From NCBI GenBank assembly GCA_000824785.1, contig CCNB01000004.1, positions 238,585 to 302,584 on the forward strand: a stretch of 64,000 nt of DNA, read 5' to 3'. Position numbers and translations under genes: made by a program. The notes beneath the pieces were generated by a model. The model had not been told where the DNA came from and ran no database searches. It was given only the letters and a program-made list of their open reading frames with translations. This DNA is from Mesorhizobium plurifarium. GTDB lineage: Bacteria > Pseudomonadota > Alphaproteobacteria > Rhizobiales > Rhizobiaceae. Shown piece after piece: positions 1-64,000 of this stretch (position 1 is its first letter; every line of letters starts with the position of its first letter).

Positions 1-351
1 GTCACCGAGAACGGCGACAAGCTGAAGGTGGTCGATCCCTCGGCGCTGATCCAGCGCCATGCCTGCACCGGCTGCGGCGTCCACATGTACGGCCCGGTCG
101 AGCGCGACCATCCGTTCAAGGGCCTGTCCTTCATCCATCCCGAGCGCTTCGAGGAGGACGGCTGGTCGCCGCCGGGCTTTGCCGCCTTCGTCTCCTCGAT
201 CATCGAATCCGGCGTCGACCCGAGCCGCATGGACGGTATCCGCGGCCAGTTGAAGTCGATCGGGCTGGAGCCCTATGACTGCCTCAGCCCCGGCCTGATG
301 GACTATATCGCCACCTGGACCGCCAAGAAGTCCGGCGCCTTGGCGGCCTGA
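1..351 (+). CDS. gfa: S-(hydroxymethyl)glutathione synthase Gfa, C-terminal part (5' truncated by window)
   Basis: The reading frame is open from the first base, so the gene begins before the window; 116 codons and the stop are present. The family adds glutathione to formaldehyde to give S-hydroxymethylglutathione, feeding the glutathione-dependent formaldehyde oxidation pathway in the cytoplasm. The segment [18 protein letters not shown] carries the CxxC zinc motif expected in the C-terminal half of Gfa proteins, and the tail ending in a TWTAKKS-like helix also fits. A hairpin followed by a T-rich run lies just after the stop. The N-terminal zinc cysteines cannot be checked here. Other GFA-domain (DUF636) proteins are possible, but the tail matches the dedicated Gfa subfamily as I recall it. 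Confidence 0.82.
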
Positions 352-371
352 CAAATCCTGCGATTTCTGCC

Positions 372-406
372 ATGGGGCTGGCTGACACGCCGGCCCCATA
401 TTTGTT
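372..406 (+). terminator. Rho-independent terminator after gfa
   Basis: Bases 372-381 and 390-399 form a near-perfect 10-bp stem (ATGGGGCTGG against CCGGCCCCAT, one mismatch) with an 8-base loop, followed at once by ATTTGTTT. It lies 20 bases past the gfa stop and just before the next gene. Confidence 0.7.
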
Positions 407-417
407 TGGAAGCAACG

Positions 418-885
418 ATGCCCGCACCCATTATCTACGTCGATGCCGACGCTTGCCCGGTCAAGGCAGAGGTCGGGAAGGTCGCGGAGCGCCATGGCGT
501 CGTCGTCGCCTACGTCTCCAATGGCGGCCTGCGGCCATCGCGCGATCCTATGATCCGCAACGTCGTCGTCTCCAAGGGCGCTGATGCGGCGGACGACTGG
601 ATCGTCGAGAACGCCAGGGCCAACGACATCGTGGTGACGGCCGACATCCCGCTGGCGGCGCGCACGGTGGCGCTGGGCGCGCATGTGCTGGGACCCACCG
701 GCCGCCCCTTCACGCCGGAGACCATCGGCATGGCGGTGGCGATGCGCGATTTGAAGCAGCATTTGCGGGAAACAGGCGAAAGCCGGGGCTTCAACGCCTC
801 CTTCACGCAGAAGGACAGGTCGCAGTTTCTCGGCGAGCTCGACCGCATCTTGCGGCGCGCGCTCAAATCCGTCACACCGGACTGA
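418..885 (+). CDS. YaiI/YqxD family protein (UPF0178)
   Basis: A 155-residue protein with the family hallmark IYVDADACPVK at the N terminus. The UPF0178/DUF188 family has a PIN-like fold and its cellular role is not established; the conserved acidic residues (the DADA and later the TADIP region) suggest metal binding. I chose ATG 418 because GGAAGC precedes it; an in-frame TTG at 406 would add four residues and sits in the preceding terminator. The gene stands alone between gfa and a membrane protein, so context gives no functional hint. The C-terminal region (SRGFNASFTQKDRSQFL) is also typical of the family. Confidence 0.88.
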   Translation: MPAPIIYVDADACPVKAEVGKVAERHGVVVAYVSNGGLRPSRDPMIRNVVVSKGADAADDWIVENARANDIVVTADIPLAARTVALGAHVLGPTGRPFTPETIGMAVAMRDLKQHLRETGESRGFNASFTQKDRSQFLGELDRILRRALKSVTPD

Positions 886-911
886 TCCAACGTCTTCAGG
901 GGCCTCGGGCC

Positions 912-1583
912 ATGGGTGACGATCTCAAGACGCCGATGCATCGGCACATGCAGTTCGCCCTCGCCGCCGCCATCGGCATCGTTGCGCTGCTGCTTGCCCT
1001 GTTGCTGCGCTGGCCTTTGCCCTACTCCATCGGCGCCAATGTATTCTTTGTGAGCTACATCGCCCTGGTGCTGACCCTGATGCCCAGCCTTACCGGCCGC
1101 TATCTCAGCAAGAACGCACGGGCGACGGATCTGCCCGTCCTGCTTATCTTCGCCGTCACGCTCTTCGTCGTCATTGCGGCCATCGTCTCGCTGTTTCTTT
1201 TGATCAACCAGAGAGCCGCCACGCACCCCTGGCAGCTCGGCTTTGCCATGTTGTCGATCCCGCTCGGCTGGTTCACCATCCACGCCATGGCATCATTGCA
1301 CTACGCGCATGTCTACTGGAAAGACGGCGACGAGATCGACATGAAAAGCCAGAGAAAAGTGCCCGTCGGCGGGCTCGATTTTCCCGGCGGCAGGCGGCCG
1401 GAAGGTTGGGACTTCCTCTATTTCGCGACAGTCATCGGCATGACGGCGCAGACCGCCGACACCGCCATCACCACGTCGCAGATGCGCATGGTCGTGCTTG
1501 TCCACTCGATCCTGACCTTTTTCTTCAACACGGTAATCGTGGCGGCGGCGGTCAATCTCGCGGTCAGCCTGGGCTCTCCGTAA
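912..1583 (+). CDS. DUF1345 family integral membrane protein
   Basis: A 223-residue protein with about five hydrophobic helices (near residues 15-35, 40-60, 76-100, 110-130 and 195-215). The motifs NVFFVSYIALVL, IPLGWFTIHAMASLHYAHVY and GWDFLYFATVIGMTAQTAD are characteristic of DUF1345. The function of the family is unknown and nothing in the sequence identifies a substrate. It follows the YaiI gene by 26 bases, so the two could be co-transcribed. No signal peptide separate from the first membrane helix is visible. Confidence 0.88.
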   Translation: MGDDLKTPMHRHMQFALAAAIGIVALLLALLLRWPLPYSIGANVFFVSYIALVLTLMPSLTGRYLSKNARATDLPVLLIFAVTLFVVIAAIVSLFLLINQRAATHPWQLGFAMLSIPLGWFTIHAMASLHYAHVYWKDGDEIDMKSQRKVPVGGLDFPGGRRPEGWDFLYFATVIGMTAQTADTAITTSQMRMVVLVHSILTFFFNTVIVAAAVNLAVSLGSP

Positions 1584-1640
1584 TAAATCCGTGATCGCAT
1601 GAAACATTGCCTTGTGCGGCGACGTATTGAGGGGGAGACA

Positions 1641-1649
1641 ATGACCTGA
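1641..1649 (+). other. Start-stop minigene (ATG ACC TGA) with strong ribosome-binding site
   Basis: A GGGGGAG motif sits four bases upstream of ATG ACC TGA, 32 bases before the chosen start of the cytochrome b gene. The spacing is good for ribosome loading, yet the frame ends after two codons. It may be chance or a translational leader element; nothing more can be said from sequence. Confidence 0.3.
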
Positions 1650-1681
1650 AAAGCCGCTTCCCGATGGCGGCCGGAGGCAAG

Positions 1682-2554
1682 ATGGACACTGTTGCCAACA
1701 ACCGATCCGCCAGCGAGGCGGCCGGCAAGGACACGACCCTCATCTATCGGCAATCGCGCTGGACGCGGCTGACCCACTGGATCTGGGCTTTCTCGCTGTT
1801 CTTCATGCTGCTTTCCGGCCTGCAGATCTTCAATGCGCGGCCGCAGCTTTATATCGGCAAGCAGTCCGGCTTCGAATTCAACAACACCATCCTCCAGATC
1901 GGCGCCGAAAACACCGCCAACGGTCCGCGCGGCTTCACTGAAATCTTCGGCCATCGCTTCGACACCACCGGCGTGCTCGGCTGGTCGGGTCCGCCGGGAC
2001 AAGAGACGCCGCGCGCCTTTCCATCCTGGGCGACGATCCCGTCTTATTACGATCTCGGCACCGCTCGCGTCGTGCATTTCTTCTTCGCCTGGATCCTGAC
2101 CACGACGCTGCTCGTCTGGCTGGTCGCCGGCCTGATCAACGGCCATATCCGCCGCGATCTCGCCCCTCGCGTGTCGGACCTGCGCAAGCTGCCGCGCGAC
2201 ATCGTCGATCACGCGAAGCTGAAGTTCCACCACACGAGGGAATACAACACGCTGCAGAAGATGGCCTATGGCGGCGTGCTCTTCGTGGCTCTGCCGCTGA
2301 TGATCGTCACCGGCCTCGCAATGTCGCCGAGCATGGATTCGGTATTGCCTTGGCTCAACGAAATCCTCGGCGGCAGGCAAACGGCGCGCACCATCCATTT
2401 CACCGTCATGGTGCTGCTCGTCCTTTTCTTCGTCGTCCACATCCTGATGATCCTTGCCGCCGGCCCGATCAACGAGCTGCGTTCGATCATCACCGGCTGG
2501 TACCGCACCGACCCGCCGGAAAAACCCGACCAGCCGACCGAGAGGAGCGCCTGA
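1682..2554 (+). CDS. Cytochrome b561-type membrane subunit (YedZ-like partner)
   Basis: A 290-residue membrane protein with at least four helices and the histidines expected for b-haem ligation: RLTHWIWAFSLFFML near the N terminus, RVVHFFFAW in the middle, and TIHFTVM and VVHILM towards the C terminus. Proteins of this family (cytochrome b/b6, Ni/Fe-hydrogenase b-type) pass electrons between the quinone pool and a periplasmic oxidoreductase. The next gene, one base downstream, encodes a molybdopterin oxidoreductase, so this is most likely its membrane anchor and electron conduit. ATG 1682 follows GGAGGCAAG with good spacing; ATG 1664 is in frame but lacks a site. A soluble insertion of about 80 residues separates the first two helices. 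Confidence 0.87.
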   Translation: MDTVANNRSASEAAGKDTTLIYRQSRWTRLTHWIWAFSLFFMLLSGLQIFNARPQLYIGKQSGFEFNNTILQIGAENTANGPRGFTEIFGHRFDTTGVLGWSGPPGQETPRAFPSWATIPSYYDLGTARVVHFFFAWILTTTLLVWLVAGLINGHIRRDLAPRVSDLRKLPRDIVDHAKLKFHHTREYNTLQKMAYGGVLFVALPLMIVTGLAMSPSMDSVLPWLNEILGGRQTARTIHFTVMVLLVLFFVVHILMILAAGPINELRSIITGWYRTDPPEKPDQPTERSA

Positions 2555-2555
2555 C

Positions 2556-3365
2556 ATGGCAAAATTCCAGATCAGCCCCAAGCTCCAAATGAGCCGAAGA
2601 AAGTTCTTGACCGCCAGCAGCCTCGGCTTGTCCGGCATCGCGCTGTCCGGCTGCGATGCCTTCGACAGCGGTCTCGGCATCGGCGGCGGCTTGCGCAGCT
2701 TCCTCGAAAACGCCAATGGCCTGACCTGGCGCGCGCAGCGCCTGCTCGCCGGCCGCGACGCGCTGGCGCCGGAATTCACCGAAGCCGACATCCGCCAGCC
2801 GCAACGGCCGAACGGCGTCACCGCGCCCGACGACGACACCTATAAGGGCCTGCTCGCCAACAATTTCGCCGACTGGCGCCTGGAGGTTTCAGGCTTGGTC
2901 GAGAAGCCGCTGTCGCTGACCCGCGAGCAGTTGCAGAACATGCCGAGCCGCACGCAGATCACCCGCCATGACTGCGTCGAAGGCTGGAGCTGCATCGCCA
3001 AGTGGACCGGCACGCCGCTGTCGCTGGTGCTCGACCAGGCTGTGGTCAAGCCGCAGGCGCGCTATGTGATGTTCCACTGCCTCGACACGATCGAGCAAAG
3101 CCTGTCCGGCGACATCAAATATTACGGCACCATCGACCTGATCGACGCCCGCCATCCGCAGACGATTCTGGCCTATGGCCTGAACGGCAAGCCCTTGCCG
3201 GTCGAGAACGGCGCGCCGCTGCGCGTGCGGGTCGAGCGCCAGCTTGGCTACAAGATGCCGAAATACCTTTCCAAGATCGAGCTGGTCGACGGTTTCGCCA
3301 ATGTCGGCGGCGGTCGCGGCGGCTATTGGGAGGACAATGGCTACGACTGGTATGGCGGGATTTGA
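2556..3365 (+). CDS. Molybdopterin-dependent oxidoreductase, sulfite-oxidase family, Tat-exported
   Basis: A 269-residue protein of the sulfite oxidase/MsrP fold. The cysteine in RHDCVEGWSCIAKW is the expected molybdenum ligand, and the C-terminal part (PKYLSKIELVDGF, then an aromatic tail) is typical. The N terminus has a twin-arginine motif (SRRKFL) followed by a hydrophobic stretch ending in ALSGC, which reads as a lipobox, so a Tat-exported lipoprotein is likely. ATG 2556 is used; earlier in-frame ATGs lie inside the cytochrome gene. Coupling to the b561 gene one base upstream indicates a YedYZ/MsrPQ-like two-component enzyme. Its substrate is unknown; repair of oxidised periplasmic methionine, as in MsrPQ, is one possibility. 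Confidence 0.88.
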   Translation: MAKFQISPKLQMSRRKFLTASSLGLSGIALSGCDAFDSGLGIGGGLRSFLENANGLTWRAQRLLAGRDALAPEFTEADIRQPQRPNGVTAPDDDTYKGLLANNFADWRLEVSGLVEKPLSLTREQLQNMPSRTQITRHDCVEGWSCIAKWTGTPLSLVLDQAVVKPQARYVMFHCLDTIEQSLSGDIKYYGTIDLIDARHPQTILAYGLNGKPLPVENGAPLRVRVERQLGYKMPKYLSKIELVDGFANVGGGRGGYWEDNGYDWYGGI

Positions 3366-3792
3366 TGGCCCCTCGCTTCAGCCGGAGCACGATCTTGCGC
3401 CGGCCGAGCTCAGTGCCTTCGAGGAACGCCTCAACGGTGACAACCGGCGTGTCACAGGGCGCGATGACGACCATGCCCTCGTCTTTGCGCTGCGGGATGA
3501 AAAAGGGCGCGCCGTCGGGGTCGCCGCCGGCTATTCCTGGGCCGGCATTGCCGAGCTGAAGCTGATGTGGGTCGACGAGGCCTATCGAGGCCTTGGCCAC
3601 GGCAGGAAGCTGCTCGATGCCTTCGTCGCGGAAGCCGCCGCGCGCGGCTCGCTGCGGATATGGGCTTCGACACACGACTTCCAGGCGCCGGGCTTGTACG
3701 AAAAGGCTGGTTTCGCGCGCATGGCCGAATTCAGCGGATGGCCCGAAGGCCATTCCAACATCATCCTTTGCAAGACGATCGGTTCCCGGTAG
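3352..3792 (+). CDS. GNAT family N-acetyltransferase
   Basis: A 146-residue acetyltransferase. The acetyl-CoA pyrophosphate loop is WVDEAYRGLGHGRKLL (R-G-x-G-x-G), followed by the usual LYEKAGF segment that closes the GNAT fold. The substrate cannot be told from sequence. The start overlaps the end of the molybdoenzyme gene: ATG 3352 overlaps by 14 bases, while ATG 3337 has a GGGAGG motif only three bases upstream and would add five residues. The overlap suggests translational coupling to the oxidoreductase pair, though a functional link is not evident. It converges on the DUF3011 gene. Confidence 0.87.
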   Translation: MAGFDGPSLQPEHDLAPAELSAFEERLNGDNRRVTGRDDDHALVFALRDEKGRAVGVAAGYSWAGIAELKLMWVDEAYRGLGHGRKLLDAFVAEAAARGSLRIWASTHDFQAPGLYEKAGFARMAEFSGWPEGHSNIILCKTIGSR

Positions 3793-3839
3793 GCGACCGG
3801 ACGAGGCTGACGTTCAGCCCGCGCGGCTTTGCGACGCGA

Positions 3840-4463
3840 TCAATCGTCCGAACTTTCGAAAGTGGTTTGACCCGGCTCGGGTGGCGCGTCCCCCATCGCA
3901 TCAGGATTGTCCACCATGCAGCCCATGCCGTGGCATCCCTGATAGTTGCCGTGGGTATCGAAATTGGGATTGCCGTCCCTGTCGAACTGCGGCGTCGGAT
4001 CGATCCATCGATCGTCGCGGCGTGGTTTCGGCCTCGGATAGTAATTGTCCGAATGGCGGCCGTGCCTGTCATTGTTGTCGAGGATGGCGCCGACGATACC
4101 GCCGACGATGATGGCGGCCGCCGCATCGCCGGGAGAAGGCCTGCGGCCGGAGGGAGACGGCCCGCGGCCGGAGCCGGCAACCAGGAATTGCGCCGAGCAG
4201 CCCTTGTCCACCCAGATGCCGCCGCCGTCATAGCCCCAGCTTGTGCCGAACTGGCAACGCGACTTCGACAGCCGGTTGGTCAATTGCACGCCGCCACGCG
4301 TGTCGATCCCGCAATAGGAGTAGCGATAGTTGGAACTCGAGCAGACCAGGCGCATCGGACCCGCGGCCTGCGCGGCATCGGGCAGCAGCGACAATTGCGT
4401 CGGATTGCCCAGGAGGCAGGCCAGGAACATAGTCGAACCGGTAACCGCCATCCGCGCCGACAT
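3840..4463 (-). CDS. DUF3011 domain secreted protein
   Basis: A 207-residue protein with an N-terminal signal peptide (hydrophobic MFLACLLG..., cleavage near AQAAG). After it comes a DUF3011 domain at about residues 36-95: VCSSSNYRYSYCGID, then LTNRLSKSRCQFGTSWGYD, then GIWVDKGCSAQF, with four cysteines suited to disulfides. A Gly/Ala-rich hydrophobic segment (AAAAIIVGGIVGAIL) follows, possibly a membrane or glycine-zipper helix, and then a charged tail with DRDGNPNFDTHGNYQGCHGMGC. DUF3011 proteins are periplasmic or surface proteins of unknown role. The gene is divergent from the binding-protein gene at 4551 and shares an 87-base intergenic region with it. Confidence 0.82.
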   Translation of the reverse strand: MSARMAVTGSTMFLACLLGNPTQLSLLPDAAQAAGPMRLVCSSSNYRYSYCGIDTRGGVQLTNRLSKSRCQFGTSWGYDGGGIWVDKGCSAQFLVAGSGRGPSPSGRRPSPGDAAAAIIVGGIVGAILDNNDRHGRHSDNYYPRPKPRRDDRWIDPTPQFDRDGNPNFDTHGNYQGCHGMGCMVDNPDAMGDAPPEPGQTTFESSDD

Positions 4464-4550
4464 CGCAAGTCTCCAATTGGTTTCGCTATCGACAGAATGG
4501 CACCTCTGTGTAAGTCTTACAACCAGACAAACCGCAGCGAGGATATATTC

Positions 4551-5384
4551 ATGCGCGCTAACAAAATGGTCGCGGCGATCATACTTGTTCTCTCTGCCTG
4601 GCTGGCGTTATTGCCGGCCCACGCGGACGATAGCCTGAAGCGCGTCATCGACCAGAAGACACTGACGGTCGGTGTGGCGCTCAACCCGCCATGGATCCTC
4701 AAGAACGCGGATGGCAAATTCGCGGGCTACGATGTCGACCTGACCAGCGCGCTGGCATCCGATCTCGGTGTCGACCTGAAGCTGGTCGAAGTGCCGTGGA
4801 ACGACCTGAAGGCACGTCTGCTCAAGGGCGATTTCGATCTGATCGCCGCAGGCTATGCCAGCACGCCTGAGCGCGCCCGCGAGGTTGTATTCTCCAATCC
4901 GACCGGCACCGCCGACATTCGCATGGTGGCCTCGATCGCCAGCCTCGGCAAAAGGCCGGGAAGGGCGCTGACGGCGCCGGGGTACAAGATCGCCGTGCTG
5001 TCCAATTCCACGGACGAGGCGGCAGCCAAGGAAGCCTTTCCGAAGGCGAACATCCTGTCCTTCGACAACACCGCCGCCGTCTTTGCCGCGATCATCGGCG
5101 GCGACGCCCAGGCGATGGTCGCCACGTCGCCGACGCCGCAGATGGCGGCAAGGCTCTACGATGCGAAATTCAGGCTGGTCGGCGGCCCGCTTCTGCGCAC
5201 GCCGGAAGCCTTCGCTATGCGCCCCGACGACATCCGCCTGATCCAATACGTCAACAACTGGATCGGCGCGCGCACCGCCGACGGCACCATCGCCGGTGTC
5301 CGCCGCTACTGGTTCGGCGGCTTCAAATGGATGTCGCGCTTCGACACCTCAGCCAAGCCGGACCAGACCAAGCCGAAGCCGTAA
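4551..5384 (+). CDS. Orphan amino-acid-type periplasmic binding protein (SBP family 3)
   Basis: A 277-residue protein with a clear signal peptide (MRANKMVAAIILVLSAWLAL, cleavage after AHA) and the fold signature of polar amino-acid binding proteins: LTVGVALNPPWILKNADG, then FAGYDVDLTSALASDLGV, then FDLIAAGYASTPERAREVVFS. The C terminus ends near YWFGGFKW. Such proteins deliver ligands to ABC permeases or act as sensors. No permease or ATPase gene is adjacent, so its transporter is elsewhere or it has another role. ATG 4551 is preceded by GAGGATATATTC. The frame is open much further upstream, but the signal peptide fixes this start. Confidence 0.88.
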   Translation: MRANKMVAAIILVLSAWLALLPAHADDSLKRVIDQKTLTVGVALNPPWILKNADGKFAGYDVDLTSALASDLGVDLKLVEVPWNDLKARLLKGDFDLIAAGYASTPERAREVVFSNPTGTADIRMVASIASLGKRPGRALTAPGYKIAVLSNSTDEAAAKEAFPKANILSFDNTAAVFAAIIGGDAQAMVATSPTPQMAARLYDAKFRLVGGPLLRTPEAFAMRPDDIRLIQYVNNWIGARTADGTIAGVRRYWFGGFKWMSRFDTSAKPDQTKPKP

Positions 5385-5389
5385 GCTTG

Positions 5390-5489
5390 GAGTAATTCCA
5401 GGAAAAGTGCCTGCGGTTTTCCGCGCGGAATTGCGTCAAAACAAGAAGATCGAGCGGTTCGCCGTTCCGTGAAACGGTAAACCGCCCTA
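5390..5489. repeat. Nested palindromic intergenic repeat (two hairpins)
   Basis: Two adjacent nested inverted repeats. The first spans 5394-5432: AATTCC and GGAAAA on the left are mirrored by TTTTCC and GGAATT on the right. The second spans 5454-5485: GCGGTT and CCGTT mirrored by AACGG and AACCGC. From memory this two-hairpin arrangement matches a short repeat scattered between genes in Mesorhizobium, but I could not check copy number. It is the only copy I noticed in this window. Confidence 0.6.
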
Positions 5490-5633
5490 AGCCACCTTAT
5501 CCAGCAGCGGCTTCAGCGCCGGATGGATTTCCGGCGCAGCGTGCTTGATCAGCGTCAGCAGCGCGCGCTCGTTGTCGCACAGCGGCCGCTGGCCGCCGCC
5601 GACGCGCTCGGCCAGCCATTCGGCCTCGCCAGC
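5487..5633 (-). pseudogene. C-terminal remnant of a decayed gene
   Basis: On the minus strand a 48-codon frame ending in TAG at 5487-5489 reads like a genuine protein end: AEWLAERVGGGQRPLCDNER followed by ALLTLIKHAAPEIHPALKPL and LLDKVA. A TGA at 5634-5636 interrupts it upstream and there is no start codon or ribosome-binding site. The amphipathic composition and codon pattern look coding. I do not recognise the family. It lies between the palindromic repeat and a hairpin at 5640-5661 and is probably what remains after a deletion. Confidence 0.45.
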
Positions 5634-5639
5634 TCAGGA

Positions 5640-5661
5640 GGCCGGCATTTGCAGGCCGGCC
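5640..5661. other. GC-rich hairpin between gene remnant and riboswitch
   Basis: GGCCGGC at 5640-5646 and GCCGGCC at 5655-5661 form a perfect 7-bp stem with an 8-base loop (ATTTGCAG). No T-run follows, so it is not a convincing terminator. The rest of 5662-5761 is the riboswitch leader, with a further short hairpin (GGGCTCAG/CTGAGTCCC) around 5741-5760. Confidence 0.4.
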
Positions 5662-5761
5662 CCATCTGAATATCGATGCAACCTTTGATGTCGCTGGGAG
5701 GTGACAAGGTGTCGCCGACGGGCTATGGATGGCGCGTCGGGGGCTCAGTGGCTGAGTCCCA

Positions 5762-5945
5762 CCTGTTTGCGGGAGAGAGCAGCGCACGCTGCCGCCGAAG
5801 GGGAAATCGCCCGAAATCTCTCAGGCAAAAGAACCGTGGACGGGAAAGACAACTCTGGAAAGTCGGGGCTAGCCCCGCGCCGAAGGTGTAAGCGCTGCCG
5901 ACAGAGTTACGGAGCGCGAGTCTCTCAGGCTTCAGACAGAGGGGC
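5762..5945 (+). promoter_or_regulatory. Tandem glycine riboswitch upstream of gcvTHP
   Basis: Two glycine aptamers lie in series. Aptamer 1 (about 5764-5842) has a P1 formed by TTTGC and GCAAA, then GGGAGAG, the conserved GCCGAAGGGG core and ATCTCTCAGGCAAAAG. Aptamer 2 (about 5853-5941) has P1 CTCTG paired with CAGAG, the core GCCGAAGGTGTAAGC and GTCTCTCAGGCTTCAGAC. The short linker between them is standard. In known cases glycine binding turns on expression of the glycine cleavage operon. The first gene, gcvT, starts 51 bases downstream, and its GGAG ribosome-binding site lies in the expression platform region. Confidence 0.93.
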
Positions 5946-5995
5946 ACGAACTAGGCCGCCTGCGGCGGTCGATTGCGTGCGACTCTGGAGAAGAC

Positions 5996-7096
5996 ATGAC
6001 AGGCGACGACACCAGACATCTGCCCATTGAGGATTTGCATCAGGCTGCGGGAGCGCGTTTCGGCGCCTTCGCCGGCTGGTCGATGCCGCTGACATACCCG
6101 CCCGGCGTGATGAAGGAGCATCTTCACACGCGCGAACATGCCGGCCTGTTCGACATCTCGCATATGAAGCTGTTCGAGGTCAGCGGTCCGGGCGCTGCAG
6201 TGCTTCTCAACCGCGCCTGCCCGCTCGATGCCGGCGCGCTGGGCATCTCGCAGTCCAAATACACTTTTTTCCTCAACGAGGCGGCCGGCATCATCGACGA
6301 CCTGATCGTGACGCGCCTTGGCGATGACCGGTTCATGGTGGTGGCCAATGCCGGCAACGCGGTGGAGGACGAGAAGCATCTGCGCGCGCTGGCCGCCGAT
6401 TTCGATGCCAAGGTCGAGCCGCTCGACCGGGTCTTCCTGGCGATCCAGGGGCCGGACGCTTGGGCGGCGCTGGCGCGGGCCGGCATCGAAACCGGCTCGC
6501 TGCTTTTCATGCACGGCATCGAGCCGCGGCAAAACTGGTTCATGAGCCGCTCCGGCTACACCGGCGAGGACGGTTTCGAGATCGGCCTGCCGGAGAAGGA
6601 CGCGCGCGATCTCGTCGTCAAACTCCTGGCGGACGAGCGTGTGCAGTGGATCGGCCTCGCCGCCCGCGACAGCCTGCGGCTCGAGGCCGGTCTTTGCCTG
6701 CATGGCCATGACCTGACGCCGGAAATCGACCCGGCAAGCGCCGGACTGATGTGGGCGATCTCCAAGGACGTCCGTGCCGCCGGCCATTTCATCGGCGCCG
6801 ACGCGCTGCGCTCGATCCTCGAGCGCGGGCCGTCGCAGAAACGCGTCGGCCTGAAGCCCGACGGCCGCCAGCCGGTTCGCGCCGGCGCGGCGCTCGTCGA
6901 TGCCGACGGCAATCCGGCCGGCCATGTCACGTCCGGCGGCTTCGGCCCCTCGACCGGCCACCCGGTCGCCATGGGCTACGTCGACACCGCGCTGGCCAAA
7001 GCCGGCACCAAACTCTTCGCCGATGTCCGTGGGACGAAAATCCCGATCGACGTCACGTCCCTGCCCTTCACCCCACACCGCTACCGCAAAGGATGA
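5996..7096 (+). CDS. gcvT: Glycine cleavage system T protein (aminomethyltransferase)
   Basis: A 366-residue T protein, which transfers the methylene unit from aminomethyl-lipoyl-H protein to tetrahydrofolate, releasing ammonia. Typical segments include [18 protein letters not shown] at the N terminus, the folate-site region [13 protein letters not shown] and [20 protein letters not shown], with the expected C-terminal domain ([20 protein letters not shown]). ATG 5996 follows GGAGAAGAC. It is the first gene of gcvTHP, seven bases before gcvH, and is controlled by the tandem glycine riboswitch. Length matches the family. Confidence 0.97.
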
Positions 7097-7103
7097 TTTC
7101 CAG

Positions 7104-7472
7104 ATGGCAAAGACCTATTTCACGCAAGATCACGAATGGCTCCGCGTCGAAGGCGGCGTCGCCATTGTCGGTATCACCGACTATGCGCAGGAACAGCTTG
7201 GCGACCTCGTTTTCGTTGAGCTGCCGGAGATCGGCCGCAAGCTCGCCAAGGGCGATACGGCCGTGGTCGTCGAATCCGTCAAGGCGGCATCGGACGTCTA
7301 CGCGCCGGTCGACGGCGAGATCACCGAGGCCAACGCTTCGCTGTCGGCCGACCCCTCGCTGGTCAATTCGGCCGCGACCGGCGACGGCTGGCTCTGGAAG
7401 ATGAAGCTTTCCGACGAAAGCCAGCTCGACAGCCTCATGGATGAGGCCGCCTACAAAGCCCATATCGGCTGA
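7104..7472 (+). CDS. gcvH: Glycine cleavage system H protein (lipoyl carrier)
   Basis: A 122-residue H protein. The lysine in [19 protein letters not shown] is the lipoylation site, and the N terminus [20 protein letters not shown] is standard. It shuttles the aminomethyl group between P, T and L proteins. ATG 7104 lies seven bases after gcvT and the stop is 17 bases before gcvP, so the three are co-transcribed. The lpd (L protein) gene is not in this window, which is usual because it is shared with other dehydrogenases. Confidence 0.97.
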
Positions 7473-7489
7473 TACCAGGACATAAAGAC

Positions 7490-10297
7490 ATGACCGCAGC
7501 GCTTACTCCCTTCTCGGCCCGCCATATCGGCCCGGGCGTCAACGATGTCAGAGCCATGCTTGCCGTGCTCGGCGTTCCGTCCGTAGAAACGCTGATCAGC
7601 CAGGCCGTGCCGAGATCGATCCGCCTCGACCAACCGCTCAACCTGCCCGCTCCGGCGAGCGAAGCGGAAGCGCTGGCCGAATTGTCTGCGATCATGGCGA
7701 AGAACACGGTGCTGAAGAGCTTTATCGGCGCCGGCTATCACGGCGTCCACGTGCCGCCGGTCATCCAGCGCAACATGTTCGAGAATCCGGCCTGGTATAC
7801 GGCCTACACCCCCTACCAGGCCGAGATCAGCCAGGGCCGGCTGGAAATGCTGTTCAATTTCCAGACCCTGGTCGCCGAGCTGACCGGCCTTCCGGTGGCG
7901 TCCGCCTCGCTGCTCGATGAAGCCACCGCCGTCGCCGAAGCCGTGGGCATTGCGCTGCGCCACCACCGCGACAAACGCACCAAGGTGGCGCTTGCGGGTG
8001 CGCCGCATCCGCAGACGCTGGATGTCGTGCGCACCCGCGCCGAGCCGCTCGGCACCGAGGTCGACGGCGAGACCATCGACGACAACACCGCCGCGCTGCT
8101 CGTCTCCTGGCCGGATACGTTCGGTGTCTATGGCGATCACAAGGCGGCGATCGAGAAGGCCCGCGCCGCCGGCGCGCTGGTCGTCTTCATCGCCGACCCG
8201 CTGGCGCTGACGCTGACGGACGCGCCGGCCAAGCTCGGCGCCGACATCGCCGTCGGTTCAATGCAGCGCTTCGGCGTGCCGATGGGCTTTGGCGGCCCGC
8301 ACGCCGCCTATTGCGCCGTCTCCGACAAGCTGACCCGTCTGATGCCCGGCCGCCTGGTCGGCCAGTCGATCGATACCAAGGGACGCCCAGGCTACCGGCT
8401 GGCGCTGCAGACGCGCGAGCAGCACATCCGCCGCGACAAGGCAACCTCCAACATCTGCACCGCGCAGGCGCTGCTCGCCAACATGGCGACGGCCTATGCG
8501 ATCTGGCACGGCCCCGCCGGCCTGCAGGCTATTGCCGGTCGTATCCACGGCCTTGCCGGCCGCCTCGCCTCGGGTCTGAAAGCTGCCGGCGTATCGGTGC
8601 TCGGTACAAGCCGCTTCGACACGGTGACGGCCGAAGTGAAGGGCAAGGCCTTGGCGATAGCCGCCGCCGCCGAGAAGACCGGTCGGCTGCTGCGCGTCAT
8701 CGGTGCCGACCATGTCAGCATCGCCTTTGACGAGACCTCGACGGAAGCCGATCTCGAGGCGATCGCCGCCCTGTTCGGCGCTAAGCCTGGCGCGGAAGGC
8801 GGTTCCCTGCCCGGCAAACCGCGCGGCAAGGAATTCCTCACCCAGCCGGTCTTCCACGACAACCATTCCGAAACCGAGATGATGCGCTTCCTGCGCCGGC
8901 TGGCCGACAAGGACCTCGCGCTCGACCGCGCCATGATCCCGCTCGGCTCCTGCACCATGAAGCTCAACGCCGCCGCCGAGATGATGCCGGTGAGCTGGCC
9001 GAGCATCGCCAACCTGCATCCCTTCGCGCCGGCCGGCCATTCGGCGGGCTATCGCAAGATGGCCGGCGACCTGGAGACCTGGTTGTCGGACATCACCGGT
9101 TTCGATGCCGTCAGCCTGCAGCCCAATGCCGGCAGCCAGGGCGAATATGCCGGCCTGCTCGCCATCCGCGCCTATCACCGCGCGCGCGGCGAAGGCCACC
9201 GCACGGTCTGCCTGATCCCGTCTTCCGCGCACGGCACCAATCCGGCGAGCGCCGCTATGGCGGGCATGACCGTTGTCGTCGTGCGCTGCCTGGACGACGG
9301 CAATATCGACATGGACGACATGAGGGCCAAGGCCAACGAGCATTCGAAGAACCTCGCGGCGCTGATGTTCACCTATCCCTCGACGCATGGCGTCTACGAG
9401 GAAGGCGCGCGCCATCTCTGCGCGCTGATCCACGAGCATGGCGGCCAGGTCTATTTCGACGGCGCCAACCTCAACGCGCTCGTCGGCCTTGCCCGCCCCG
9501 GCGACATCGGCGCCGACGTCTGCCACATGAACCTGCACAAGACCTTCTGCATTCCGCATGGCGGCGGCGGCCCGGGCGTCGGCCCGATCGGCGTCAGGGC
9601 GCATCTGAAGCCCTACCTGCCGGGTCATGTCGCGGAAGGCTCGGCGCATGCCGTTGCCGCCGCACCCTTCGGCAGCGCGTCCATCCTGCCGATCACCTGG
9701 ATGTATATCCGCATGATGGGCGGCTCCGGCCTCAAACAGGCGACCGAGACGGCGATTGTTTCGGCCAACTATGTGGCGACGCGCCTCGCGCCGCACTACC
9801 CTCTGCTCTACAAGGGCCGAAGCGACCGCATCGCGCATGAATGCATTCTCGACACCCGCGTGCTCAAGGAAAGCGCCGGCATCACCGTCGACGATATCGC
9901 CAAGCGCCTGATCGACTACGGCTTCCACGCGCCGACCATGTCGTTCCCGGTTGCCGGCACGCTGATGGTCGAGCCGACCGAGTCCGAGCCCAAGCGCGAA
10001 CTCGACCGTTTTTGCGAGGCGATGATTGCCATCGCCGGCGAGGCGGCGAAAGTGGCGAAGGGCGGGTGGCCGCTCGCCGACAACCCGCTGGTCAACGCCC
10101 CGCACACCGCGGCGGAAGCGCTCGCGGGTGAGTGGAAGCATCCCTATTCGCGGCTGGAGGCGGCCTATCCGGCGGGCGACGCCGACCTGGCGGCGAAATA
10201 CTGGCCGCCGGTCTCGCGCATCGACAACGTCGCCGGCGACCGCAACCTGGTCTGCTCCTGCCCGCCGCTCTCGGAATATCTCGGCGCCGCCGAATAG
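7490..10297 (+). CDS. gcvP: Glycine dehydrogenase (decarboxylating), P protein
   Basis: A 935-residue single-chain P protein with both the alpha-like and beta-like halves fused. It decarboxylates glycine with pyridoxal phosphate and passes the aminomethyl group to GcvH. The PLP lysine lies in [19 protein letters not shown], near residue 685. The N-terminal half begins [20 protein letters not shown] and contains the [14 protein letters not shown] segment typical of the family. Length is normal. It ends the riboswitch-controlled operon and converges on the diguanylate cyclase gene with only ten bases between. Confidence 0.97.
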
Positions 10298-10307
10298 CGG
10301 ACAAGGT

Positions 10308-11480
10308 TCAGGCGCTTTTCAGGGCCGGCCCGGCACCGGGCTGGCCCGCTCTGTCCTGAACGATGACACGGTTGCGCCCGGCACGCTTGGCCGCATAAAG
10401 CGCGGCGTCGGCTTGCGCCAGCACCGCGTCCAGGGGGCGACCCGCGGCCGAGCCGAATCCCATGCCGCCGCTGACGCTGCTGCGCAGCGGGCCGCGATGG
10501 GTAGGCACGATCTCGGTGCCGAAAGCGACGCCGATCCGGCTTGCCATGTCATACGCCTTTTCCGGTGTCACACGCGACATGACGAGCGCGAATTCCTCGC
10601 CGCCCAAGCGGAAGGCGTCGACCCCTGCCCTGCCGTATTTCTTGATCACTGCCGCGAAGCGGCAAAGGACCTCGTCGCCGACGGGGTGGCCGAAGACGTC
10701 GTTGGTCATCTTGAAATGATCGAGATCGAACATGGCGATCGCCATGAACGGACCGAAGCTGCGGTCGCCGTAAAGCTCGTTGAGCGCCCTGCGGTTCATC
10801 AATCCGGTCAGCGGATCGGTCATCGTCTCGGCCTTGAGCTCTATCTGCGCCTGCAGATGGTGCAGCGACAGCGTCAGCGCGCCGAGGCCGGTCATGCAGG
10901 CAACCGCGACGACCGAGTTCAACCGCTCCGCCCAATTGTCGGGCGCGGCGCCAAGGGCCCATTGGCCATGGGCGAGCAGCATCAGGCCGCAGAGCGCGAA
11001 GGACACGCCGCAAGCGCCGCTCAGGAACGAGACGACAAGCAGGATCCGCCGGTCGTGATCGCCCTTCACCCAGAACATCGCACCGATCGCGGCGAGCAGC
11101 GCCGTCACCACCGCGTATGTGATCTGGAAGCCGATGCCGTCGAAACCGAGATAGGTCAAAGCGGCGCAAGCGGCCATGGCCGCAAGTGTCGGCAGGACGG
11201 CGCGGCGGTAGGCGCGAAAGCCGAGATATTGCATGGCCGACAGGCAGATGAGGAGGAAGCCGAGGCTGAGCAGCGCAAGCACGATCTGGCAAAGCCAGGG
11301 GCTGGCATCCTTGGTGTAACGCCAGAACAGGACGACATGGGCGACCAGCACGAGTATGCCACAGGCGACCGTGGGCATGAAACGCGCCCGGGGCGCGGTG
11401 AACCAGATCGCAAACAGGGTGATGCTGAGGCATGCGCCCGACAGTGCCGCCGCGAGCAGAAGCGAGCTGAAATCCAACAT
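10308..11480 (-). CDS. Membrane-anchored GGDEF diguanylate cyclase
   Basis: A 390-residue protein with about six N-terminal membrane helices (residues 1-190) and a GGDEF domain at about 215-380. The active site is GGEEF (FRLGGEEFALVMS), so synthesis of cyclic di-GMP is likely. The inhibitory I-site RxxD expected six to nine residues before it reads RAGV, so product inhibition through that site is probably absent. No HAMP, PAS or EAL domain is seen. ATG 11480 matches the start of the first helix; an upstream in-frame start would add 22 unconvincing residues. It is downstream of the Tad locus on the same strand, separated by 176 bases, so a role in the attachment switch is an inference. Confidence 0.88.
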   Translation of the reverse strand: MLDFSSLLLAAALSGACLSITLFAIWFTAPRARFMPTVACGILVLVAHVVLFWRYTKDASPWLCQIVLALLSLGFLLICLSAMQYLGFRAYRRAVLPTLAAMAACAALTYLGFDGIGFQITYAVVTALLAAIGAMFWVKGDHDRRILLVVSFLSGACGVSFALCGLMLLAHGQWALGAAPDNWAERLNSVVAVACMTGLGALTLSLHHLQAQIELKAETMTDPLTGLMNRRALNELYGDRSFGPFMAIAMFDLDHFKMTNDVFGHPVGDEVLCRFAAVIKKYGRAGVDAFRLGGEEFALVMSRVTPEKAYDMASRIGVAFGTEIVPTHRGPLRSSVSGGMGFGSAAGRPLDAVLAQADAALYAAKRAGRNRVIVQDRAGQPGAGPALKSA

Positions 11481-11656
11481 CGGTGAAGAACTGCCTCTCG
11501 GGGAGTCTCGTCGCTTCTCAATGTAGATTGCCGGCGGCCTGCGCAAATCGTTTTCACCCGGTGCCCGCCGCTACCTCGGCACAGGGTTTACAAAGCGTCG
11601 ACATGCCGAGCGAAATGTCGGCGCCGGCCCTTGGAGGCGACAGGCGTGAAGGCGGA

Positions 11657-12130
11657 TCAGCCCTTGTCGAGCAGCGCCAGGTTGGCGTTGACCACCGTCT
11701 GGTCGGCCATGCCGGCCTTGGCTTCGAGCAGCAGCGCGCGCGCCTTTTTCTTGTTGCCGCGCAGGAGCTGCGAGTAACCCATATTGTTGACGATCTGCGG
11801 CTTGCGCCCGGCGACCTTCAACAGCTGCGCGTAGGCGCGATCGGCGAAGTCGAAACGGCCGAGCTCGTCATAGGATGCGGCAAGCCCCATCCAGGCCTCG
11901 GCATTGTCGGATTTGAGTTCGACCGCCTTGCGAAAATGCTGCTCGGCAAGGCCGAAATTCGCCTCGCGGAACTGCGCCTTGCCTTCGACGAGGTCGCTGG
12001 CGCTGACATCCTTGGCCACCGGCTGGATCGCCGTGGTCTTGGTCGTGTCGACGTCTGCGTTCGTCGTGCAGCCGGTGATCATCAAGACGGCCGCCAACGC
12101 CGCCGCTGCCCTGGGAAGTCTCTGACGCAT
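11657..12130 (-). CDS. TPR lipoprotein, TadD-like
   Basis: A 157-residue lipoprotein. The signal peptide ends in a lipobox (MITGC) and the mature part holds about three tetratricopeptide repeats (AQFREANFGLAEQHFRKAVE, AWMGLAASYDELGRFDFADR, MGYSQLLRGNKKKARALLLE). TadD proteins are outer-membrane TPR lipoproteins needed for Flp pilus assembly, thought to help the secretin. The gene follows tadC on the same strand after a 172-base gap, so it may have its own promoter. TadD is usually longer; this is a short form. The assignment rests on lipobox, TPRs and position. Confidence 0.8.
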   Translation of the reverse strand: MRQRLPRAAAALAAVLMITGCTTNADVDTTKTTAIQPVAKDVSASDLVEGKAQFREANFGLAEQHFRKAVELKSDNAEAWMGLAASYDELGRFDFADRAYAQLLKVAGRKPQIVNNMGYSQLLRGNKKKARALLLEAKAGMADQTVVNANLALLDKG

Positions 12131-12303
12131 GCCCCTGCCCCATCGCCCGATTTGCCGGGTCGTTCTTCAGGAAAAACCTTACAGGAGAGCGATTAAGCTT
12201 CGGTGCCGAAATGCAGCTAAATTTTGGTTGCGCGCAAGGGATGCGTTAACCAGCGCTCCTGGGGTGCCGCCAGGTTCAGGTCAGGCCGGCCTCACCTGAA
12301 CCC

Positions 12304-13266
12304 TCAGTGTGCGGTGAGCTTAACGACAATCGGTATGATGGCGATCATTAGCACCACCGGCAGGATGCAGACCGTCACCGGCACCGACATCTTGGCCGGA
12401 AGGGCATGCGCCTTCTCCTCGGCCATCGACATGCGCTTGTGCCGCATCTCGTCGGAAAAGACGCGCAGCGAGCCCGACAGGCTGGTGCCGAGTTCCTTGG
12501 ATTGCTGCAAGAGCGTCGCGAAGGAGCGAACCTCGTCCAGGCTGAGGCGGTCGGCAAGCGCCTTCAGCGCGTCGTCGAGGCTGCGCCCGGCCCGCAATTC
12601 CAGCGACACCAGGATCAGGTTCTGACTGAGCGACGGATAGGTCCTGGCAAGTTCCTTGGAGACCCGCTCGATGCCGGCCTCCATGCTCATGCCGGCATCG
12701 GAGCAGACGATCATCAAATCCATGAAATCGGGAAAGCCGTTGCGGTATTCGCGCATCTTTTCCCGAACCTTCTGCGTCAGCACCAGGCCCGGCAGGAAAT
12801 AGCCGCCGGCGCCCGACAGGATGATGAAGGTCCAGCGGCTGGTCATGGTCGACTCGGCGCTGGCCGCCCAGTGGTTGATCAGGAATGCGCCGAGCGCCGC
12901 GCCGACCAGGGTGGCGAACCGGATGAGGAAGAACATGCCGACGGCGCGCGGTTCCATATAGCCGGCCTGGATCAGTTTCAGGCGCAGCCTGGCGACATTT
13001 TCCGGGTCGCTCTTGGCGTAGAATTCCTGCGCCCGCTTCACCGCCTTCTCGCGCACGGCGTTGGTGCTCTTCTTGGGCGAGGACTCCGCCTGCTCGGCCG
13101 GCTGCGATGTCTCGACCTTCAGCCGGCGCTTGACCTCGTCGCGATCGCCCTTGGCGAGCACCAGCGGCCAGGCGACGGCACCGGCGCCCAGCACAAGCAG
13201 CAGCACGGCGACCGGCACCAGCGAGGTCGGCGCGAGCGAGGCGAGGAAGCGGATGGCGTCTTCCAT
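12304..13266 (-). CDS. tadC: Type II secretion / Tad pilus inner-membrane protein TadC
   Basis: A 320-residue T2SSF-family membrane protein. The T2SSF domain sits at about residues 165-300 (FPDFMDLMIVCSDAGMSMEAG, then LDEVRSFATLLQQSKELGTS), flanked by hydrophobic helices near the N terminus and the C terminus (PVTVCILPVVLMIAIIPIVV). TadB and TadC form the inner-membrane platform on which CpaF drives Flp pilin assembly. ATG 13266 lies one base after the tadB stop; the longer frame reading into tadB is not used. Confidence 0.9.
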   Translation of the reverse strand: MEDAIRFLASLAPTSLVPVAVLLLVLGAGAVAWPLVLAKGDRDEVKRRLKVETSQPAEQAESSPKKSTNAVREKAVKRAQEFYAKSDPENVARLRLKLIQAGYMEPRAVGMFFLIRFATLVGAALGAFLINHWAASAESTMTSRWTFIILSGAGGYFLPGLVLTQKVREKMREYRNGFPDFMDLMIVCSDAGMSMEAGIERVSKELARTYPSLSQNLILVSLELRAGRSLDDALKALADRLSLDEVRSFATLLQQSKELGTSLSGSLRVFSDEMRHKRMSMAEEKAHALPAKMSVPVTVCILPVVLMIAIIPIVVKLTAH

Positions 13267-13267
13267 T

Positions 13268-14233
13268 TCAGAACTTGAAATTCGACATCTTGAACATGAT
13301 GGCGTTGCCGAGCAGCAGCCAGATGATGGAGCCGCCCAGCATGTACCAGGTCTTCGGCACGTCCCAGACATCCTGATAGAACTGCGGCATCAGGACCATG
13401 ATGGCGGTGAACAGCAGCACCGGCACCGCGGTCAGGATGTAAGCCGACATGCGACCTTCCGTCGAAATGGCGCGCACCTTGCGGCGCAGCTTGCCACGGT
13501 CGCGGATCGTCGCCGACAGGCCGTCCAGGATCTCGCGCAGATTGCCGCCTGAACTGCTCTGGATCGACACCGCCGTAACAAACAGCGGCAGGTCCTCATG
13601 GCCCACCCGGTCGAAGAGATTGTTCAGCGCCGAGACCAGGTCGGAGCCGTAGGTCACCTCGTCGGCGACGACGCCGAACTCGGTGCCGATCGGATCGCCC
13701 ATTTCGCGCGCCACCATGGCGATCGCCACCGGCACCGGATGGCCGGCCTTCAGGCCGCGCGTGATCAATTCAAGCGCCTCGGGCAATTGCATCCCGAACC
13801 GCTTATGCCGGCGCTTGCGCATGAAGCGCATTGCCATCACCGGCAGGACCGGCAGCAGCACGACAAACAGGATCAGGCCGAACAGGAGCGGCAAGCCCTT
13901 CCATATGCCTAAAAATGCCAGCGCGAGAGCGATCCCCGATGTGATCGCCAGGAACTTCGGCAGCGGCGTGGCCATGCCGGACTGCGTGCGCAGGGCGCGG
14001 AAGCGATCGAGGGAAAAGATGGAGCTGCCGCCGTCTATCCCGCGCTCCTTGCGCAGTTGGATCAGGACCTGCTCCTGACTGATCTTGTTCTCCGCGAGCT
14101 TCATGCGGCGGTTGATGGCCGTGCGCTTGTCGCTGCGCCCGGCATAGAGCAGATAAAGGCCCTCGGCGATCATGATGCCGGTGAGCGCCGCTGCGGCGTA
14201 CACGGCGTAAATAGGGCTGAAACCGTCCAGCAC
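13268..14233 (-). CDS. tadB: Type II secretion / Tad pilus inner-membrane protein TadB
   Basis: A 321-residue T2SSF-family protein, paralogous to the TadC that follows it. Helices lie near residues 8-28, 92-130, 265-285 and 295-315; the central T2SSF domain includes LPEALELITRGLKAGHPVPV and QSSSGGNLREILDGLSATIRDR. It is expected to form the inner-membrane platform of the Tad/Flp pilus machine together with TadC. It is four bases after cpaF and one base before tadC, in one operon. Confidence 0.92.
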   Translation of the reverse strand: MLDGFSPIYAVYAAAALTGIMIAEGLYLLYAGRSDKRTAINRRMKLAENKISQEQVLIQLRKERGIDGGSSIFSLDRFRALRTQSGMATPLPKFLAITSGIALALAFLGIWKGLPLLFGLILFVVLLPVLPVMAMRFMRKRRHKRFGMQLPEALELITRGLKAGHPVPVAIAMVAREMGDPIGTEFGVVADEVTYGSDLVSALNNLFDRVGHEDLPLFVTAVSIQSSSGGNLREILDGLSATIRDRGKLRRKVRAISTEGRMSAYILTAVPVLLFTAIMVLMPQFYQDVWDVPKTWYMLGGSIIWLLLGNAIMFKMSNFKF

Positions 14234-14237
14234 CGGC

Positions 14238-15659
14238 CTAATCCTGCGGCCGGCCGGGTTCGAAATATTTGCCCGGGAATTCGATGCCCATGTTGCGCAG
14301 GTCCTCCAGGAAGCGTGGGCGGATGCCGGTCGCTTCGAAGTGCCCGAGTATCTTGCCGTCCGCCTCCATGCCCGTGCGCACGAAGCGGAATATCTCCTGC
14401 ATCTGGATGACGTCGCCTTCCATGCCGGTCACCTCGGCGACGCTGGTCACCTTGCGCTTGCCGTCGGAAAGGCGCGTCAGTTGCACGATGATGTCGATGG
14501 CGCTGGAGATCTGGCTGCGGATCGACTGCACGGTCATCGGCATGCCGGTCATGCCGAGCATCTGTTCCAGGCGCGAGATGGCGTCACGCGGCGTGTTGGC
14601 ATGGATGGTGGCCATCGAGCCTTCGTGACCGGTGTTCATCGCCTGCAGCATGTCGAAGGCTTCCTCGCCGCGGCACTCGCCGAGGATGACGCGGTCGGGA
14701 CGCATGCGCAGCGCGTTCTTGACGAGGTCGCGCTGCTTCAATTCGCCGTGGCCCTCGATATTGGCGGGACGCGTTTCCATGCGAGCGACATGCGGCTGCT
14801 GCAATTGCAGCTCGGCCGCGTCCTCGATGGTGATCAGGCGCTCGTCTTCCGGAATGAAGGCCGACAAAGCGTTGAGCATCGTCGTCTTGCCGGTGCCGGT
14901 GCCGCCGGAGATGATCGTGGTCTTGCGGGCATGCACCGCCGCCGCCAGCACCTCGGCCATGTTCTGGGTGATGGCGCCGAATTCGACCAGCTTGTGCAGG
15001 CCGAGCTTGTTCTTGGAGAATTTGCGGATCGAGACCAGCGGCCCGTCGACGCCGACCGGACGGATCGCCGCGTTGAAGCGCGAACCGTCGAGCATGCGGG
15101 CGTCGACCATCGGCTGCGACTCATCGACGCGCCGGCCGACCGCCGCAACGATTTTGTTAATGATTCGAAGCAGATGCGCCTCATCCTTGAAAGGGATGTG
15201 GACCTGCTGCAGCTTGCCGCGCTTTTCGACGAAGCAGTTCTGGTGGCCGTTGATCAGGATATCGTTGATCTCGGGATCCTTGAGCAGCGGCTCCAGCGGG
15301 CCGAGGCCGACCATTTCGTCGACGATGTCGTCGACCAGCGCGTCGAGCTCGGCGATGTTGATCGCCATCCGCTCTTCGCGCGTCTTTTCCGAGACGAATT
15401 CATGCACCTGCCGGCGCATTTCATCCCGGGGCAGCCGCTCCAGCGCTACGAGGTTGATCTCTTCGAGAAGCATGCGATGGATGCGCACACGTGCGTCCAG
15501 CACCTTGTTGACGCTCTTTTGAGGCGCTGCTTCAGGCCGCGGCGGCGCCGGCTTGCGGGTCGTCGGGATGACGACTGCATTGTGCGTGACAGGCGCGGGT
15601 TCCGGCGCCCGCTGCGGACGTACGTCGCGGCTCTGCAGGTTGGAAAAGCGGCTGGTCAT
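14238..15659 (-). CDS. cpaF: Tad pilus assembly ATPase CpaF/TadA
   Basis: A 473-residue type II/IV secretion ATPase. The N terminus (about 60 residues) is Pro/Ala-rich and low in order. The core has the Walker A GGTGTGKTT (near residue 260), the Asp box region ITIEDAAELQL, Walker B area RVILGECRGEEAFDMLQAMN and the His-box segment GHEGSMATIHAN. It powers Flp pilin extension and possibly retraction at the inner membrane. Its start overlaps the cpaE stop by four bases (ATGA), showing translational coupling. Length and motifs are standard for the family. Confidence 0.95.
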   Translation of the reverse strand: MTSRFSNLQSRDVRPQRAPEPAPVTHNAVVIPTTRKPAPPRPEAAPQKSVNKVLDARVRIHRMLLEEINLVALERLPRDEMRRQVHEFVSEKTREERMAINIAELDALVDDIVDEMVGLGPLEPLLKDPEINDILINGHQNCFVEKRGKLQQVHIPFKDEAHLLRIINKIVAAVGRRVDESQPMVDARMLDGSRFNAAIRPVGVDGPLVSIRKFSKNKLGLHKLVEFGAITQNMAEVLAAAVHARKTTIISGGTGTGKTTMLNALSAFIPEDERLITIEDAAELQLQQPHVARMETRPANIEGHGELKQRDLVKNALRMRPDRVILGECRGEEAFDMLQAMNTGHEGSMATIHANTPRDAISRLEQMLGMTGMPMTVQSIRSQISSAIDIIVQLTRLSDGKRKVTSVAEVTGMEGDVIQMQEIFRFVRTGMEADGKILGHFEATGIRPRFLEDLRNMGIEFPGKYFEPGRPQD

Positions 15660-16870
15660 CCTGCCTTCCTCTTCAGCAAGCCCTTGCCCAGGCCGAACAG
15701 CGACTTCGACTTGACCGTGGTCTGGACGGCCTCCTCCGGCAGGATGATCTTCTTCAGGTCGTTGACGACATTGGCGTTGGGGTCGATGGCGTGCAGCGGC
15801 ACGCCGCGGTCGACCGCCTCGCGCACCAGCCGGTAATTGTTGGAGATGCCGCCGACGAAATGCTCGCCGAGTATCTCCTGGACGTCAGCCTGCTTGATGC
15901 CGCTGTCGAACATCTTCTGCTCGAAGCGGTTGACGATGACATTGGGCTTCACCTCCTTGCCGGCGGTCTCATAGACGGCCTGGATGAGACGCTGCGTATG
16001 GCGCAGGCACGGCACCGTCATCTCGGCGACGATATAGAGCTTGTTGGAACCCAGCAGCACCGTCTCGGTCCAGGGGAACCAGGTGCGCGGCATGTCGATG
16101 ACGACATTGTCGAAATAAGCCGCCACGAGGTCGAGCATGCGCACCACGACATCGGTCTTGAACGAGCGCATGTCGGACGGGCGCGTGGGAGCGGCAAGCA
16201 CGCACAGCCCGCTCGCATGCTTGGACAGCATCACGTCGAGCAATTGCCGGTCGAGGCGCTCCGGCTGGTTCTCGATTTCCGTGATGTCGAAGCGCGGTTC
16301 GAGGTCGAGATATTCGGCGCAGGCGCCTTGCTGGAAGTTGAGGTCGACGACGCATGTCGAGGCGCCGCGCGTCACCGAATGATGCAGCTGGAAGGCCGTC
16401 TGCAAGGCGAGCGTGGTGGTGCCGACGCCGCCGGCGGCCGGCATGAAGGTATAGACGTGCGATTCGGTGTTCTCGTCCCGCCCCGGCCCTTGCAGCGCAC
16501 GGACGACGGAACGCACGAGGTCGGCCGTGGTGATCGGCTTGACCAGGAAGTCGGCGACCTTGAGCTGCACCAGGATGCGCACCGCCGCCGCGTTGAACTC
16601 CTGGGTGACGACGACCACCGGAACGCTGCCTTCCAGCCGCCGCATGACGCGCTGCAGCGACTCGATTTCCTCGAGCTTGGCCGCGTCCATATCGACGATG
16701 ACCGTGCCGAAGTCTGCTTCGAGGATTTCGCCACGCAGCTCGTTGACGCTCTTTTCCAGCGTCAAAAGCTCGATGATCTCGGAGGTCGCGAAAGCGGTCC
16801 GCGTGTCCTGCAAAAACGCCCGGTCCGTCGAAACGAGCAGGATCTTCTTTGTCTTGCTGCCAGATGCCAT
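15656..16870 (-). CDS. cpaE: Pilus assembly protein CpaE/TadZ (receiver-like domain plus MinD-type ATPase)
   Basis: A 404-residue protein with an N-terminal receiver-like domain (residues about 10-130) and a C-terminal ParA/MinD-type domain. The Walker A is deviant: AAGGVGTTTLALQTA lacks both lysines of the usual KGGxGKT/S, so nucleotide use may be altered, as is reported for some TadZ proteins. TadZ/CpaE places the pilus machinery at the cell pole. ATG 16870 is used; an upstream in-frame start would add a basic, unlikely 28-residue tail. The receiver domain has FGTVIVDMDAAKLEE where the phospho-Asp would sit. It lies 13 bases after the small lipoprotein gene. Confidence 0.92.
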   Translation of the reverse strand: MASGSKTKKILLVSTDRAFLQDTRTAFATSEIIELLTLEKSVNELRGEILEADFGTVIVDMDAAKLEEIESLQRVMRRLEGSVPVVVVTQEFNAAAVRILVQLKVADFLVKPITTADLVRSVVRALQGPGRDENTESHVYTFMPAAGGVGTTTLALQTAFQLHHSVTRGASTCVVDLNFQQGACAEYLDLEPRFDITEIENQPERLDRQLLDVMLSKHASGLCVLAAPTRPSDMRSFKTDVVVRMLDLVAAYFDNVVIDMPRTWFPWTETVLLGSNKLYIVAEMTVPCLRHTQRLIQAVYETAGKEVKPNVIVNRFEQKMFDSGIKQADVQEILGEHFVGGISNNYRLVREAVDRGVPLHAIDPNANVVNDLKKIILPEEAVQTTVKSKSLFGLGKGLLKRKAG

Positions 16871-16883
16871 CGGCGTCAGCCCA

Positions 16884-17159
16884 TCAGTTCGATGTGGTCG
16901 ATGATGATGTCGTCGATGACGGCGCGGAGCCGGCTTTCGCGCCGACGGCGGCACTCTCCGAACCCGGACGCTGGGCCGGCACCAGAAGCTTGGTGTTCTG
17001 TACGCCGTACTTCCACGGGTCGACCATCTGCATGGCGGTGTTGGACGCCTGCCCGTTGCCGACTCCCGGCGTCACGCCTTCGGTGCGCACGTAGTCGTCG
17101 CTTGTGCAGCCGCTCACGAATCCGGCCAGGAATAGAGCAATCCAAGGGGCGCTGCGCAT
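16884..17159 (-). CDS. Small lipoprotein in the CpaD position of the pilus operon
   Basis: A 91-residue lipoprotein: hydrophobic signal (WIALFLAGF) ending in the lipobox VSGC, then a region with AMQMVDPWKYGVQNTKL and a Ser/Thr-rich tail. In related Ctp/Cpa operons the gene between the secretin and CpaE encodes CpaD, a lipoprotein of more than 200 residues. I see no CpaD domain here. It may be a shortened functional substitute or an unrelated partner of the secretin. The gene is four bases after the secretin stop, so it is part of the operon. Confidence 0.75.
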   Translation of the reverse strand: MRSAPWIALFLAGFVSGCTSDDYVRTEGVTPGVGNGQASNTAMQMVDPWKYGVQNTKLLVPAQRPGSESAAVGAKAGSAPSSTTSSSTTSN

Positions 17160-17163
17160 GGCC

Positions 17164-18597
17164 TTAGTCCTTCGGCAGATCGAGGAAGTGGCCGGACGTG
17201 ATTGCGGCCACCGGACGGGCGGCGCTGCCGTCCGCCAGCGCCACCGGACGCTTCGGCGCCGAGGCGTCCGCTTCCTCGGTGTTGTTGAGGAAATAATCGG
17301 CGGGACTTGCCGGCTGGGTGCCGTCGGTCGGCTCGACCATCTTCTTCGACGGATCGACCGGCTTGACCAGGTAAGGCGTGACGATGATGACCAGATCGGT
17401 CTCGCGCCGCTGATAGGACTTCGAGGAGAACAGAGGACCGAGCACCGGTAGTTTGCCGATCCCCGGCACCCGCGACGTCGTGATGTCGTTCTGCGACTGC
17501 AGAAGACCGGCGATCATGAAGCTCTGGCCATTCTTGAGGTCGACCGATGTGCTGGCACGGCGCACGATGAAGGCCGGAATGGAAATGCCGCTGCTGACCT
17601 GGATGGAAGCCGACGGGTCGATCGAGGACACTTCCGGCGCGATGTCGAGGCTGACCAGCCCGTCCTTCAGCACCGTTGGCGTGAAATCGAGGCCGACGCC
17701 GTACTTCTTGTAGGTGACGCTGATCTTGCCATTGTCCTCTGAAACCGGGATCGGGAACTCGCCGCCGGCAAGGAAGCTCGCCGTCTGGCCTGAACGAGCG
17801 ATCAGGTTGGGTTCGGCAAGCCGCCGCGCCAGGCCGCGTTCCTCCAACGCCTTGATGGCGATGTCGATCGAAACGCCGTTCGACAGCAGCCGGCCGATGA
17901 TCTCGCCTGTGCCAGCCTCCGTCACCTTGCCGGGATCGATGGAGACGTTGCGGCCGCCCATTCCGAACGCGAAGTTGGCGCCGTATTTGGCGCCGAGATC
18001 CTGCCCGGCCTGGCGGTTGATCTCGACGAAACGGACGTTGAGCTGCACCTGTTGCGAGGACGAGATGTTGACCGAGTTGATGACTTCCTCGTTGCCGGAA
18101 AAGCGCGACGCGATCTTGCTGGCCTTGTCGGCGGCGACCGCGTCGTCGGCCTCGCCCGACAGCACGACGCGGCCGTTTGCCGAGCCGACCTTTATCTTGG
18201 CGTCGGGCACGCTGGCGCGGATGGTGCTGGCCAGCTGGTCGGTATCCAGCGTCACCTCGATGTCGATGGTGCCGACGAGCTGCTTGTTCTGGTCGAACAG
18301 GGCGATACCCGTGGTGCCCAGATTGTTGCCCAGCACGTAGAAGGACTTGTCGGTCAGCGGATTGACGTTGGCGATCTCCGGATCGCCGATGACGATCTGA
18401 TAGAAGGCGGCGCTCGTCATGATCGTCTTCGGCTTGCCCTTGGCGACCTTGATCGAGGCGTTCCTGTTTGCCGAGACATAGACGACGTCGTTGCCCGCCC
18501 TTGCCGGCGCGGCGACGCCAAGCATTGCCGCCGCCAGCGCGATCGCGCCGAGAAGACGCCATCCCCCGGTCGTCCGAAATGCATCAAACCCGAACAT
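17164..18597 (-). CDS. cpaC: Tad pilus outer-membrane secretin CpaC/RcpA
   Basis: A 477-residue secretin with a signal peptide (LGAIALAAAMLGVAAPARAG). An N-terminal pilus-formation domain (VYVSANRNASIKVAKGKPKT...) and a BON-like segment (ASTIRASVPDAKIKVGSANG) precede the secretin core: VRFVEINRQAGQDLGAKYG, LAEPNLIARSGQTASFLAGG, VGLDFTPTVL and the terminal SFMIAGLLQSQNDITTSRVP with VIIVTPYLV. It forms the outer-membrane pore for the Flp pilus. ATG 18597 follows a GGGGACGGGG stretch and matches the signal peptide. It sits 31 bases after cpaB. Confidence 0.94.
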   Translation of the reverse strand: MFGFDAFRTTGGWRLLGAIALAAAMLGVAAPARAGNDVVYVSANRNASIKVAKGKPKTIMTSAAFYQIVIGDPEIANVNPLTDKSFYVLGNNLGTTGIALFDQNKQLVGTIDIEVTLDTDQLASTIRASVPDAKIKVGSANGRVVLSGEADDAVAADKASKIASRFSGNEEVINSVNISSSQQVQLNVRFVEINRQAGQDLGAKYGANFAFGMGGRNVSIDPGKVTEAGTGEIIGRLLSNGVSIDIAIKALEERGLARRLAEPNLIARSGQTASFLAGGEFPIPVSEDNGKISVTYKKYGVGLDFTPTVLKDGLVSLDIAPEVSSIDPSASIQVSSGISIPAFIVRRASTSVDLKNGQSFMIAGLLQSQNDITTSRVPGIGKLPVLGPLFSSKSYQRRETDLVIIVTPYLVKPVDPSKKMVEPTDGTQPASPADYFLNNTEEADASAPKRPVALADGSAARPVAAITSGHFLDLPKD

Positions 18598-18628
18598 CTG
18601 TTGCCCCGTCCCCGCCGGTCCCCACCGG

Positions 18629-19567
18629 CTATTGCTGCAGTTCCTGCGGCGGTTCCCGTGAAGGAACCTTGTATTCCTCGACTTTTTCGCCACGCGTCAC
18701 GATCACCGTCTTGAATTTCGGCTCGTCGGATTCCGTCGTCACAGCGCTGACGAGCGAGGCGGCGTTCGCCTGCGCCTTTGCGGCGACCGAACCGCCGAAG
18801 GACGAGATGGTCGTAAGCCCGCCATTGCTGGTGCTGGCGTCGGCCGCGGACCGCAAGGACAGCGACAAGGTGCCGACGGTGCGGGCAAGCGCCACTTTCT
18901 GCGCCCCTTCGTTGGTCACCTCGATGGTCACAGAATTGGCGACCTGCGGCTCGGTCTTGCGCTCGTCCGCGCCCTGCCCGACCGAAAGCACCTTGGCGTC
19001 GGAAACGACGATCTCGGAGGTCACCGTCGAGCCAGCCGCGCCCTGCGCGTTTTTGGATACTTCCTGGATGTCCCCCGCGTCGCGCGTCAGCACGACGTCG
19101 ACCCGGTCTCCCGGCGTGACGAAGCCGCCGACGCCGGCGATCTCATCGGTGCGGATGGTGACGGCCCGCATTCCCGGTGACAGCAGGTTGGAAAGGGTGG
19201 CGCGGCCGTTCGGTCCCGACAGCTTGGTGAGCAGCACCGGCTCGTTGACCTCGATCGGCGACAGCACGACCCGGCTGCCGTCGGCGAGCAGCTTGTCGAT
19301 CGTCGGGAAAGCGCCCTGCGGTAGGGAATCCTGCGGCCACGGGATCTCGGCGAGCTGCGGCCGTGCGAGCTCCATGCCGTAGCGCAATGGCGCTTGAGCC
19401 ACCACGATGGTTTTGAACTCGACCTTGGGCTGTGGCGCCGCGACGGAGACGACCTTGACCTCGGGCTGAGCCTTTGCCTGGCTCTTGACCCAGAAATCCG
19501 CCGCAAAGATCGAGATCGCGCCGAAAACGGCGGCGATGCCGATCATGGTTATGGCCCTGCCCCTCAC
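18629..19567 (-). CDS. cpaB: Flp pilus assembly protein CpaB/RcpC
   Basis: A 312-residue protein with an N-terminal membrane anchor (MIGIAAVFGAISIFAADFWV), a SAF domain (about residues 58-125: RYGMELARPQLAEIPWPQDS) and the RcpC/CpaB periplasmic region (VTPGDRVDVVLTRD...). It is thought to work with the secretin. I use GTG 19567 because it places arginines before the anchor; ATG 19546 is the alternative. Longer in-frame starts run into the promoter region shared with parE. It is the first gene of the pilus operon, divergent from parE across 233 bases that contain no pilin gene. The C terminus (KVEEYKVPSREPPQELQQ) is charged. Confidence 0.88.
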   Translation of the reverse strand: MRGRAITMIGIAAVFGAISIFAADFWVKSQAKAQPEVKVVSVAAPQPKVEFKTIVVAQAPLRYGMELARPQLAEIPWPQDSLPQGAFPTIDKLLADGSRVVLSPIEVNEPVLLTKLSGPNGRATLSNLLSPGMRAVTIRTDEIAGVGGFVTPGDRVDVVLTRDAGDIQEVSKNAQGAAGSTVTSEIVVSDAKVLSVGQGADERKTEPQVANSVTIEVTNEGAQKVALARTVGTLSLSLRSAADASTSNGGLTTISSFGGSVAAKAQANAASLVSAVTTESDEPKFKTVIVTRGEKVEEYKVPSREPPQELQQ

Positions 19568-19800
19568 AACGAAACCCCTGACGCCCGTGGTCTTTTGTTG
19601 GTTAGGCCTCACGCTAGGCGTTAATGTTAAAGAATCAGGAATCCCGCGACCCGCCGATCGCCCTATTTCGGCCGGCTTGGTTATCGAATGGTTTTGGAAT
19701 AAGAGACAGTTTGATCCCTGAACGGAACAGGAACTCGTTCGCCCGCCAAAAGCGTGGCAGTATCGAGATGTGATTCGCATTACCGGACGCTAGGCCCAGC

Positions 19801-21855
19801 ATGGACGACAGCAACGACCTCTTCGGCAAGATGGAAAAACCGGCACAGCCGGTGCGCGCGCCCTCGCGCCCCGCCGATCCGCTGGTGCAGGCAGCAAAGC
19901 GTTCGACCGCCGCCCGCGACGGCAGCGAAAGCTACAGCGCCGCCGACATCGAGGTGCTGGAAGGGCTTGAGCCGGTGCGGCGCCGCCCAGGCATGTATAT
20001 CGGCGGCACCGACGACAAGGCGATGCATCACCTGTTCGCCGAGGTCATCGACAATTCGATGGACGAGGCGGTGGCCGGCCACGCCACCTTCATCGACGTC
20101 GAGCTTTCCGCCGACGGCTTCCTGACCGTCACCGACAATGGGCGCGGCATTCCGGTCGATCCGCATCCGAAATTCAAGAAGCCGGCGCTCGAAGTCATCA
20201 TGACGACGCTGCATTCGGGCGGCAAGTTCGACTCCAAGGTCTATGAGACCTCCGGCGGCCTGCACGGCGTCGGCGTGTCGGTCGTCAACGCGCTGTCCGA
20301 CCATCTCGAGGTCGAGGTCGCGCGCGGTCGCCAGCTCTATCGCCAGCGTTTTTCCCGCGGCGTCCCGGTCAGCGGTCTGGAGCATCTCGGCGAGGTCCAC
20401 AACCGCCGCGGCACGAGGACCCGCTTCCATCCCGACGAGCAGATTTTTGGCAAGGGCGCCGCCTTCGAACCGGCGCGGCTCTACCGCATGACGCGCTCGA
20501 AGGCCTATCTGTTCGGCGGCGTCGAGATCCGCTGGACCTGCGATCCGTCGCTGATCAAGGACAAGGATCAGACGCCGGCCAAGGCCGAGTTCCATTTCCC
20601 CGGCGGCCTCAAGGACTATCTCAAGGCGACGCTGGGCGATGAATTCCAGGTCACGCGCGAGGTTTTCGCTGGCAAGAGCGACAAGCAGGGCGGCCACGGT
20701 TCGCTGGAATGGGCCGTCACCTGGTTCGGCGGCGACGGTTTCCTCAACTCCTATTGCAACACCATTCCGACCCCCGAGGGCGGCACGCATGAGGCCGGGT
20801 TCCGCAACGTGCTGACGCGCGGACTGCGCGCCTATGCCGACCTCATCGGCAACAAGCGCGCCTCAATCATCACCACAGACGACGTGATGATCTCGGCCGC
20901 GGGCATGCTGTCGGTATTCATCCGCGAGCCGGAATTCGTCGGCCAGACCAAGGACAGGCTGGCGACGATCGAGGCGATGCGCATCGTCGAAAACGCAATC
21001 CGCGACCCGTTCGACCATTGGCTCGCCGACAATCCGCAGGAAGCCTCGAAGCTTCTCGACTGGGTCATCGCGCGCGCCGACGAGCGCGTGCGGCGCCGCC
21101 AGGAGAAGGAAGTCTCGCGCAAGAGCGCGGTGCGCAAGCTGCGCCTTCCGGGTAAGCTCGCCGATTGCACGCAGAACGCAGCCGCCGGCGCCGAGATCTT
21201 CATCGTCGAGGGTGACTCGGCTGGCGGTTCGGCCAAGCAGGCGCGCGACCGTGCCAGCCAGGCAGTGCTGCCGCTGCGCGGCAAGATCCTCAACGTCGCC
21301 AGCGCCGGCAACGACAAGCTTGCCGCCAACCAGCAGATTTCCGACCTGATCCAGGCGCTCGGCTGCGGCACGCGCTCGAAATACCGCGACGAGGACCTGC
21401 GCTACGATCGCGTGATCATCATGACCGACGCCGACGTCGACGGCGCGCACATTGCTTCGCTGTTGATCACCTTCTTCTACCAGGAGATGCCGAACCTGAT
21501 CCGCGGCGGCCATCTCTACATGGCCGTGCCGCCGCTCTATTCGATCCGGCAGGGCGGCAAGGTCGGCTATGCCCGCGACGACGCGCACAAGGACGAGTTG
21601 CTGCGCACCGAGTTCACCGGGCGCGGCAAGGTCGAGATCGGCCGCTTCAAGGGCTTGGGCGAGATGATGGCCTCGCAGCTCAAGGAAACCACGATGGATC
21701 CCAAGAAGCGCACGCTTCTGAGGGTCGACGTGATCGACGCTGAGCAGGCCACCAAGGATGCCGTCGACGCGCTGATGGGCACCAAGCCCGAGGCGCGTTT
21801 CCGCTTCATCCAGGAGCGCGCCGAATTCGCCGAGACGGACGTGCTGGATATCTGA
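19801..21855 (+). CDS. parE: DNA topoisomerase IV subunit B
   Basis: A 684-residue type IIA topoisomerase B subunit. An unstructured N-terminal stretch of about 45 residues precedes the GHKL ATPase domain (EVIDNSMDEAVAGHATFI, TDNGRGIPVD, GGLHGVGVSVVNALS). The TOPRIM domain carries FIVEGDSAGGSAKQARDR and TDADVDGAHIASLL, and the C terminus is the short gyrB-type tail ending near ERAEFAETDVLDI. The short length, without the gyrase-specific insertion, and the sequence favour ParE over GyrB. ParE with ParC decatenates daughter chromosomes. It is divergent from the pilus operon. Confidence 0.94.
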   Translation: MDDSNDLFGKMEKPAQPVRAPSRPADPLVQAAKRSTAARDGSESYSAADIEVLEGLEPVRRRPGMYIGGTDDKAMHHLFAEVIDNSMDEAVAGHATFIDVELSADGFLTVTDNGRGIPVDPHPKFKKPALEVIMTTLHSGGKFDSKVYETSGGLHGVGVSVVNALSDHLEVEVARGRQLYRQRFSRGVPVSGLEHLGEVHNRRGTRTRFHPDEQIFGKGAAFEPARLYRMTRSKAYLFGGVEIRWTCDPSLIKDKDQTPAKAEFHFPGGLKDYLKATLGDEFQVTREVFAGKSDKQGGHGSLEWAVTWFGGDGFLNSYCNTIPTPEGGTHEAGFRNVLTRGLRAYADLIGNKRASIITTDDVMISAAGMLSVFIREPEFVGQTKDRLATIEAMRIVENAIRDPFDHWLADNPQEASKLLDWVIARADERVRRRQEKEVSRKSAVRKLRLPGKLADCTQNAAAGAEIFIVEGDSAGGSAKQARDRASQAVLPLRGKILNVASAGNDKLAANQQISDLIQALGCGTRSKYRDEDLRYDRVIIMTDADVDGAHIASLLITFFYQEMPNLIRGGHLYMAVPPLYSIRQGGKVGYARDDAHKDELLRTEFTGRGKVEIGRFKGLGEMMASQLKETTMDPKKRTLLRVDVIDAEQATKDAVDALMGTKPEARFRFIQERAEFAETDVLDI

Positions 21856-21898
21856 ACGCCGTCCGGTCCATAACAGGCTCCGATATGGAGACGGACAT

Positions 21899-24025
21899 GT
21901 GACCTGGACGCGGCTGAAAGAGCTTGCCGAGGCACCGCTGAGCGGCCTGACACAGCCGACCCGTTCGGACTGGATTTTCGCCCTGCGCACGGTTTCGGCG
22001 GGGCTGATCGCGCTGCTTGTTGCCTACGCGCTGAAGCTCGACCATCCGCAATGGGCGATGATGACGGTCTTCATCGTCGCTCAGCCGGTGGCCGGCATGG
22101 TGCTGGCGAAGGGCTTCTACCGGCTGCTCGGCACGCTGGCAGGCGGCTTGGCGGCCATTGGCATCACCTCCCTGTTGGGCACCAATCCCTGGCTGCTGGT
22201 CACCGTGCTGGCGCTGTGGATCGGCGTCTGCACGCTCGTTTCCTCGCTGCTGCGCAACCCGGAAGCCTATGGCGCCGCCCTTGCCGGCTATACGGCGATG
22301 ATCATCAGCCTGCCGGCGCTTGGACAGCCGCATGTCGTCGTCGACCTGGCGATCGCCCGATGCGCCGAAATCGTGATTGGGATCGTCTGCGCCGGCGTCA
22401 CCAGCCGGCTGATCCTGCCGAAGCTCGCGGCCGACGCCATCATCTCCCGGCTGAAACGCAGCATCCTCGACCTCGCCGAATATGCCGGCGGCGCCTTTTC
22501 CGGAGGCGATCCGGCAAGCCTCGCCGCGCTGCAGCGCAAGCTGATCACCGACGCCCAGACACTCGCCGAGATGCGCACCTATGCGCGATTGGAAGCGCCG
22601 AGCTTCGCCACCCGCGCCCATCCCGTGCGGCGCACGATCGGCCAGCTTCTATGGGCGCTTTCGGCGGCGCGCGCGCTGCACAGCCATCGCGCGCCGAAGA
22701 ATGCTGCGCTTATCCCGATGCGCCGGGACCTGAAAAACTTCGTCGGCGAACTGGCGGCAACACCTGGCGCGCTCGACGACACAGGTCCCTGGGTCGTCCG
22801 GCTCGACGCGATCGCGGCCAAGGCCAGGGAGATGCCAGAGTTGCCCAAAGATAAGGTCCCCGAGGACACGGGCCCCGGCGACACGGGCCCCGGCGACCCG
22901 GGCCCCGGCGGTACGGGCGAAGACAAGGTCGGCACCATCACACGGCTGACCATCGCCGGCGATTTCGCCGAAGCGCTCAAGCAGGTTATGCGCGGCCTGG
23001 AGGCGCTTCGCTCGCCCGTCTCCCGCAAATCGAGCGAGCGAAGCCAGCCGGCGCTGGTCGTCCACCGCGACTACCAGGCCGCATGCCGCAACGCCGTGCG
23101 TGCCGCGCTCGCGACCTTCCTCGTGGCGATCTTCTGGCTGACGACCAAGTGGTCGGAAGCGGCCGGCACCGTCATCCTCGTCGCCGTCGTCTCCAGCCTG
23201 TTCGCGGCACGCCCCGACCCGGTCCAGTCGGCCTGGGGCTTCTTCACCGGAACGCTGCTCGCACTGCCTTTTGCCTTCCTGGTCGGCCAGGTCGCGCTGC
23301 CGGCGCTGCCTGGCTTCGGCTGGTTCACGCTCTTCGTCGTGCCGATCCTGGTGCCCGCGGCGCTCGGCATGGCCAATCCGCGCCATGTCGGCGTCGCCAC
23401 CGCCTTCGCCATCAACTTCCTCGCTTTCCTCAGCCCGCATCAGCAGATGATCTACGATCCCGGGCCGTTCTTAGCCGGTTCGGCCTCGATCCTGGTCGGC
23501 ATCCTGATCGCCATCGGCGTTTTCATCGTCGTGCTGCCGGCCGATCCCTGGGTCACCGTGGAGCGAATCTCGCAAGCGATGCGTGAGGATCTGGCACGGC
23601 TTTGCCTGCATGAGCGCATTCCCCGGCGCTCGGCCTTCGAAAGCCTCGCCTATGACCGGATCAACCAGTTGATGCCGCAGGTGCAGCGGACGGGCCGCAA
23701 GGGCGACCCCATGCTTGGCGGCAGCATCGCCGCCGTCACCGTCGGGCTGGAGGTGCTGCGGCTGCGCCAGGCCCAGTTGAACTCCGCCATCGCGCACGAA
23801 ACAGTCGAATCCATCAGCAATTTCCTGCGCGGCCTGGCGCGCGAGTTGCTGTTTCGGCGCCCTGGAGAACCACAGACCGCGACCATTGCGGTGGCGAGGC
23901 AATATGCGGCCAATATCGCGGAACGCAGCAACCGGCTCGAAATGTTGCAGATCGCCGCCTCCCTGCGCATTATCGCCGCAGCGATGGAGGATTACCCGGA
24001 TTTCTTTGCAAAGGGTCGCGCCTGA
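21899..24025 (+). CDS. FUSC family inner-membrane protein (aromatic acid exporter / AaeB-like)
   Basis: A 708-residue protein with two hydrophobic halves. The first (residues about 20-175) has six helices (LDHPQWAMMTVFIVAQPVAG is characteristic), the second (about 385-560) has five to six. A soluble region lies between, and another forms the C terminus. The family includes AaeB and YccS; AaeB exports aromatic carboxylic acids. Residues around 325 contain a short tandem repeat (TGPGD units, see repeat entry). GTG 21899 is the start, nine bases after GGAG. No AaeA-like adaptor gene is adjacent, so the exported compound is unknown. Confidence 0.88.
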   Translation: MTWTRLKELAEAPLSGLTQPTRSDWIFALRTVSAGLIALLVAYALKLDHPQWAMMTVFIVAQPVAGMVLAKGFYRLLGTLAGGLAAIGITSLLGTNPWLLVTVLALWIGVCTLVSSLLRNPEAYGAALAGYTAMIISLPALGQPHVVVDLAIARCAEIVIGIVCAGVTSRLILPKLAADAIISRLKRSILDLAEYAGGAFSGGDPASLAALQRKLITDAQTLAEMRTYARLEAPSFATRAHPVRRTIGQLLWALSAARALHSHRAPKNAALIPMRRDLKNFVGELAATPGALDDTGPWVVRLDAIAAKAREMPELPKDKVPEDTGPGDTGPGDPGPGGTGEDKVGTITRLTIAGDFAEALKQVMRGLEALRSPVSRKSSERSQPALVVHRDYQAACRNAVRAALATFLVAIFWLTTKWSEAAGTVILVAVVSSLFAARPDPVQSAWGFFTGTLLALPFAFLVGQVALPALPGFGWFTLFVVPILVPAALGMANPRHVGVATAFAINFLAFLSPHQQMIYDPGPFLAGSASILVGILIAIGVFIVVLPADPWVTVERISQAMREDLARLCLHERIPRRSAFESLAYDRINQLMPQVQRTGRKGDPMLGGSIAAVTVGLEVLRLRQAQLNSAIAHETVESISNFLRGLARELLFRRPGEPQTATIAVARQYAANIAERSNRLEMLQIAASLRIIAAAMEDYPDFFAKGRA
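22865..22909 (+). repeat. 15-bp tandem repeat inside the FUSC gene
   Basis: Three units of 15 bp: GACACGGGCCCCGGC twice, then the same with one change (GACCCGGGCCCCGGC), followed by a degenerate fourth. In protein they encode (DTGPG)2-DPGPG in the hydrophilic linker between the two membrane halves. The period keeps frame, so changes in copy number would alter linker length without breaking the gene. Confidence 0.8.
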
Positions 24026-24108
24026 ACAATTGGGGACGTGTCGCGTTTCAGGTCGGACCGGTTCGGAAAGATCCCTTGTTAGACTGGTCGATACTTCCAG
24101 GTGGACAG

Positions 24109-24546
24109 ATGACTCTCAAACGTATGGACAACATCGGAATCGTCGTTGAAGACCTCGATGCGACGGTTGACTTCTTTCGCGAGCTCGGCCTTGAGCTCGA
24201 AGGGCGCGCCACGATCGAAGGGGAATGGGCCGGGCGCGTCACCGGACTAGGCGATCAGCATGTCGAGATCGCCATGATGCGGACGCCGGACGGCCACAGC
24301 CGACTCGAGTTGTCCCGCTTCCTCAGGCCACGCGTCGTGGCGGATCACCGCAACGCCCCGGTGAACGCCCTGGGCTATCTGCGCGTCATGTTCGCCGTGG
24401 ACGATATCGACGACACGCTGGAGAGGCTCCGCAAGCGCGGCGCTTCGCTCGTAGGCGAAGTGGTCCGGTATAAAGACGTGTATCGGCTCTGCTACATCCG
24501 CGGGCCTGAAGGGCTTCTCATCGGACTGGCCGAGGAGCTCGGCTGA
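24109..24546 (+). CDS. VOC family protein (glyoxalase/bleomycin-resistance fold)
   Basis: A 145-residue protein with one vicinal-oxygen-chelate domain. The first half begins MDNIGIVVEDLDATVDFFREL and the second contains VMFAVDDIDDTLERLRKRG and ends with CYIRGPEGLLIGLAEELG; the terminal Glu region and His/Gln positions (GDQHVEIAM) could form a metal site. Family members include lactoylglutathione lyases, dioxygenases and antibiotic-binding proteins, so the activity is not set. ATG 24109 follows CAGGTGGACAG. The gene converges on the DUF2336 gene 17 bases later. Confidence 0.87.
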   Translation: MTLKRMDNIGIVVEDLDATVDFFRELGLELEGRATIEGEWAGRVTGLGDQHVEIAMMRTPDGHSRLELSRFLRPRVVADHRNAPVNALGYLRVMFAVDDIDDTLERLRKRGASLVGEVVRYKDVYRLCYIRGPEGLLIGLAEELG

Positions 24547-24563
24547 GCCTTGAACGTGGTGCC

Positions 24564-25685
24564 TTAGGCCGCGGCGATGGCCAGCGCATGCCCGCGCGCG
24601 TTTTCGCGCAGCGCGTCGAGGTGGATCGCCTTCACCAGCCCGGCAAGATCGCCCTCGGCCGATTGGCCGCCGAGCTCCTTCAGCATCAGCCAGCTCACCT
24701 CTTGCACGCCGGCGACACGCCGGCCATTGGCGACCTCGCGCCAGATTTTCAGCGCGCGCAGGATGATGCCATGCGTCGCCGGCGCAAGCCCGGCGCGGCG
24801 GAACAGCGCTTGCAGCGCCACGTCGTGCCCGCCGGCGAGAAGCGCCGTCACCCGCTGCTCGGACTGTTGCGCTAACGCCACCAGCGTCGAGCCGAAGAAA
24901 TCCACCTTGCCATGCGCGATGGTGCGGATGATGAAGCTTGCGGTCAGGTCGCCGCGCAGCCTCAAATGCTCGATCAGCGCGGCATGCTCTTCCATGCGCG
25001 TTCCCTCGATCAGCGTGACCGAGGCCTTCACGCAGGCGTCGCGCATGACGCGATCGGCGCGCGCGGCCCCCATCATCGCCAGCACCAGGGGCGAACCCTT
25101 CAGCGTCTCGCCGAGCTTGACCAGCAGCATGTGCCGGCAGTCGGCCGGCAGGCGCCGATCGGCGATCAGCGCTTCGCGCACCAGCGGCAGGTGGCCGTGC
25201 CGCTCGGCCATGCGGCGGAAGCTGAGCGAGGCAATCTCGGCGCCGCTGTTGCCGATCAGCACGGCGCAGGCTTCCGGTTCGCCGACCTCGGCTATTGCCG
25301 CCGCCAGCGACATCGAGACCACCGGACGGTTGGCGATCAGCTTCTGCGTCGCCTTCTGGCCGCAGGCGACACGCTCAACCAGGTCGGCATCGGTAAGCAG
25401 CGGCGAACGCGCGAGCACCAGCGCCGCCACTTCCGGCTGGTCGGAGGCCAGGGCGCTGATCACCTGCGGCGGCGCGTGAGGGCTCATCGACAGCGCCTCG
25501 GCGAGCGCCAGGCGCACCTTGGAAGAAGCGTCGTCCAGAAGCAGCGTCAGCGCCGCCTCTGCGGCGCAACGATCCTCGAACGGCAGATCGGAATTGATAT
25601 AGGCGCGCGCCAGCGCGCTCGCGGCGGCGGCGCGCTCGGAAACCCTTGCCGTATCAATCCATTTTAGAAAATGCGAAACAACCAT
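24564..25685 (-). CDS. DUF2336 domain-containing protein
   Basis: A 373-residue, largely alpha-helical protein with HEAT-like repeats. The start MVVSHFLKWIDTARVSERAA and the following LARAYINSDLPFEDRCAAEA match the alphaproteobacterial DUF2336 family as I recall it. The Ala/Leu-rich repeats (SSKVRLALAEALSMSPHAPP) suggest protein-protein interaction. No function is established. ATG 25685 is chosen since the frame upstream has no conserved sequence. It is divergent from the MaoC gene with 152 bases between them, where I see no clear regulatory motif. Confidence 0.85.
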   Translation of the reverse strand: MVVSHFLKWIDTARVSERAAAASALARAYINSDLPFEDRCAAEAALTLLLDDASSKVRLALAEALSMSPHAPPQVISALASDQPEVAALVLARSPLLTDADLVERVACGQKATQKLIANRPVVSMSLAAAIAEVGEPEACAVLIGNSGAEIASLSFRRMAERHGHLPLVREALIADRRLPADCRHMLLVKLGETLKGSPLVLAMMGAARADRVMRDACVKASVTLIEGTRMEEHAALIEHLRLRGDLTASFIIRTIAHGKVDFFGSTLVALAQQSEQRVTALLAGGHDVALQALFRRAGLAPATHGIILRALKIWREVANGRRVAGVQEVSWLMLKELGGQSAEGDLAGLVKAIHLDALRENARGHALAIAAA

Positions 25686-25837
25686 ACCGACCAGCTGCGC
25701 CCCTGCCGGAATGTCCCCGGCCCCGCTGTGAACGGTAGGCTGGAAATGGTTTACGAACGGTTCACCATGTTTCTTAACCGGCTTGATGGAGGCGCAGGCA
25801 ACGCCTATCAAGCAACGACATTGGAGGAGATCGAACC

Positions 25838-26290
25838 ATGGCCGGGCTTTATCTGGAAGAGTTTGTCGTCGGCCATGTCTTCCGCCACACGCTGCGCAAG
25901 ACCGTGACCGAGAGCGACAACATGCTGTTCTCGGTGATGACGCTGAACCCGCAGCCCCTGCACATCGATTTCGACTTTGCCGCGGAGACCGAATGGGGCA
26001 AGCCGCTCGTCAACTCGCTGTTCACGCTTGGCCTGATGATCGGCATTTCGGTGAACGACATCACGGTCGGCACCACGGTCGCCAATCTCGGCATGAAGGA
26101 GACGGTGTTCCCGCACCCCGTCTTCCACGGCGACACCATCCGGGTCGAGACGACGGTCGTCTCCGTGCGCGACTCCAAGTCGAAACCCGATCGCGGCATC
26201 GTGGAGTTCGAGCACCGCGCCTACAATCAGAACGATGTTCTTGTCGCCAAATGCACCAGGCAGGCGATGATGCTGAGGAAGGCGGCCTGA
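25838..26290 (+). CDS. MaoC family (hot-dog fold) dehydratase
   Basis: A 150-residue MaoC-like protein. The start AGLYLEEFVVGHVFRHTLRK and the core TESDNMLFSVMTLNPQPLHI DF fit the hydratase-2 motif, with Asp and His (LHIDFDFA) as likely catalytic residues and GLMIGISVNDITVGTTVANL in the hot-dog helix. Such proteins hydrate enoyl-CoA thioesters. ATG 25838 has an ideal GGAGGAG eight bases upstream. Its stop overlaps the start of the CoA-ester lyase gene by one base (TGATG), so the two act in one pathway, for example hydration of an unsaturated C4-C5 dicarboxyl-CoA followed by cleavage. Confidence 0.88.
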   Translation: MAGLYLEEFVVGHVFRHTLRKTVTESDNMLFSVMTLNPQPLHIDFDFAAETEWGKPLVNSLFTLGLMIGISVNDITVGTTVANLGMKETVFPHPVFHGDTIRVETTVVSVRDSKSKPDRGIVEFEHRAYNQNDVLVAKCTRQAMMLRKAA

Positions 26291-27171
26291 TGCGCTCGCT
26301 GCTGTTCGTGCCCGGCGATTCCGAGCGCAAGCTGGAAAAGGGATTCGAGGCCGGCGCCGACGTGATCATCGTCGACCTGGAAGATTCCGTAGCCGCCGCC
26401 AACAAGGCGGCGGCGCGCGCGACCGCGGCCGGTTTCATCTCCAGCCGAAGGCACCGGACAGGTTCGGCCATCTATGTGCGGGTCAACGACCTTTCCACCG
26501 GCCTGACGGACGAAGACCTTGCGGCTCTTGTCCCGGCGAAGCCTGACGGCATCATGCTGCCGAAGTCGAACAGCGGACAGGATGTCCAGCAGTTGGCGGC
26601 GAAGCTGCGGGTGCATGAGGCCGAGAACGGGCTGCCGGACGGCGCTATAAGAATCCTGCCGATCATCTCCGAGACCGCGGCAGGTGTGCTCGCGGCGGCA
26701 AGCTATGCCGGAACGAGCGCGCGGCTTGCCGGCCTGACCTGGGGCGCCGAGGATTTGTCCGCCGCGATCGGCGCGCTCGCGACCCGCGACGAGACCGGCC
26801 GATACACCGACGTGTTCCGCCTGGCGCGCACCATGACCATTCTGGCGGCGGGCGCGGCCGAAGTCGCTGCCATCGACACGGTCTTTCCGAATTTCCGCGA
26901 CATGGCCGCCTTCGAGGCCGAATGCCGGGAGGCCGAGCGCGACGGCTTCACCGGCAAGATGGCGATCCATCCGGCGCAGGTGCCCGTCATCAACGCCGCT
27001 TTCACGCCGTCCGCCGAAGCGGTCGCGCGGTCACGGGCGATCGTAGAGGCCTTCGCGGCGGCGGGAAATCCAGGCGTCGTCGGCATCGACGGCAAGATGT
27101 ACGACAGGCCGCATCTGCGGCTGGCCGAGCGGCTGCTCGCGCGCGCCAAGGCGGCAGGCGTATCCGCCTGA
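26290..27171 (+). CDS. HpcH/HpaI aldolase/citrate lyase family CoA-ester lyase
   Basis: A 293-residue TIM-barrel lyase of the CitE/malyl-CoA lyase type. The start MRSLLFVPGDSERKLEKGFE and the metal-binding VDLEDSV, the catalytic PIISETAAGV and GLTWGAEDLSAAIG, and the C-terminal HPAQVPVINAAFTPS are typical. Family members cleave malyl-, methylmalyl- or citramalyl-CoA. Co-translation with the MaoC gene suggests a hydratase-lyase pair acting on an unsaturated dicarboxyl-CoA, but the exact substrate is not visible. It converges on the methyltransferase gene with three bases between. Confidence 0.9.
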   Translation: MRSLLFVPGDSERKLEKGFEAGADVIIVDLEDSVAAANKAAARATAAGFISSRRHRTGSAIYVRVNDLSTGLTDEDLAALVPAKPDGIMLPKSNSGQDVQQLAAKLRVHEAENGLPDGAIRILPIISETAAGVLAAASYAGTSARLAGLTWGAEDLSAAIGALATRDETGRYTDVFRLARTMTILAAGAAEVAAIDTVFPNFRDMAAFEAECREAERDGFTGKMAIHPAQVPVINAAFTPSAEAVARSRAIVEAFAAAGNPGVVGIDGKMYDRPHLRLAERLLARAKAAGVSA

Positions 27172-27174
27172 CCC

Positions 27175-27849
27175 CTACCAAACCATCGGGATCAGCTTGT
27201 AGCGGACGCGCGCGGCATAATCGTCATAGCCCTGCAGGCCGGTCCGCAAGGTCTTTTCCTCGATGAAGGTGCGGATGGCGAGCAGCAGGATGAAGGCGAG
27301 GACCGCTGCCAGTCCCCACCAGGAGCCAAGCAGCAGCGCCGTGCCGGCGAAATAGAGTATGGCGCCCGCATACATAGGGTGGCGGACATAGCCATATGGA
27401 CCGGTGGTTATCACCTTCTGTCCACGCTCGTCCTGGATCTTCACGACAGGCGCCGCGAAGCTGTTTTCCAACATCGTGAGATAGCAGATCCAGATGCCGA
27501 CGAGCAGGACCAGAGCGCCGATCACCTGCACCCAGACGGGAGCTGCCGACCAGCCGAAACGGGTATCGAGCCCCATCAGGACCAGCCAGGCGAAAATGCC
27601 GATGAGCAATATGCTCAGCAATATCTTGTCGGCCGCGGTCTGGGTCTTCTGAATCGGCGGACGGAGGCGCTCGTTCATCAGGCCTGGATCGCGCCGGGCG
27701 AGCGCCACGCCCATGGTAAGGCTCAGTCCGACCATCACGACTATGTACACCCAGGCTGCGGTCCACCGCAGCGTGCCGGCCGACAGAAACATCAGCGCGC
27801 CCATGACGCCGAACCATATGAATGTCTGGAAAACCAATCTCGAGATCAT
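27175..27849 (-). CDS. Isoprenylcysteine carboxyl methyltransferase (ICMT)-like membrane protein
   Basis: A 224-residue protein with about five membrane helices. The C-terminal half has the ICMT/PEMT signature: GPYGYVRHPMYAGAILYFAG, then a hydrophobic stretch, then FIEEKTLRTGLQGYDDYAARV. These residues bind S-adenosylmethionine in the family. The bacterial substrate is unknown. ATG 27849 follows GGAAGG; a TTG six bases earlier is in frame. The gene is divergent from the TetR regulator, and twin palindromes between them suggest the regulator controls it. Confidence 0.87.
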   Translation of the reverse strand: MISRLVFQTFIWFGVMGALMFLSAGTLRWTAAWVYIVVMVGLSLTMGVALARRDPGLMNERLRPPIQKTQTAADKILLSILLIGIFAWLVLMGLDTRFGWSAAPVWVQVIGALVLLVGIWICYLTMLENSFAAPVVKIQDERGQKVITTGPYGYVRHPMYAGAILYFAGTALLLGSWWGLAAVLAFILLLAIRTFIEEKTLRTGLQGYDDYAARVRYKLIPMVW

Positions 27850-27891
27850 GACCAACCTTCCGTGGCGTCCCCCGCCACTGTTGTCGAATCC

Positions 27892-27922
27892 GACCAGTGG
27901 TCTATTATACCGACCGACGGTC
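27892..27922. promoter_or_regulatory. Twin palindromic operators between ICMT-like gene and TetR regulator
   Basis: Two perfect 11-bp palindromes, GACCAGTGGTC (27892-27902) and GACCGACGGTC (27912-27922), have centres 20 bp apart and are each followed by TAT. On the minus strand they read TAGACC-N-GGTC, close to the TAGACC/GGTCTA boxes known for NemR-like TetR repressors. They lie 42 bases from the ICMT start and 67 from the regulator start, in the right place to repress both. TATTATA between them could be part of a promoter. Confidence 0.7.
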
Positions 27923-27989
27923 TATTCTCAAGCGCAATCAGCGCGAGGCATCTGGACGGAAACGGCTGCCGCGTGCACAAGGTTTCGTC

Positions 27990-28733
27990 ATGCCACGTAT
28001 CATCAAGCACCCGGAGCTCAGGCGAGAAGAGCTGCTGGACCATGCCCAGACGCTCTTCCTGACGCATGGCTACGACAAAGCGAGCCTCAACGACGTCATC
28101 GCCACCGCCGGCATCTCGAAAGGCGCCTTCTATCACTATTTCGCCTCCAAGGAGGCCCTGCTGGAGGCATTGGCGGAGCGTTTCGCCAGGCAGGCGCTCG
28201 CCGGCGTCCAGGATGTGCTCGGCGACCCGGCGCTCGATCCGCTCGGACGCCTCAACGCCCTGCTCGCGAAATCACGGCAGGCCAAGGTCGAGACCGCGGC
28301 GGAAGCCTGGACGCTGTTCGAGACGATGTTCCGGCCGGAAAACCTGGTGCTGTTCCACCGCATCAACGTGGCGGCCAACGCGGCCTTTTCGCCCTTGCTG
28401 GTCGAAATCATCAAGCAAGGCGTTGCGGACGGAACCTTCCGCACCTTCGATCCGGAAGGCGTCGCCGACATCGTCATGCAGTTCGGCCTGGCCACGCACG
28501 ATGTGATCGCCAAGGCATTCGCCGGCGGCAGCGATGCCGATATGGACATTGCGATCGAAACCCTGGAAAGGCGTGTCAGGCTTTACGAGATCGCGCTCGA
28601 CCGCATCCTGGGGCTCCCCGACGGCAGCATCCGCATCGGCGAGCCCGGCTATGTGCGCGCCGTCATGACGGCGCGTCGGGCCAGTCCTTCCTCCAGCGTG
28701 GCAGCCGCGGCGTCAAAGGCGCGCAGGATGTGA
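27990..28733 (+). CDS. TetR family transcriptional regulator
   Basis: A 247-residue regulator. The N-terminal TetR_N helix-turn-helix covers about residues 10-57, with LNDVIATAGISKGAFYHYFA and KEALLEALAERF as its hallmarks. The C-terminal ligand domain has no recognised subtype. ATG 27990 is chosen because the HTH begins shortly after; earlier in-frame starts cross the operator. It probably represses itself and the divergent ICMT-like methyltransferase through the twin palindromes. The C-terminal tail after residue 225 (ARRASPSSSVAAAASKARR) is low complexity. It converges on the nitroreductase with no spacing. Confidence 0.9.
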   Translation: MPRIIKHPELRREELLDHAQTLFLTHGYDKASLNDVIATAGISKGAFYHYFASKEALLEALAERFARQALAGVQDVLGDPALDPLGRLNALLAKSRQAKVETAAEAWTLFETMFRPENLVLFHRINVAANAAFSPLLVEIIKQGVADGTFRTFDPEGVADIVMQFGLATHDVIAKAFAGGSDADMDIAIETLERRVRLYEIALDRILGLPDGSIRIGEPGYVRAVMTARRASPSSSVAAAASKARRM

Positions 28734-29318
28734 CTAACCGGCCCAGGGGCCGGTGTAATCGGCGTAGAGCTTCACCGGATCGGGACGTGGCCGATCCGGT
28801 GCGGGTCCTTGATAGGAACCAATATGGACGAAGCCGACGACGCGCTCCTGCGGCGAGAGTCCGAGGATCGCCCTGCCCTCCGGGACATCGGAATACCAGT
28901 TGCTGATCATGTTGGTGCCATAGCCCAGCGCGTTGCCCGCGATCATCAGGTTCATGGCCGCCATGCCGCCCGACAGGAACATCTCCCATTGCGGGATCTT
29001 CGGGTTTTCCTTCGGCACCGACACCACGCCGATCACCAGTGGCGCGCGCGAGAAGCGCGCCAGTTCCTGGTTGCGCCGGCCTTCCGGCAGCGGCCCCTCG
29101 CGCTGTTCGGCAAGCGCCGCCAGCTTCTTGCCGATCTCGACGCGCGCCTCGCCGCGATAGAGGATGAAGCGCCAGGGCTCGAGCCGGCCATGGTCGGGAA
29201 CGCGCGAGGCGGCCGCGATCATTGTCGCGATCTCGGCATCGCTCGGCGCCGGCTCCTTGAGGTCGGGAATCGGCGCGGAATTGCGGGTGAGCAGGAAGTC
29301 TATGATCGGCGACGCCAT
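28734..29318 (-). CDS. Nitroreductase family protein (YdjA-like)
   Basis: A 194-residue FMN-dependent nitroreductase. The start FLLTRNSAPIPDLKEPAPSD and the segment RVPDHGRLEPWRFILYRGEA match the YdjA/small nitroreductase type, with GGMAAMNLMIAGNALGYGTN in the core and GYQGP-like sequence near the end (IGSYQGPAPDRPRPD). These enzymes reduce nitro compounds or quinones with NAD(P)H. ATG 29318 has AGGAG eleven bases upstream; the frame stays open further but lacks family sequence. It is adjacent to the TetR gene by convergence only. Confidence 0.9.
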   Translation of the reverse strand: MASPIIDFLLTRNSAPIPDLKEPAPSDAEIATMIAAASRVPDHGRLEPWRFILYRGEARVEIGKKLAALAEQREGPLPEGRRNQELARFSRAPLVIGVVSVPKENPKIPQWEMFLSGGMAAMNLMIAGNALGYGTNMISNWYSDVPEGRAILGLSPQERVVGFVHIGSYQGPAPDRPRPDPVKLYADYTGPWAG

Positions 29319-29482
29319 GGGGGCCAAGTCTCCTGAAGGCATTCGATTTTGAGCTGAAGCACGCCATCGGGAGGTCGGGCGGCTCGGGCGGTGGCGTTTT
29401 GCGCCGGATAAGAAGCCGCTGAGGGGAAGCAGCGCGCTCCTAGGCCTTGAAATTGCCACCGCCTTGGGCTTCAACGCAAGGC

Positions 29483-30448
29483 ATGTTTGAGGGGACTCTG
29501 CGCCTTTTCGTGATCGCACTCGTCGCTGCGTTGTTCGCGGTGCCGGTTTCCTTCGCCCTGGCCCAGAGCGCCAACGATGTCGGCGACATCAAGCTTCCAG
29601 GCATTTCGAGCTACGCGACGCCGAAGACGGAGGGACCGCTGGCGCTCGGCAATGGCGGCGCCATCACGCTGTCGGCGCAGTTGACCGACAAGGGCGCCGA
29701 CATCACCCGCGGCATCGTCTGGCGGGTCTTCAAGCCGCAGCCCGCCAGCGACGGCAAGCTGCCGATGGTGGCATCCGCCCATGGCGGCACGGCCGTGTTC
29801 CAGCTCGACCCCGGCAGTTATCTCGTCCATGCCTCCTACGGACGCGCCGGCGCCACCAAGCGCATCACAGTCGGCAAGGAAGCCAGGCGCGAAAGCCTCG
29901 TCCTCGACGCCGGCGGCCTGAAGCTCGACGCGGTGACGTCGGGCGGCGCGCCCATCCCGCCGAAGAAACTGCGCTTCTCGATCTACGAAGGCGAGGCCGC
30001 GGCCAATGGCGACCGGCCGCTGATCGCCCCCGACGTCGCGCCGAACACCGTGGTGCGCCTGAACGCCGGCACCTATCATGTCGTCTCCACCTATGGCGCG
30101 GTCAACGCGGTGATCCGCTCCGATATCCGCGTCGAGGCCGGCAAGCTGACGGAAGCGACCGTCGAGCACCGCGCCGCCGAGATGACGATGAAGCTGGTGC
30201 GCGAGCCCGGCGGCGAAGCCATCGCCGACACGTCCTGGTCGCTGCTCAACGAGAGCGGCGATCCGATCAAGGAAGCGGTCGGCGCCTTCGCCTCGATGGT
30301 GCTGGCCGAGGGCCAGTACACAATCATCGCCAAGAACCGCGACCGCATCTACCAGAAGGATTTCACGGTCGTCGCCGGCCAGAACCAGGAAATCGAGGTC
30401 GTGGCCAACGAACAGTCCGCCATCGATCCCGAGGAAGGCGCGGACTGA
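29483..30448 (+). CDS. Secreted protein with three Ig-like/beta repeats, function unknown
   Basis: A 321-residue protein with a signal peptide (LFVIALVAALFAVPVSFALA). The mature part contains three related units of about 70-90 residues, each with a core L-xx-G-x-Y-x-V/I followed by a V-x-A/V-G-x turn: QLDPGSYLVHASYGRA, RLNAGTYHVVSTYGAV and VLAEGQYTIIAKNRDR. This pattern resembles carboxypeptidase-regulatory or PEGA-like beta domains. No catalytic motif is visible. The acidic C terminus (SAIDPEEGAD) is short. ATG 29483 is chosen because it directly precedes the signal peptide. I do not recognise a named family. It converges on the outer-membrane protein gene. Confidence 0.75.
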   Translation: MFEGTLRLFVIALVAALFAVPVSFALAQSANDVGDIKLPGISSYATPKTEGPLALGNGGAITLSAQLTDKGADITRGIVWRVFKPQPASDGKLPMVASAHGGTAVFQLDPGSYLVHASYGRAGATKRITVGKEARRESLVLDAGGLKLDAVTSGGAPIPPKKLRFSIYEGEAAANGDRPLIAPDVAPNTVVRLNAGTYHVVSTYGAVNAVIRSDIRVEAGKLTEATVEHRAAEMTMKLVREPGGEAIADTSWSLLNESGDPIKEAVGAFASMVLAEGQYTIIAKNRDRIYQKDFTVVAGQNQEIEVVANEQSAIDPEEGAD

Positions 30449-30465
30449 CGAGGCGCCTCGCCTGC

Positions 30466-31254
30466 TTAGTCGAAGTGGTAGTTAAGACCGATGCGCGCGG
30501 TTTGTTCGCGGTATTTGGTGGAAGCGCTGAAATTGATCGGCGTATTGGTGGCGGCGGTGAAGGACCGCTTACCAAGGTCGATGTAAAGATATTCGGCCTT
30601 CAAGCTCCATTTTGGCGCCAGCATCGTTTCGATGCCGCCGCCCACCGTCCAGCCAGCACGCACTCCAGAGGCTGTATGATCGCCGCAGATGGTTGCGTCG
30701 GGAATACAGCCGGATGTCACGTCGGACTCGCTGTAGCTCAGGCTGGTTTCGCCGAAGGCAAGACCGCCCGTCGCATAGACGAGCCATTGCGGATCGACGA
30801 GGTACCCGGCCCGACCGCGCAACGTTCCAAACCAATCGATCTTCTTTTCGACACTCGTGCTTGTGGTGTCGAAAAATTCCGGGAACCTGATTTCCGACTT
30901 CGATCCACTGATGCCCGAGGCCTGCAGATCCGCCTCGACACCAACAACCCAGCCAGATGGCAGTTGCCAGTTGTAGCCAGCCTGACCGCCGCCGATCACC
31001 CCCTGAGCCGAAGGGGCCATGGCCGAAGGAAAGGAGCCAGAAGCAATGATGTCGTCCAGGAAATCCTGCAACTCCGGGACAGTGCTTGGCGACAAACCGA
31101 CCTTGCCCGAATCCCAGCCATAGCCGATATTGGCGCCGATATAGGCACCGCCCCAGGACGGAGTTGCATCGCCCGCATTGGCGGAACCGATTTCGATGAA
31201 GGCCGACGCGCCCAAGGCCAGACTCGTCAACGCAAATTTCTTCGCAATACTCAT
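30466..31254 (-). CDS. Outer-membrane beta-barrel protein (Omp25/Omp31-like porin family)
   Basis: A 262-residue protein with a signal peptide (KKFALTSLALGASAF, cleavage near SANAG). The mature barrel begins WGGAYIGANIGYGWDSGKVG and contains GYNWQLPSGWVVGVEADLQA and VDPQWLVYATGGLAFGETSL, the alternating pattern of OmpA-like eight-stranded barrels, and ends in ARIGLNYHFD. A pair of cysteines (GCIPDATICGD) lies in one loop and may form a disulfide. Rhizobial and Brucella relatives are abundant surface proteins. ATG 31254 is chosen to fit the signal peptide. Base composition is visibly lower in GC than its neighbours, which is common for surface-protein genes. Confidence 0.87.
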   Translation of the reverse strand: MSIAKKFALTSLALGASAFIEIGSANAGDATPSWGGAYIGANIGYGWDSGKVGLSPSTVPELQDFLDDIIASGSFPSAMAPSAQGVIGGGQAGYNWQLPSGWVVGVEADLQASGISGSKSEIRFPEFFDTTSTSVEKKIDWFGTLRGRAGYLVDPQWLVYATGGLAFGETSLSYSESDVTSGCIPDATICGDHTASGVRAGWTVGGGIETMLAPKWSLKAEYLYIDLGKRSFTAATNTPINFSASTKYREQTARIGLNYHFD

Positions 31255-31401
31255 CGACCTGCCCAAAAAAACCAAGCCTTGATAGCAAATCGTGCGGTCT
31301 ATGACTGTAGCCGTTTAGCTACAGCGGCATGAATATCCATTAAGTATTCTAGCGAAAGCTAATATTGACTTGAACGCCAACTGTATTGACCGGCTTGTCC
31401 G

Positions 31402-32337
31402 TCAGGCCGCCTTTCGCATCCGCAGGAACGGCACGCGGCCACGCTGCGTGGAAGGCGCCGCAAGGTCGAAGACCGCGCGATAGAGGCGGTCGAGCAGTGC
31501 CTTGCGGTCGCGCAGCGGCTCCAGCTCGCTCCATCTCAGCACGTCGCCGATGCGCACCTCGATCGCCTTGCCCGACAGCCGCGCGAACTCGCGGATCAAC
31601 AAGGAGGTGCGCAACGTCAGCGATGCCTTGCCGATGAACTTCGCCACGCGATTGTCGCGCTCGGCCATGTTCATCGGACCGCTGACGAGATGGAACAGCC
31701 GGCCGTTCTGGCCGGAGAAATGCATCGGGATGACCGAGGCCTTGGCGTCCTGGATGAGCTTGGCGGGAAACATCTTCCACGGCAGGTCGATGGCGCGGCC
31801 GAAACCCTTCGGCGCCGTGGCGACGCCGCCGGCCGGGAAGACGACGATGGTGACGCCTTCCTTCAACAGCCGCACGGCTTCATGGCGCACCGCCATGTTG
31901 TTCTTCAGCGCTTCCTTGGTTTCGGAAAAATCGATCGGCAGCGAATAGGGCTCCATCTCGCGGATCCTGAGCAGATCCTTGTGGATCATGACCCGGAAGG
32001 GGCGGCCGAGCTGCTCGACCAGCGACAGCACCGCAATGCCGTCGCCGATGCCGAACGGGTGGTTCGCGACGATGACCAGCGGCGTGTCCGGCAGCGTCGC
32101 CGGCGGCCATTGCACGGCGTTCCGGACCTTGACGTCGATCAATTCCAGCATGCGGCTGAACACGCGGTCGCCGGTCGGCACCACCTGCCGACGCCAGAAA
32201 TCGTAAAGCGCGGCGAAGCGGTCGCGGCCGGACAGGCCCTCGACGGAATGGATGAACCAGCGCGTCAGCACCGGCTGATGCGGGTTGGCATAGGAGAGCT
32301 CGGGAAAACGTCTTTCCCGCAGTTTCAATTTGAGCAT
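31402..32337 (-). CDS. Lysophospholipid acyltransferase family protein
   Basis: A 311-residue PlsC-domain protein. The catalytic motif is NHPFGIGDG (His and Asp spaced as in hemolysin-type acyltransferases), followed by VFPAGGVATAPKGFG for the glycerol-phosphate or acceptor site. The N terminus has no clear signal peptide. Homologues transfer acyl groups in phospholipid or ornithine-lipid synthesis; which acceptor is used here is not clear. ATG 32337 begins MLKLKLRERRFPEL. It is separated from upstream thrS by an intrinsic terminator, so it has its own promoter. Confidence 0.83.
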   Translation of the reverse strand: MLKLKLRERRFPELSYANPHQPVLTRWFIHSVEGLSGRDRFAALYDFWRRQVVPTGDRVFSRMLELIDVKVRNAVQWPPATLPDTPLVIVANHPFGIGDGIAVLSLVEQLGRPFRVMIHKDLLRIREMEPYSLPIDFSETKEALKNNMAVRHEAVRLLKEGVTIVVFPAGGVATAPKGFGRAIDLPWKMFPAKLIQDAKASVIPMHFSGQNGRLFHLVSGPMNMAERDNRVAKFIGKASLTLRTSLLIREFARLSGKAIEVRIGDVLRWSELEPLRDRKALLDRLYRAVFDLAAPSTQRGRVPFLRMRKAA

Positions 32338-32374
32338 GGCGGCTCGTTACAGGGCTGGCGTGACAGGCATATGA

Positions 32375-32403
32375 AAATGGCGGTGGGCACGCCACCGCCA
32401 TTT
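32375..32403 (-). terminator. Intrinsic terminator of thrS
   Basis: AAATGGCGGTGG (32375-32386) and CCACCGCCATTT (32392-32403) form a perfect 12-bp stem with a 5-base loop. On the minus strand the stem ends in TTTT, as expected just after the thrS stop 17 bases away. The symmetry could also allow partial bidirectional use. Confidence 0.85.
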
Positions 32404-32419
32404 AGAAAGTGCTGGTATG

Positions 32420-34396
32420 TCAGGCTGCTGCGCGGCGTTTGCGATCCGGCGAGACCGCCTCGTCGGCGAGAGCCTTCACCGCATCCTCGAGCTTCAGCGA
32501 TTCCTGGTCGCGGGAGCCCAGCCGGCGGACATTGACGGTTTCCTCCTCGGCCTCGCGCTTGCCGCAGACGAGGATGACCGGCACCTTGGCGAGCGAATGC
32601 TCGCGCACCTTGTAGTTGATCTTCTCGTTACGGAGATCGGTCTCGGCCAGCAGTCCCGCAGCCTTCAGTCGCTCGACCACCTTGATGGCGTATTCGTCCG
32701 CATCCGAGGTGATCGTCGCCACCACCACCTGCAGCGGCGCGAACCACAGCGGGAAATGGCCGGAATAGTTCTCGATCAGGATGCCGAGGAACCGCTCCAT
32801 CGAGCCGCAGACCGCGCGATGCACCATCACCGGCTGCTTCTTCTCCGAATCCGAGCCGATATAGAAGGCGCCGAAGCGCTCCGGCAGGTTGAAGTCGACC
32901 TGCGTGGTGCCGCATTGCCATTCGCGGCCGATGGCGTCCTTCAGCACATATTCGAATTTCGGCCCGTAGAAAGCGCCCTCGCCCGGATTGATCGAGGTTT
33001 TGATGCGGTTGCCGGAACGCGTGCGGATCGTCTCCAGCACGTTGCTCATGATCGCCTCGGCATGATCCCAAGCCTCGTCGGTGCCGACGCGCTTGTCCGG
33101 CCGGGTCGAGAGCTTCACGCTGACCTCGTCGAAGCCGAAATCGGCATAGGTCGACAGGATCAGGTCGTTGATGCGCAGGCACTCGGCCGCGAGCTGCTCC
33201 TCGGTGCAGAAGATATGCGCGTCGTCCTGGGTGAAGCCGCGCACGCGCATCAGCCCGTGCAGCGCGCCGGACGGTTCGTAACGATGCACATTGCCGAACT
33301 CCGCAAGCTTAACGGGCAGTTCGCGGTAGGACTTCAACCCATGCTTGAAGATCTGAACGTGACCGGGACAGTTCATCGGCTTCAGCGCGAAGACGCGGTC
33401 GTCGTCGGTGTCGTCGCCGGCGACGGTGACCTTGAACATCGCGTCGCGATACCAGCCCCAGTGTCCCGATGTCTCCCACAGGCTCTTGTCCAGCACCTGC
33501 GGCGCGTTGACTTCCTGATAGCCGTGCTCGTCGAGGCGGCGGCGCATGTAGTTGATCAGGTTCTGCACCATCTTCCAGCCCTTGGCGTGCCAGAAGACGA
33601 CGCCCGGCCCTTCTTCCTGGAAATGGAACAGGTCCATCTCGCGGCCGAGCTTGCGATGATCGCGCTTCTCGGCCTCTTCCAGCAGCGTCTGGTAGGCGTC
33701 GAGCTGCGCCTGATCGGCCCAGGCGGTGCCGTAGATTCGGGTCAGCATCGGGTTGTTCGAGTCGCCGCGCCAATAGGCGCCCGCCACCTTCATCAGCTTG
33801 AAGGCGTTGCCGATCTGCCCGGTCGAGGCCATGTGCGGGCCGCGGCACAGATCGAACCAGTCGCCCTGCGCGTAGATCTTGATGTCCTGATCCTCCGGAA
33901 TGGCGTCGATCAGCTCGACCTTGTAGCGCTCACCCTTGTCGGCGAAGACCTTCTTCGCTTTGTCGCGCGACCACACTTCCTTGGTGAACGGCTTGTTGCG
34001 CTGGATGATCTCGCGCATCTTCTTCTCGATCACCGGGAAATCGTCCGGCGTGAACGGCTCGTTCCTCGCGAAGTCGTAATAGAACCCGTTCTCGATCACC
34101 GGCCCGATGGTCACCTGCGTTCCCGGCCACAGCTCCTGCACGGCCTCGGCCAGCACATGCGCCGTGTCGTGGCGGATGAGTTCCAGCGCGCGCGGATCCT
34201 CGCGGGTGATGATCTCGACCTTGCCGGACGTGCCGAGCGGATCGGAAAGATCGCGCACGGTGCCATCGAGGCTGTAGGCGACAGCCTTCTTGGCCAGCGA
34301 CTTGGAGATCGATTCGGCAAGCCCCGCGCCGGTCAGCGCCGCGTCATATTCACGGACGGAACCATCGGGAAATGTCAGGGAAACGGAATTCGGCAT
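32420..34396 (-). CDS. thrS: Threonyl-tRNA synthetase
   Basis: A 658-residue class II synthetase charging tRNA-Thr. Domains in order: TGS ([19 protein letters not shown], residues 1-65), the editing domain with [20 protein letters not shown] and [14 protein letters not shown] (residues about 70-220), the catalytic core with FNKHPF-like [10 protein letters not shown] and [18 protein letters not shown] (about 250-530), and the anticodon-binding domain ([20 protein letters not shown], about 540-640). ATG 34396 has AGGAGA seven bases upstream; an earlier in-frame start has none. Its leader (34397-34507) contains no recognisable attenuator. Confidence 0.97.
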
Positions 34397-34638
34397 CAGG
34401 GTTCTCCTATCCAGTCCCGCAAACGAGCGCGGGTGGTGAAATGCATGCCGCAGGATGCTCAGCAGCATGCAGAGGGTTAGCCGGAGGCGTCCGGCAGCGG
34501 CGCGGTTTTAGAGGCAGTGCCGCGTCAGGTAAAGAGCGCTCGCCAGGAAATGTCGTCGTAAAGCTTTCGCCCGCTTTCGCGTTTCTTGCTTATGTGGTGT
34601 CGGGGATTCGACAAATGCGCCGAACCGTAAAGCTGCTC

Positions 34639-35508
34639 TCATTCGGGATGCGGAGCGCGGGTCAACGGGTCCGATAGCGGGAACTCGGGTGCCGGCGGCG
34701 TGCCGCCCAGGATGCTCGACAGTTCGCAGGCCGCCTTGAATTGCGAAGCGGCTGCCTGCTGGATCGGCACCCGCCCGCGCACCGACTGAAGGAACGGCAT
34801 GGTCAGCGCGGCCAGGGCCTGCCCCCGGCCGTCGAGGATCGGGAAGCTCACATCGGTGATACCGGCAATGTTTTCGCCTGCGATCAGCTCGTAGTGCTGC
34901 GCGGCGATGGCTTCGATGCGCTGCCGCGCCCGCCGCAATTCCGCGCGATCGATACCGTTGGCTGCCAGCGCGTCGAACGTCCACTCGCGTGTCGCTGGCG
35001 GCTGGAAGGCGAGGATCACCCGGCCCGAGGCGGTATGCTCGGCCGGACTCGATGTGCCGAGCCGCACTCTAAAGCCGAGCGGCGCCGGACTGTCGGCATA
35101 GGCGATGGTGCGGATGAACGCCCCCTCCAGCACCGTCAGCAGGATCGACTGCTGCGTTTCGGCCGCGAGCCGCAGCAGGATCGGATTGGCCGCCGTGGTG
35201 AGCATCTCGATCGGCGGGAAAGCAAGCGCAAGGTCGTAGAGCTTCATCGACAGCCTGAAGGCCTCGTCCTGCGGCCCGCGCCGGATATAGCCCCGGCGCT
35301 CCAGTGAGACGACCATGCGGTAGACTTCCTGCAGCGAACGGCTGAGCTGCTGGGCGATCTGGCTCTGGGTCAGTCCTTCGGATTGCCGGGCAAGGAGCTC
35401 GAGCACGTCCAGGCCCTTCTCCAGCGCGGGCGCAAGATAGGTTGCCTGCCCCTCTTTGGGCGCCTTTTCCGCCCGCGCGGCGACGTCGCTTTTCCTTGGC
35501 CCACCCAT
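34639..35508 (-). CDS. IclR family transcriptional regulator
   Basis: A 289-residue regulator. A basic N-terminal tail precedes the winged HTH (residues about 28-90: LARQSEGLTQSQIAQQLSRS, YRMVVSLERRGYI), followed by the IclR effector domain with QQSILLTVLEGAFIRTIAYA, GTSSPAEHTASGRVILAF and the C-terminal ITDVSFPILDGRGQALAALT. ATG 35508 is used; a TTG 63 bases earlier is in frame. It is divergent from the SBP-deacylase-dehydratase-ABC operon at 35639 and most likely controls it, responding to the transported compound or a breakdown product. The intergenic region is strikingly AT-rich and contains a short dyad. Confidence 0.9.
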   Translation of the reverse strand: MGGPRKSDVAARAEKAPKEGQATYLAPALEKGLDVLELLARQSEGLTQSQIAQQLSRSLQEVYRMVVSLERRGYIRRGPQDEAFRLSMKLYDLALAFPPIEMLTTAANPILLRLAAETQQSILLTVLEGAFIRTIAYADSPAPLGFRVRLGTSSPAEHTASGRVILAFQPPATREWTFDALAANGIDRAELRRARQRIEAIAAQHYELIAGENIAGITDVSFPILDGRGQALAALTMPFLQSVRGRVPIQQAAASQFKAACELSSILGGTPPAPEFPLSDPLTRAPHPE

Positions 35509-35591
35509 TTTGATTCTGGTCCCGTCCGTTCCGGTTCGCAGGAACTTGCTGATCTCGGCGGCGATTGACAAGCGCGCAAAGTTCCTATTAC

Positions 35592-35625
35592 CTATTAAAA
35601 TAGACTATCATATATAAAATCAACA
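35592..35625 (+). promoter_or_regulatory. AT-rich promoter and dyad between IclR regulator and transport operon
   Basis: CTATTAAAATAG at 35592-35603 is a dyad with 5-base arms. It is followed by an AT-rich stretch with TATATAAA at 35611-35618, a fair -10 candidate, and by AGGGGAA as ribosome-binding site before ATG 35639. This is the most AT-rich stretch I noticed in the window. The dyad is a plausible IclR-regulator site but is not a known consensus. Confidence 0.5.
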
Positions 35626-35638
35626 GGGGAACACGACC

Positions 35639-36826
35639 ATGGATACGCATGCCGTTCGCATACTTCTTCCAGCTCTGCTGCTCGCCGGGCTGGCACTTCC
35701 CAATACCGCTCTCGCCGACGGCAAGGCGGCCCTCGCCACGCTGCCGGACAATCTGCAGAGCCTCTATGTCGGGGCTGAACAGAATGTGCAGCCGTCGGCC
35801 TTCGACGGCTTCGCGATGCCGGCCAAGCCATGGAAATGGTGCCACTCCGAATCGTATCAGGGGAATCCCTGGCGGGTGGCGCTGACCAACCACTTCAAGA
35901 GCCTTGTCGGCGCTTTCCAGGCCGACGGCAGCGTCAGCAGCTTCGAGCTTTCGGACTCCAACGGTGACACCAGCCAGCAGATCGCCCAGCTCCGTGCCTT
36001 CATCGACAAGAAATGCAGCATCATCACTGTCGTGGCCGGATCGTCGACCGCGCTGAACGACGCCATCGAGGCGGCCTATAAAGCGGGCATTCCGGTGGTC
36101 TCGGTGGGCCTCGTCACCACCCCTTACGCGGTCAGTGTCGATTCCAACTACATCAAGTTCGGCTATGACATGGCCAAGGACATCACCACGGCGCTCAACG
36201 GCAAGGGCAATGTGCTGAGGGTCGAGGGCATTGCCGGCAGTCCGCTGGTCGCCGAGCAGCGCGTCGGCGCCGACAAAGGGTTCGCGGAATCGCCGGACGT
36301 GAAGGTCGTGCGCGACGTCAACGGCAACTGGACCGCGGCGGTGACCAAGACGGTGGTGCTGCAGGCGCTTGCTACCAATCCGGGTCCGATCGAAGCGGTG
36401 TGGACTTCGGGCAGCGAAGCGCGTGTGGTGGCCGAGGCCTTCGCGCAGGCCGGCCGGCCGGCGCCCGTCATCACCGGCAGCATTTCGGGCGATGCCCTCG
36501 GCTATTGGAAAGCGCATCCGGACTTCAAGTTCACGGGCGGCGCGCTGTTGCCGTCATGGACCGCGCAGACGGCGGTGCGCGTCGGCGTGCGGATGCTGCA
36601 GGGCCAGGAGCCCAAGGTGAGCCTGGTGGAAATCCCGGTCCCCGACGTCAAGATCGGCGACCTTGGTTCATGGTACCGCTCATGCATGACGGCCGACGCC
36701 GTCTCGGTCTTCCCGGTCGCGCCGCAGGATCCGATGCCGGAGGACCTGATGAACGGGTACTTCAAGAAGCCCGCGCCGACGCCGCAATTCGACTACGCCA
36801 AGACGCCGGATCCCTGTGCCCAATAA
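35639..36826 (+). CDS. Sugar-type ABC transporter periplasmic binding protein (Peripla_BP_4)
   Basis: A 395-residue binding protein with a signal peptide (LLPALLLAGLALPNTALA). The mature part has the ribose-binding-protein fold: SYQGNPWRVALTNHFKSL, DTSQQIAQLRAFIDKKCSII, AGIPVVSVGLVTTPYAVSVD and GNVLRVEGIAGSPLVAEQR. It is longer than typical ribose-binding proteins, with an extended C-terminal part (WYRSCMTADAVSVFPVAPQD). It should deliver a small ligand to the two permeases at 40364-42321. Three cysteines (WKWCH, KKC, RSC) are unusual for the class. It opens the operon divergent from the IclR gene and is followed by a strong hairpin before the deacylase gene, often a means of giving more binding protein than other subunits. 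Confidence 0.9.
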   Translation: MDTHAVRILLPALLLAGLALPNTALADGKAALATLPDNLQSLYVGAEQNVQPSAFDGFAMPAKPWKWCHSESYQGNPWRVALTNHFKSLVGAFQADGSVSSFELSDSNGDTSQQIAQLRAFIDKKCSIITVVAGSSTALNDAIEAAYKAGIPVVSVGLVTTPYAVSVDSNYIKFGYDMAKDITTALNGKGNVLRVEGIAGSPLVAEQRVGADKGFAESPDVKVVRDVNGNWTAAVTKTVVLQALATNPGPIEAVWTSGSEARVVAEAFAQAGRPAPVITGSISGDALGYWKAHPDFKFTGGALLPSWTAQTAVRVGVRMLQGQEPKVSLVEIPVPDVKIGDLGSWYRSCMTADAVSVFPVAPQDPMPEDLMNGYFKKPAPTPQFDYAKTPDPCAQ

Positions 36827-36844
36827 CGCCCGTCGAGACCTCCC

Positions 36845-36868
36845 AAGGGCCCTCCTCGGAGGGCCCTT
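36845..36868 (+). terminator. Stem-loop between binding-protein and deacylase genes
   Basis: AAGGGCCCTCC (36845-36855) and GGAGGGCCCTT (36858-36868) form an 11-bp inverted repeat with a minimal 2-base loop (in practice probably 4 or more), followed by CCTCACTT and no real T-run. It lies 18 bases after the binding-protein stop. It could attenuate transcription or protect the upstream mRNA end. Confidence 0.65.
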
Positions 36869-36900
36869 CCTCACTTCCAGACATTTTTGGCAGAACCACC

Positions 36901-37917
36901 ATGAAGCTTGTCAGCACGGCCAGCACGGATATCGATTTCGAAAAGGATGGAAAGCAGATCGGCTTCGTCAACCTCCCGCTCTCTGTTCACGAGGATGCCT
37001 GGGGCGTCGTGCCGATCCCGCTCACCGTCATCAAGAACGGCAAGGGGCCGACCATCCTGCTGCAGGGCGGCAACCATGGCGACGAATATGAGGGGCCGAT
37101 CGCGCTCGGCGAGCTGATCCGCGATCTCGATCCGGCCTCGATCGCGGGCCGGCTGATCATCGTGCCGGCGATCAATCTGCCGGCGGTCGTGGCGGGTCGG
37201 CGAACCTCGCCGATCGACGACCTCAATCTCAATCGCGTGTTCCCCGGCGATCACGGCGGCACCATCACCGCCCAGATCGCCGCCTACATCAGCGATGTCC
37301 TGTTCCCGATGGCCGATGTCTTCGTCGACCTCCACTCCGGCGGGTCGTCATCGGTCAATGTGCCGAGCGCCGCCATCGAGCCGGCAGCCGATCCAGCGCA
37401 TTTCAAGCGCAACATCGACGCGGTCGTGGCGTTCGGCGCGCCCATGGTCGTGGTCATCTCCAACCGCGGCGATCCACGAACCTCGACGGCCACGGCGGTG
37501 CGCGCGGGGCTGACGGTGGTCGGCACCGAGCTCGCCGGCGGCGGCGGGGTGTCCGTCGAAGCGCTGGCGGTCGTCCGGCGCGGCCTGCGCAACCTGCTGG
37601 CGCATTTTGGCGTGCTGCCGCCCGGAAAGGACGGGCCCCCCTCCATGACGCGACCCGACATCTACGAGATCACTCCCGATGCCTACGTGCTCGCCACCGA
37701 GACAGGCGTGTTCGAACCGCTGCATCTCAACGGCGTCGAGGTGCATGCCGGCGAGCCGGCCGGGCGCATTCATTTTCTTGCCAATCCCGGCCGCGCCCCG
37801 GTAACGCTCTACTACCGGGCCGACGGCATCGTTTACGTGCGCCGCCAGCCGGGCCAGGTCCGGCCCGGCAACGTCTGCATGGTCGTGGCCACGCCCTATC
37901 GCGGGCAACTGCCGTGA
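36901..37917 (+). CDS. Zinc-dependent deacylase, AstE/AspA superfamily (DoeB/EutE-like)
   Basis: A 338-residue M14-fold amidohydrolase. Zinc ligands are visible: GGNHGDEYEG (His and Glu) and, later, DVFVDLHSGG (His). The catalytic Glu lies in GTELAGGGGVSVEAL. The C-terminal beta domain ends with RRQPGQVRPGNVCMVVATPY. Relatives include succinylglutamate desuccinylase, aspartoacylase and DoeB/EutE, which removes the acetyl group from N-acetyl-diaminobutyrate in ectoine breakdown. The sequence looks closest to the DoeB branch, but no other ectoine genes are present. The gene overlaps the downstream dehydratase by four bases (GTGA). Its likely job is to remove an acyl group from the imported compound. 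Confidence 0.87.
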   Translation: MKLVSTASTDIDFEKDGKQIGFVNLPLSVHEDAWGVVPIPLTVIKNGKGPTILLQGGNHGDEYEGPIALGELIRDLDPASIAGRLIIVPAINLPAVVAGRRTSPIDDLNLNRVFPGDHGGTITAQIAAYISDVLFPMADVFVDLHSGGSSSVNVPSAAIEPAADPAHFKRNIDAVVAFGAPMVVVISNRGDPRTSTATAVRAGLTVVGTELAGGGGVSVEALAVVRRGLRNLLAHFGVLPPGKDGPPSMTRPDIYEITPDAYVLATETGVFEPLHLNGVEVHAGEPAGRIHFLANPGRAPVTLYYRADGIVYVRRQPGQVRPGNVCMVVATPYRGQLP

Positions 37918-38870
37918 TCGGCCTCGACGATGTGCGGGCGGCCGCCGAACGCATCGCGCCATACATCCGAAGCACGCCGGTCGTGAAGATGACGGCTACT
38001 CGACAGCCATTGGCGGATGCCGAAGTCTGGATGAAGCTCGAGTCGCTGCAGCCGACCGGCTCCTTCAAGGCCAGAGGAGCCACCAACCGCCTGCTGACCA
38101 CGCCCCGGCAAGAGCTCGCCGCCGGCATCGTGACTGCTTCGGGAGGCAATCACGGCCTCGCGACCGCGCGGGCGGCAACGATCGCCGGCGTGACGGCCAC
38201 GGTCTTCGTGCCTGAGACGGCCGAGCAGGCGAAGATCGAAAAGCTCCGTGCGTGGGGCGCCGAGGTCCGTGTCGAGGGCGCCGTCTGGGATGCCACCAAC
38301 CGAGCGGCCCTGGCGTTCGCCAAGGAACGCAACGCAGCCTATTTCCATCCCTTTGCCGATCCCCAGGTCGTGGCCGGCCAGGGCACGATCGGGCTCGAGC
38401 TCATCGAGGCGCTGCCGGAACTCGACACCGTGCTGGTCGCTATCGGGGGCGGCGGATTGATCTCCGGCATCTCTGTCGCGCTCAAGGCGCTGAAACCTTC
38501 GATCCGGATCGTCGGCATAGAGCCCGCCGGTTCGCCGACGCTCCAGGCCTCTCTTGCCGCCGGCCATGTGGTCACCCTGCCGGCCGTCACAACCCGCATC
38601 GCCACCATGGCTTGCGGGCGGACCGACGAGCGCATCTTCGGCATCGTGCAAGAGCATGTCGACGAGATCATCCTGGTCGGCGACGAGGACATGCAGGCGG
38701 CTGCGCGCTGGCTGTGGTTCGAATTCGGCATCGCGGCTGACCTGAGCGGCGCGGCCGGCATTGCTGCCTTGCGCTCGGGCAAGCTGGGCTTGCCGCCGCG
38801 CGCCAAGATCGCGACGCTCATCTGCGGCGCCGGCAGCAACGGCATCGGCATTGGACGGCCAATGAGATGA
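37914..38870 (+). CDS. PLP-dependent threonine/hydroxyamino-acid dehydratase-like enzyme (EutB-like)
   Basis: A 318-residue fold-type II PLP enzyme. The Schiff-base lysine lies in QPTGSFKARGATNRL, the phosphate loop is the glycine run IGGGGLISGIS, and SGGNHGLATARAATIAGV is the substrate loop. Relatives are threonine dehydratase, serine racemase, hydroxyaspartate dehydratase and the hydroxyectoine-utilisation enzyme EutB. GTG 37914 overlaps the deacylase stop by four bases, and its stop overlaps the next ABC ATPase by four bases. In this operon it probably deaminates the amino acid released by the deacylase to a keto acid. The regulatory ACT domain of biosynthetic threonine dehydratase is absent, which fits a catabolic role. 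Confidence 0.88.
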   Translation: MIGLDDVRAAAERIAPYIRSTPVVKMTATRQPLADAEVWMKLESLQPTGSFKARGATNRLLTTPRQELAAGIVTASGGNHGLATARAATIAGVTATVFVPETAEQAKIEKLRAWGAEVRVEGAVWDATNRAALAFAKERNAAYFHPFADPQVVAGQGTIGLELIEALPELDTVLVAIGGGGLISGISVALKALKPSIRIVGIEPAGSPTLQASLAAGHVVTLPAVTTRIATMACGRTDERIFGIVQEHVDEIILVGDEDMQAAARWLWFEFGIAADLSGAAGIAALRSGKLGLPPRAKIATLICGAGSNGIGIGRPMR

Positions 38871-39628
38871 CCGGCGAGCGCGCCCCGATGCTGGAAGCGT
38901 GCGGCCTGTCGAAGCGCTATGGCGAGACCGTGGCGCTGTCGAACGTCGATCTCGCCTTCCAGCCGGGCTCGGTCCACGCCATCCTGGGCGAGAATGGCTG
39001 CGGCAAGAGCACGCTGGTCAAATTGCTCTCGGGGATCGTCGCGCCCTCCTCCGGGACCATCCGGATGCTTGGCCGGCCGGTCACCGGCTCCAATCCGGCG
39101 CGCATCCAGCAACTCGGCCTGGCGACGGTTTTCCAGGAAGTGCTGCTCGCCCCCGAACGCTCCGTGGCCGACAACATCGTGCTCGGCACCGGCTCGGCTT
39201 TCGGCTGGCGCGCCGGCCGCTCGGCGCGTCACCGCATCGCCGCAGCCGCTCTCTCGCGGGTCACCAGCCTGCCGATCGATCTCGATGCGCCCGCCGGGTC
39301 GCTGTCGCTGGCGGTGGGCCAATTGGTCGTGCTGGCGCGGGCCCTGGTCCGCCGCCCGAAAATCCTTGTGCTCGACGAGGTCACCGCCGCGCTCGACCTC
39401 GGCGACCGCAACGCGGTGTTCGAGATGATCGAGGGCCACGCCCGGGCGGGCGGCCTGGTGCTGTTCATCTCGCACCGGATGGACGAGGTGATGCGTCTGG
39501 CTCATCGGGTCACCGTGCTGCGCAATGGACAACTGGTCGATACGCTCGAAACCGCGTCGGTTTCGGCCGAACGGCTGCTGCAATTGATGGCGCCCGCCAC
39601 CGCCAGGGAGCTCGATCATGCCCTCTGA
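38867..39628 (+). CDS. ABC transporter ATPase, N-terminal-half (NBD1) of an RbsA-type protein
   Basis: A 253-residue single ABC domain. Walker A is intact (GENGCGKST, residues 41-49) and so is Walker B with its catalytic Glu (ILVLDE, near residue 165), and the H-loop is FISHRMDE. The ABC signature is degenerate (LSLAVGQ near residue 145). RbsA/MglA proteins carry two such domains in about 500 residues; this gene ends after the first and the second is encoded separately by the overlapping next gene in another frame. It is coupled to the dehydratase by an ATGA overlap. The N-terminal RAPMLEACGLSKRYG is normal, so the split seems clean. Confidence 0.9.
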   Translation: MTGERAPMLEACGLSKRYGETVALSNVDLAFQPGSVHAILGENGCGKSTLVKLLSGIVAPSSGTIRMLGRPVTGSNPARIQQLGLATVFQEVLLAPERSVADNIVLGTGSAFGWRAGRSARHRIAAAALSRVTSLPIDLDAPAGSLSLAVGQLVVLARALVRRPKILVLDEVTAALDLGDRNAVFEMIEGHARAGGLVLFISHRMDEVMRLAHRVTVLRNGQLVDTLETASVSAERLLQLMAPATARELDHAL

Positions 39629-40367
39629 GCCGGCCCTGCGCGTCGAAGGCGTATCGCTTGCCCATAATACGCCGGGGCTGGACGAACGCGTCCATGCAGG
39701 CGAGATCGTCGGCCTCGCCGGTCTCGACGGGCATGGCCAGGACGCCTTCCTCGAAACGCTTGCCGGCTTGCGCGCGCCGGTCGCCGGTCGCATCCTCGTC
39801 CGTAGTGGCAGCGCCGGCTATGTCGAAATCGACGATTTCCGCCACGCCACACGGCTCGGCATCGCTTATCTTGCCCGTGACCGCAGAGCCAACGGCATCT
39901 TCCCCTCGCTGTCGATCCTCGACAATTTCAGCATGGTGACGCTGGGGCGCGATCGTCGCTTCGGATTGATCAGCCCGCGCGCCAGGCGCGAACGCTTCGA
40001 GCGCTACCGCGAGCGGCTGTCGATCGTCGCGCCCGGCGGCAACAAGCCGATCACGGCTCTCTCGGGCGGCAACCAGCAAAAGGTGCTGCTGGCGCGCTGG
40101 CTGGCGCGCGAACCCAGGATTCTCCTCCTCAACGACCCCACGCGCGGCGTCGATCAGCGGACCCGTGAAACGCTCTACCAGGCTTTCCGCGATCTCGCGC
40201 GACAGGAGGGCATGGCGCTTGTCGTGTTGTCCTCGGAGCTGGAGGAAATCTTCCGCCTCTGCGATCGGCTCCTGGTGTTCCGCGAGCAGGGCGTCGTCGC
40301 TAGCTTTTCGGGAGCCGATATGAACAGCAGCACAGTGATCGCGGCAATGTTCGGGCGCGTCGCATGA
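39618..40367 (+). CDS. ABC transporter ATPase, C-terminal-half (NBD2) of an RbsA-type protein
   Basis: A 249-residue ABC domain matching the second half of RbsA/MglA proteins. Walker A is degenerate (GLDGHGQDAF, near residue 34), the signature is intact (LSGGNQQK, near residue 148) and Walker B reads LLLNDPTRGVD with Asn-Asp in place of the usual Asp-Glu. It starts 11 bases inside the end of the NBD1 gene in a different frame, with no convincing ribosome-binding site, so translational coupling or reinitiation is likely. NBD1 and NBD2 together can form one competent ATP site: NBD1 Walker motifs with this signature. The stop overlaps the first permease gene by four bases. Confidence 0.9.
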   Translation: MPSEPALRVEGVSLAHNTPGLDERVHAGEIVGLAGLDGHGQDAFLETLAGLRAPVAGRILVRSGSAGYVEIDDFRHATRLGIAYLARDRRANGIFPSLSILDNFSMVTLGRDRRFGLISPRARRERFERYRERLSIVAPGGNKPITALSGGNQQKVLLARWLAREPRILLLNDPTRGVDQRTRETLYQAFRDLARQEGMALVVLSSELEEIFRLCDRLLVFREQGVVASFSGADMNSSTVIAAMFGRVA

Positions 40368-41356
40368 CAGCGGCCGCGCCAATTGCCGGCAACGCGCCTG
40401 CGCGATCGCGTGGCATCGGGGCGCTCCTGGCCGGCCGTCGCGAGTCGGCGCCGGCCCTGGTCATCCTTGCCGTTCTGCTCATCGTCGACCTGTGGCTGAA
40501 CCGGGCCTGGATGCTGCCCGGCTCCTGGGGCACCGTCATCGGCCTCGCCGGCCCGACGATGGCGGCAGCGATCGCCTCCATGCCGGCGATCATGGCCGGG
40601 CGCGGCGGCATCGACGTCTCGATCGGCCCGTTGATGGGGTTCATCAACATCATCCTGGTCAAGGTGCTGGCGGGAGATATGGGCATCGACCAACCCTGGG
40701 TGCTGGTGCCGGTCGCCCTTGCGATCGGCGCGCTCGTCGGGCTGTTCAACGGGCTGCTCTCCGCGGTGCTGCGCATCCAGCCGATCGTGGCCACGCTCGG
40801 CACCTATCTGGTGCTCAGCGGCGTGACACTGACCCTTCTGCCTGCGCCGGAGGGCGCGGCGCCCGCCTGGCTGAAGGCCCTTGCCGGCCCCTACTCCATC
40901 GTCCCGCTCGCCGGCATGGCAACAGTCTGGCTGCTGGCGAAGCGCCTGACCGTCTATGATTGGCTGATGGCGTGCGGCAGCGATGACCGTGCCTGCTTCA
41001 CCGCCGGCATCCCCGTAACCGGCGTGCGTGTCTTCGCCTACACGCTTGGCGGCCTTTTTGCCGGCGCCGGAGGGCTTTTGCTCAGCGCGCTGCTCGGCTC
41101 GGCCGACCCCAATGTCGGCCCCACCTTCACGCTGGTCGCCATCTCCGGCGTGGCGCTCGGCGGCGTGAGCCTTGCGGGAGGGCGCGGCGGCTTCGCGGCC
41201 GCGGCGCTTGGGGCGGCAGTGATCTTCCTGCTGCAGAGCACGCTCACCTATTTCAACGTCTCGAGCTTCCTGCTGCACACCCTCTACGGTGTCATCCTGG
41301 TGGCATCAGTGTCACTGAACGCGCTCACCGGCCGCGTCGCGGGAGGACCGAGATGA
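40364..41356 (+). CDS. ABC transporter permease, RbsC/BPD_transp_2 family (first)
   Basis: A 330-residue membrane protein with eight to ten helices, ATGA-overlapping both neighbours. The segment IMAGRGGIDVSIGPLMGFIN and the later VALGGVSLAGGRGGFAAAAL are hallmarks of the ribose/branched-chain permease family; the latter is in the cytoplasmic coupling region. A long N-terminal segment (about 25 residues) precedes the first helix. It forms the membrane channel with the second permease at 41353. Having two different permeases matches the two different ATPases. Confidence 0.92.
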   Translation: MTAAAPIAGNAPARSRGIGALLAGRRESAPALVILAVLLIVDLWLNRAWMLPGSWGTVIGLAGPTMAAAIASMPAIMAGRGGIDVSIGPLMGFINIILVKVLAGDMGIDQPWVLVPVALAIGALVGLFNGLLSAVLRIQPIVATLGTYLVLSGVTLTLLPAPEGAAPAWLKALAGPYSIVPLAGMATVWLLAKRLTVYDWLMACGSDDRACFTAGIPVTGVRVFAYTLGGLFAGAGGLLLSALLGSADPNVGPTFTLVAISGVALGGVSLAGGRGGFAAAALGAAVIFLLQSTLTYFNVSSFLLHTLYGVILVASVSLNALTGRVAGGPR

Positions 41357-42321
41357 ACGTCCTTTCCGGCCTCGGCGCCAACACCCGCCGCACCCTTGGC
41401 GCCATAGGCATGGCTTTGGTGCTGCTCGTCCTCGGCTCACTGATGATCGAGGGTTTCGGCGCTCCGTTCGCCATCCGCTCCATGCTCGTTCTGGCCACCT
41501 TCATCGCCGTGGCGTCCATCGGCCAAACGCTGGTGGTCCTGCTTGGCGGCATAGACCTGTCGATCCCCTTCGTCATCGGCTTCGCCAATGTCGTTGCCGC
41601 CTCGCTTTACGGCGACGGGATGGCGTTCTGGCTGGTCTGTTTCATCGTGGCGTTGCTGTCGATGGCCATCGGAGCTCTCAACGGCGCGCTGTCCTCTTTC
41701 CTCAGGATCCATCCGTTGATCGTGACGCTTGGCGTCGGCACCGCGGTACAGGGGATCGTGCTGATGTGGACGGGCGGGCTGCCCACCGGCTCGGCTCCAG
41801 CCTGTCTGAGCGAGTTCGTGTCGATCGGCGGGACGATCGGCCCGCTGCCCGTGCCGTGGGTCGTGCCGTGCTTCGCGGTGCTGGCAGTCTTTGTCCATGT
41901 GATGCTTGCACGCACGCCGTTCGGCCGGCAGGTCTATGCGCTCGGCAGCAACCCGACGGCAGCGCCGCTGGCGCTGATCGACCCGCATCGGATCGTCGTC
42001 GTCAGCTACGCGCTGAGCGCCCTGTTCGCCGCGCTCGCGGGCGTCCTGCTGCTCGGCTTCACCGGCTCGGCCTATGGCGACGTCGGCCAACCTTACCTGT
42101 TCCAGACCATTGCAGCGGTGGTGATCGGCGGCACCGCGCTCGTCGGCGGGCGCGGCAGCCTGATCGGCACGGTTGCCGGCTCGGCAGTCCTGATCGAGCT
42201 CAACACTTTCCTGATCGGCCTCGGCCTCGCGCCCTCCACGGTGCAGGCCGCGCTGGGGATCGTCATTCTCGCATTGGTCTCGATCTACGGCCGCGAAGCC
42301 CACGTCCGCACATTGATCTGA
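41353..42321 (+). CDS. ABC transporter permease, RbsC/BPD_transp_2 family (second)
   Basis: A 322-residue membrane protein similar in plan to the preceding one. SIGQTLVVLLGGIDLSIPFV is the N-terminal hallmark and VIGGTALVGGRGSLIGTVAG the coupling region; RTPFGRQVYALGSNPTAAPL is the usual EAA-like loop. About nine helices. It overlaps the first permease by four bases and ends the operon. A hairpin lies just downstream, before the convergent beta-lactamase gene. Confidence 0.92.
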   Translation: MNVLSGLGANTRRTLGAIGMALVLLVLGSLMIEGFGAPFAIRSMLVLATFIAVASIGQTLVVLLGGIDLSIPFVIGFANVVAASLYGDGMAFWLVCFIVALLSMAIGALNGALSSFLRIHPLIVTLGVGTAVQGIVLMWTGGLPTGSAPACLSEFVSIGGTIGPLPVPWVVPCFAVLAVFVHVMLARTPFGRQVYALGSNPTAAPLALIDPHRIVVVSYALSALFAALAGVLLLGFTGSAYGDVGQPYLFQTIAAVVIGGTALVGGRGSLIGTVAGSAVLIELNTFLIGLGLAPSTVQAALGIVILALVSIYGREAHVRTLI

Positions 42322-42350
42322 GCGCAACCGCACGAGCGTGCTGCGCGTTT
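42322..42350 (+). terminator. Probable terminator of the transport operon
   Basis: GCGCA (42322-42326) pairs with TGCGC (42342-42346), and GCAC (42330-42333) with GTGC (42338-42341), giving a bulged stem with loop GAGC, followed by GTTT. A second hairpin, GATCAG/CTGATC, lies at 42351-42368. Together they separate the operon from the convergent beta-lactamase gene. Confidence 0.5.
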
Positions 42351-42411
42351 GATCAGCCGCGACTGATCCGCCCGTCGGATCGCCTTCTCCTGACTTTGCG
42401 TCCGGCGAGCC

Positions 42412-43224
42412 TCATTTCACCAGCTGCGGCAAATCCTTCAGGAACGCCGCCCGCGTCGCAAGCCCCTTCGGCTTGTCGGTACGCTTGGCATCGATGACCA
42501 GCCTTGCAAAAACGACGCGGCGGCCGTCCTTCTCGGCCCAGCCGACAAACCAGCCGAGCGAGCGCTTGCCGTCCTCGCCAAGCCTGGTGCTGCCCGTCTT
42601 GCCCTGCACCGTCCAGTCTCCCGCCGCGAAGGTCGGCAGGATCGCCCTGGTCATTTCATGCGCCTTCGCCGACACCGGCACCTTGCCGGCGAGCAGCTGG
42701 CGAAGGAACGCCGTCTGCTCGACCGGCGATATTTCGAGCGAGGAATTGATCCAGGATTGCGTTAGCCCATTGTCCTTGCCGGCATCGCCCGAGACGTCCT
42801 TGTTGCCATAGCCGAATTTCGAAACGTAACCGGCGAACTTCTCAGCGCCCAGACGCCGCGTGATCTCGCGCGAGTACCAGACGATGGAATCGCGCTCCCA
42901 GATCGTCGGATCGACGCTCTTCTGATCGCGCTTCGCCGCCTTGAATTCGGGCTTGTAGTCCCAGCTCGGCGAGTGCACATCGGTCAATATTCCGGCATCG
43001 TAGCCGATCAGCGCCAAGGGTACCTTGAAAGTGGAAGCCGGGCTGACGCGCTTGTCGCAGACACCGTCCTGGTAAAGTGTGGCGCCGCTTTGTGCATCCT
43101 GGATCAGCGTGCAGTGGATATCGTTGAGCGGCGCCGATTGCGCTCGCACAGGCAGGCCCAGCATCCAGGCCAGAAGGAAGAGGACGATGGCAAAAATGAA
43201 GGGATAGCGGTCCATCTGGCGCAT
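42412..43224 (-). CDS. Class D (OXA-type) beta-lactamase
   Basis: A 270-residue serine beta-lactamase with a signal peptide (FIFAIVLFLLAWMLGLPVRA). The active-site serine is in STFK (ASTFKVPLALIG), the YGN motif is in KFGYGNKDVSG, and KTG is in QGKTGSTRLG, in the correct order and spacing; SLGWFVGWAEKDGR completes the fold. These enzymes hydrolyse penicillins and some cephalosporins or carbapenems in the periplasm; the spectrum cannot be told from sequence. ATG 43224 follows CGGAGTG. A nearby ATG nine bases later is possible. No mobile element is close, so it looks chromosomal and intrinsic. Confidence 0.93.
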   Translation of the reverse strand: MRQMDRYPFIFAIVLFLLAWMLGLPVRAQSAPLNDIHCTLIQDAQSGATLYQDGVCDKRVSPASTFKVPLALIGYDAGILTDVHSPSWDYKPEFKAAKRDQKSVDPTIWERDSIVWYSREITRRLGAEKFAGYVSKFGYGNKDVSGDAGKDNGLTQSWINSSLEISPVEQTAFLRQLLAGKVPVSAKAHEMTRAILPTFAAGDWTVQGKTGSTRLGEDGKRSLGWFVGWAEKDGRRVVFARLVIDAKRTDKPKGLATRAAFLKDLPQLVK

Positions 43225-43369
43225 GGCGAAGTCACTCCGGTATGAGATTACGAGAGCGGCTTAGCGAGGCGTCTTGTCTCGATTTTGTCTCAAATTCGCA
43301 GTGTTTGTGCAGCTTCGCGTTAACCCTACCGGACCGTTAAGATCCGAGCCGCGCGTGACGGCGAAGCAA

Positions 43370-43888
43370 TCAGATTTCGGGGTCGCCGCGTTTCTTGCCG
43401 ATCCGCCAGTAGCGCCAGGGCATGAACCAGACATAGCGCGCCGCAAGCGTCTCCGGCACGCGGTCGATGCCATGCGTCCCGAACGGCCCACAGCGCAGGA
43501 CCCGGAACAGCGCCATCCAGCCGCCGGCCCACAGGCCATGGCGGGCGATCGCCTCATGCGCGTATTCGGAGCAGGTCGGCAGGTGCCGGCAGCTGTTGCC
43601 GACGAAGCCTGAGAGCGTCAGCTGATAGAGGCGCACGACCGATGTGCCGAGCACGCGCCCGGGCGTCTTGCGCCAGGGCCCCGGCCAGTTGCGCCCGCTC
43701 TGGACCCGCTGGACGCCATGCATATGCCCGTGATGGTCGCCCATCGCTCCGCAGCCTGTTTCCCTGCGCGATAGATGTGGGCTTCGGCGCTGAAACGCAA
43801 TGCTTGCCCTCCCGCGCATGGCCTCGCCGTGCCATTGGAAGGTCGCTATCCGTATCGCGTCGCTGAAAATGGCCAGGAACTCGTTCAT
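43370..43888 (-). CDS. yidD: Membrane protein insertion efficiency factor YidD, with N-terminal extension
   Basis: The C-terminal 90 residues are a standard YidD domain: LYQLTLSGFVGNSCRHLPTC, SEYAHEAIARHGLWAGGW and RCGPFGTHGIDRVPE, with the conserved cysteines. YidD assists YidC in membrane protein insertion. YidD proteins are normally 70-120 residues; from ATG 43888 this one has 172. I keep that start because it has an ideal GAAGGAGAC eight bases upstream. ATG 43744 would give a 124-residue protein, with GGAG close upstream, and is the alternative. The N-terminal 48 residues have no recognised domain. Confidence 0.82.
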   Translation of the reverse strand: MNEFLAIFSDAIRIATFQWHGEAMRGRASIAFQRRSPHLSRRETGCGAMGDHHGHMHGVQRVQSGRNWPGPWRKTPGRVLGTSVVRLYQLTLSGFVGNSCRHLPTCSEYAHEAIARHGLWAGGWMALFRVLRCGPFGTHGIDRVPETLAARYVWFMPWRYWRIGKKRGDPEI

Positions 43889-43980
43889 GGCAGGTCTCCT
43901 TCGGAACGGATTAGACCGCCGCTGGCCTTCCCTCTCAAACGAGTATAATTTCCGCGTCGGATAACTTGAGGTTATGCGAC

Positions 43981-44886
43981 ATGAAGCGTGGCCGGCTGCC
44001 GCTGACAGCGCTCAGAAGCTTCGAGACGGCCGGCCGGCATTTGAGCTTCAGCCGGGCGGCCGAGGAACTGTACGTCTCGCAAGCCGCGATCAGCCGGCAG
44101 ATCCGCGAGCTCGAGACTTTTTTGGGCAGACCGCTGTTTCTGCGCCTCCATCGCCGCGTCGAGCTGACGGATGCGGGACATCGGCTGCTCGACCGATTGG
44201 TCAGAAGCTTCGACGACATCGACCGCGTGCTTTCGGAGCTCACCGCCTCCCCGGCGCAGGCGATTGTCCGCGTCAGCGTCGAGCCATCGCTTGCCGCCGT
44301 GTGGCTGGTGCCGCGACTCAATCGCTTCCGCCAGTTGCGGCCCGACATCGATGTGTCCCTCGAAGTCGATCCCCGACCGATCGAGTTCCGCAGCGATCAG
44401 CCCGAGCTCGCCTTGCGTTTCAGCGCGCACGCCACCTCGTGGCCGCGCAGCGAGGCCGAGCGCCTGGTCTCGACCGTCGATTCACCTGTGCTGTCGCCGA
44501 CGCTGCTCGCCGCCGGCCCTCCGCTGGAAAAGCCGGTCGACCTACGCCATTACACGCTGCTGCATGAGGAAAACCGCCAGGGTTGGGCGCGCTGGTTCCA
44601 GGCGGCAGGTGTGCCTGCCGATGCGGTGCCCGCGCGTGGCCCGATGCTGGCGGATGTCTCGCTTTCGAAACAGGCGGCACTCCTGGGCCATGGCGTGGCG
44701 CTCGGTGATCTCTTGCAGGTCGGCGAGGAACTCGCGTCGGGCACTTTGATCAAGCCCTTCGACATCGATGTCGCTTCCGGCGCCTACTGGCTGGTGGCCA
44801 GGAGCCTTGGGGATCTGACGGAGCCTGCCAGGGCGTTCGCCGACTGGATCCGAAGCGAGTTCGCGATGACCAGGAGAGCGGCCTAA
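43981..44886 (+). CDS. LysR family transcriptional regulator (GcvA-like)
   Basis: A 301-residue LysR-type regulator. The N-terminal HTH covers about residues 6-64 (LTALRSFETAGRHLSFSRAA, LYVSQAAISRQIRELET), and the effector domain follows (VSVEPSLAAVWLVPRLNRFR). The pattern GRPLFLRLHRRVELTDAG and the later HGVALGDLLQVGEELASGTL point to the GcvA/AmpR branch. ATG 43981 follows TTGAGG; a TTG 15 bases earlier is in frame. It is divergent from yidD. Because a class D beta-lactamage gene lies just beyond yidD, an AmpR-like role is conceivable, but LysR genes that control beta-lactamases usually sit directly beside them. Target unknown. Confidence 0.88.
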   Translation: MKRGRLPLTALRSFETAGRHLSFSRAAEELYVSQAAISRQIRELETFLGRPLFLRLHRRVELTDAGHRLLDRLVRSFDDIDRVLSELTASPAQAIVRVSVEPSLAAVWLVPRLNRFRQLRPDIDVSLEVDPRPIEFRSDQPELALRFSAHATSWPRSEAERLVSTVDSPVLSPTLLAAGPPLEKPVDLRHYTLLHEENRQGWARWFQAAGVPADAVPARGPMLADVSLSKQAALLGHGVALGDLLQVGEELASGTLIKPFDIDVASGAYWLVARSLGDLTEPARAFADWIRSEFAMTRRAA

Positions 44887-44894
44887 GCCCGATT

Positions 44895-45341
44895 TCAAGC
44901 CGCCTGCCCGGCGCGCTTCTTCTCGATCTGGCCGATCGCGTCGACCACCGCGTCGAAGGTCAGCATGGTGGAGGCGTGGCGCGCCTTGTAGTCGCGCACC
45001 GGCTCCAGATATTTGAGGTCGGCGAAGCGGCCTTCCGGCGGCGCGCCGTTCTCCTTGAGCATCTTCAGCATGGTTTCACGCACGGCGCGCAATTCGTCGG
45101 CGCTGGCGCCGACCACATGCTGGGCCATGATCGAGGACGAGGCCTGGCCGAGCGCGCAGGCCTTTACGTCATGGGCGAAATCGGTCACCACATCGCCGTC
45201 CATCTTGAGGTCGACGGTAACCGTCGAGCCGCATAATTTGGAATGCGCCCTGGCGGTCGCGTCGGCGTCGTCGAGCCGGCCGATCCGCCCTATGTTCCCG
45301 GCGAAGCCGAGAATTTTCGCATTGTAGACGTCGTCGATCAT
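44895..45341 (-). CDS. NifU/SufU-like iron-sulfur scaffold-type protein with altered ligands
   Basis: A 148-residue protein with the IscU/NifU N-terminal fold: MIDDVYNAKILGFAGNIGRI, then KLCGSTVTVDLKMDGDVVTD, then DVKACALGQASSSIMAQHVV. Two of the three cysteine positions are present (LCG and ACALGQAS). The Asp after CG is Ser here, and the third position, normally K-C in RIKCA-like sequence, reads RHASTML, so the Cys is replaced. It may be a non-canonical scaffold or carrier. ATG 45341 is chosen; the frame extends upstream without family sequence. It is divergent from folE across 236 bases. Confidence 0.82.
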   Translation of the reverse strand: MIDDVYNAKILGFAGNIGRIGRLDDADATARAHSKLCGSTVTVDLKMDGDVVTDFAHDVKACALGQASSSIMAQHVVGASADELRAVRETMLKMLKENGAPPEGRFADLKYLEPVRDYKARHASTMLTFDAVVDAIGQIEKKRAGQAA

Positions 45342-45411
45342 ATTTTTCCAATCCGTCGCCGCCCAGCGAACAGGCTTTGCCGCTCCCGCGTCTTCTTTTC
45401 GCTTCGCTGTA

Positions 45412-45426
45412 ACCATATATAATGGT
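45412..45426. promoter_or_regulatory. Palindrome and promoter-like box between NifU-like gene and folE
   Basis: ACCAT-ATATA-ATGGT is a perfect dyad with 5-base arms. TATAAT (45418-45423), a perfect -10 box, lies within it. The dyad is 71 bases from the NifU-like start and 152 bases from folE. A factor binding here could block a promoter in either direction. It does not match known iron-response boxes that I recall. Confidence 0.45.
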
Positions 45427-45577
45427 GGCAGTCGGGCATCGACAAGGCGACGAAAAGCCAGTGTCCTTGCCCATCTGTTCACGCCGCTTGCGGGATGGAA
45501 ATGGGCGATTTTCACCCAAAAGGTCGTGGTCCGTTCAACTCGTCCCACCTTTGAGTGGGACTACGGGAGACGCCTTT

Positions 45578-46210
45578 ATGGATGCCGTCATCAAGAAAAT
45601 CATGCCCCCGTCCCAATATCTGGACAAGCCCGTCACCGATCGGCCGAGCGAAGCCGAGGTCGAGGCGGCCGTGCGCACGCTGTTGCGCTGGACCGGCGAC
45701 AATCCAGACCGCGAAGGCCTGGTCGATACACCCAAGCGCGTCACCAAGGCCTTCCGCGAAATGTTCAACGGCTATGACATGTGCCCGGCCGACGAGCTTG
45801 GCCGCACTTTCGAGGAGGTGGCCGGCTATGACGACCTCGTGATCGTCAAGGACATAAAATTCCATTCGCATTGCGAGCATCACATGGTGCCGATCATCGG
45901 CAAGGCGCATGTCGGCTATCTGCCGGACGGCAAGGTCGTCGGCCTGTCGAAGATCGCCCGTGTCGTCGACATCTTCGCGCATCGCCTGCAGACGCAGGAA
46001 GCAATGACCGCGCAGATCGCCGGCGTCATCCAGGACGTGCTCAATCCGCGCGGCGTCGCCGTCATGCTCGAGGCCGAGCATATGTGCATGGCCATGCGCG
46101 GCATCCGCAAGCAGGGCTCGACCACGTTGACCTCGACCTTCACCGGCGTCTTCAAGGACACACCCGAGGAACAGGTCCGTTTCGTCACCATGGTGCGCGC
46201 AGGCGGCTGA
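45578..46210 (+). CDS. folE: GTP cyclohydrolase I
   Basis: A 210-residue type I enzyme that converts GTP to dihydroneopterin triphosphate, the first step of folate synthesis. Zinc and catalytic residues are visible: [19 protein letters not shown] and [20 protein letters not shown]. The N-terminal segment [17 protein letters not shown] and [14 protein letters not shown] is standard. ATG 45578 follows GGGAGACGCC; the longer frame upstream crosses the promoter region. It precedes hisI by 40 bases with a small GC hairpin between them; the two are probably co-transcribed. Confidence 0.96.
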
Positions 46211-46213
46211 TTT

Positions 46214-46229
46214 GCCGGCCCTCGCCGGC
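46214..46229. other. Hairpin between folE and hisI
   Basis: GCCGGC at 46214-46219 and GCCGGC at 46224-46229 form a 6-bp stem with loop CCTC. No T-run follows, so it is unlikely to stop transcription. Confidence 0.35.
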
Positions 46230-46250
46230 CAGAACATATAGGGACCGGCG

Positions 46251-46709
46251 ATGTCGGCAGTTGAATTCCCGAAAGCTCCGTCAGACAAGAAAGCGCTGGA
46301 GGAAGGCACCGTCCTTTCTCCGCGTTTTGACGCCGCAGGCCTCGTCACCGTCGTCGTCACCGATGCCGTCGACGGCATGCTTCTTATGGTCGCGCATATG
46401 AATGCCGAGGCGCTGGCGCTCACGCTGGAAACCGGCATCGCGCATTATTGGTCGCGTTCGCGCAATGCGCTCTGGAAGAAGGGCGAGACCTCGGGCAATC
46501 TCCAGCGCGTCGTCGAGATGCGCACGGATTGTGACCAGGACGCGATATGGTTGAGCGTCAAAGTGTTGGGCCACGACGCAACTTGTCACACCGGCAGACG
46601 TTCCTGCTTTTATCGGACGGTGGGGCTGAGTGACGGCAGGGCGACGCTTGCCGACGACGGTAGCAGGCCGCTGTTCGATGCGGACCAAACGTATCGGAAG
46701 CCTCTGTGA
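46251..46709 (+). CDS. hisI: Phosphoribosyl-AMP cyclohydrolase
   Basis: A 152-residue enzyme of histidine synthesis, opening the adenine ring of phosphoribosyl-AMP. The segments [40 protein letters not shown] and [12 protein letters not shown] plus [13 protein letters not shown] contain the metal-binding cysteines (DCDQD and CHTG...SC). The N terminus is a little longer than usual. It is a stand-alone HisI without a fused HisE domain. Placement after folE rather than in a his cluster is common in rhizobia. Confidence 0.96.
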
Positions 46710-46793
46710 ACCGTTCAATATTCAAAAACCACTCATATTCATTATTCTCAAACGTCCTTGTGGTACAAGGGATATGGGACATGGGAGATCGTG

Positions 46794-47759
46794 ATGCTCG
46801 AATGGGCGTCATTGCGCAGCAGACCTGACGTTCAGGAGGCTAACGGCCCCGCATCGTCGGGCGGCCTGCCCGATCCGAAACCTGGCGCGAAAACCGGCAT
46901 CTCGCTGGCACTCGGCGGCGGATGCGCCCGCGGCTGGGCCCATATCGGCGTGCTGCGCGCGCTTGACGAGGCCGGCATCGAAGTGTCGATGATCGCCGGC
47001 ACCTCGATCGGCGCGCTGGTCGGCGGCTGCTATCTTGCCGGCAAGCTCGACGAACTGGAAGAGTTTGCCAGAAGCCTGACCAAAAGGCGCATCTTCGGCC
47101 TTCTCGATCTCAACCTGCGCGGCAGCGGCCTGTTCGGCGGCATGAAGCTGGACCAGCGCCTGCGCGAGCACCTCGACGGCGCCCGCTTCGAAGACCTGTC
47201 GAAACCCTTCGTCGCCGTCGCGTCCGAAATCCGCACCGGCCATGAAATCTGGCTGTCGAGCGGCTTGCTCGTCACCGCCATGCGCGCCTCCTATGCGCTA
47301 CCGGGCGTCTTCGAACCGGTGGCCTGCAACGGCCGCGTGCTGGTCGACGGCGCGCTGGTCAATCCGGTGCCGGTTTCGGTCTGCCGCGCCTATGAGCAGC
47401 CGCTCGTCGTCGCGGTGAACCTGCATTACGACCTGTTCGGGCGTGCGGCCGTCATCAAGCACAGCGCCGGCGAGTTGCTCGTCGAGAACGACGCGCCTCG
47501 CCCCGGGCAGGTCAATTCCCAGTCACATCAGACACGCCTGGGCATCACCGGCGTCATGGTCGAGGCCTTCAACATCATCCAGGACAGGATCTCGCGCGCC
47601 AGGCTCGCCGGCGATCCGCCGGATATGTCGCTGCAGCCGAAGCTTAGCCATATCGGCCTCACGGAATTCCACCGCGCCGACGAGGCGATCAGCATTGGCT
47701 ACCAGGCGACGAAGGCGCAGATCAGCGAACTGACCCGGTTGCAATCCGTTCTGGTCTGA
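46794..47759 (+). CDS. Patatin-like phospholipase (RssA/YchK-like)
   Basis: A 321-residue patatin-domain protein. The oxyanion loop is GGGCARG (near residue 41), the nucleophile elbow is GTSIG (residues 69-73), and the catalytic Asp lies in LVDGALVNPVPV. These form the Ser-Asp dyad of lipid acyl hydrolases. The C-terminal part has no recognised domain. ATG 46794 follows GGGAGATCG; a TTG 36 bases earlier is in frame. The 84-base gap before it is AT-rich with CATATTCATTATTC, a likely promoter region. It converges on recJ with 17 bases between. Confidence 0.9.
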   Translation: MLEWASLRSRPDVQEANGPASSGGLPDPKPGAKTGISLALGGGCARGWAHIGVLRALDEAGIEVSMIAGTSIGALVGGCYLAGKLDELEEFARSLTKRRIFGLLDLNLRGSGLFGGMKLDQRLREHLDGARFEDLSKPFVAVASEIRTGHEIWLSSGLLVTAMRASYALPGVFEPVACNGRVLVDGALVNPVPVSVCRAYEQPLVVAVNLHYDLFGRAAVIKHSAGELLVENDAPRPGQVNSQSHQTRLGITGVMVEAFNIIQDRISRARLAGDPPDMSLQPKLSHIGLTEFHRADEAISIGYQATKAQISELTRLQSVLV

Positions 47760-47776
47760 ATTTCCCGCTATTATTG

Positions 47777-49561
47777 CTAGGCGAGTGCCGCATCGCTGAT
47801 GCGAAACTGCACCGTGCGGTTGCCGTTCCAGTAATTGCCTGACAGCGAACCGGCGACGTGCACGGTCCTGCCCCTGTTCTTGAACAGGAATTCGCCGAGC
47901 GCCGTGTCGACGGCGCGGAAGGCGATCGCCTGGATGTTGCCGCCGCTTTGCGACTGCAGGTCCACGCGAATGTGGTTGGTGCCGATCGCGCGCGCATCGG
48001 CCAGCCGGTGGCGCGGCAGCACGAACACCGGCGCGATATGCCCGGCGCCGAACGGCCCGGCTTTCTCAAGCGCGTCGAGCAGCGCGATCGTGGCGCCCTC
48101 GGCGGCCAGAGCGCCGTCGATCGCCAGGCTTTCCTCGTTCTGCAACCGGAACACGTCGGCCGCGGCGCGCTCCTCGAAGAAGGCGCGCAACTCGCCAAGC
48201 TTGGCACGCTCGACGGTAATGCCCGCGGCCATCGCGTGGCCGCCGCCCTTGACGATCAGCCCGGCAGCCGCCGCCTCGCGCACCAGCCGGCCGAGATCGA
48301 AGCCGGTCACCGAACGGCCGGAGCCCGTGCCGACGCCGGTCGAATTGAAGGCGATGGCAAAGGCCGGCCGGCGCGCATAGTCCTTGAGCCGCGAGGCGAT
48401 CAGCCCGACGATGCCCGGATGCCAGCTGTTGCTGGCCGTGACGATGACGGCGGGACCATTGCCGCCGGCAAGCTCCGCATCGGCCTCGGCGCGCGCCTGC
48501 GCCAGCATCTCCTGCTCCATCTGCTGCCGTTCCTGGTTCAGCCGGTCGAGCGTCTCGGCGATGCTTGCCGCCTCGACGGGATCGTCGGTGGCCAAAAGCC
48601 GGCTGCCGAGCGCGGCATCGCCGATGCGGCCGCCGGCATTGATGCGCGGCCCGATCAGGAAGGACAAGTGAAAGGTGTTGATCGGCTCGCCGATGCGCGA
48701 GACCCGCGCCAGCGCCGCCAGCCCCTCATTCTTCTGCTGGCGCAATACCTGCAGTCCCTTGACGACGAAGGCGCGGTTGACGCCGGTGAGCGGCACCACG
48801 TCGCAGACCGTCGCCAACGCCACCAGATCGAGCAGCGAGAGCAGGTCGACCGGCGCGGCGTTCGGCAGCCGCTCACGCAGCACTTTGGCCGTCTGCACCA
48901 GGCATAGGAAAACGACGCCGGCGGCGCAAAGATGCCCCTGCCCCGACAGGTCGTCCTCGCGATTGGGATTGACCACGGCCGCCGCTGGCGGCAGCGGGCC
49001 GCCGACCTGGTGATGGTCGAGCACCACGACGTCGGCGCCGGCTTCCCTCGCCGCCTCGATCGAGGTCGCGCTGTTGGTGCCGCAATCGACGGTGACGATC
49101 AGCTTCGCGCCGCGCGAGATCAGCTCCCGCATCGCTTCCGGGTTGGGCCCGTAGCCTTCGAAGATGCGGTCCGGGATATAGATTTCGGACGGTACGGAAA
49201 AATGCGTGAGAAAGCGTTTCAGGAGCGCCGACGAGGCGGCGCCATCGACGTCATAGTCGCCGAAGATCGCCACCTTTTCGCCGGCGACGATCGCGTCCGC
49301 CAGCCGCGCCGCCGCTTTCTCCATGTCGGTCAGCGATGCCGGGTTCGGCAAAAGCTCGCGGATGGTCGGATCGAGGAAGCGCCCGGTTTGTTCGACGCTG
49401 ACGCCGCGCCCGGCAAGCACCCGCGCCACGATATCCGGCACGCCATGGCCCTGCGCGATGGCCAAGGCGGCCATATCCTGCCGCTCGGTCAGCCGGTGTT
49501 CCCAGGAAACACCCGTCGCTGACTGCCTGACATCGAGGAAGAACCGTTTCTCGCCCGTCAT
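47777..49561 (-). CDS. recJ: Single-stranded-DNA-specific exonuclease RecJ
   Basis: A 594-residue DHH-family 5'-3' exonuclease used in recombination and mismatch repair. Motif I is FGDYDVDGAASSALLKRFL, motif III is VVLDHHQVGG (DHH), and DHHA1 lies further on (GGHAMAAGITVERA). An OB-fold domain makes up the C terminus (RVDLQSQSGGNIQAIAFRAV). I use ATG 49561 (MTGEKRFFLDVRQS); GTG 49579 has AGGA upstream and would add six residues. It lies downstream of glpX on the same strand, 131 bases away, so it may have its own promoter. Confidence 0.95.
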   Translation of the reverse strand: MTGEKRFFLDVRQSATGVSWEHRLTERQDMAALAIAQGHGVPDIVARVLAGRGVSVEQTGRFLDPTIRELLPNPASLTDMEKAAARLADAIVAGEKVAIFGDYDVDGAASSALLKRFLTHFSVPSEIYIPDRIFEGYGPNPEAMRELISRGAKLIVTVDCGTNSATSIEAAREAGADVVVLDHHQVGGPLPPAAAVVNPNREDDLSGQGHLCAAGVVFLCLVQTAKVLRERLPNAAPVDLLSLLDLVALATVCDVVPLTGVNRAFVVKGLQVLRQQKNEGLAALARVSRIGEPINTFHLSFLIGPRINAGGRIGDAALGSRLLATDDPVEAASIAETLDRLNQERQQMEQEMLAQARAEADAELAGGNGPAVIVTASNSWHPGIVGLIASRLKDYARRPAFAIAFNSTGVGTGSGRSVTGFDLGRLVREAAAAGLIVKGGGHAMAAGITVERAKLGELRAFFEERAAADVFRLQNEESLAIDGALAAEGATIALLDALEKAGPFGAGHIAPVFVLPRHRLADARAIGTNHIRVDLQSQSGGNIQAIAFRAVDTALGEFLFKNRGRTVHVAGSLSGNYWNGNRTVQFRISDAALA

Positions 49562-49692
49562 GCGACGCGCCGTCTGCACATCATTCCTGCGCAGATATCA
49601 ACATGCGACGTCTGGAGCAATTGCGGGCAAGCGGGCAAGCCGGGGAAAGGTGTGGATGGGTTTCCCCGGAATGCGACGCTCAAGCGGAAAGA

Positions 49693-50676
49693 TCAGAACT
49701 TGTCCAGGTCCTGGTGACGCGCCTTGATCTCGCGCACCGTGCGCGAGGACGAGCGCAGCACGATGGTGTGCGTGGTGATGAAGGTGCGGCCGAACTTCAC
49801 CCCGTCGAGCAGATTGCCGTCGGTGACGCCGGTCGCCGCGAACAGCACGTCGCCGCGCGCCATGTCTTGGGCGCGGTAGACCCGCTTCGGGTCGGAAATG
49901 CCCATCTTCTCGGCTCGCGCCACCTTTTCCGGCGTGTCGAGGATCAGCCGGCCCTGCATCTGCCCGCCGGTGCAGCGCAGCGCTGCCGCCGCCAGCACGC
50001 CTTCCGGCGCGCCGCCGGTGCCGAGATAGATGTCGATGCCGGTCTCGTCCGGATCGGTGGTGTGGATGACGCCGGCGACATCGCCGTCGCCGATCAGCCG
50101 GATCGCGGCGCCCGTGGCGCGCACGGCGTCGATCAGCTTGGCGTGACGCGGCCGATCAAGGATGCAGGCCGTGATGTCGGAAACCGCCACGCCCTTGGCC
50201 TTGGCCAGATTGGCGAGGTTTTCCGCCGGCGAGGCGTCGATGTCGATCAGGTCTTCCGGATAGCCGGGGCCGATGGCGATCTTGTCCATATAGACGTCGG
50301 GCGCAAACAGCAGGCTGCCCTTTTCCGCGATCGCGATGACGGCAAGCGCGTTGGGAAGGTTCTTGGCGCAGATCGTCGTGCCCTCGAGCGGATCGAGCGC
50401 GATGTCGACGGCCGGACCTTTGCCGGTGCCGACCTCCTCGCCGATATAGAGCATCGGCGCCTCGTCGCGCTCGCCCTCGCCGATCACCACCGTGCCCTTG
50501 ATGGCCAGCCGGTTGAGCTCCTGGCGCATGGCGTCGACCGCCACCTGGTCGGCGGCCTTCTCGTCACCGCGCCCGCGCAGCCTGGCGGCCGCGACGGCGG
50601 CCCGTTCGGTCACGCGCACGACTTCCATCGTAAGGATCCGGTCGAGACCAGCGGCAATGTTCTGGGCGATGTTCAT
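49693..50676 (-). CDS. glpX: Class II fructose-1,6-bisphosphatase GlpX
   Basis: A 327-residue enzyme that removes the 1-phosphate of fructose-1,6-bisphosphate in gluconeogenesis. The lithium-sensitive phosphatase-fold signatures are present: VVIGEGERDEAPMLYIGEEV, DIALDPLEGTTICAKNLPNA, and GTGGAPEGVLAAAALRCTGG. It lies downstream of hom and upstream of recJ, an order I recall from related alphaproteobacteria. ATG 50676 follows CGAGGAATG. It is separated from hom by 186 bases in which I see no clear terminator or regulatory motif. Confidence 0.95.
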   Translation of the reverse strand: MNIAQNIAAGLDRILTMEVVRVTERAAVAAARLRGRGDEKAADQVAVDAMRQELNRLAIKGTVVIGEGERDEAPMLYIGEEVGTGKGPAVDIALDPLEGTTICAKNLPNALAVIAIAEKGSLLFAPDVYMDKIAIGPGYPEDLIDIDASPAENLANLAKAKGVAVSDITACILDRPRHAKLIDAVRATGAAIRLIGDGDVAGVIHTTDPDETGIDIYLGTGGAPEGVLAAAALRCTGGQMQGRLILDTPEKVARAEKMGISDPKRVYRAQDMARGDVLFAATGVTDGNLLDGVKFGRTFITTHTIVLRSSSRTVREIKARHQDLDKF

Positions 50677-50862
50677 GGATTACGCATTCCTCGTTGTCTG
50701 TTTGCGTCGAGCGATCCCAGAACGGTTGAGCGCCGGAATTGCTCCGCCTCCCGCCAGAGGCGGGCTTCTTCTGGCAAAGCTCCATGACAACGGCAAGACT
50801 TGGCTCGCCATTTTTCGAAATGACAGCAAAATCAATCGATTGAAGACGGAATCGGACCTGGT

Positions 50863-52176
50863 TTATTCCGCCCGTTCGATGCGGATCACCTGCGGCTTGT
50901 CGGTCAGGTGACCGTCCTTGGTGATGCCTTCGACGGCCTTGCGCACCGCAGCTTCCGTCGTCTCATGCGTGACGAGGATCACCGTCTTCTGCGCCTGGCT
51001 TTCCGCGCTGGCCGCCTGCTGGACGATCGACTCCAGCGAGATGTCGTTGTCGGCCATGCGCTTGGCGATGGCCGCGAAGACGCCGGTGCGGTCATGCACG
51101 GTCAGCCGGATGAAATAGCCGCCGGCATGGCTGCGCATCCGCGCCTTCTTGTAGGGTTTCAGCTCCTTCGCCGGCCAGCCGAACACCGGCGCGTGCTGGA
51201 ACCCGGGCCGGCTCTTGGCGATATCGGCGATATCGCCGATCACCGCCGACGCCGTGGCGTTGCCGCCGGCGCCGGGGCCGGAAAGCAGAAGCTCGCCCAG
51301 GATATCGGTCTCGATCGCAACCGCGTTGGTGACGCCATGCACCTGGGCGATGACCGACGCCGTCGGCACCATGGTCGGGTGGACGCGCTGCTCGATCCCG
51401 CTCTCGGTGCGCTGGGCGACGCCGAGCAGCTTGATGCGGTAGCCAAGATCGGCCGCCGCGCGAATGTCGGCCTGGGTGATGTTGGAGATGCCTTCCATAT
51501 AGATGTCGCCGGCGGCGATCCTGGTGCCGAAGGCAAGGCTGGTCAGGATCGACAATTTGTGCGCCGTATCGTGACCTTCGATATCGAAGGTCGGGTCGGC
51601 CTCGGCGTAGCCCAGCCGCTGCGCGTCCTTCAGGCAGCCGTCGAAGGAAATGCCCTCGGCCTCCATGCGCGTCAGGATGTAGTTGCAGGTGCCGTTGAGG
51701 ATGCCGAAGACACGGGTTACCGCGTTGCCGGCCATCGCCTCGCGCATCGTCTTGATGACCGGGATGCCGCCGGCGACTGCCGCCTCGTAGTTGAGCAGCA
51801 CGCCCTTCTTCTCGGCGATTTCGGCAAGCGCCACGCCATGTTTGGCAAGCAGCGCCTTGTTGGCGGTCACGACATGGCGGCCAGCCTCGAGCGCCGCCTT
51901 CACCGAGGCTCGCGCCGGGCCTTCATCGCCGCCGATCAGCTCGACAAAGACATCGATATCGGCCTTCTCGGCCAGCTTGACCGGGTCGTCGAACCATTTC
52001 GCTGCGCTCAGATCGACGCCGCGGTCGCGCTTCGGATCACGCGCCGAAACAGCCGTTACGACGATGTCGCGGCCGCACTGCCGGGTAAGCTCGGTCGCCT
52101 TGTCGCGCAGCACGCGCGCCACAGAGGCGCCAACCGTGCCGAGGCCGGCAATTCCAACACGCAACGCTTCAGCCAT
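50863..52176 (-). CDS. hom: Homoserine dehydrogenase
   Basis: A 437-residue enzyme reducing aspartate semialdehyde to homoserine, the branch point for threonine and methionine. The NAD(P) motif is GIAGLGTVGASVARVL at the N terminus; the catalytic region contains GILNGTCNYILTRM and EADPTFDIEGHDTAHKL; an ACT domain follows at the C terminus (YFIRLTVHDRTGVFAAIAKR), which fits feedback control by threonine. It is preceded by the aminotransferase gene with 41 bases between. Confidence 0.96.
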   Translation of the reverse strand: MAEALRVGIAGLGTVGASVARVLRDKATELTRQCGRDIVVTAVSARDPKRDRGVDLSAAKWFDDPVKLAEKADIDVFVELIGGDEGPARASVKAALEAGRHVVTANKALLAKHGVALAEIAEKKGVLLNYEAAVAGGIPVIKTMREAMAGNAVTRVFGILNGTCNYILTRMEAEGISFDGCLKDAQRLGYAEADPTFDIEGHDTAHKLSILTSLAFGTRIAAGDIYMEGISNITQADIRAAADLGYRIKLLGVAQRTESGIEQRVHPTMVPTASVIAQVHGVTNAVAIETDILGELLLSGPGAGGNATASAVIGDIADIAKSRPGFQHAPVFGWPAKELKPYKKARMRSHAGGYFIRLTVHDRTGVFAAIAKRMADNDISLESIVQQAASAESQAQKTVILVTHETTEAAVRKAVEGITKDGHLTDKPQVIRIERAE

Positions 52177-52217
52177 GTCCGGCGACGCCCCTCAAATTCA
52201 ATGAATGTCCGGCTAAT

Positions 52218-53435
52218 TCAGCGACGGGCGGCGAGCGGCACCACATTGTTGGGCTGCTTGGCGGTGGTCGCGAGAAATTTCTTGATGTTGCGCGCCGCCT
52301 GGCGGATCCGGTGCTCGTTCTCGACCAGGGCCACGCGCACATAGTCGTCGCCATGTTCGCCAAAGCCGATGCCCGGCGCCACCGCGACATCCGCATGCTC
52401 GATGAGCAGCTTGGAGAATTCGAGCGAGCCGAGATGGCGAAACTGCTCGGGGATGGGCGCCCAGGCGAACATCGAGGCCGCGGGCGCGGGAATGGTCCAG
52501 CCGGCGCGGCTGAAGGAATCGACCATCACGTCGCGCCGCTTATGGTAGACCTCGCGCACTTCCTCGATGTCGGCGCCGTCGCCGTTCAGCGCATGCGCCG
52601 CCGCCACCTGGATCGGCGTGAAGGCGCCATAGTCCAGGTAGGACTTCACCCGCGTCAGCGCGGAGATCAGCCGCTCGTTGCCGACGGCGAAGCCCATGCG
52701 CCATCCAGGCATGGAGAAGGTCTTCGACATCGAGGTGAACTCGACGCAGACGTCCATCGCGCCCGGCACCTGCAGCACCGAAGGCGGCGGATTGCCGTCG
52801 AAATAGATCTCAGAATAGGCAAGATCCGACAGGATGATGATGTCGTTCTTCTTCGCGAAGGCGACCACATCCTTGTAGAAGTCGAGCGAGGCGACCAGCG
52901 CCGTCGGGTTCGACGGATAGTTGAGGATCAGCGCGAGCGGCTTCGGGATCGAGTGGCGGATGCCGCGTTCCACCGCCGGGATGAAGCCGTCATCGGGCTC
53001 GACCTGTAGCGAGCGGATGACGCCGCCCGACATGATGAAGCCGAAGGCATGGATCGGATAGGTGGGATTGGGGCACAGGACCACATCGCCGGGCGCGGTG
53101 ATCGCCTGCGCCATGTTGGCGAAGCCTTCCTTTGAGCCGAGCGTCGCCACAACTTGCGTGTCTGGATTGAGCTTCACGCCGAAGCGGCGCTGGTAATAGT
53201 TGGCCTGGGCGCGGCGCAGCCCCGGAATGCCGCGAGAGGACGAATAGCGATGCGTGCGCGGATCGCGCACCACTTCGCACAATTTGTCGACGATGGCCTT
53301 CGGCGTCGGCAGGTCCGGATTGCCCATGCCAAGGTCGATGATGTCGGCGCCGCGCGAACGGGCGCTGGCCTTCAGCCGGTTGACCTGTTCGAACACGTAA
53401 GGCGGAAGCCGGCGGACCTTGTGAAATTCTTCCAT
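52218..53435 (-). CDS. Class I/II aminotransferase (AlaC / LL-DAP aminotransferase-like)
   Basis: A 405-residue fold-type I PLP enzyme. The PLP lysine lies in TSMSKTFSMPGWRMGFAVGN, and the start has the motif GADIIDLGMGNPDLPTPKAI with YPSNPTALVAS in the core. Databases often label this family LL-diaminopimelate aminotransferase, but rhizobia normally use the succinylase route, so a glutamate-pyruvate or related transaminase (AlaC-like) is more likely. Its position directly before hom suggests a link to the aspartate family of amino acids. ATG 53435 is the start. Confidence 0.9.
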   Translation of the reverse strand: MEEFHKVRRLPPYVFEQVNRLKASARSRGADIIDLGMGNPDLPTPKAIVDKLCEVVRDPRTHRYSSSRGIPGLRRAQANYYQRRFGVKLNPDTQVVATLGSKEGFANMAQAITAPGDVVLCPNPTYPIHAFGFIMSGGVIRSLQVEPDDGFIPAVERGIRHSIPKPLALILNYPSNPTALVASLDFYKDVVAFAKKNDIIILSDLAYSEIYFDGNPPPSVLQVPGAMDVCVEFTSMSKTFSMPGWRMGFAVGNERLISALTRVKSYLDYGAFTPIQVAAAHALNGDGADIEEVREVYHKRRDVMVDSFSRAGWTIPAPAASMFAWAPIPEQFRHLGSLEFSKLLIEHADVAVAPGIGFGEHGDDYVRVALVENEHRIRQAARNIKKFLATTAKQPNNVVPLAARR

Positions 53436-53482
53436 TTCAGTTCCAGACGATCGATGGGGGCGCTTCGGCGCGCGATATAAAC

Positions 53483-53890
53483 CTAATTGCAGTTAGGGTC
53501 GAGGGTCGGGTCGCATTTGCCCTCGATCTGCTTCAGCGTGTCGTCGCCATGCGTCTTGGCAAGCGTCTTGAGCGCCGCGGAATTCGTCGGCGCCTTGACG
53601 CTGCCGCCCTTGGCAGCCTGCGCCTGCTGCTCGGCCTTGAGCTGGGCGAGGTTCGCCGCGGTCTCCTCCTTGGTGAACTGCTTGGCGGCCACCTGCGGCG
53701 GGATGTTGAGATTTGGATAGGAGCCGGTGTCCTTTGGGCCTTCGGTCAGGGCCGTCGGCGCCGCATTGTTCGGGCTGGTGCTTGTGCAGCCGCCGGCGGG
53801 CAGCAGCACGCCGAGCAGCCCCGCCACGGCGGCCGTGCGGCAAATCGAACCCGGCCTGAGAAAAAAAGTCCCGCCAACATTAATCGTCAT
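53483..53890 (-). CDS. Small lipoprotein of unknown function
   Basis: A 135-residue lipoprotein with a signal peptide (TAAVAGLLGVLLPAG) ending in the lipobox AGGC. The mature part is low in complexity at first (TSTSPNNAAPTALTEG), then helical with FTKEETAANLAQLKAEQQAQ and ends in IEGKCDPTLDPNCN, with two cysteines six residues apart. I do not recognise a family name. It is divergent from phaC across 97 bases and follows the aminotransferase end by 47 bases on the opposite side. Confidence 0.8.
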   Translation of the reverse strand: MTINVGGTFFLRPGSICRTAAVAGLLGVLLPAGGCTSTSPNNAAPTALTEGPKDTGSYPNLNIPPQVAAKQFTKEETAANLAQLKAEQQAQAAKGGSVKAPTNSAALKTLAKTHGDDTLKQIEGKCDPTLDPNCN

Positions 53891-53987
53891 ATTGTTTTCC
53901 TGGCAGCCGGGTTACAGCGAATTGGACCCGGTCAGATGTCCCATGGTAATATGTCAAGAAAACGCTCCGGGAGGAACCCCGCGAACC

Positions 53988-55823
53988 ATGTCCAAAGCTC
54001 CCGATTCGGACAAAGCGGAAAATGGCGGACCTTCGGCCATCGAGCAATATCTGGTGAAGGATCCCGAGCGTTTTGCCCTGAACATGGCCCGCATGATCGA
54101 GCAGGCCGGCAAGGCGGCTTCCGCCTGGACCGAACCGCGCGAAAAGGGCGAGGTGCGCGATCATGTCGCCGAACCGGTGGTCGACATGGTCAAGACCTTC
54201 TCAAAACTCTCGGAGTACTGGCTGGGCGATCCGCAACGCGCGCTCGAAGCCCAGACGCGGCTCTTCGCCGGCTATATGACGGTCTGGGCGAACGCCATCC
54301 AGAAGGTCAATCCCGCCGCCGAAGCGCCGCAGGACGCGGTTCAGCCTGAGCGCGGCGACAAGCGCTTCCAGGATCCGGAATGGGGCCGCAACGCCTTCTT
54401 CGATTTCCTCAAGCAGGCCTATCTCGTCACCTCGCGCTGGGCGAACGAGCTCGTCGAGCATGCCGAGGGCCTGGACGAGCACACCCGCCACAAGGCGAGC
54501 TTCTACGTCAAGCAGGTGTCGAACGCGATCGCGCCGTCGAACTTCATCCTGACCAATCCAGAGCTGTTCCGCGAAACGGTCGCCTCGAATGGCGAAAACC
54601 TGGTGCGCGGCATGAAGATGCTGGCCGAGGACATCGCCGCCGGCCGCGGCGACCTGAAGCTGCGCCAGGCCGACTACACGCCTTTCGAAATCGGCAAGAA
54701 CATCGCCACCACGCCCGGCAAGGTCATCGGCCGCAGCGATGTCGCCGAGATCATCCAATATGATCCGGCGACGGAAACCGTGCTGAAGCGGCCGCTGCTG
54801 ATCTGCCCGCCATGGATCAACAAATTCTATATCCTCGACCTCAACCCGCAAAAGTCCTTCATCCGCTGGGCGATCGAGCAGGGCCACACGGTCTTCGTCA
54901 TCTCCTGGATCAATCCGGACGAGCGCCACGGCGCCAAGGGCTGGGAGGCCTATATCCGCGAAGGCCTGCAATTCGGCCTCGACATGGTGGAGAGGGCGAC
55001 CGGCGAAAAGGAGGTCAACGCCATCGGCTATTGCGTCGGCGGCACGCTCCTGGCTGCCGCGCTGGCGCTGCTGGCGCAGGAAGGCGACCACCGCATCAAA
55101 TCTGCCACCTTCTTCACGACGCAGGTCGACTTCACCTATGCCGGCGACCTCAAGGTCTTCGTCGACGAGGACCAGGTCGCCGCCGTGGAGCGCTCGATGA
55201 GCGAAAAGGGCTATCTCGAAGGCACCAAGATGGCGACCGCCTTCAACATGCTGCGCTCGGGCGATCTGATCTGGCCCTATGTCGTCAACAATTACATGCG
55301 CGGCAAGGAGCCTCTGCCCTTCGACCTGCTCTACTGGAATTCCGACTCCACGCGCATGGCGGCGGCCAACCACTCCTTCTACCTGCGCAACTGCTATCTC
55401 GAAAACAATCTCTCGCGCGGCACGATGGAGCTTGCCGGCCGCACCGTCTCGCTGGCCGACATCACCATCCCCGTCTACAACCTAGCCACGAAGGAAGACC
55501 ACATCGCGCCGGCGCTTTCGGTGTTCCTGGGATCGCGGTTCTTCGGCGGCGACGTCGAATATGTGATGGCGGGTTCGGGTCATATCGCCGGCGTCGTCAA
55601 CCCGCCCGCCGCCAAGAAGTACCAGTACTGGACCGGCGGCAAGCCGGTGGGCGACTTCAACGCGTGGCTTGCCGCCGCGCACGAGCACCAAGGCTCCTGG
55701 TGGACGCACTGGCAGCACTGGATCGAGAACCAGGACAACATCCGCGTACCCGCCCGCAAACCCGGCAAGCGTATGAAAACCTTGGGGGATGCGCCGGGCA
55801 CCTACGTCAAGGTGCGTGTGTAA
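53988..55823 (+). CDS. phaC: Class I poly(R)-hydroxyalkanoate synthase
   Basis: A 611-residue PHA synthase that polymerises (R)-3-hydroxyacyl-CoA into storage polyester granules. The lipase-like box is GYCVGG with its catalytic Cys (near residue 347), and the catalytic His and Asp lie in MAGSGHIAGVVNPP and TKEDHIAP. The N-terminal third (PhaC_N) is typical. The frame is open well upstream, but ATG 53988 (MSKAPDSDKAENG) is the family start. A GGGAGG motif lies 13 bases before it, a long spacing. phaA/phaB are not in this window. Confidence 0.96.
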   Translation: MSKAPDSDKAENGGPSAIEQYLVKDPERFALNMARMIEQAGKAASAWTEPREKGEVRDHVAEPVVDMVKTFSKLSEYWLGDPQRALEAQTRLFAGYMTVWANAIQKVNPAAEAPQDAVQPERGDKRFQDPEWGRNAFFDFLKQAYLVTSRWANELVEHAEGLDEHTRHKASFYVKQVSNAIAPSNFILTNPELFRETVASNGENLVRGMKMLAEDIAAGRGDLKLRQADYTPFEIGKNIATTPGKVIGRSDVAEIIQYDPATETVLKRPLLICPPWINKFYILDLNPQKSFIRWAIEQGHTVFVISWINPDERHGAKGWEAYIREGLQFGLDMVERATGEKEVNAIGYCVGGTLLAAALALLAQEGDHRIKSATFFTTQVDFTYAGDLKVFVDEDQVAAVERSMSEKGYLEGTKMATAFNMLRSGDLIWPYVVNNYMRGKEPLPFDLLYWNSDSTRMAAANHSFYLRNCYLENNLSRGTMELAGRTVSLADITIPVYNLATKEDHIAPALSVFLGSRFFGGDVEYVMAGSGHIAGVVNPPAAKKYQYWTGGKPVGDFNAWLAAAHEHQGSWWTHWQHWIENQDNIRVPARKPGKRMKTLGDAPGTYVKVRV

Positions 55824-56008
55824 CGGTCTGTAATGTCTGGTGAGTTGACGGGCCGCCAAAACAGGGCGAAATGGTGGCGTCAATCGTTTCACGGCCTCAA
55901 ATCACCTTCCGACGCAGAATAATTCCGAGGCTTGCAGATTCGACACATATCCCGTTTCCGGTTGGGAACAGGAGGGTTATCGCGGCGCGGTGCTGGAGTG
56001 GCGCGGCG

Positions 56009-57322
56009 ATGACGGACCGACCGGATACCGAGGGGGAATTTATTTTGAAATCAGCAGGTTGGCGTCTTGCACGAAGGGAAGGTCGCAGCATAGCGGCAGC
56101 GCTTTTCTCCGTGCTGCTGGCCTCCTGCACCTCGACCGGCGACCCGACGATGTCGGTCGTTTCGCCCTCCTACAATTCAACCGCGACCGAAATGAGCGCG
56201 ACATCCGGCGCCAAGACCGCGACCGCGGCCGATTCGTCGCTGCAGGCTTCGGCGCCGGCCGAAGCCGGGTCGACCGTGATGAGCGAGGGCGATACGCCTT
56301 TGCCCGAGAAGGTCGCCTATGTGCCGGAGACACGGCCGCAAGCCGCCGCCTTCCCGGCGGTTTCCGTGCCGGCAGGCTCCGCCGCGATTGCCGGCAGCAC
56401 GCCGCAACCGCTGGTTCAGCAGGCGCAAACGGCGGAGCAGACGCAAACCGTTGCCCAGCAGGTCGCCGCCGGCGATGCCGCCGCCATTGCCTCAAAGGCC
56501 CAGGCGACCACGCAGGCCATGAGCAACGGTGTCTATGTCACCGCGGGCGAGCCGGCGCAGCCGCAGATCGCCGCGCCGAAGAAGAGCCTGTTTGCCTCGC
56601 TGTTCAGCACCACGCCGGCTTCGGCGGCGCCCGCGCCGCTGGTCAACAATGCGCGCTCCGGCGACCAGACCGCGGCCCAAGCCAAGACCGCTACCGCCGC
56701 GCCGGCTCCCGCCAAGCCGATCGTTGAGCTGGCCTCTGCGACGCCGGCCGCAAAACCGGTGCAGCTCGCCTCGCTGGACGACCCGAGCTATCACATCACC
56801 GGTGCCGATGCCCTTCCGGGCGTACGCCAGACCGCGCTGTTCGAGATCAAGCGCAAGTCCGGTATCGACGACGAGAGTGACGTCGACCTCAACGAGGATG
56901 AAGGCGGCGGTTCCTACCAGGTGGCCTCGGCCGCCGGCATGGCGAGACTCGCGCCCAACGGTCTCCTGAAGCAGAACGAAAGCGTCGACGTCGCCTGCCT
57001 CAAGCCCTCGCTGGTGCGGGTGCTGAAGACGATCGAGGGTCATTTCGGCCGCAAGATGGTCGTCACCTCCGGCTACCGCGATCCCTCGCGCAACCGCCGC
57101 GCCAACGGCGCCAAGAACTCGCTGCACATGTACTGCGCCGCCGCCGACATCCAGGTCCCCGGCGTGTCGAAGTGGGAGTTGGCGAACTACGTCCGCACGA
57201 TGCCGGGCCGCGGCGGCGTCGGCACCTACTGCCACACCGAATCCGTCCATGTCGACGTCGGCCCCGAGCGCGACTGGAACTGGCGCTGCCGTCGCCGCAG
57301 CGGCGGTGGCGAGGACGGCTGA
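56009..57322 (+). CDS. Lipoprotein with C-terminal M15-type (YcbK-like) peptidase domain
   Basis: A 437-residue protein. A signal (AAALFSVLLAS) ends in a lipobox (LLASC). A long low-complexity Ala/Thr/Gln/Pro linker fills residues about 50-290. The C-terminal domain (about residues 330-430) is Peptidase_M15_3: VTSGYRDPSRNRRANGAKNS, LHMYCAAADIQVPG and ESVHVDVGPERDW, with the zinc ligands His, Asp and His in the right order. Such domains cleave or bind peptidoglycan peptides. The linker probably spans the envelope. ATG 56009 is chosen for the signal; the frame is open upstream to 55871, and GGAG is twelve bases before the start. Confidence 0.87.
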   Translation: MTDRPDTEGEFILKSAGWRLARREGRSIAAALFSVLLASCTSTGDPTMSVVSPSYNSTATEMSATSGAKTATAADSSLQASAPAEAGSTVMSEGDTPLPEKVAYVPETRPQAAAFPAVSVPAGSAAIAGSTPQPLVQQAQTAEQTQTVAQQVAAGDAAAIASKAQATTQAMSNGVYVTAGEPAQPQIAAPKKSLFASLFSTTPASAAPAPLVNNARSGDQTAAQAKTATAAPAPAKPIVELASATPAAKPVQLASLDDPSYHITGADALPGVRQTALFEIKRKSGIDDESDVDLNEDEGGGSYQVASAAGMARLAPNGLLKQNESVDVACLKPSLVRVLKTIEGHFGRKMVVTSGYRDPSRNRRANGAKNSLHMYCAAADIQVPGVSKWELANYVRTMPGRGGVGTYCHTESVHVDVGPERDWNWRCRRRSGGGEDG

Positions 57323-57385
57323 GGCTGCCTGCCTTCGGCCGCCTCCGCACGCTCGCAACGCACTTTTCTCGTCCAAAGCAGCACG

Positions 57386-57403
57386 TTTCACGGCGCCGTG
57401 AAA
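57386..57403. promoter_or_regulatory. Perfect 18-bp palindrome
   Basis: TTTCACGGCGCCGTGAAA is identical to its own reverse complement. It lies 63 bases after the peptidase gene and 72 bases before tRNA-Glu, and is followed by AAAAAG. It could be an operator or, read on the minus strand, a terminator ending in TTTTTT without a true loop. It matches no consensus I recall. Confidence 0.45.
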
Positions 57404-57430
57404 AAAGTTGTCGCATGTGGCGGCGGATGG

Positions 57431-57446
57431 GTTGCCGGCTGGCAAC
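57431..57446 (+). terminator. Hairpin upstream of tRNA-Glu
   Basis: GTTGCC (57431-57436) and GGCAAC (57441-57446) form a perfect 6-bp stem with loop GGCT, followed by AACGCAATTATAAG. It has no T-run; the AT-rich sequence after it may hold the tRNA promoter (-10 like TTATAA). Confidence 0.4.
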
Positions 57447-57475
57447 AACGCAATTATAAGCCGCTTCGTCTGAGC

Positions 57476-57550
57476 GCGCCCATCGTCTAGCGGTTAGGAC
57501 ACCGCCCTTTCACGGCGGTAACAGGGGTTCGATTCCCCTTGGGCGTACCA
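57476..57550 (+). tRNA. tRNA-Glu (anticodon TTC)
   Basis: A 75-base cloverleaf: acceptor stem GCGCCCA/TGGGCGT, D-arm TCTAGCGGTTAGGA, anticodon stem CCGCC/GGCGG with CTTTCAC giving anticodon TTC, T-arm GGGG-TTCGATT-CCCC and an encoded 3' CCA. Nothing unusual. Confidence 0.97.
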
Positions 57551-57688
57551 GACCTGTCTTCCCTGAACACCTGCAAATCCGGCACCTCGCGCTCCCCGGG
57601 CCGAAACGCGTCGTTAACGGCGTTGTCGGGTGACGCATGTTGGCGGCAATCGGACGGTGTAGAGTTCTGCCTCGCCATGGAGGCGCGG

Positions 57689-57940
57689 ATGAACCTGCTT
57701 CGGACAGCTCTCTTATGCGCGGTGATGACCGGCCTGGGCGGGCTGCAGCCCGTCCTCGCCGAGGATCAGCCTGCCCAGTCGAACGGCGACGCGTCGCAAC
57801 AGCTGCCGCCCATTCACTGTGAGGGACAGAATTGCCTGCCGCCGAGGAACGACCCCGCTTTGGAGTGCAAGGGGCAGGATTGCACACCGGCCCCGGCGAC
57901 CGACCAGCCGACGGGCCCGGAGATCAAGAAGGTCAAGTGA
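57689..57940 (+). CDS. Small secreted protein with two CxGQxC motifs
   Basis: An 83-residue protein with a signal peptide (LLCAVMTGLGGLQPVLA, cleavage before EDQP). The mature part of about 60 residues holds two copies of C-x-G-Q-x-C: HCEGQNCLPP and ECKGQDCTPA, 21 residues apart. The C terminus is charged (PEIKKVK). This twin motif could bind a metal or form disulfides. ATG 57689 has GGAGG upstream; ATG 57677 would add four residues. I do not recognise a named family. It follows tRNA-Glu and has no evident operon partner. Confidence 0.72.
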   Translation: MNLLRTALLCAVMTGLGGLQPVLAEDQPAQSNGDASQQLPPIHCEGQNCLPPRNDPALECKGQDCTPAPATDQPTGPEIKKVK

Positions 57941-58047
57941 GCGGCAGCGGGCGCTGTGGCGAACGGCATGCCGTTGATCGAGCCAGCGCGGGTTGACGAT
58001 CGGAAAAAGGCAGCGGCCGTCCCGCTGGGAGAACCGGCGAGCGCTGA

Positions 58048-58341
58048 TCAATCCGGAACCATCGGCGCCGGCTCTTCGCACCGATAGACCATGCACTGAC
58101 CGTCACGGGTCGGGACATAGTCGACCATCGGCACGTAGGGTGCATCGCACTCATTGCCGAACTGGCGGACATAGCGCTCATACGTGTTCGCCCCCGTGGT
58201 CAGCACCACCGCGTGCCGGCTCTGAATCAGCGCCTGGGTCTCAGCGCAGGTCATTGTGCGTGTGTCGGGCCGCGCATCGGCGAAATTTGTGGCGGCAACG
58301 ATCATCGCTGCCGCGCAAAACGCAATCTTGCCTGTGGGCAT
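58048..58341 (-). CDS. Small Cys-containing secreted protein of unknown function
   Basis: A 97-residue protein with a signal peptide (KIAFCAAAMIVAATNFADA). The mature part has four cysteines: MTCAETQALI, GNECDAPYV, GQCMVYRCEEP; in between is SRHAVVLTTGANTYERYVRQ. Spacing suggests two disulfides. I recall similar small periplasmic proteins of unknown function in rhizobia. ATG 58341 has AAGGATG upstream. It lies alone between two convergent or divergent neighbours, with 106 bases before it and 161 after it where no other feature is visible. Confidence 0.78.
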   Translation of the reverse strand: MPTGKIAFCAAAMIVAATNFADARPDTRTMTCAETQALIQSRHAVVLTTGANTYERYVRQFGNECDAPYVPMVDYVPTRDGQCMVYRCEEPAPMVPD

Positions 58342-58502
58342 GGTGGCATCCTTACAAAAACATCGGATCGCCAAATTCGCATCTCGCGATGCCGCTCCGC
58401 AACGGTGGCGCGGTCACGATGCAGCGAGCAAAACCTTGAAAAAGCAGTTGAAAGCCCGCGCCAAAGGCCTGGAATTGCCCGAGGACGAAACAATGTCCGA
58501 CG

Positions 58503-59747
58503 TCAGGCTGTTGCAAACACCACCGTCTGCATCAGCCCTCCTCCCGGCCTGTTCTCCAGCGTGATCGTCCCGCCGTAGCGTTCGATGATCTCCTTGGCGA
58601 TCGCAAGCCCCAGCCCCGCGCCCGGGATGAATTGCGTGCGCGCCGGATCGACCCGGAAGAACGGCTCGAAGGCCTTGTTCAGGAGGTCCGGCGGAATGCC
58701 CGAGCCGCGGTCGGCGATGGTGAGGACCGCCTGGCCGCCCCGCCTCGCAAGCGCGACGGTGCAGCTCTTGCCATGCGTGGCGGCGTTGACGATCAGGTTG
58801 CGCAGCGCCCGGCGCAAGCCAAGCGCGCCGGCTTTGACCGACACATGATCGAGATGGTCGATCGTCACCGCATGGCCGAGCGAGACCATCTCGACCTCGA
58901 TATCGCGGACCAGCCGGTCCAGTTCCACCGGCTCGACCGCGTCCTGATTGACCTCCTCGCGCACCAGGCGGATGGCGCTGTCGGCGATGCGGTCGAGCTC
59001 GTCGAGGTCGCTCAGCCATTTCTCGCGATCCTCCTCGAGGAACTCGGCCCTGAGCCGCATCCTGGTCATCGGCGTCCTGAGATCGTGGCCGGCGGCAGCC
59101 ACCAGCCGCATGCGGCTTTCCATCGCCGTCCTCAATCTTGCCGACAGCTCGTTGAGCGCATGGGCGGTTGCCCTCACCTCGGCCGAGCCTTTTTCCGGCA
59201 AGGTCGCCAGCACCCCGTCCGATCCGATCTTGCTGACGGCGGCTTCGAGCATTTCCAGCGGCCGCACCAGCACGCCGGTGAAGTAGATCGACACCGGGGT
59301 GGCCCCTAGCACGATCAGCACCATCCAGCCTGCGAGCCCGTACCAGACATCGCGCGGCGGACCGAAATCGGGCACGTCGACGATCATCCAGCGATGGTCG
59401 GGCAGCTCGACGGAAGCGACCATTCCCGGCCTGCCGGCATTTCGGCTGACCACGGCCGAAAGATCCAGCCCGTTGTGGTGCAGGATCTCGTTCAGCACTT
59501 TTGTGTGCTTGCGGTCCTCGAAGCCGTCTGCCGGGCGATCCTTCACGATGACGGGCGCATCGCTTGTGTTCGGCGCGCGGCCGGGAACCAATTGCACCAT
59601 ATACTGAATCTGGTGGGCGAGCGGACCCATGATCAGTTCCGGCGACGGCCCGCCGAGCACCTTCACCGCGACGAAGGTGGCGAGCCCGACCACGCCCAGG
59701 ATCGACACGACCAGAAGGATGATCAGCCGCCGGCGCAGCGAGGTCAT
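58503..59747 (-). CDS. HAMP-type sensor histidine kinase
   Basis: A 414-residue EnvZ-like kinase. Two membrane helices (residues about 10-32 and 140-165) flank a periplasmic domain of about 100 residues. A HAMP domain follows (about 165-215), then the H-box AAGHDLRTPMTRMRLRAEFL with the phosphorylated His, and the ATPase domain with the N-box RRALRNLIVNAATHG, G1 DRGSGIP and G2 GAGLGLAIAKEI. The start overlaps the regulator stop by four bases (ATGA), so the pair is translationally coupled. The signal it senses is unknown; the neighbouring periplasmic LTXXQ protein and efflux pump suggest an envelope stress. Confidence 0.94.
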   Translation of the reverse strand: MTSLRRRLIILLVVSILGVVGLATFVAVKVLGGPSPELIMGPLAHQIQYMVQLVPGRAPNTSDAPVIVKDRPADGFEDRKHTKVLNEILHHNGLDLSAVVSRNAGRPGMVASVELPDHRWMIVDVPDFGPPRDVWYGLAGWMVLIVLGATPVSIYFTGVLVRPLEMLEAAVSKIGSDGVLATLPEKGSAEVRATAHALNELSARLRTAMESRMRLVAAAGHDLRTPMTRMRLRAEFLEEDREKWLSDLDELDRIADSAIRLVREEVNQDAVEPVELDRLVRDIEVEMVSLGHAVTIDHLDHVSVKAGALGLRRALRNLIVNAATHGKSCTVALARRGGQAVLTIADRGSGIPPDLLNKAFEPFFRVDPARTQFIPGAGLGLAIAKEIIERYGGTITLENRPGGGLMQTVVFATA

Positions 59748-60469
59748 GCCCCGGTCTCCGCCGTCTCGACGCGCGCGGTCAGTTGATAGCCGCCATTGCG
59801 CACGGTCTTGAACAGATTCTCCTCGCCCGCTTCGGCGAACTTCCGGCGCAGCCGGCTCATCAGCACGTCGACGGACCGGTCGAGCGGCTCGCGCTCGCGC
59901 CCCTGCGTCAGGTCGAGCAGCTGCTCGCGCGACAAGAGCCGGCCCGGCCGGTCGAGAAAGACCTGCAGCAGGTCGAACTCGGCGCCGGTAAGGTCGATCA
60001 GGGCGCCGTCGGCGTCCATCACCTTGCGCGTGTCCGGCTCAAGCCTGTAGCCGGCGAAATGATAGACGCGGACCTTGGGCGGGGCGGCTTCGTCCGGCGC
60101 CGAACGCCTGAGCACCGCCCGGATGCGAGCCGAGAGCTCGCGCGGATTGAAAGGCTTGCCAAGATAGTCGTCGGCGCCGAGCTCCAGCCCGATGATGCGG
60201 TCGACATCTTCCTTCAGCGCCGTCAGCAGGATGACGGGGATGTGCGGCTTGCGGTCCCGTAGGCTCCGGCAGATGTCGAGACCGGAGCCGTCGGGCAGCA
60301 TGACGTCGAGCACGATGAGATCGAACTGGCCTGAACCGAGCCTCTGCTCGCATTCGCGCCGGTCCGCCGCCACCGACACGCGAAATCCCTGCCCGTCGAG
60401 ATAGCGCCCGAGCAGCGTCCTGATCTCGCGGTCGTCGTCGACGACAAGGATGTGGGATTGTGCCTGCAT
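59744..60469 (-). CDS. OmpR/PhoB family response regulator
   Basis: A 241-residue regulator. The receiver domain (residues 6-120) has the acidic pocket VVDDDREI, phospho-Asp in FDLIVLDVMLPDGSG, and the conserved Lys in LGKPFNPREL. The winged-helix DNA-binding domain (about 140-235) has LTGAEFDLLQVFLDRPGRLL, DRSVDVLMSRLRRKF and TVRNGGYQL. ATG 60469 begins MQAQSHILVVDDD; the frame upstream is antisense to the LTXXQ gene. It probably regulates the divergent LTXXQ gene and efflux genes, through repeats at 60541-60599. Confidence 0.94.
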   Translation of the reverse strand: MQAQSHILVVDDDREIRTLLGRYLDGQGFRVSVAADRRECEQRLGSGQFDLIVLDVMLPDGSGLDICRSLRDRKPHIPVILLTALKEDVDRIIGLELGADDYLGKPFNPRELSARIRAVLRRSAPDEAAPPKVRVYHFAGYRLEPDTRKVMDADGALIDLTGAEFDLLQVFLDRPGRLLSREQLLDLTQGREREPLDRSVDVLMSRLRRKFAEAGEENLFKTVRNGGYQLTARVETAETGA

Positions 60470-60540
60470 TCTTAGCCCGCTTGCCTGTTTGTTCGTGATT
60501 ATAGGGAGCGACGCCGCCGAGCGGCATGGAAAATTGCAAC

Positions 60541-60599
60541 GGAACGTTTCCGCAAAGCCGCTGGAAACATTCGGAAACAAATCTCCTTTTTCCGGAAAC
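60541..60599. promoter_or_regulatory. Array of GGAAAC repeats, candidate response-regulator sites
   Basis: GGAAAC occurs at 60563-60568, 60573-60578 and 60594-60599, that is at 10- and 21-base steps, on one face of the helix. GTTTCC (its inverse) lies at 60546-60551 inside GGAACGTTTCC. OmpR-type regulators bind such direct repeats with about 10-bp spacing. The array is midway between the regulator (start 60469) and the LTXXQ gene (start 60683). Confidence 0.6.
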
Positions 60600-60682
60600 C
60601 TTCGGCAATGCGCCGAAGCAATGCGGCAAAAGAGGCTTCCTATCCTCCCCGGCATCCGAAGCATGCAGGAAAGGATCATGTC

Positions 60683-61363
60683 ATGCGAAGCAGACTTCTG
60701 GCGCTCGGCCTCTTCTCGGCCGCCGCCATCCACCCCGTATTCGCCGCGCAGCCGGAGCCTAGCGCAGCCCCCGGGGACGAACCGCCGGCAATCGGCCGGC
60801 AGGATGACGCGGGTCCCGACTCCGGCCCCGGCCCGATGCCGTGGCACGGCCAGCGTTGGGCGATGCGGCACGGCCCCGAGGACTTCGGTCCGCGCCGCAT
60901 GGGTCCGCCGCCGGAATTCCTTGCCGCCCGGCTTGCGGCGCTCGAAACCCGGATCGGCATCCGCTCCGAACAGCTCGACGCCTGGCGCGACTACACCAGC
61001 GCGCTGCAAGCGGTGCTGGCGCCGCCGCCGCGGCCCGATTTCGGCCCACCCGGCCGGGGGCCCGACGATGCTGTCGGCGGCAAGCCGGATCAGGCAAAGC
61101 GCGATCCGTTCGCCTTCCAGGAAAAGCTGGCCGACGAGGTGACCAAGCGCGCCGCCTCGGCCGCCAAGCTCAAGGACGCCATCACCGTGCTTCGGGCCAA
61201 GCTGACGCCCGAACAGCTCGAAATACTCGCTTCGGCGGATCGGCCGCACGGCCCGCCCCCCGGTCCATGGGGTGATCCGCCGGACGCAGCCGGCCCCGGA
61301 GGTCTGCCTGATCACGGCGGACAGCTCCCTCCACCCCTACCCCGGAGTGGCGAGCAACTCTAA
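60683..61363 (+). CDS. LTXXQ motif (CpxP/Spy-like) periplasmic protein
   Basis: A 226-residue protein with a signal peptide (LLALGLFSAAAIHPVFA). The mature part has Pro/Gly/His-rich ends (PMPWHGQRWAMRHGPEDFGP and the tail PHGPPPGPWGDPP) around a helical core. The core contains TRIGIRSEQLDAWRDYTSAL and KLTPEQLEIL, the LTXXQ signature. Spy and CpxP of this family are periplasmic chaperones or sensors that damp two-component kinases; rhizobial relatives are less known. ATG 60683 follows AAAGGATC. It is divergent from the response regulator and upstream of the RND efflux genes. His-rich ends could bind metal. Confidence 0.82.
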   Translation: MRSRLLALGLFSAAAIHPVFAAQPEPSAAPGDEPPAIGRQDDAGPDSGPGPMPWHGQRWAMRHGPEDFGPRRMGPPPEFLAARLAALETRIGIRSEQLDAWRDYTSALQAVLAPPPRPDFGPPGRGPDDAVGGKPDQAKRDPFAFQEKLADEVTKRAASAAKLKDAITVLRAKLTPEQLEILASADRPHGPPPGPWGDPPDAAGPGGLPDHGGQLPPPLPRSGEQL

Positions 61364-61372
61364 CCGGCTGCA

Positions 61373-61412
61373 CCGGCCGGCCCTCTGACCCACCCGTTCA
61401 AGGGCCGGCCGG
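61373..61412 (+). terminator. Strong hairpin after the LTXXQ gene
   Basis: CCGGCCGGCCCT (61373-61384) and AGGGCCGGCCGG (61401-61412) form a perfect 12-bp GC-rich stem with a 16-base loop, followed by CTCCTCTTT. It probably ends the LTXXQ transcript or limits read-through into the efflux genes. The remainder of 61413-61652 contains no gene I can support. Confidence 0.7.
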
Positions 61413-61652
61413 CTCCTCTTTCAACCGAACGATGCGTCGAGCTGCCGCCAGGCCGCCCGACGCGAATGGAGAGCACCATGTGGGAAGCGCTCATGATGCT
61501 GCGCCTCATCGTGTCTGTCGCTCCGGGCTTGCCGGTCGGCCGGCGCGCGCCGCAGCCAGCGATCGCGCCCGTCCAAACCGGAGACGCGATCCGGTTGAAC
61601 TTCGCGGCCTTTCGGCTGTCGCTCCCGAGCGCCTCGACCAACGTCAAAAACG

Positions 61653-62804
61653 ATGACCGCAAAATTGCGTAAACGACATCTTCTTCTGCTGGCTGTGCTT
61701 GTCGTGGTGGCCGCCGTCGCCGCGCTCAAGGCCTATGGCCGCGCCGCCCCCGTACCCGCCACACAGGCACCGGTGTCGTCGGCGACACTTACGGTTTCCG
61801 TGGAGAAGGTCGCCTCCGAGACGGTCACGTCGTCGATCAGCGCGACCGGCACCGTCGCCGCCTGGCAGGAAGCGACGATCGGCGCGGAAGAAAGCGGCCT
61901 GCGCCTGACCGAGGTCCTGGTGGCCGAGAGCGATCATGTGAAGGCCGGCGATGTCGTCGCGCGATTGGACGACTCGCTTCTCAAGGCCCAGCTCGCCGAG
62001 CAGAAGGCAGCCGTCGCCCAGGCCCAGGCGACGCTCGACTCCGCGCTGTCGGCTGCCGCGCGCGCCGACAAGCTGCTGGCCAGCAATGCCGTCAGCGCGG
62101 AGACCGCCGAGGAAAAGGCGACCGCCGTCAAAACCGGCAAGGCCGGCGTCGACCAGGCCGAGGCCGCCGCCGCGCGGCTGCAGGCCCAACTCGGCAGGAC
62201 GACCATCCGCGCTCCATTCGACGGCATCGTCTCCAGCAAGCCGGCCGTGACGGGTTCCATCGTCCAGGCCGGCACCGAGCTGATGAAGATCGTCCGCGAC
62301 GGCAGGCTGGAGGTCGGCGTGCTTGTCCCTGAAAAGGACCTGGCGGCAATCTCGGCCGGTCAGCCGGCCAACATCGTCGACGCATCCGGCCGCGCCTTTT
62401 CCGGCAGCGTTTCCCGGATAGCCGAGACGGTCAACTCGACCACCCGGCTCGCCACGGTTTATGTCGCCGTCGGCGACGGCTCGGGCCTGAAGCCCGGCAT
62501 GTTCGCCCGCGTCATGATCGAGACGGCGGCCTCCCGCCAGCTCACCGTCGCCGAGACGGCCCTGGTCTGGCATGACGGCAAGCCGGCCGTGTTCGTCGTC
62601 GATGATCAAGGCAAGGTCAGCACGCATCCCGTTGCGACCGGCACGCGTCAGAACGGCCGGGTAGCCATCGAAAGCGGCTTGTCGGAAGGCGACCGCGTCG
62701 TCGTCGCCGGCGCCGGCTTCCTCAACGACGGCAACCTCGTGCGTGTCGCCGCCGGCGAGACGAAAGCTGCCGATGCCGCGAGCACGGCGGAGTCGGCACA
62801 ATGA
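61653..62804 (+). CDS. RND efflux periplasmic adaptor (membrane fusion protein)
   Basis: A 383-residue MFP-family protein with an N-terminal membrane anchor (LLLLAVLVVVAAVAAL). The barrel-sandwich lipoyl region is GTVAAWQEATIGAEESGLRL and TTIRAPFDGIVSS; between them is an alpha-helical hairpin (SLLKAQLAEQKAAVAQAQAT). Beta-barrel and membrane-proximal domains follow. It links an inner-membrane RND pump to an outer-membrane channel. Its stop overlaps the pump start by four bases (ATGA). No TolC-like channel gene is visible in the window. The substrate is unknown; the link to the LTXXQ/two-component genes suggests drugs, metals or membrane stressors. Confidence 0.93.
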   Translation: MTAKLRKRHLLLLAVLVVVAAVAALKAYGRAAPVPATQAPVSSATLTVSVEKVASETVTSSISATGTVAAWQEATIGAEESGLRLTEVLVAESDHVKAGDVVARLDDSLLKAQLAEQKAAVAQAQATLDSALSAAARADKLLASNAVSAETAEEKATAVKTGKAGVDQAEAAAARLQAQLGRTTIRAPFDGIVSSKPAVTGSIVQAGTELMKIVRDGRLEVGVLVPEKDLAAISAGQPANIVDASGRAFSGSVSRIAETVNSTTRLATVYVAVGDGSGLKPGMFARVMIETAASRQLTVAETALVWHDGKPAVFVVDDQGKVSTHPVATGTRQNGRVAIESGLSEGDRVVVAGAGFLNDGNLVRVAAGETKAADAASTAESAQ

Positions 62805-64000
62805 ACGCCATCTCCTCCTGGTCGATCCGCAATCCGGTTCCGACCATCGTGCTGTTCTTGTCGCTCAGCGTTGCTGGCGTCTACGGCTTCATGCAGCTGC
62901 GCACCAACAACATGCCCGACATCGACTTGCCGACCGTCACCGTCACGGTGGCGCAGCCGGGTGCGGCGCCGAGCGAAATGGAAGTCCAGGTGGCGCGCGT
63001 CATCGAGAACGCCGTCGCGACGCTTGAAGGCGTCAACGACGTCTCGACCTCGATCAGCGAGGGCTCGTCCGCCACCACGGTCGAATTCACCCTCGGGACG
63101 GATCCCGAGACCGCCGCCAACGATGTCCGCAACGCCGTCTCCGGCGTGCAGTCCAGCCTGCCGGCCGCGGCCCAGACGCCGGTCGTGGCGAAGGTCAACG
63201 CAACCGGCAATTCGGTGCTGACCTTCGTCGTCGAGGCGCCGACCATGTCGCCCGACGCACTGAGCTGGTACATCGACAACGACGTCGCCAAGGTCCTGCT
63301 CGGTGTCGACGGCGTCTCCAAGATCACCCGTTCCGGTGGCGTCGACCGCGTCATCCGCGTCGAGCTCGACCCCGACCGAATCGCCGCTCTCGGCATCAGC
63401 GCCGGCGATGTCAGCCAGACGCTGGCCTCCAACAACGTCAACCAGCCCGGTGGCCGCGCCAATATCGGTGGCCAGGAGCAGTCGGTGCGCACGCTGGCCA
63501 GCGCCACGACCGTCGAGGCGCTGGCCGACACCCGCATCGCACTGAGCGGCGCCGGCGACGTCAAACTCTCCGACCTCGGCACCGTCGTCGACAGCTGGGA
63601 AAAGCCGCGCCAGGCGGCCTATCTCGACGGCAGGCAGGTCGTCGCCTTCAATGTCTACAGATCGGTGGGCTCGAGCGAGATCGACGTGGTCAAGGCCGCC
63701 CGCGCCGCGATCGCCGACATGGGCGCCAAGACCACCGTCGCGAAGTTCACCGAAGTCACCTCCTCATCCGGCTTCGTCCAGGAAAGCTACGACGCCGCCT
63801 TCGAAGCTCTATGGCTGGGCGCGCTGCTCGCTATCGGCGTGGTCTGGCTGTTTTTGCGCGACGTCAGGGCGACGCTGGTGTCGGCTGTGGCGATGCCGCT
63901 GTCGCTGATCCCGACCTTCGCGGTGATGGCGGCCTTCGACATCTCGCTCAACAACATCACCCTGCTGGCGCTGTCGCTGGTGGTCGGCATCCTCGTCGAC
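62801..64000 (+). CDS. RND efflux transporter permease (AcrB/MexF type), 3' end beyond window
   Basis: The first 400 codons of a gene that runs off the end of the window; a full RND pump has about 1,000-1,050 residues. The start SWSIRNPVPTIVLFLSLSVA with a first membrane helix, the porter-domain sequence NNMPDIDLPTVTVTVAQPGA and NPGGRANIGG-like turns, then a second membrane region (LWLGALLAIGVVWLFLRDVR, LVVGILVD) are typical of the ACR_tran family. It is translationally coupled to the adaptor gene. It exports its substrate using the proton gradient. The proton-relay Asp residues of helix 4 lie right at the window end. Confidence 0.93.
   Translation, partial: MNAISSWSIRNPVPTIVLFLSLSVAGVYGFMQLRTNNMPDIDLPTVTVTVAQPGAAPSEMEVQVARVIENAVATLEGVNDVSTSISEGSSATTVEFTLGTDPETAANDVRNAVSGVQSSLPAAAQTPVVAKVNATGNSVLTFVVEAPTMSPDALSWYIDNDVAKVLLGVDGVSKITRSGGVDRVIRVELDPDRIAALGISAGDVSQTLASNNVNQPGGRANIGGQEQSVRTLASATTVEALADTRIALSGAGDVKLSDLGTVVDSWEKPRQAAYLDGRQVVAFNVYRSVGSSEIDVVKAARAAIADMGAKTTVAKFTEVTSSSGFVQESYDAAFEALWLGALLAIGVVWLFLRDVRATLVSAVAMPLSLIPTFAVMAAFDISLNNITLLALSLVVGILVD

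Follow-up and report, generated by a model that had tools for sequence, protein, structure and literature searches.

A probable CUT2-type importer ATPase encoded as two overlapping half-genes in Mesorhizobium plurifarium and its relatives

The ATPases of CUT2 importers usually carry both nucleotide-binding domains (NBDs) in one polypeptide of ~500 residues. All eight CUT2 ATPases of Escherichia coli K-12 (RbsA, MglA, XylG, AraG, LsrA, AlsA, YtfR, and YphE) are fused in this way, and in all eight the two halves are unequal: the signature of NBD1 departs from LSGG, and NBD2 keeps LSGGNQQK and the DE of Walker B but has Arg in place of the Walker A Lys and Ser in place of the H-loop His. Asymmetric NBDs have also been described for RbsA and NupO of Bacillus subtilis, in a paper that counts these two as the only fused NBDs of the species; according to that paper, each has one degenerate site and lacks the second Walker A lysine, as does the system described here, and in NupO the acids of the second Walker B are missing as well (PMC11466899). 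For Brucella, ten MOS systems have been tabulated, one as 'ABC' and nine as 'ABC2' (PMC2821768); the 'ABC' entry would be a monosaccharide-type system with a one-NBD gene and no complementary pair. Heterodimeric ABC exporters such as BmrCD have in common with the arrangement proposed here that two proteins provide one competent and one degenerate site. TM287/288 is a further heterodimeric exporter with one degenerate site, but in these exporters a membrane domain and an NBD lie on one chain, so that their architecture differs from that of the system in question. FrcA of Sinorhizobium meliloti has the size of a single NBD, with one NBD gene per system rather than a complementary pair. Among the titles listed by our literature searches, which took in few subscription journals, none described a split CUT2 pair.

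In the window, by which we mean the whole 64,000-nucleotide stretch of M. plurifarium DNA that was analysed, the two NBDs are not joined in the usual ~500-residue polypeptide but are encoded by two genes (Table 1). As the initial annotation had claimed, these genes overlap in different frames, and both are complete ABC ATPase genes; the motifs that it quoted are all present, namely GENGCGKST, LVLDE, and LSLAVGQ in NBD1 and GLDGHGQDAF, LLLND, and LSGGNQQK in NBD2. The operon also encodes the other parts of a CUT2 system, a Peripla_BP_4 binding protein and BPD_transp_2 permeases. From the deacylase gene onward each consecutive gene pair overlaps by 4 nt, save NBD1/NBD2, and a GGAG lies 7 nt 5' of the NBD2 ATG, within the coding sequence of NBD1. 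A reverse-strand ORF (42412-43224) has STFK and KTG motifs, which we take to be a resemblance to class D (OXA-type) beta-lactamases.

Table 1. Features of the split-ATPase operon, in window coordinates.
Feature	Coordinates	Strand	Details
IclR-family regulator, divergent	34639..35571	-	Control of the operon presumed from position
Periplasmic substrate-binding protein (SBP)	35639..36826	+	Peripla_BP_4
AstE/AspA-type deacylase	36901..37917	+	ATG at 36901; nearest model DoeB, 252.7 bits vs cut-off 402.7 (family searches with 36982-37914 as query)
PLP-dependent threonine/serine dehydratase-like enzyme	37914..38870	+	4-nt overlap with NBD1 at its end
NBD1 ABC ATPase half	38867..39628	+	253 aa; Walker A, Q-loop, Walker B, and H-loop intact; signature degenerate (LSLAVGQ)
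NBD1/NBD2 overlap	39618..39628	+	11 nt, different frames
NBD2 ABC ATPase half	39618..40367	+	249 aa; Q instead of K in Walker A and ND instead of DE in Walker B; H-loop His absent; LSGGNQQK intact
Permease 1 (P1)	40364..41356	+	BPD_transp_2; 4-nt overlap with NBD2
Permease 2 (P2)	41353..42321	+	BPD_transp_2; 4-nt overlap with permease 1

Both halves match Pfam ABC_tran (E 1.6e-27 for NBD1 and 3.6e-16 for NBD2), and in alignments to the ~500-residue LsrA, YtfR, and AraG models NBD1 covers the first half and NBD2 the second, in the same NBD order as in the fused E. coli proteins. The best NCBIfam models of both are CUT2 ATPases. Each half was scored alone on a full-length model; the best scores were 186.5 bits against a cut-off of 850 for NBD1 (YtfR) and 162.1 bits against 586 for NBD2 (LsrA), and neither half reached a named NCBIfam equivalog (RbsA, LsrA, YtfR, AraG, and the like) at its curated cut-off; the permeases and the binding protein of the window likewise score on the E. 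coli CUT2 system models below cut-off. Sequence searches of the PDB retrieved general ABC NBDs, with none named as a CUT2 ATPase among the best 60 matches of each half. AlphaFold models of each half alone are confident, with mean pLDDT values of 87.7 (NBD1) and 91.0 (NBD2), and structure comparison of the NBD2 model matched solved ABC NBDs such as LptB. The motifs follow the CUT2 pattern: as in the E. coli proteins, NBD1 combines intact Walker A and B motifs with a degenerate signature, and NBD2 lacks the Walker A Lys and the H-loop His but has kept LSGGNQQK.

The split is of old date and has been passed down in rhizobia and related bacteria. We retrieved 55 relatives with E values of 1e-48 or better, counting the window pair (L001) and leaving L085 out of all tallies as the same locus as L015; 51 are split and four fused. 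Identity to the window's NBD2 is 40-46% for the fused relatives and 45% upward for the split ones, and every relative at 47% or more is split. The split relatives span several genera and four family codes. Within the genus, 54 of 146 genomes match at E 1e-50 or better, in 56 places that all lie in open frames of 246-304 aa and so are too short for a fused protein; 34 of these places were examined as loci (30 from the genus search and four from other searches), and the other 22 were judged by open-frame length alone. At the level of the family, 13 of 101 genomes match at E 1e-60 or better, in 14 places, all in frames of at most 345 aa, and in the order 13 of 297 match at E 1e-48 or better, in 15 places, 12 of them in frames of at most 311 aa and three in frames of at least 540 aa. 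Two of the 289 genomes in the class sample match, the window's own and one with a fused protein (561 aa). In the phylum sample five of 299 do, and besides the window's genome these are four others from the same genus. A second split pair is present in the window's own genome (G000 C34:164869-166339; L002, L058), with an NBD2 63% identical to the window's. This second pair lies near lactonase-like and amidohydrolase genes, and pairs ~60% identical to the window's NBD2 account for nearly all matches within the genus. Two of the five matching plasmid records annotate the halves as separate CDSs, those of Mesorhizobium sp. B2-1-8 plasmid pB2-1-8 (FJ970_RS33510, RS33505) and of a Pararhizobium qamdonense plasmid (PYR65_RS27710, RS27705), and the other three list no gene under the match.

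Elsewhere CUT2 ATPases are mostly fused. That the two domains are normally joined, as the initial annotation held, is borne out by E. coli, by all 10 further CUT2 loci examined in the window's own genome, and by 79 of the best 80 relatives among at least 598 stretches in a scan of genome contigs, in which rows were picked by the peptides LSGGNQQK or NDPTRGVD, so that the last is a sample figure and not a census. The sole split form among those 80 comes from Mesorhizobium sp. LHD-90 and is locus L015 again. The annotation had also suggested comparing relatives, on the reasoning that a genome alone in being split would point to a recent frameshift; the relatives contradict this.

We built a CUT2-only tree of 69 sequences, of which 43 were fused proteins (four sisters of the split forms, 10 from the window's own genome, eight from E. 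coli, and 21 of the 79 fused genome-contig rows) and 26 were split pairs drawn from the 51. The split forms lie on one side of a single branch, with support of 100/98, a grouping shown by all of the 200 bootstrap trees that we checked. Four fused alphaproteobacterial sisters (L171, L173, L054, and L172), the same that are 40-46% identical to the window's NBD2, join the split group with support of 100/99 in this tree, which has no root outside CUT2; the branching order of sisters and split forms is weak (28/79, 27/74), and the bootstrap had not settled (correlation 0.980). Each sister is a single ORF of 540-750 residues, as against two genes here, and the gene order around L054 (locus with flanks L073) is SBP-ATPase-P1-P2, compared with SBP-NBD1-NBD2-P1-P2 in the window and in all 19 split loci fetched with their flanks. 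Since the remainder of the tree consists of fused forms, the change is most naturally read as a single fission event in a fused CUT2 (RbsA-type) ATPase gene, from which all the split forms would descend. Purifying selection acts on both halves: by a simple Nei-Gojobori estimate over six pairs in all, dN/dS between the window and its ortholog G205 is 0.084 for NBD1 and 0.094 for NBD2, with similar values of 0.107 and 0.100 for the permeases, and in the five other pairs it is 0.067-0.202 for NBD1 and 0.049-0.230 for NBD2.

Across the 51 split pairs, the residues of one ATP site are preserved throughout. In NBD1 the Lys of Walker A, the Gln of the Q-loop, both the Asp and the Glu of Walker B, and the H-loop His are each present in 51/51, as is the SGG of LSGGNQQK in NBD2. 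The NBD2 residues of the other site are replaced: the Walker A Lys by Gln in 51/51, the Walker B Asp by Asn in 50/51 (L166 keeps Asp), the Walker B Glu by Asp in 50/51, and the H-loop His by Ser or Thr in 51/51. The third residue of the NBD1 signature is Leu in all pairs, and the fourth is likewise never Gly; the Ser is Pro in 47 and is still present in the window and in two orthologs nearly identical to it. Thus the earlier reading that exactly one composite ATP site is possible holds, in that the motif states leave a single canonical site. The same reading had implied that the degeneracy belongs with the split, and this did not stand. We considered the degeneracy as a consequence of the split and ruled it out, since fused controls have the same asymmetry; its presence in the fused proteins of E. 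coli and B. subtilis makes it a feature of the family and no product of the split. The erosion of NBD2 does go further in the split clade, which has Q in Walker A and mostly ND in Walker B where the E. coli proteins have R and DE, but this too is found in 4/4 fused sisters and in few others, and so probably arose before the split. We had taken the combined Q and N as a mark of the split clade alone and dropped this, because both occur in two of the 79 listed fused genome-contig rows (L119 and L134) and the N in L003 of the window's own genome; in these 79 rows the NBD1 Walker A column is an alignment gap in four, and conservation of the signature is partly by construction, given the peptides by which they were picked. 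The dead NBD2 motifs around GHGQ and LLLNDPTRGVD are nearly invariant in the split clade, as if under selection, which may reflect structure or function.

Could the two frames still yield one protein? A sequencing error or recent frameshift within a fused gene would account for the difference in frame and for so short an overlap, but the arrangement recurs in 51 of the 55 fetched relatives, across genera and family codes, in the second pair of the same genome, and as separate CDSs in the two plasmid records named above, which leaves this explanation practically no probability. Programmed ribosomal frameshifting, by which some or all of the product would be a single fused protein, would suit the overlap of the frames and the existence of fused relatives. 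The overlap is 8 nt in 42 of the 51 pairs, 11 nt in seven, and 4 nt in two, and the start codon of NBD2, selected by a fixed preference for ATG and next for the position closest to -8, lies within it in every pair; between -60 and +30 there is one ATG in 48 pairs, two in one, and none in two. A GGAG stands 4-20 nt before this start in 44/51 pairs, whereas in the rest of NBD1 it occurs in 3.5% of windows of the same phase on average, with the provisos that the split loci share kinship, so that the counts are non-independent, and that the GGAG sits in coding sequence. Furthermore, the relation of the frames is not kept: in L017 and L020, the pairs with 4-nt overlaps, NBD2 is in the other relative frame compared with the remaining 49, which favours restart over programmed frameshifting. 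We therefore regard frameshifting as highly improbable. NBD1 and NBD2 are instead probably translationally coupled, to judge from the overlap and the GGAG.

The partnership of the halves is a separate question, since NBD1 might work alone as a homodimer with NBD2 as a regulatory or vestigial subunit. FrcA-like single-NBD sugar importers do work as homodimers, and the residues of both Walker motifs and of the Q- and H-loops are kept by NBD1 in all 51 pairs; against this, its signature lacks both glycines in every pair, and NBD2 keeps the SGG of LSGGNQQK in every pair and is under purifying selection. We consider such a homodimer very improbable, though somewhat less so than frameshifting. Given the complementary motifs and the co-conservation of the halves, we infer that NBD1 and NBD2 form a heterodimer. 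The initial annotation had predicted an obligate heterodimer, and a heterodimer remains the natural reading of the complementary motifs. Homodimers of either half, or other NBD partners, could also form.

We think it very likely that the locus encodes a CUT2-type (RbsA-like) importer whose ATPase gene was split once and whose halves act as an obligate heterodimer with one catalytic site. In our model, the fission would have occurred once, long ago, in the linker between the two NBDs of a CUT2 ATPase gene, and the halves would now be made from overlapping, probably translationally coupled genes. The binding protein would deliver a small polar substrate to a heterodimeric P1-P2 channel, with the NBD1-NBD2 heterodimer beneath the two different permeases. 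ATP would be hydrolysed at a single composite site, at which the Walker A and B motifs and the Q- and H-loops of NBD1 would face LSGGNQQK and the D-loop of NBD2, and the second ATP site would be catalytically dead. It is conceivable, if rather unlikely, that the two NBDs, one catalytic and one dead, exist as free subunits and are open to regulation through their ratio or their choice of partner, and that GHGQ and LLLNDPTRGVD of NBD2 are no relics but have a positive role, for example as an allosteric gate of the single ATP site.

As to the substrate, the window has DoeB-like deacylase and threonine-dehydratase-like genes between the binding-protein and ATPase genes (36901-38870). We examined 20 split operons and found such genes in three, those of the window, G205, and G203, which suggests a changed substrate. 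A hydroxyectoine-like substrate, proposed from the DoeB- and EutB-like neighbours, was rejected, as both fall well below the curated cut-offs and occur in only those three operons. The neighbours at five other loci and on one plasmid include a lactonase, a fuconolactonase-like amidohydrolase, and a CoA-transferase, with a FAH-family hydrolase in one, and these sampled neighbours suggest that the substrate of other members may be linked to sugar acids or lactones. On pB2-1-8 (G203; L174 4309-5210 and 8001-8711; L060), the binding-protein gene is annotated in two pieces, lying in two frames in L060, and the NBD2 ortholog has an altered, shorter C-terminus. This copy may be decaying.

The pair is a conserved variant of a well-known importer ATPase that probably arose by gene fission, and its predicted one-working-site chemistry is ordinary for the family. 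The suggested order of events is that NBD2 lost its catalytic residues while still fused to NBD1 and that the gene was split later, once. In fused sugar importers the role of the dead site is hard to study because both halves are on one chain. Here there is a natural two-gene version, in which the live and the dead half can be purified, titrated, and deleted apart.
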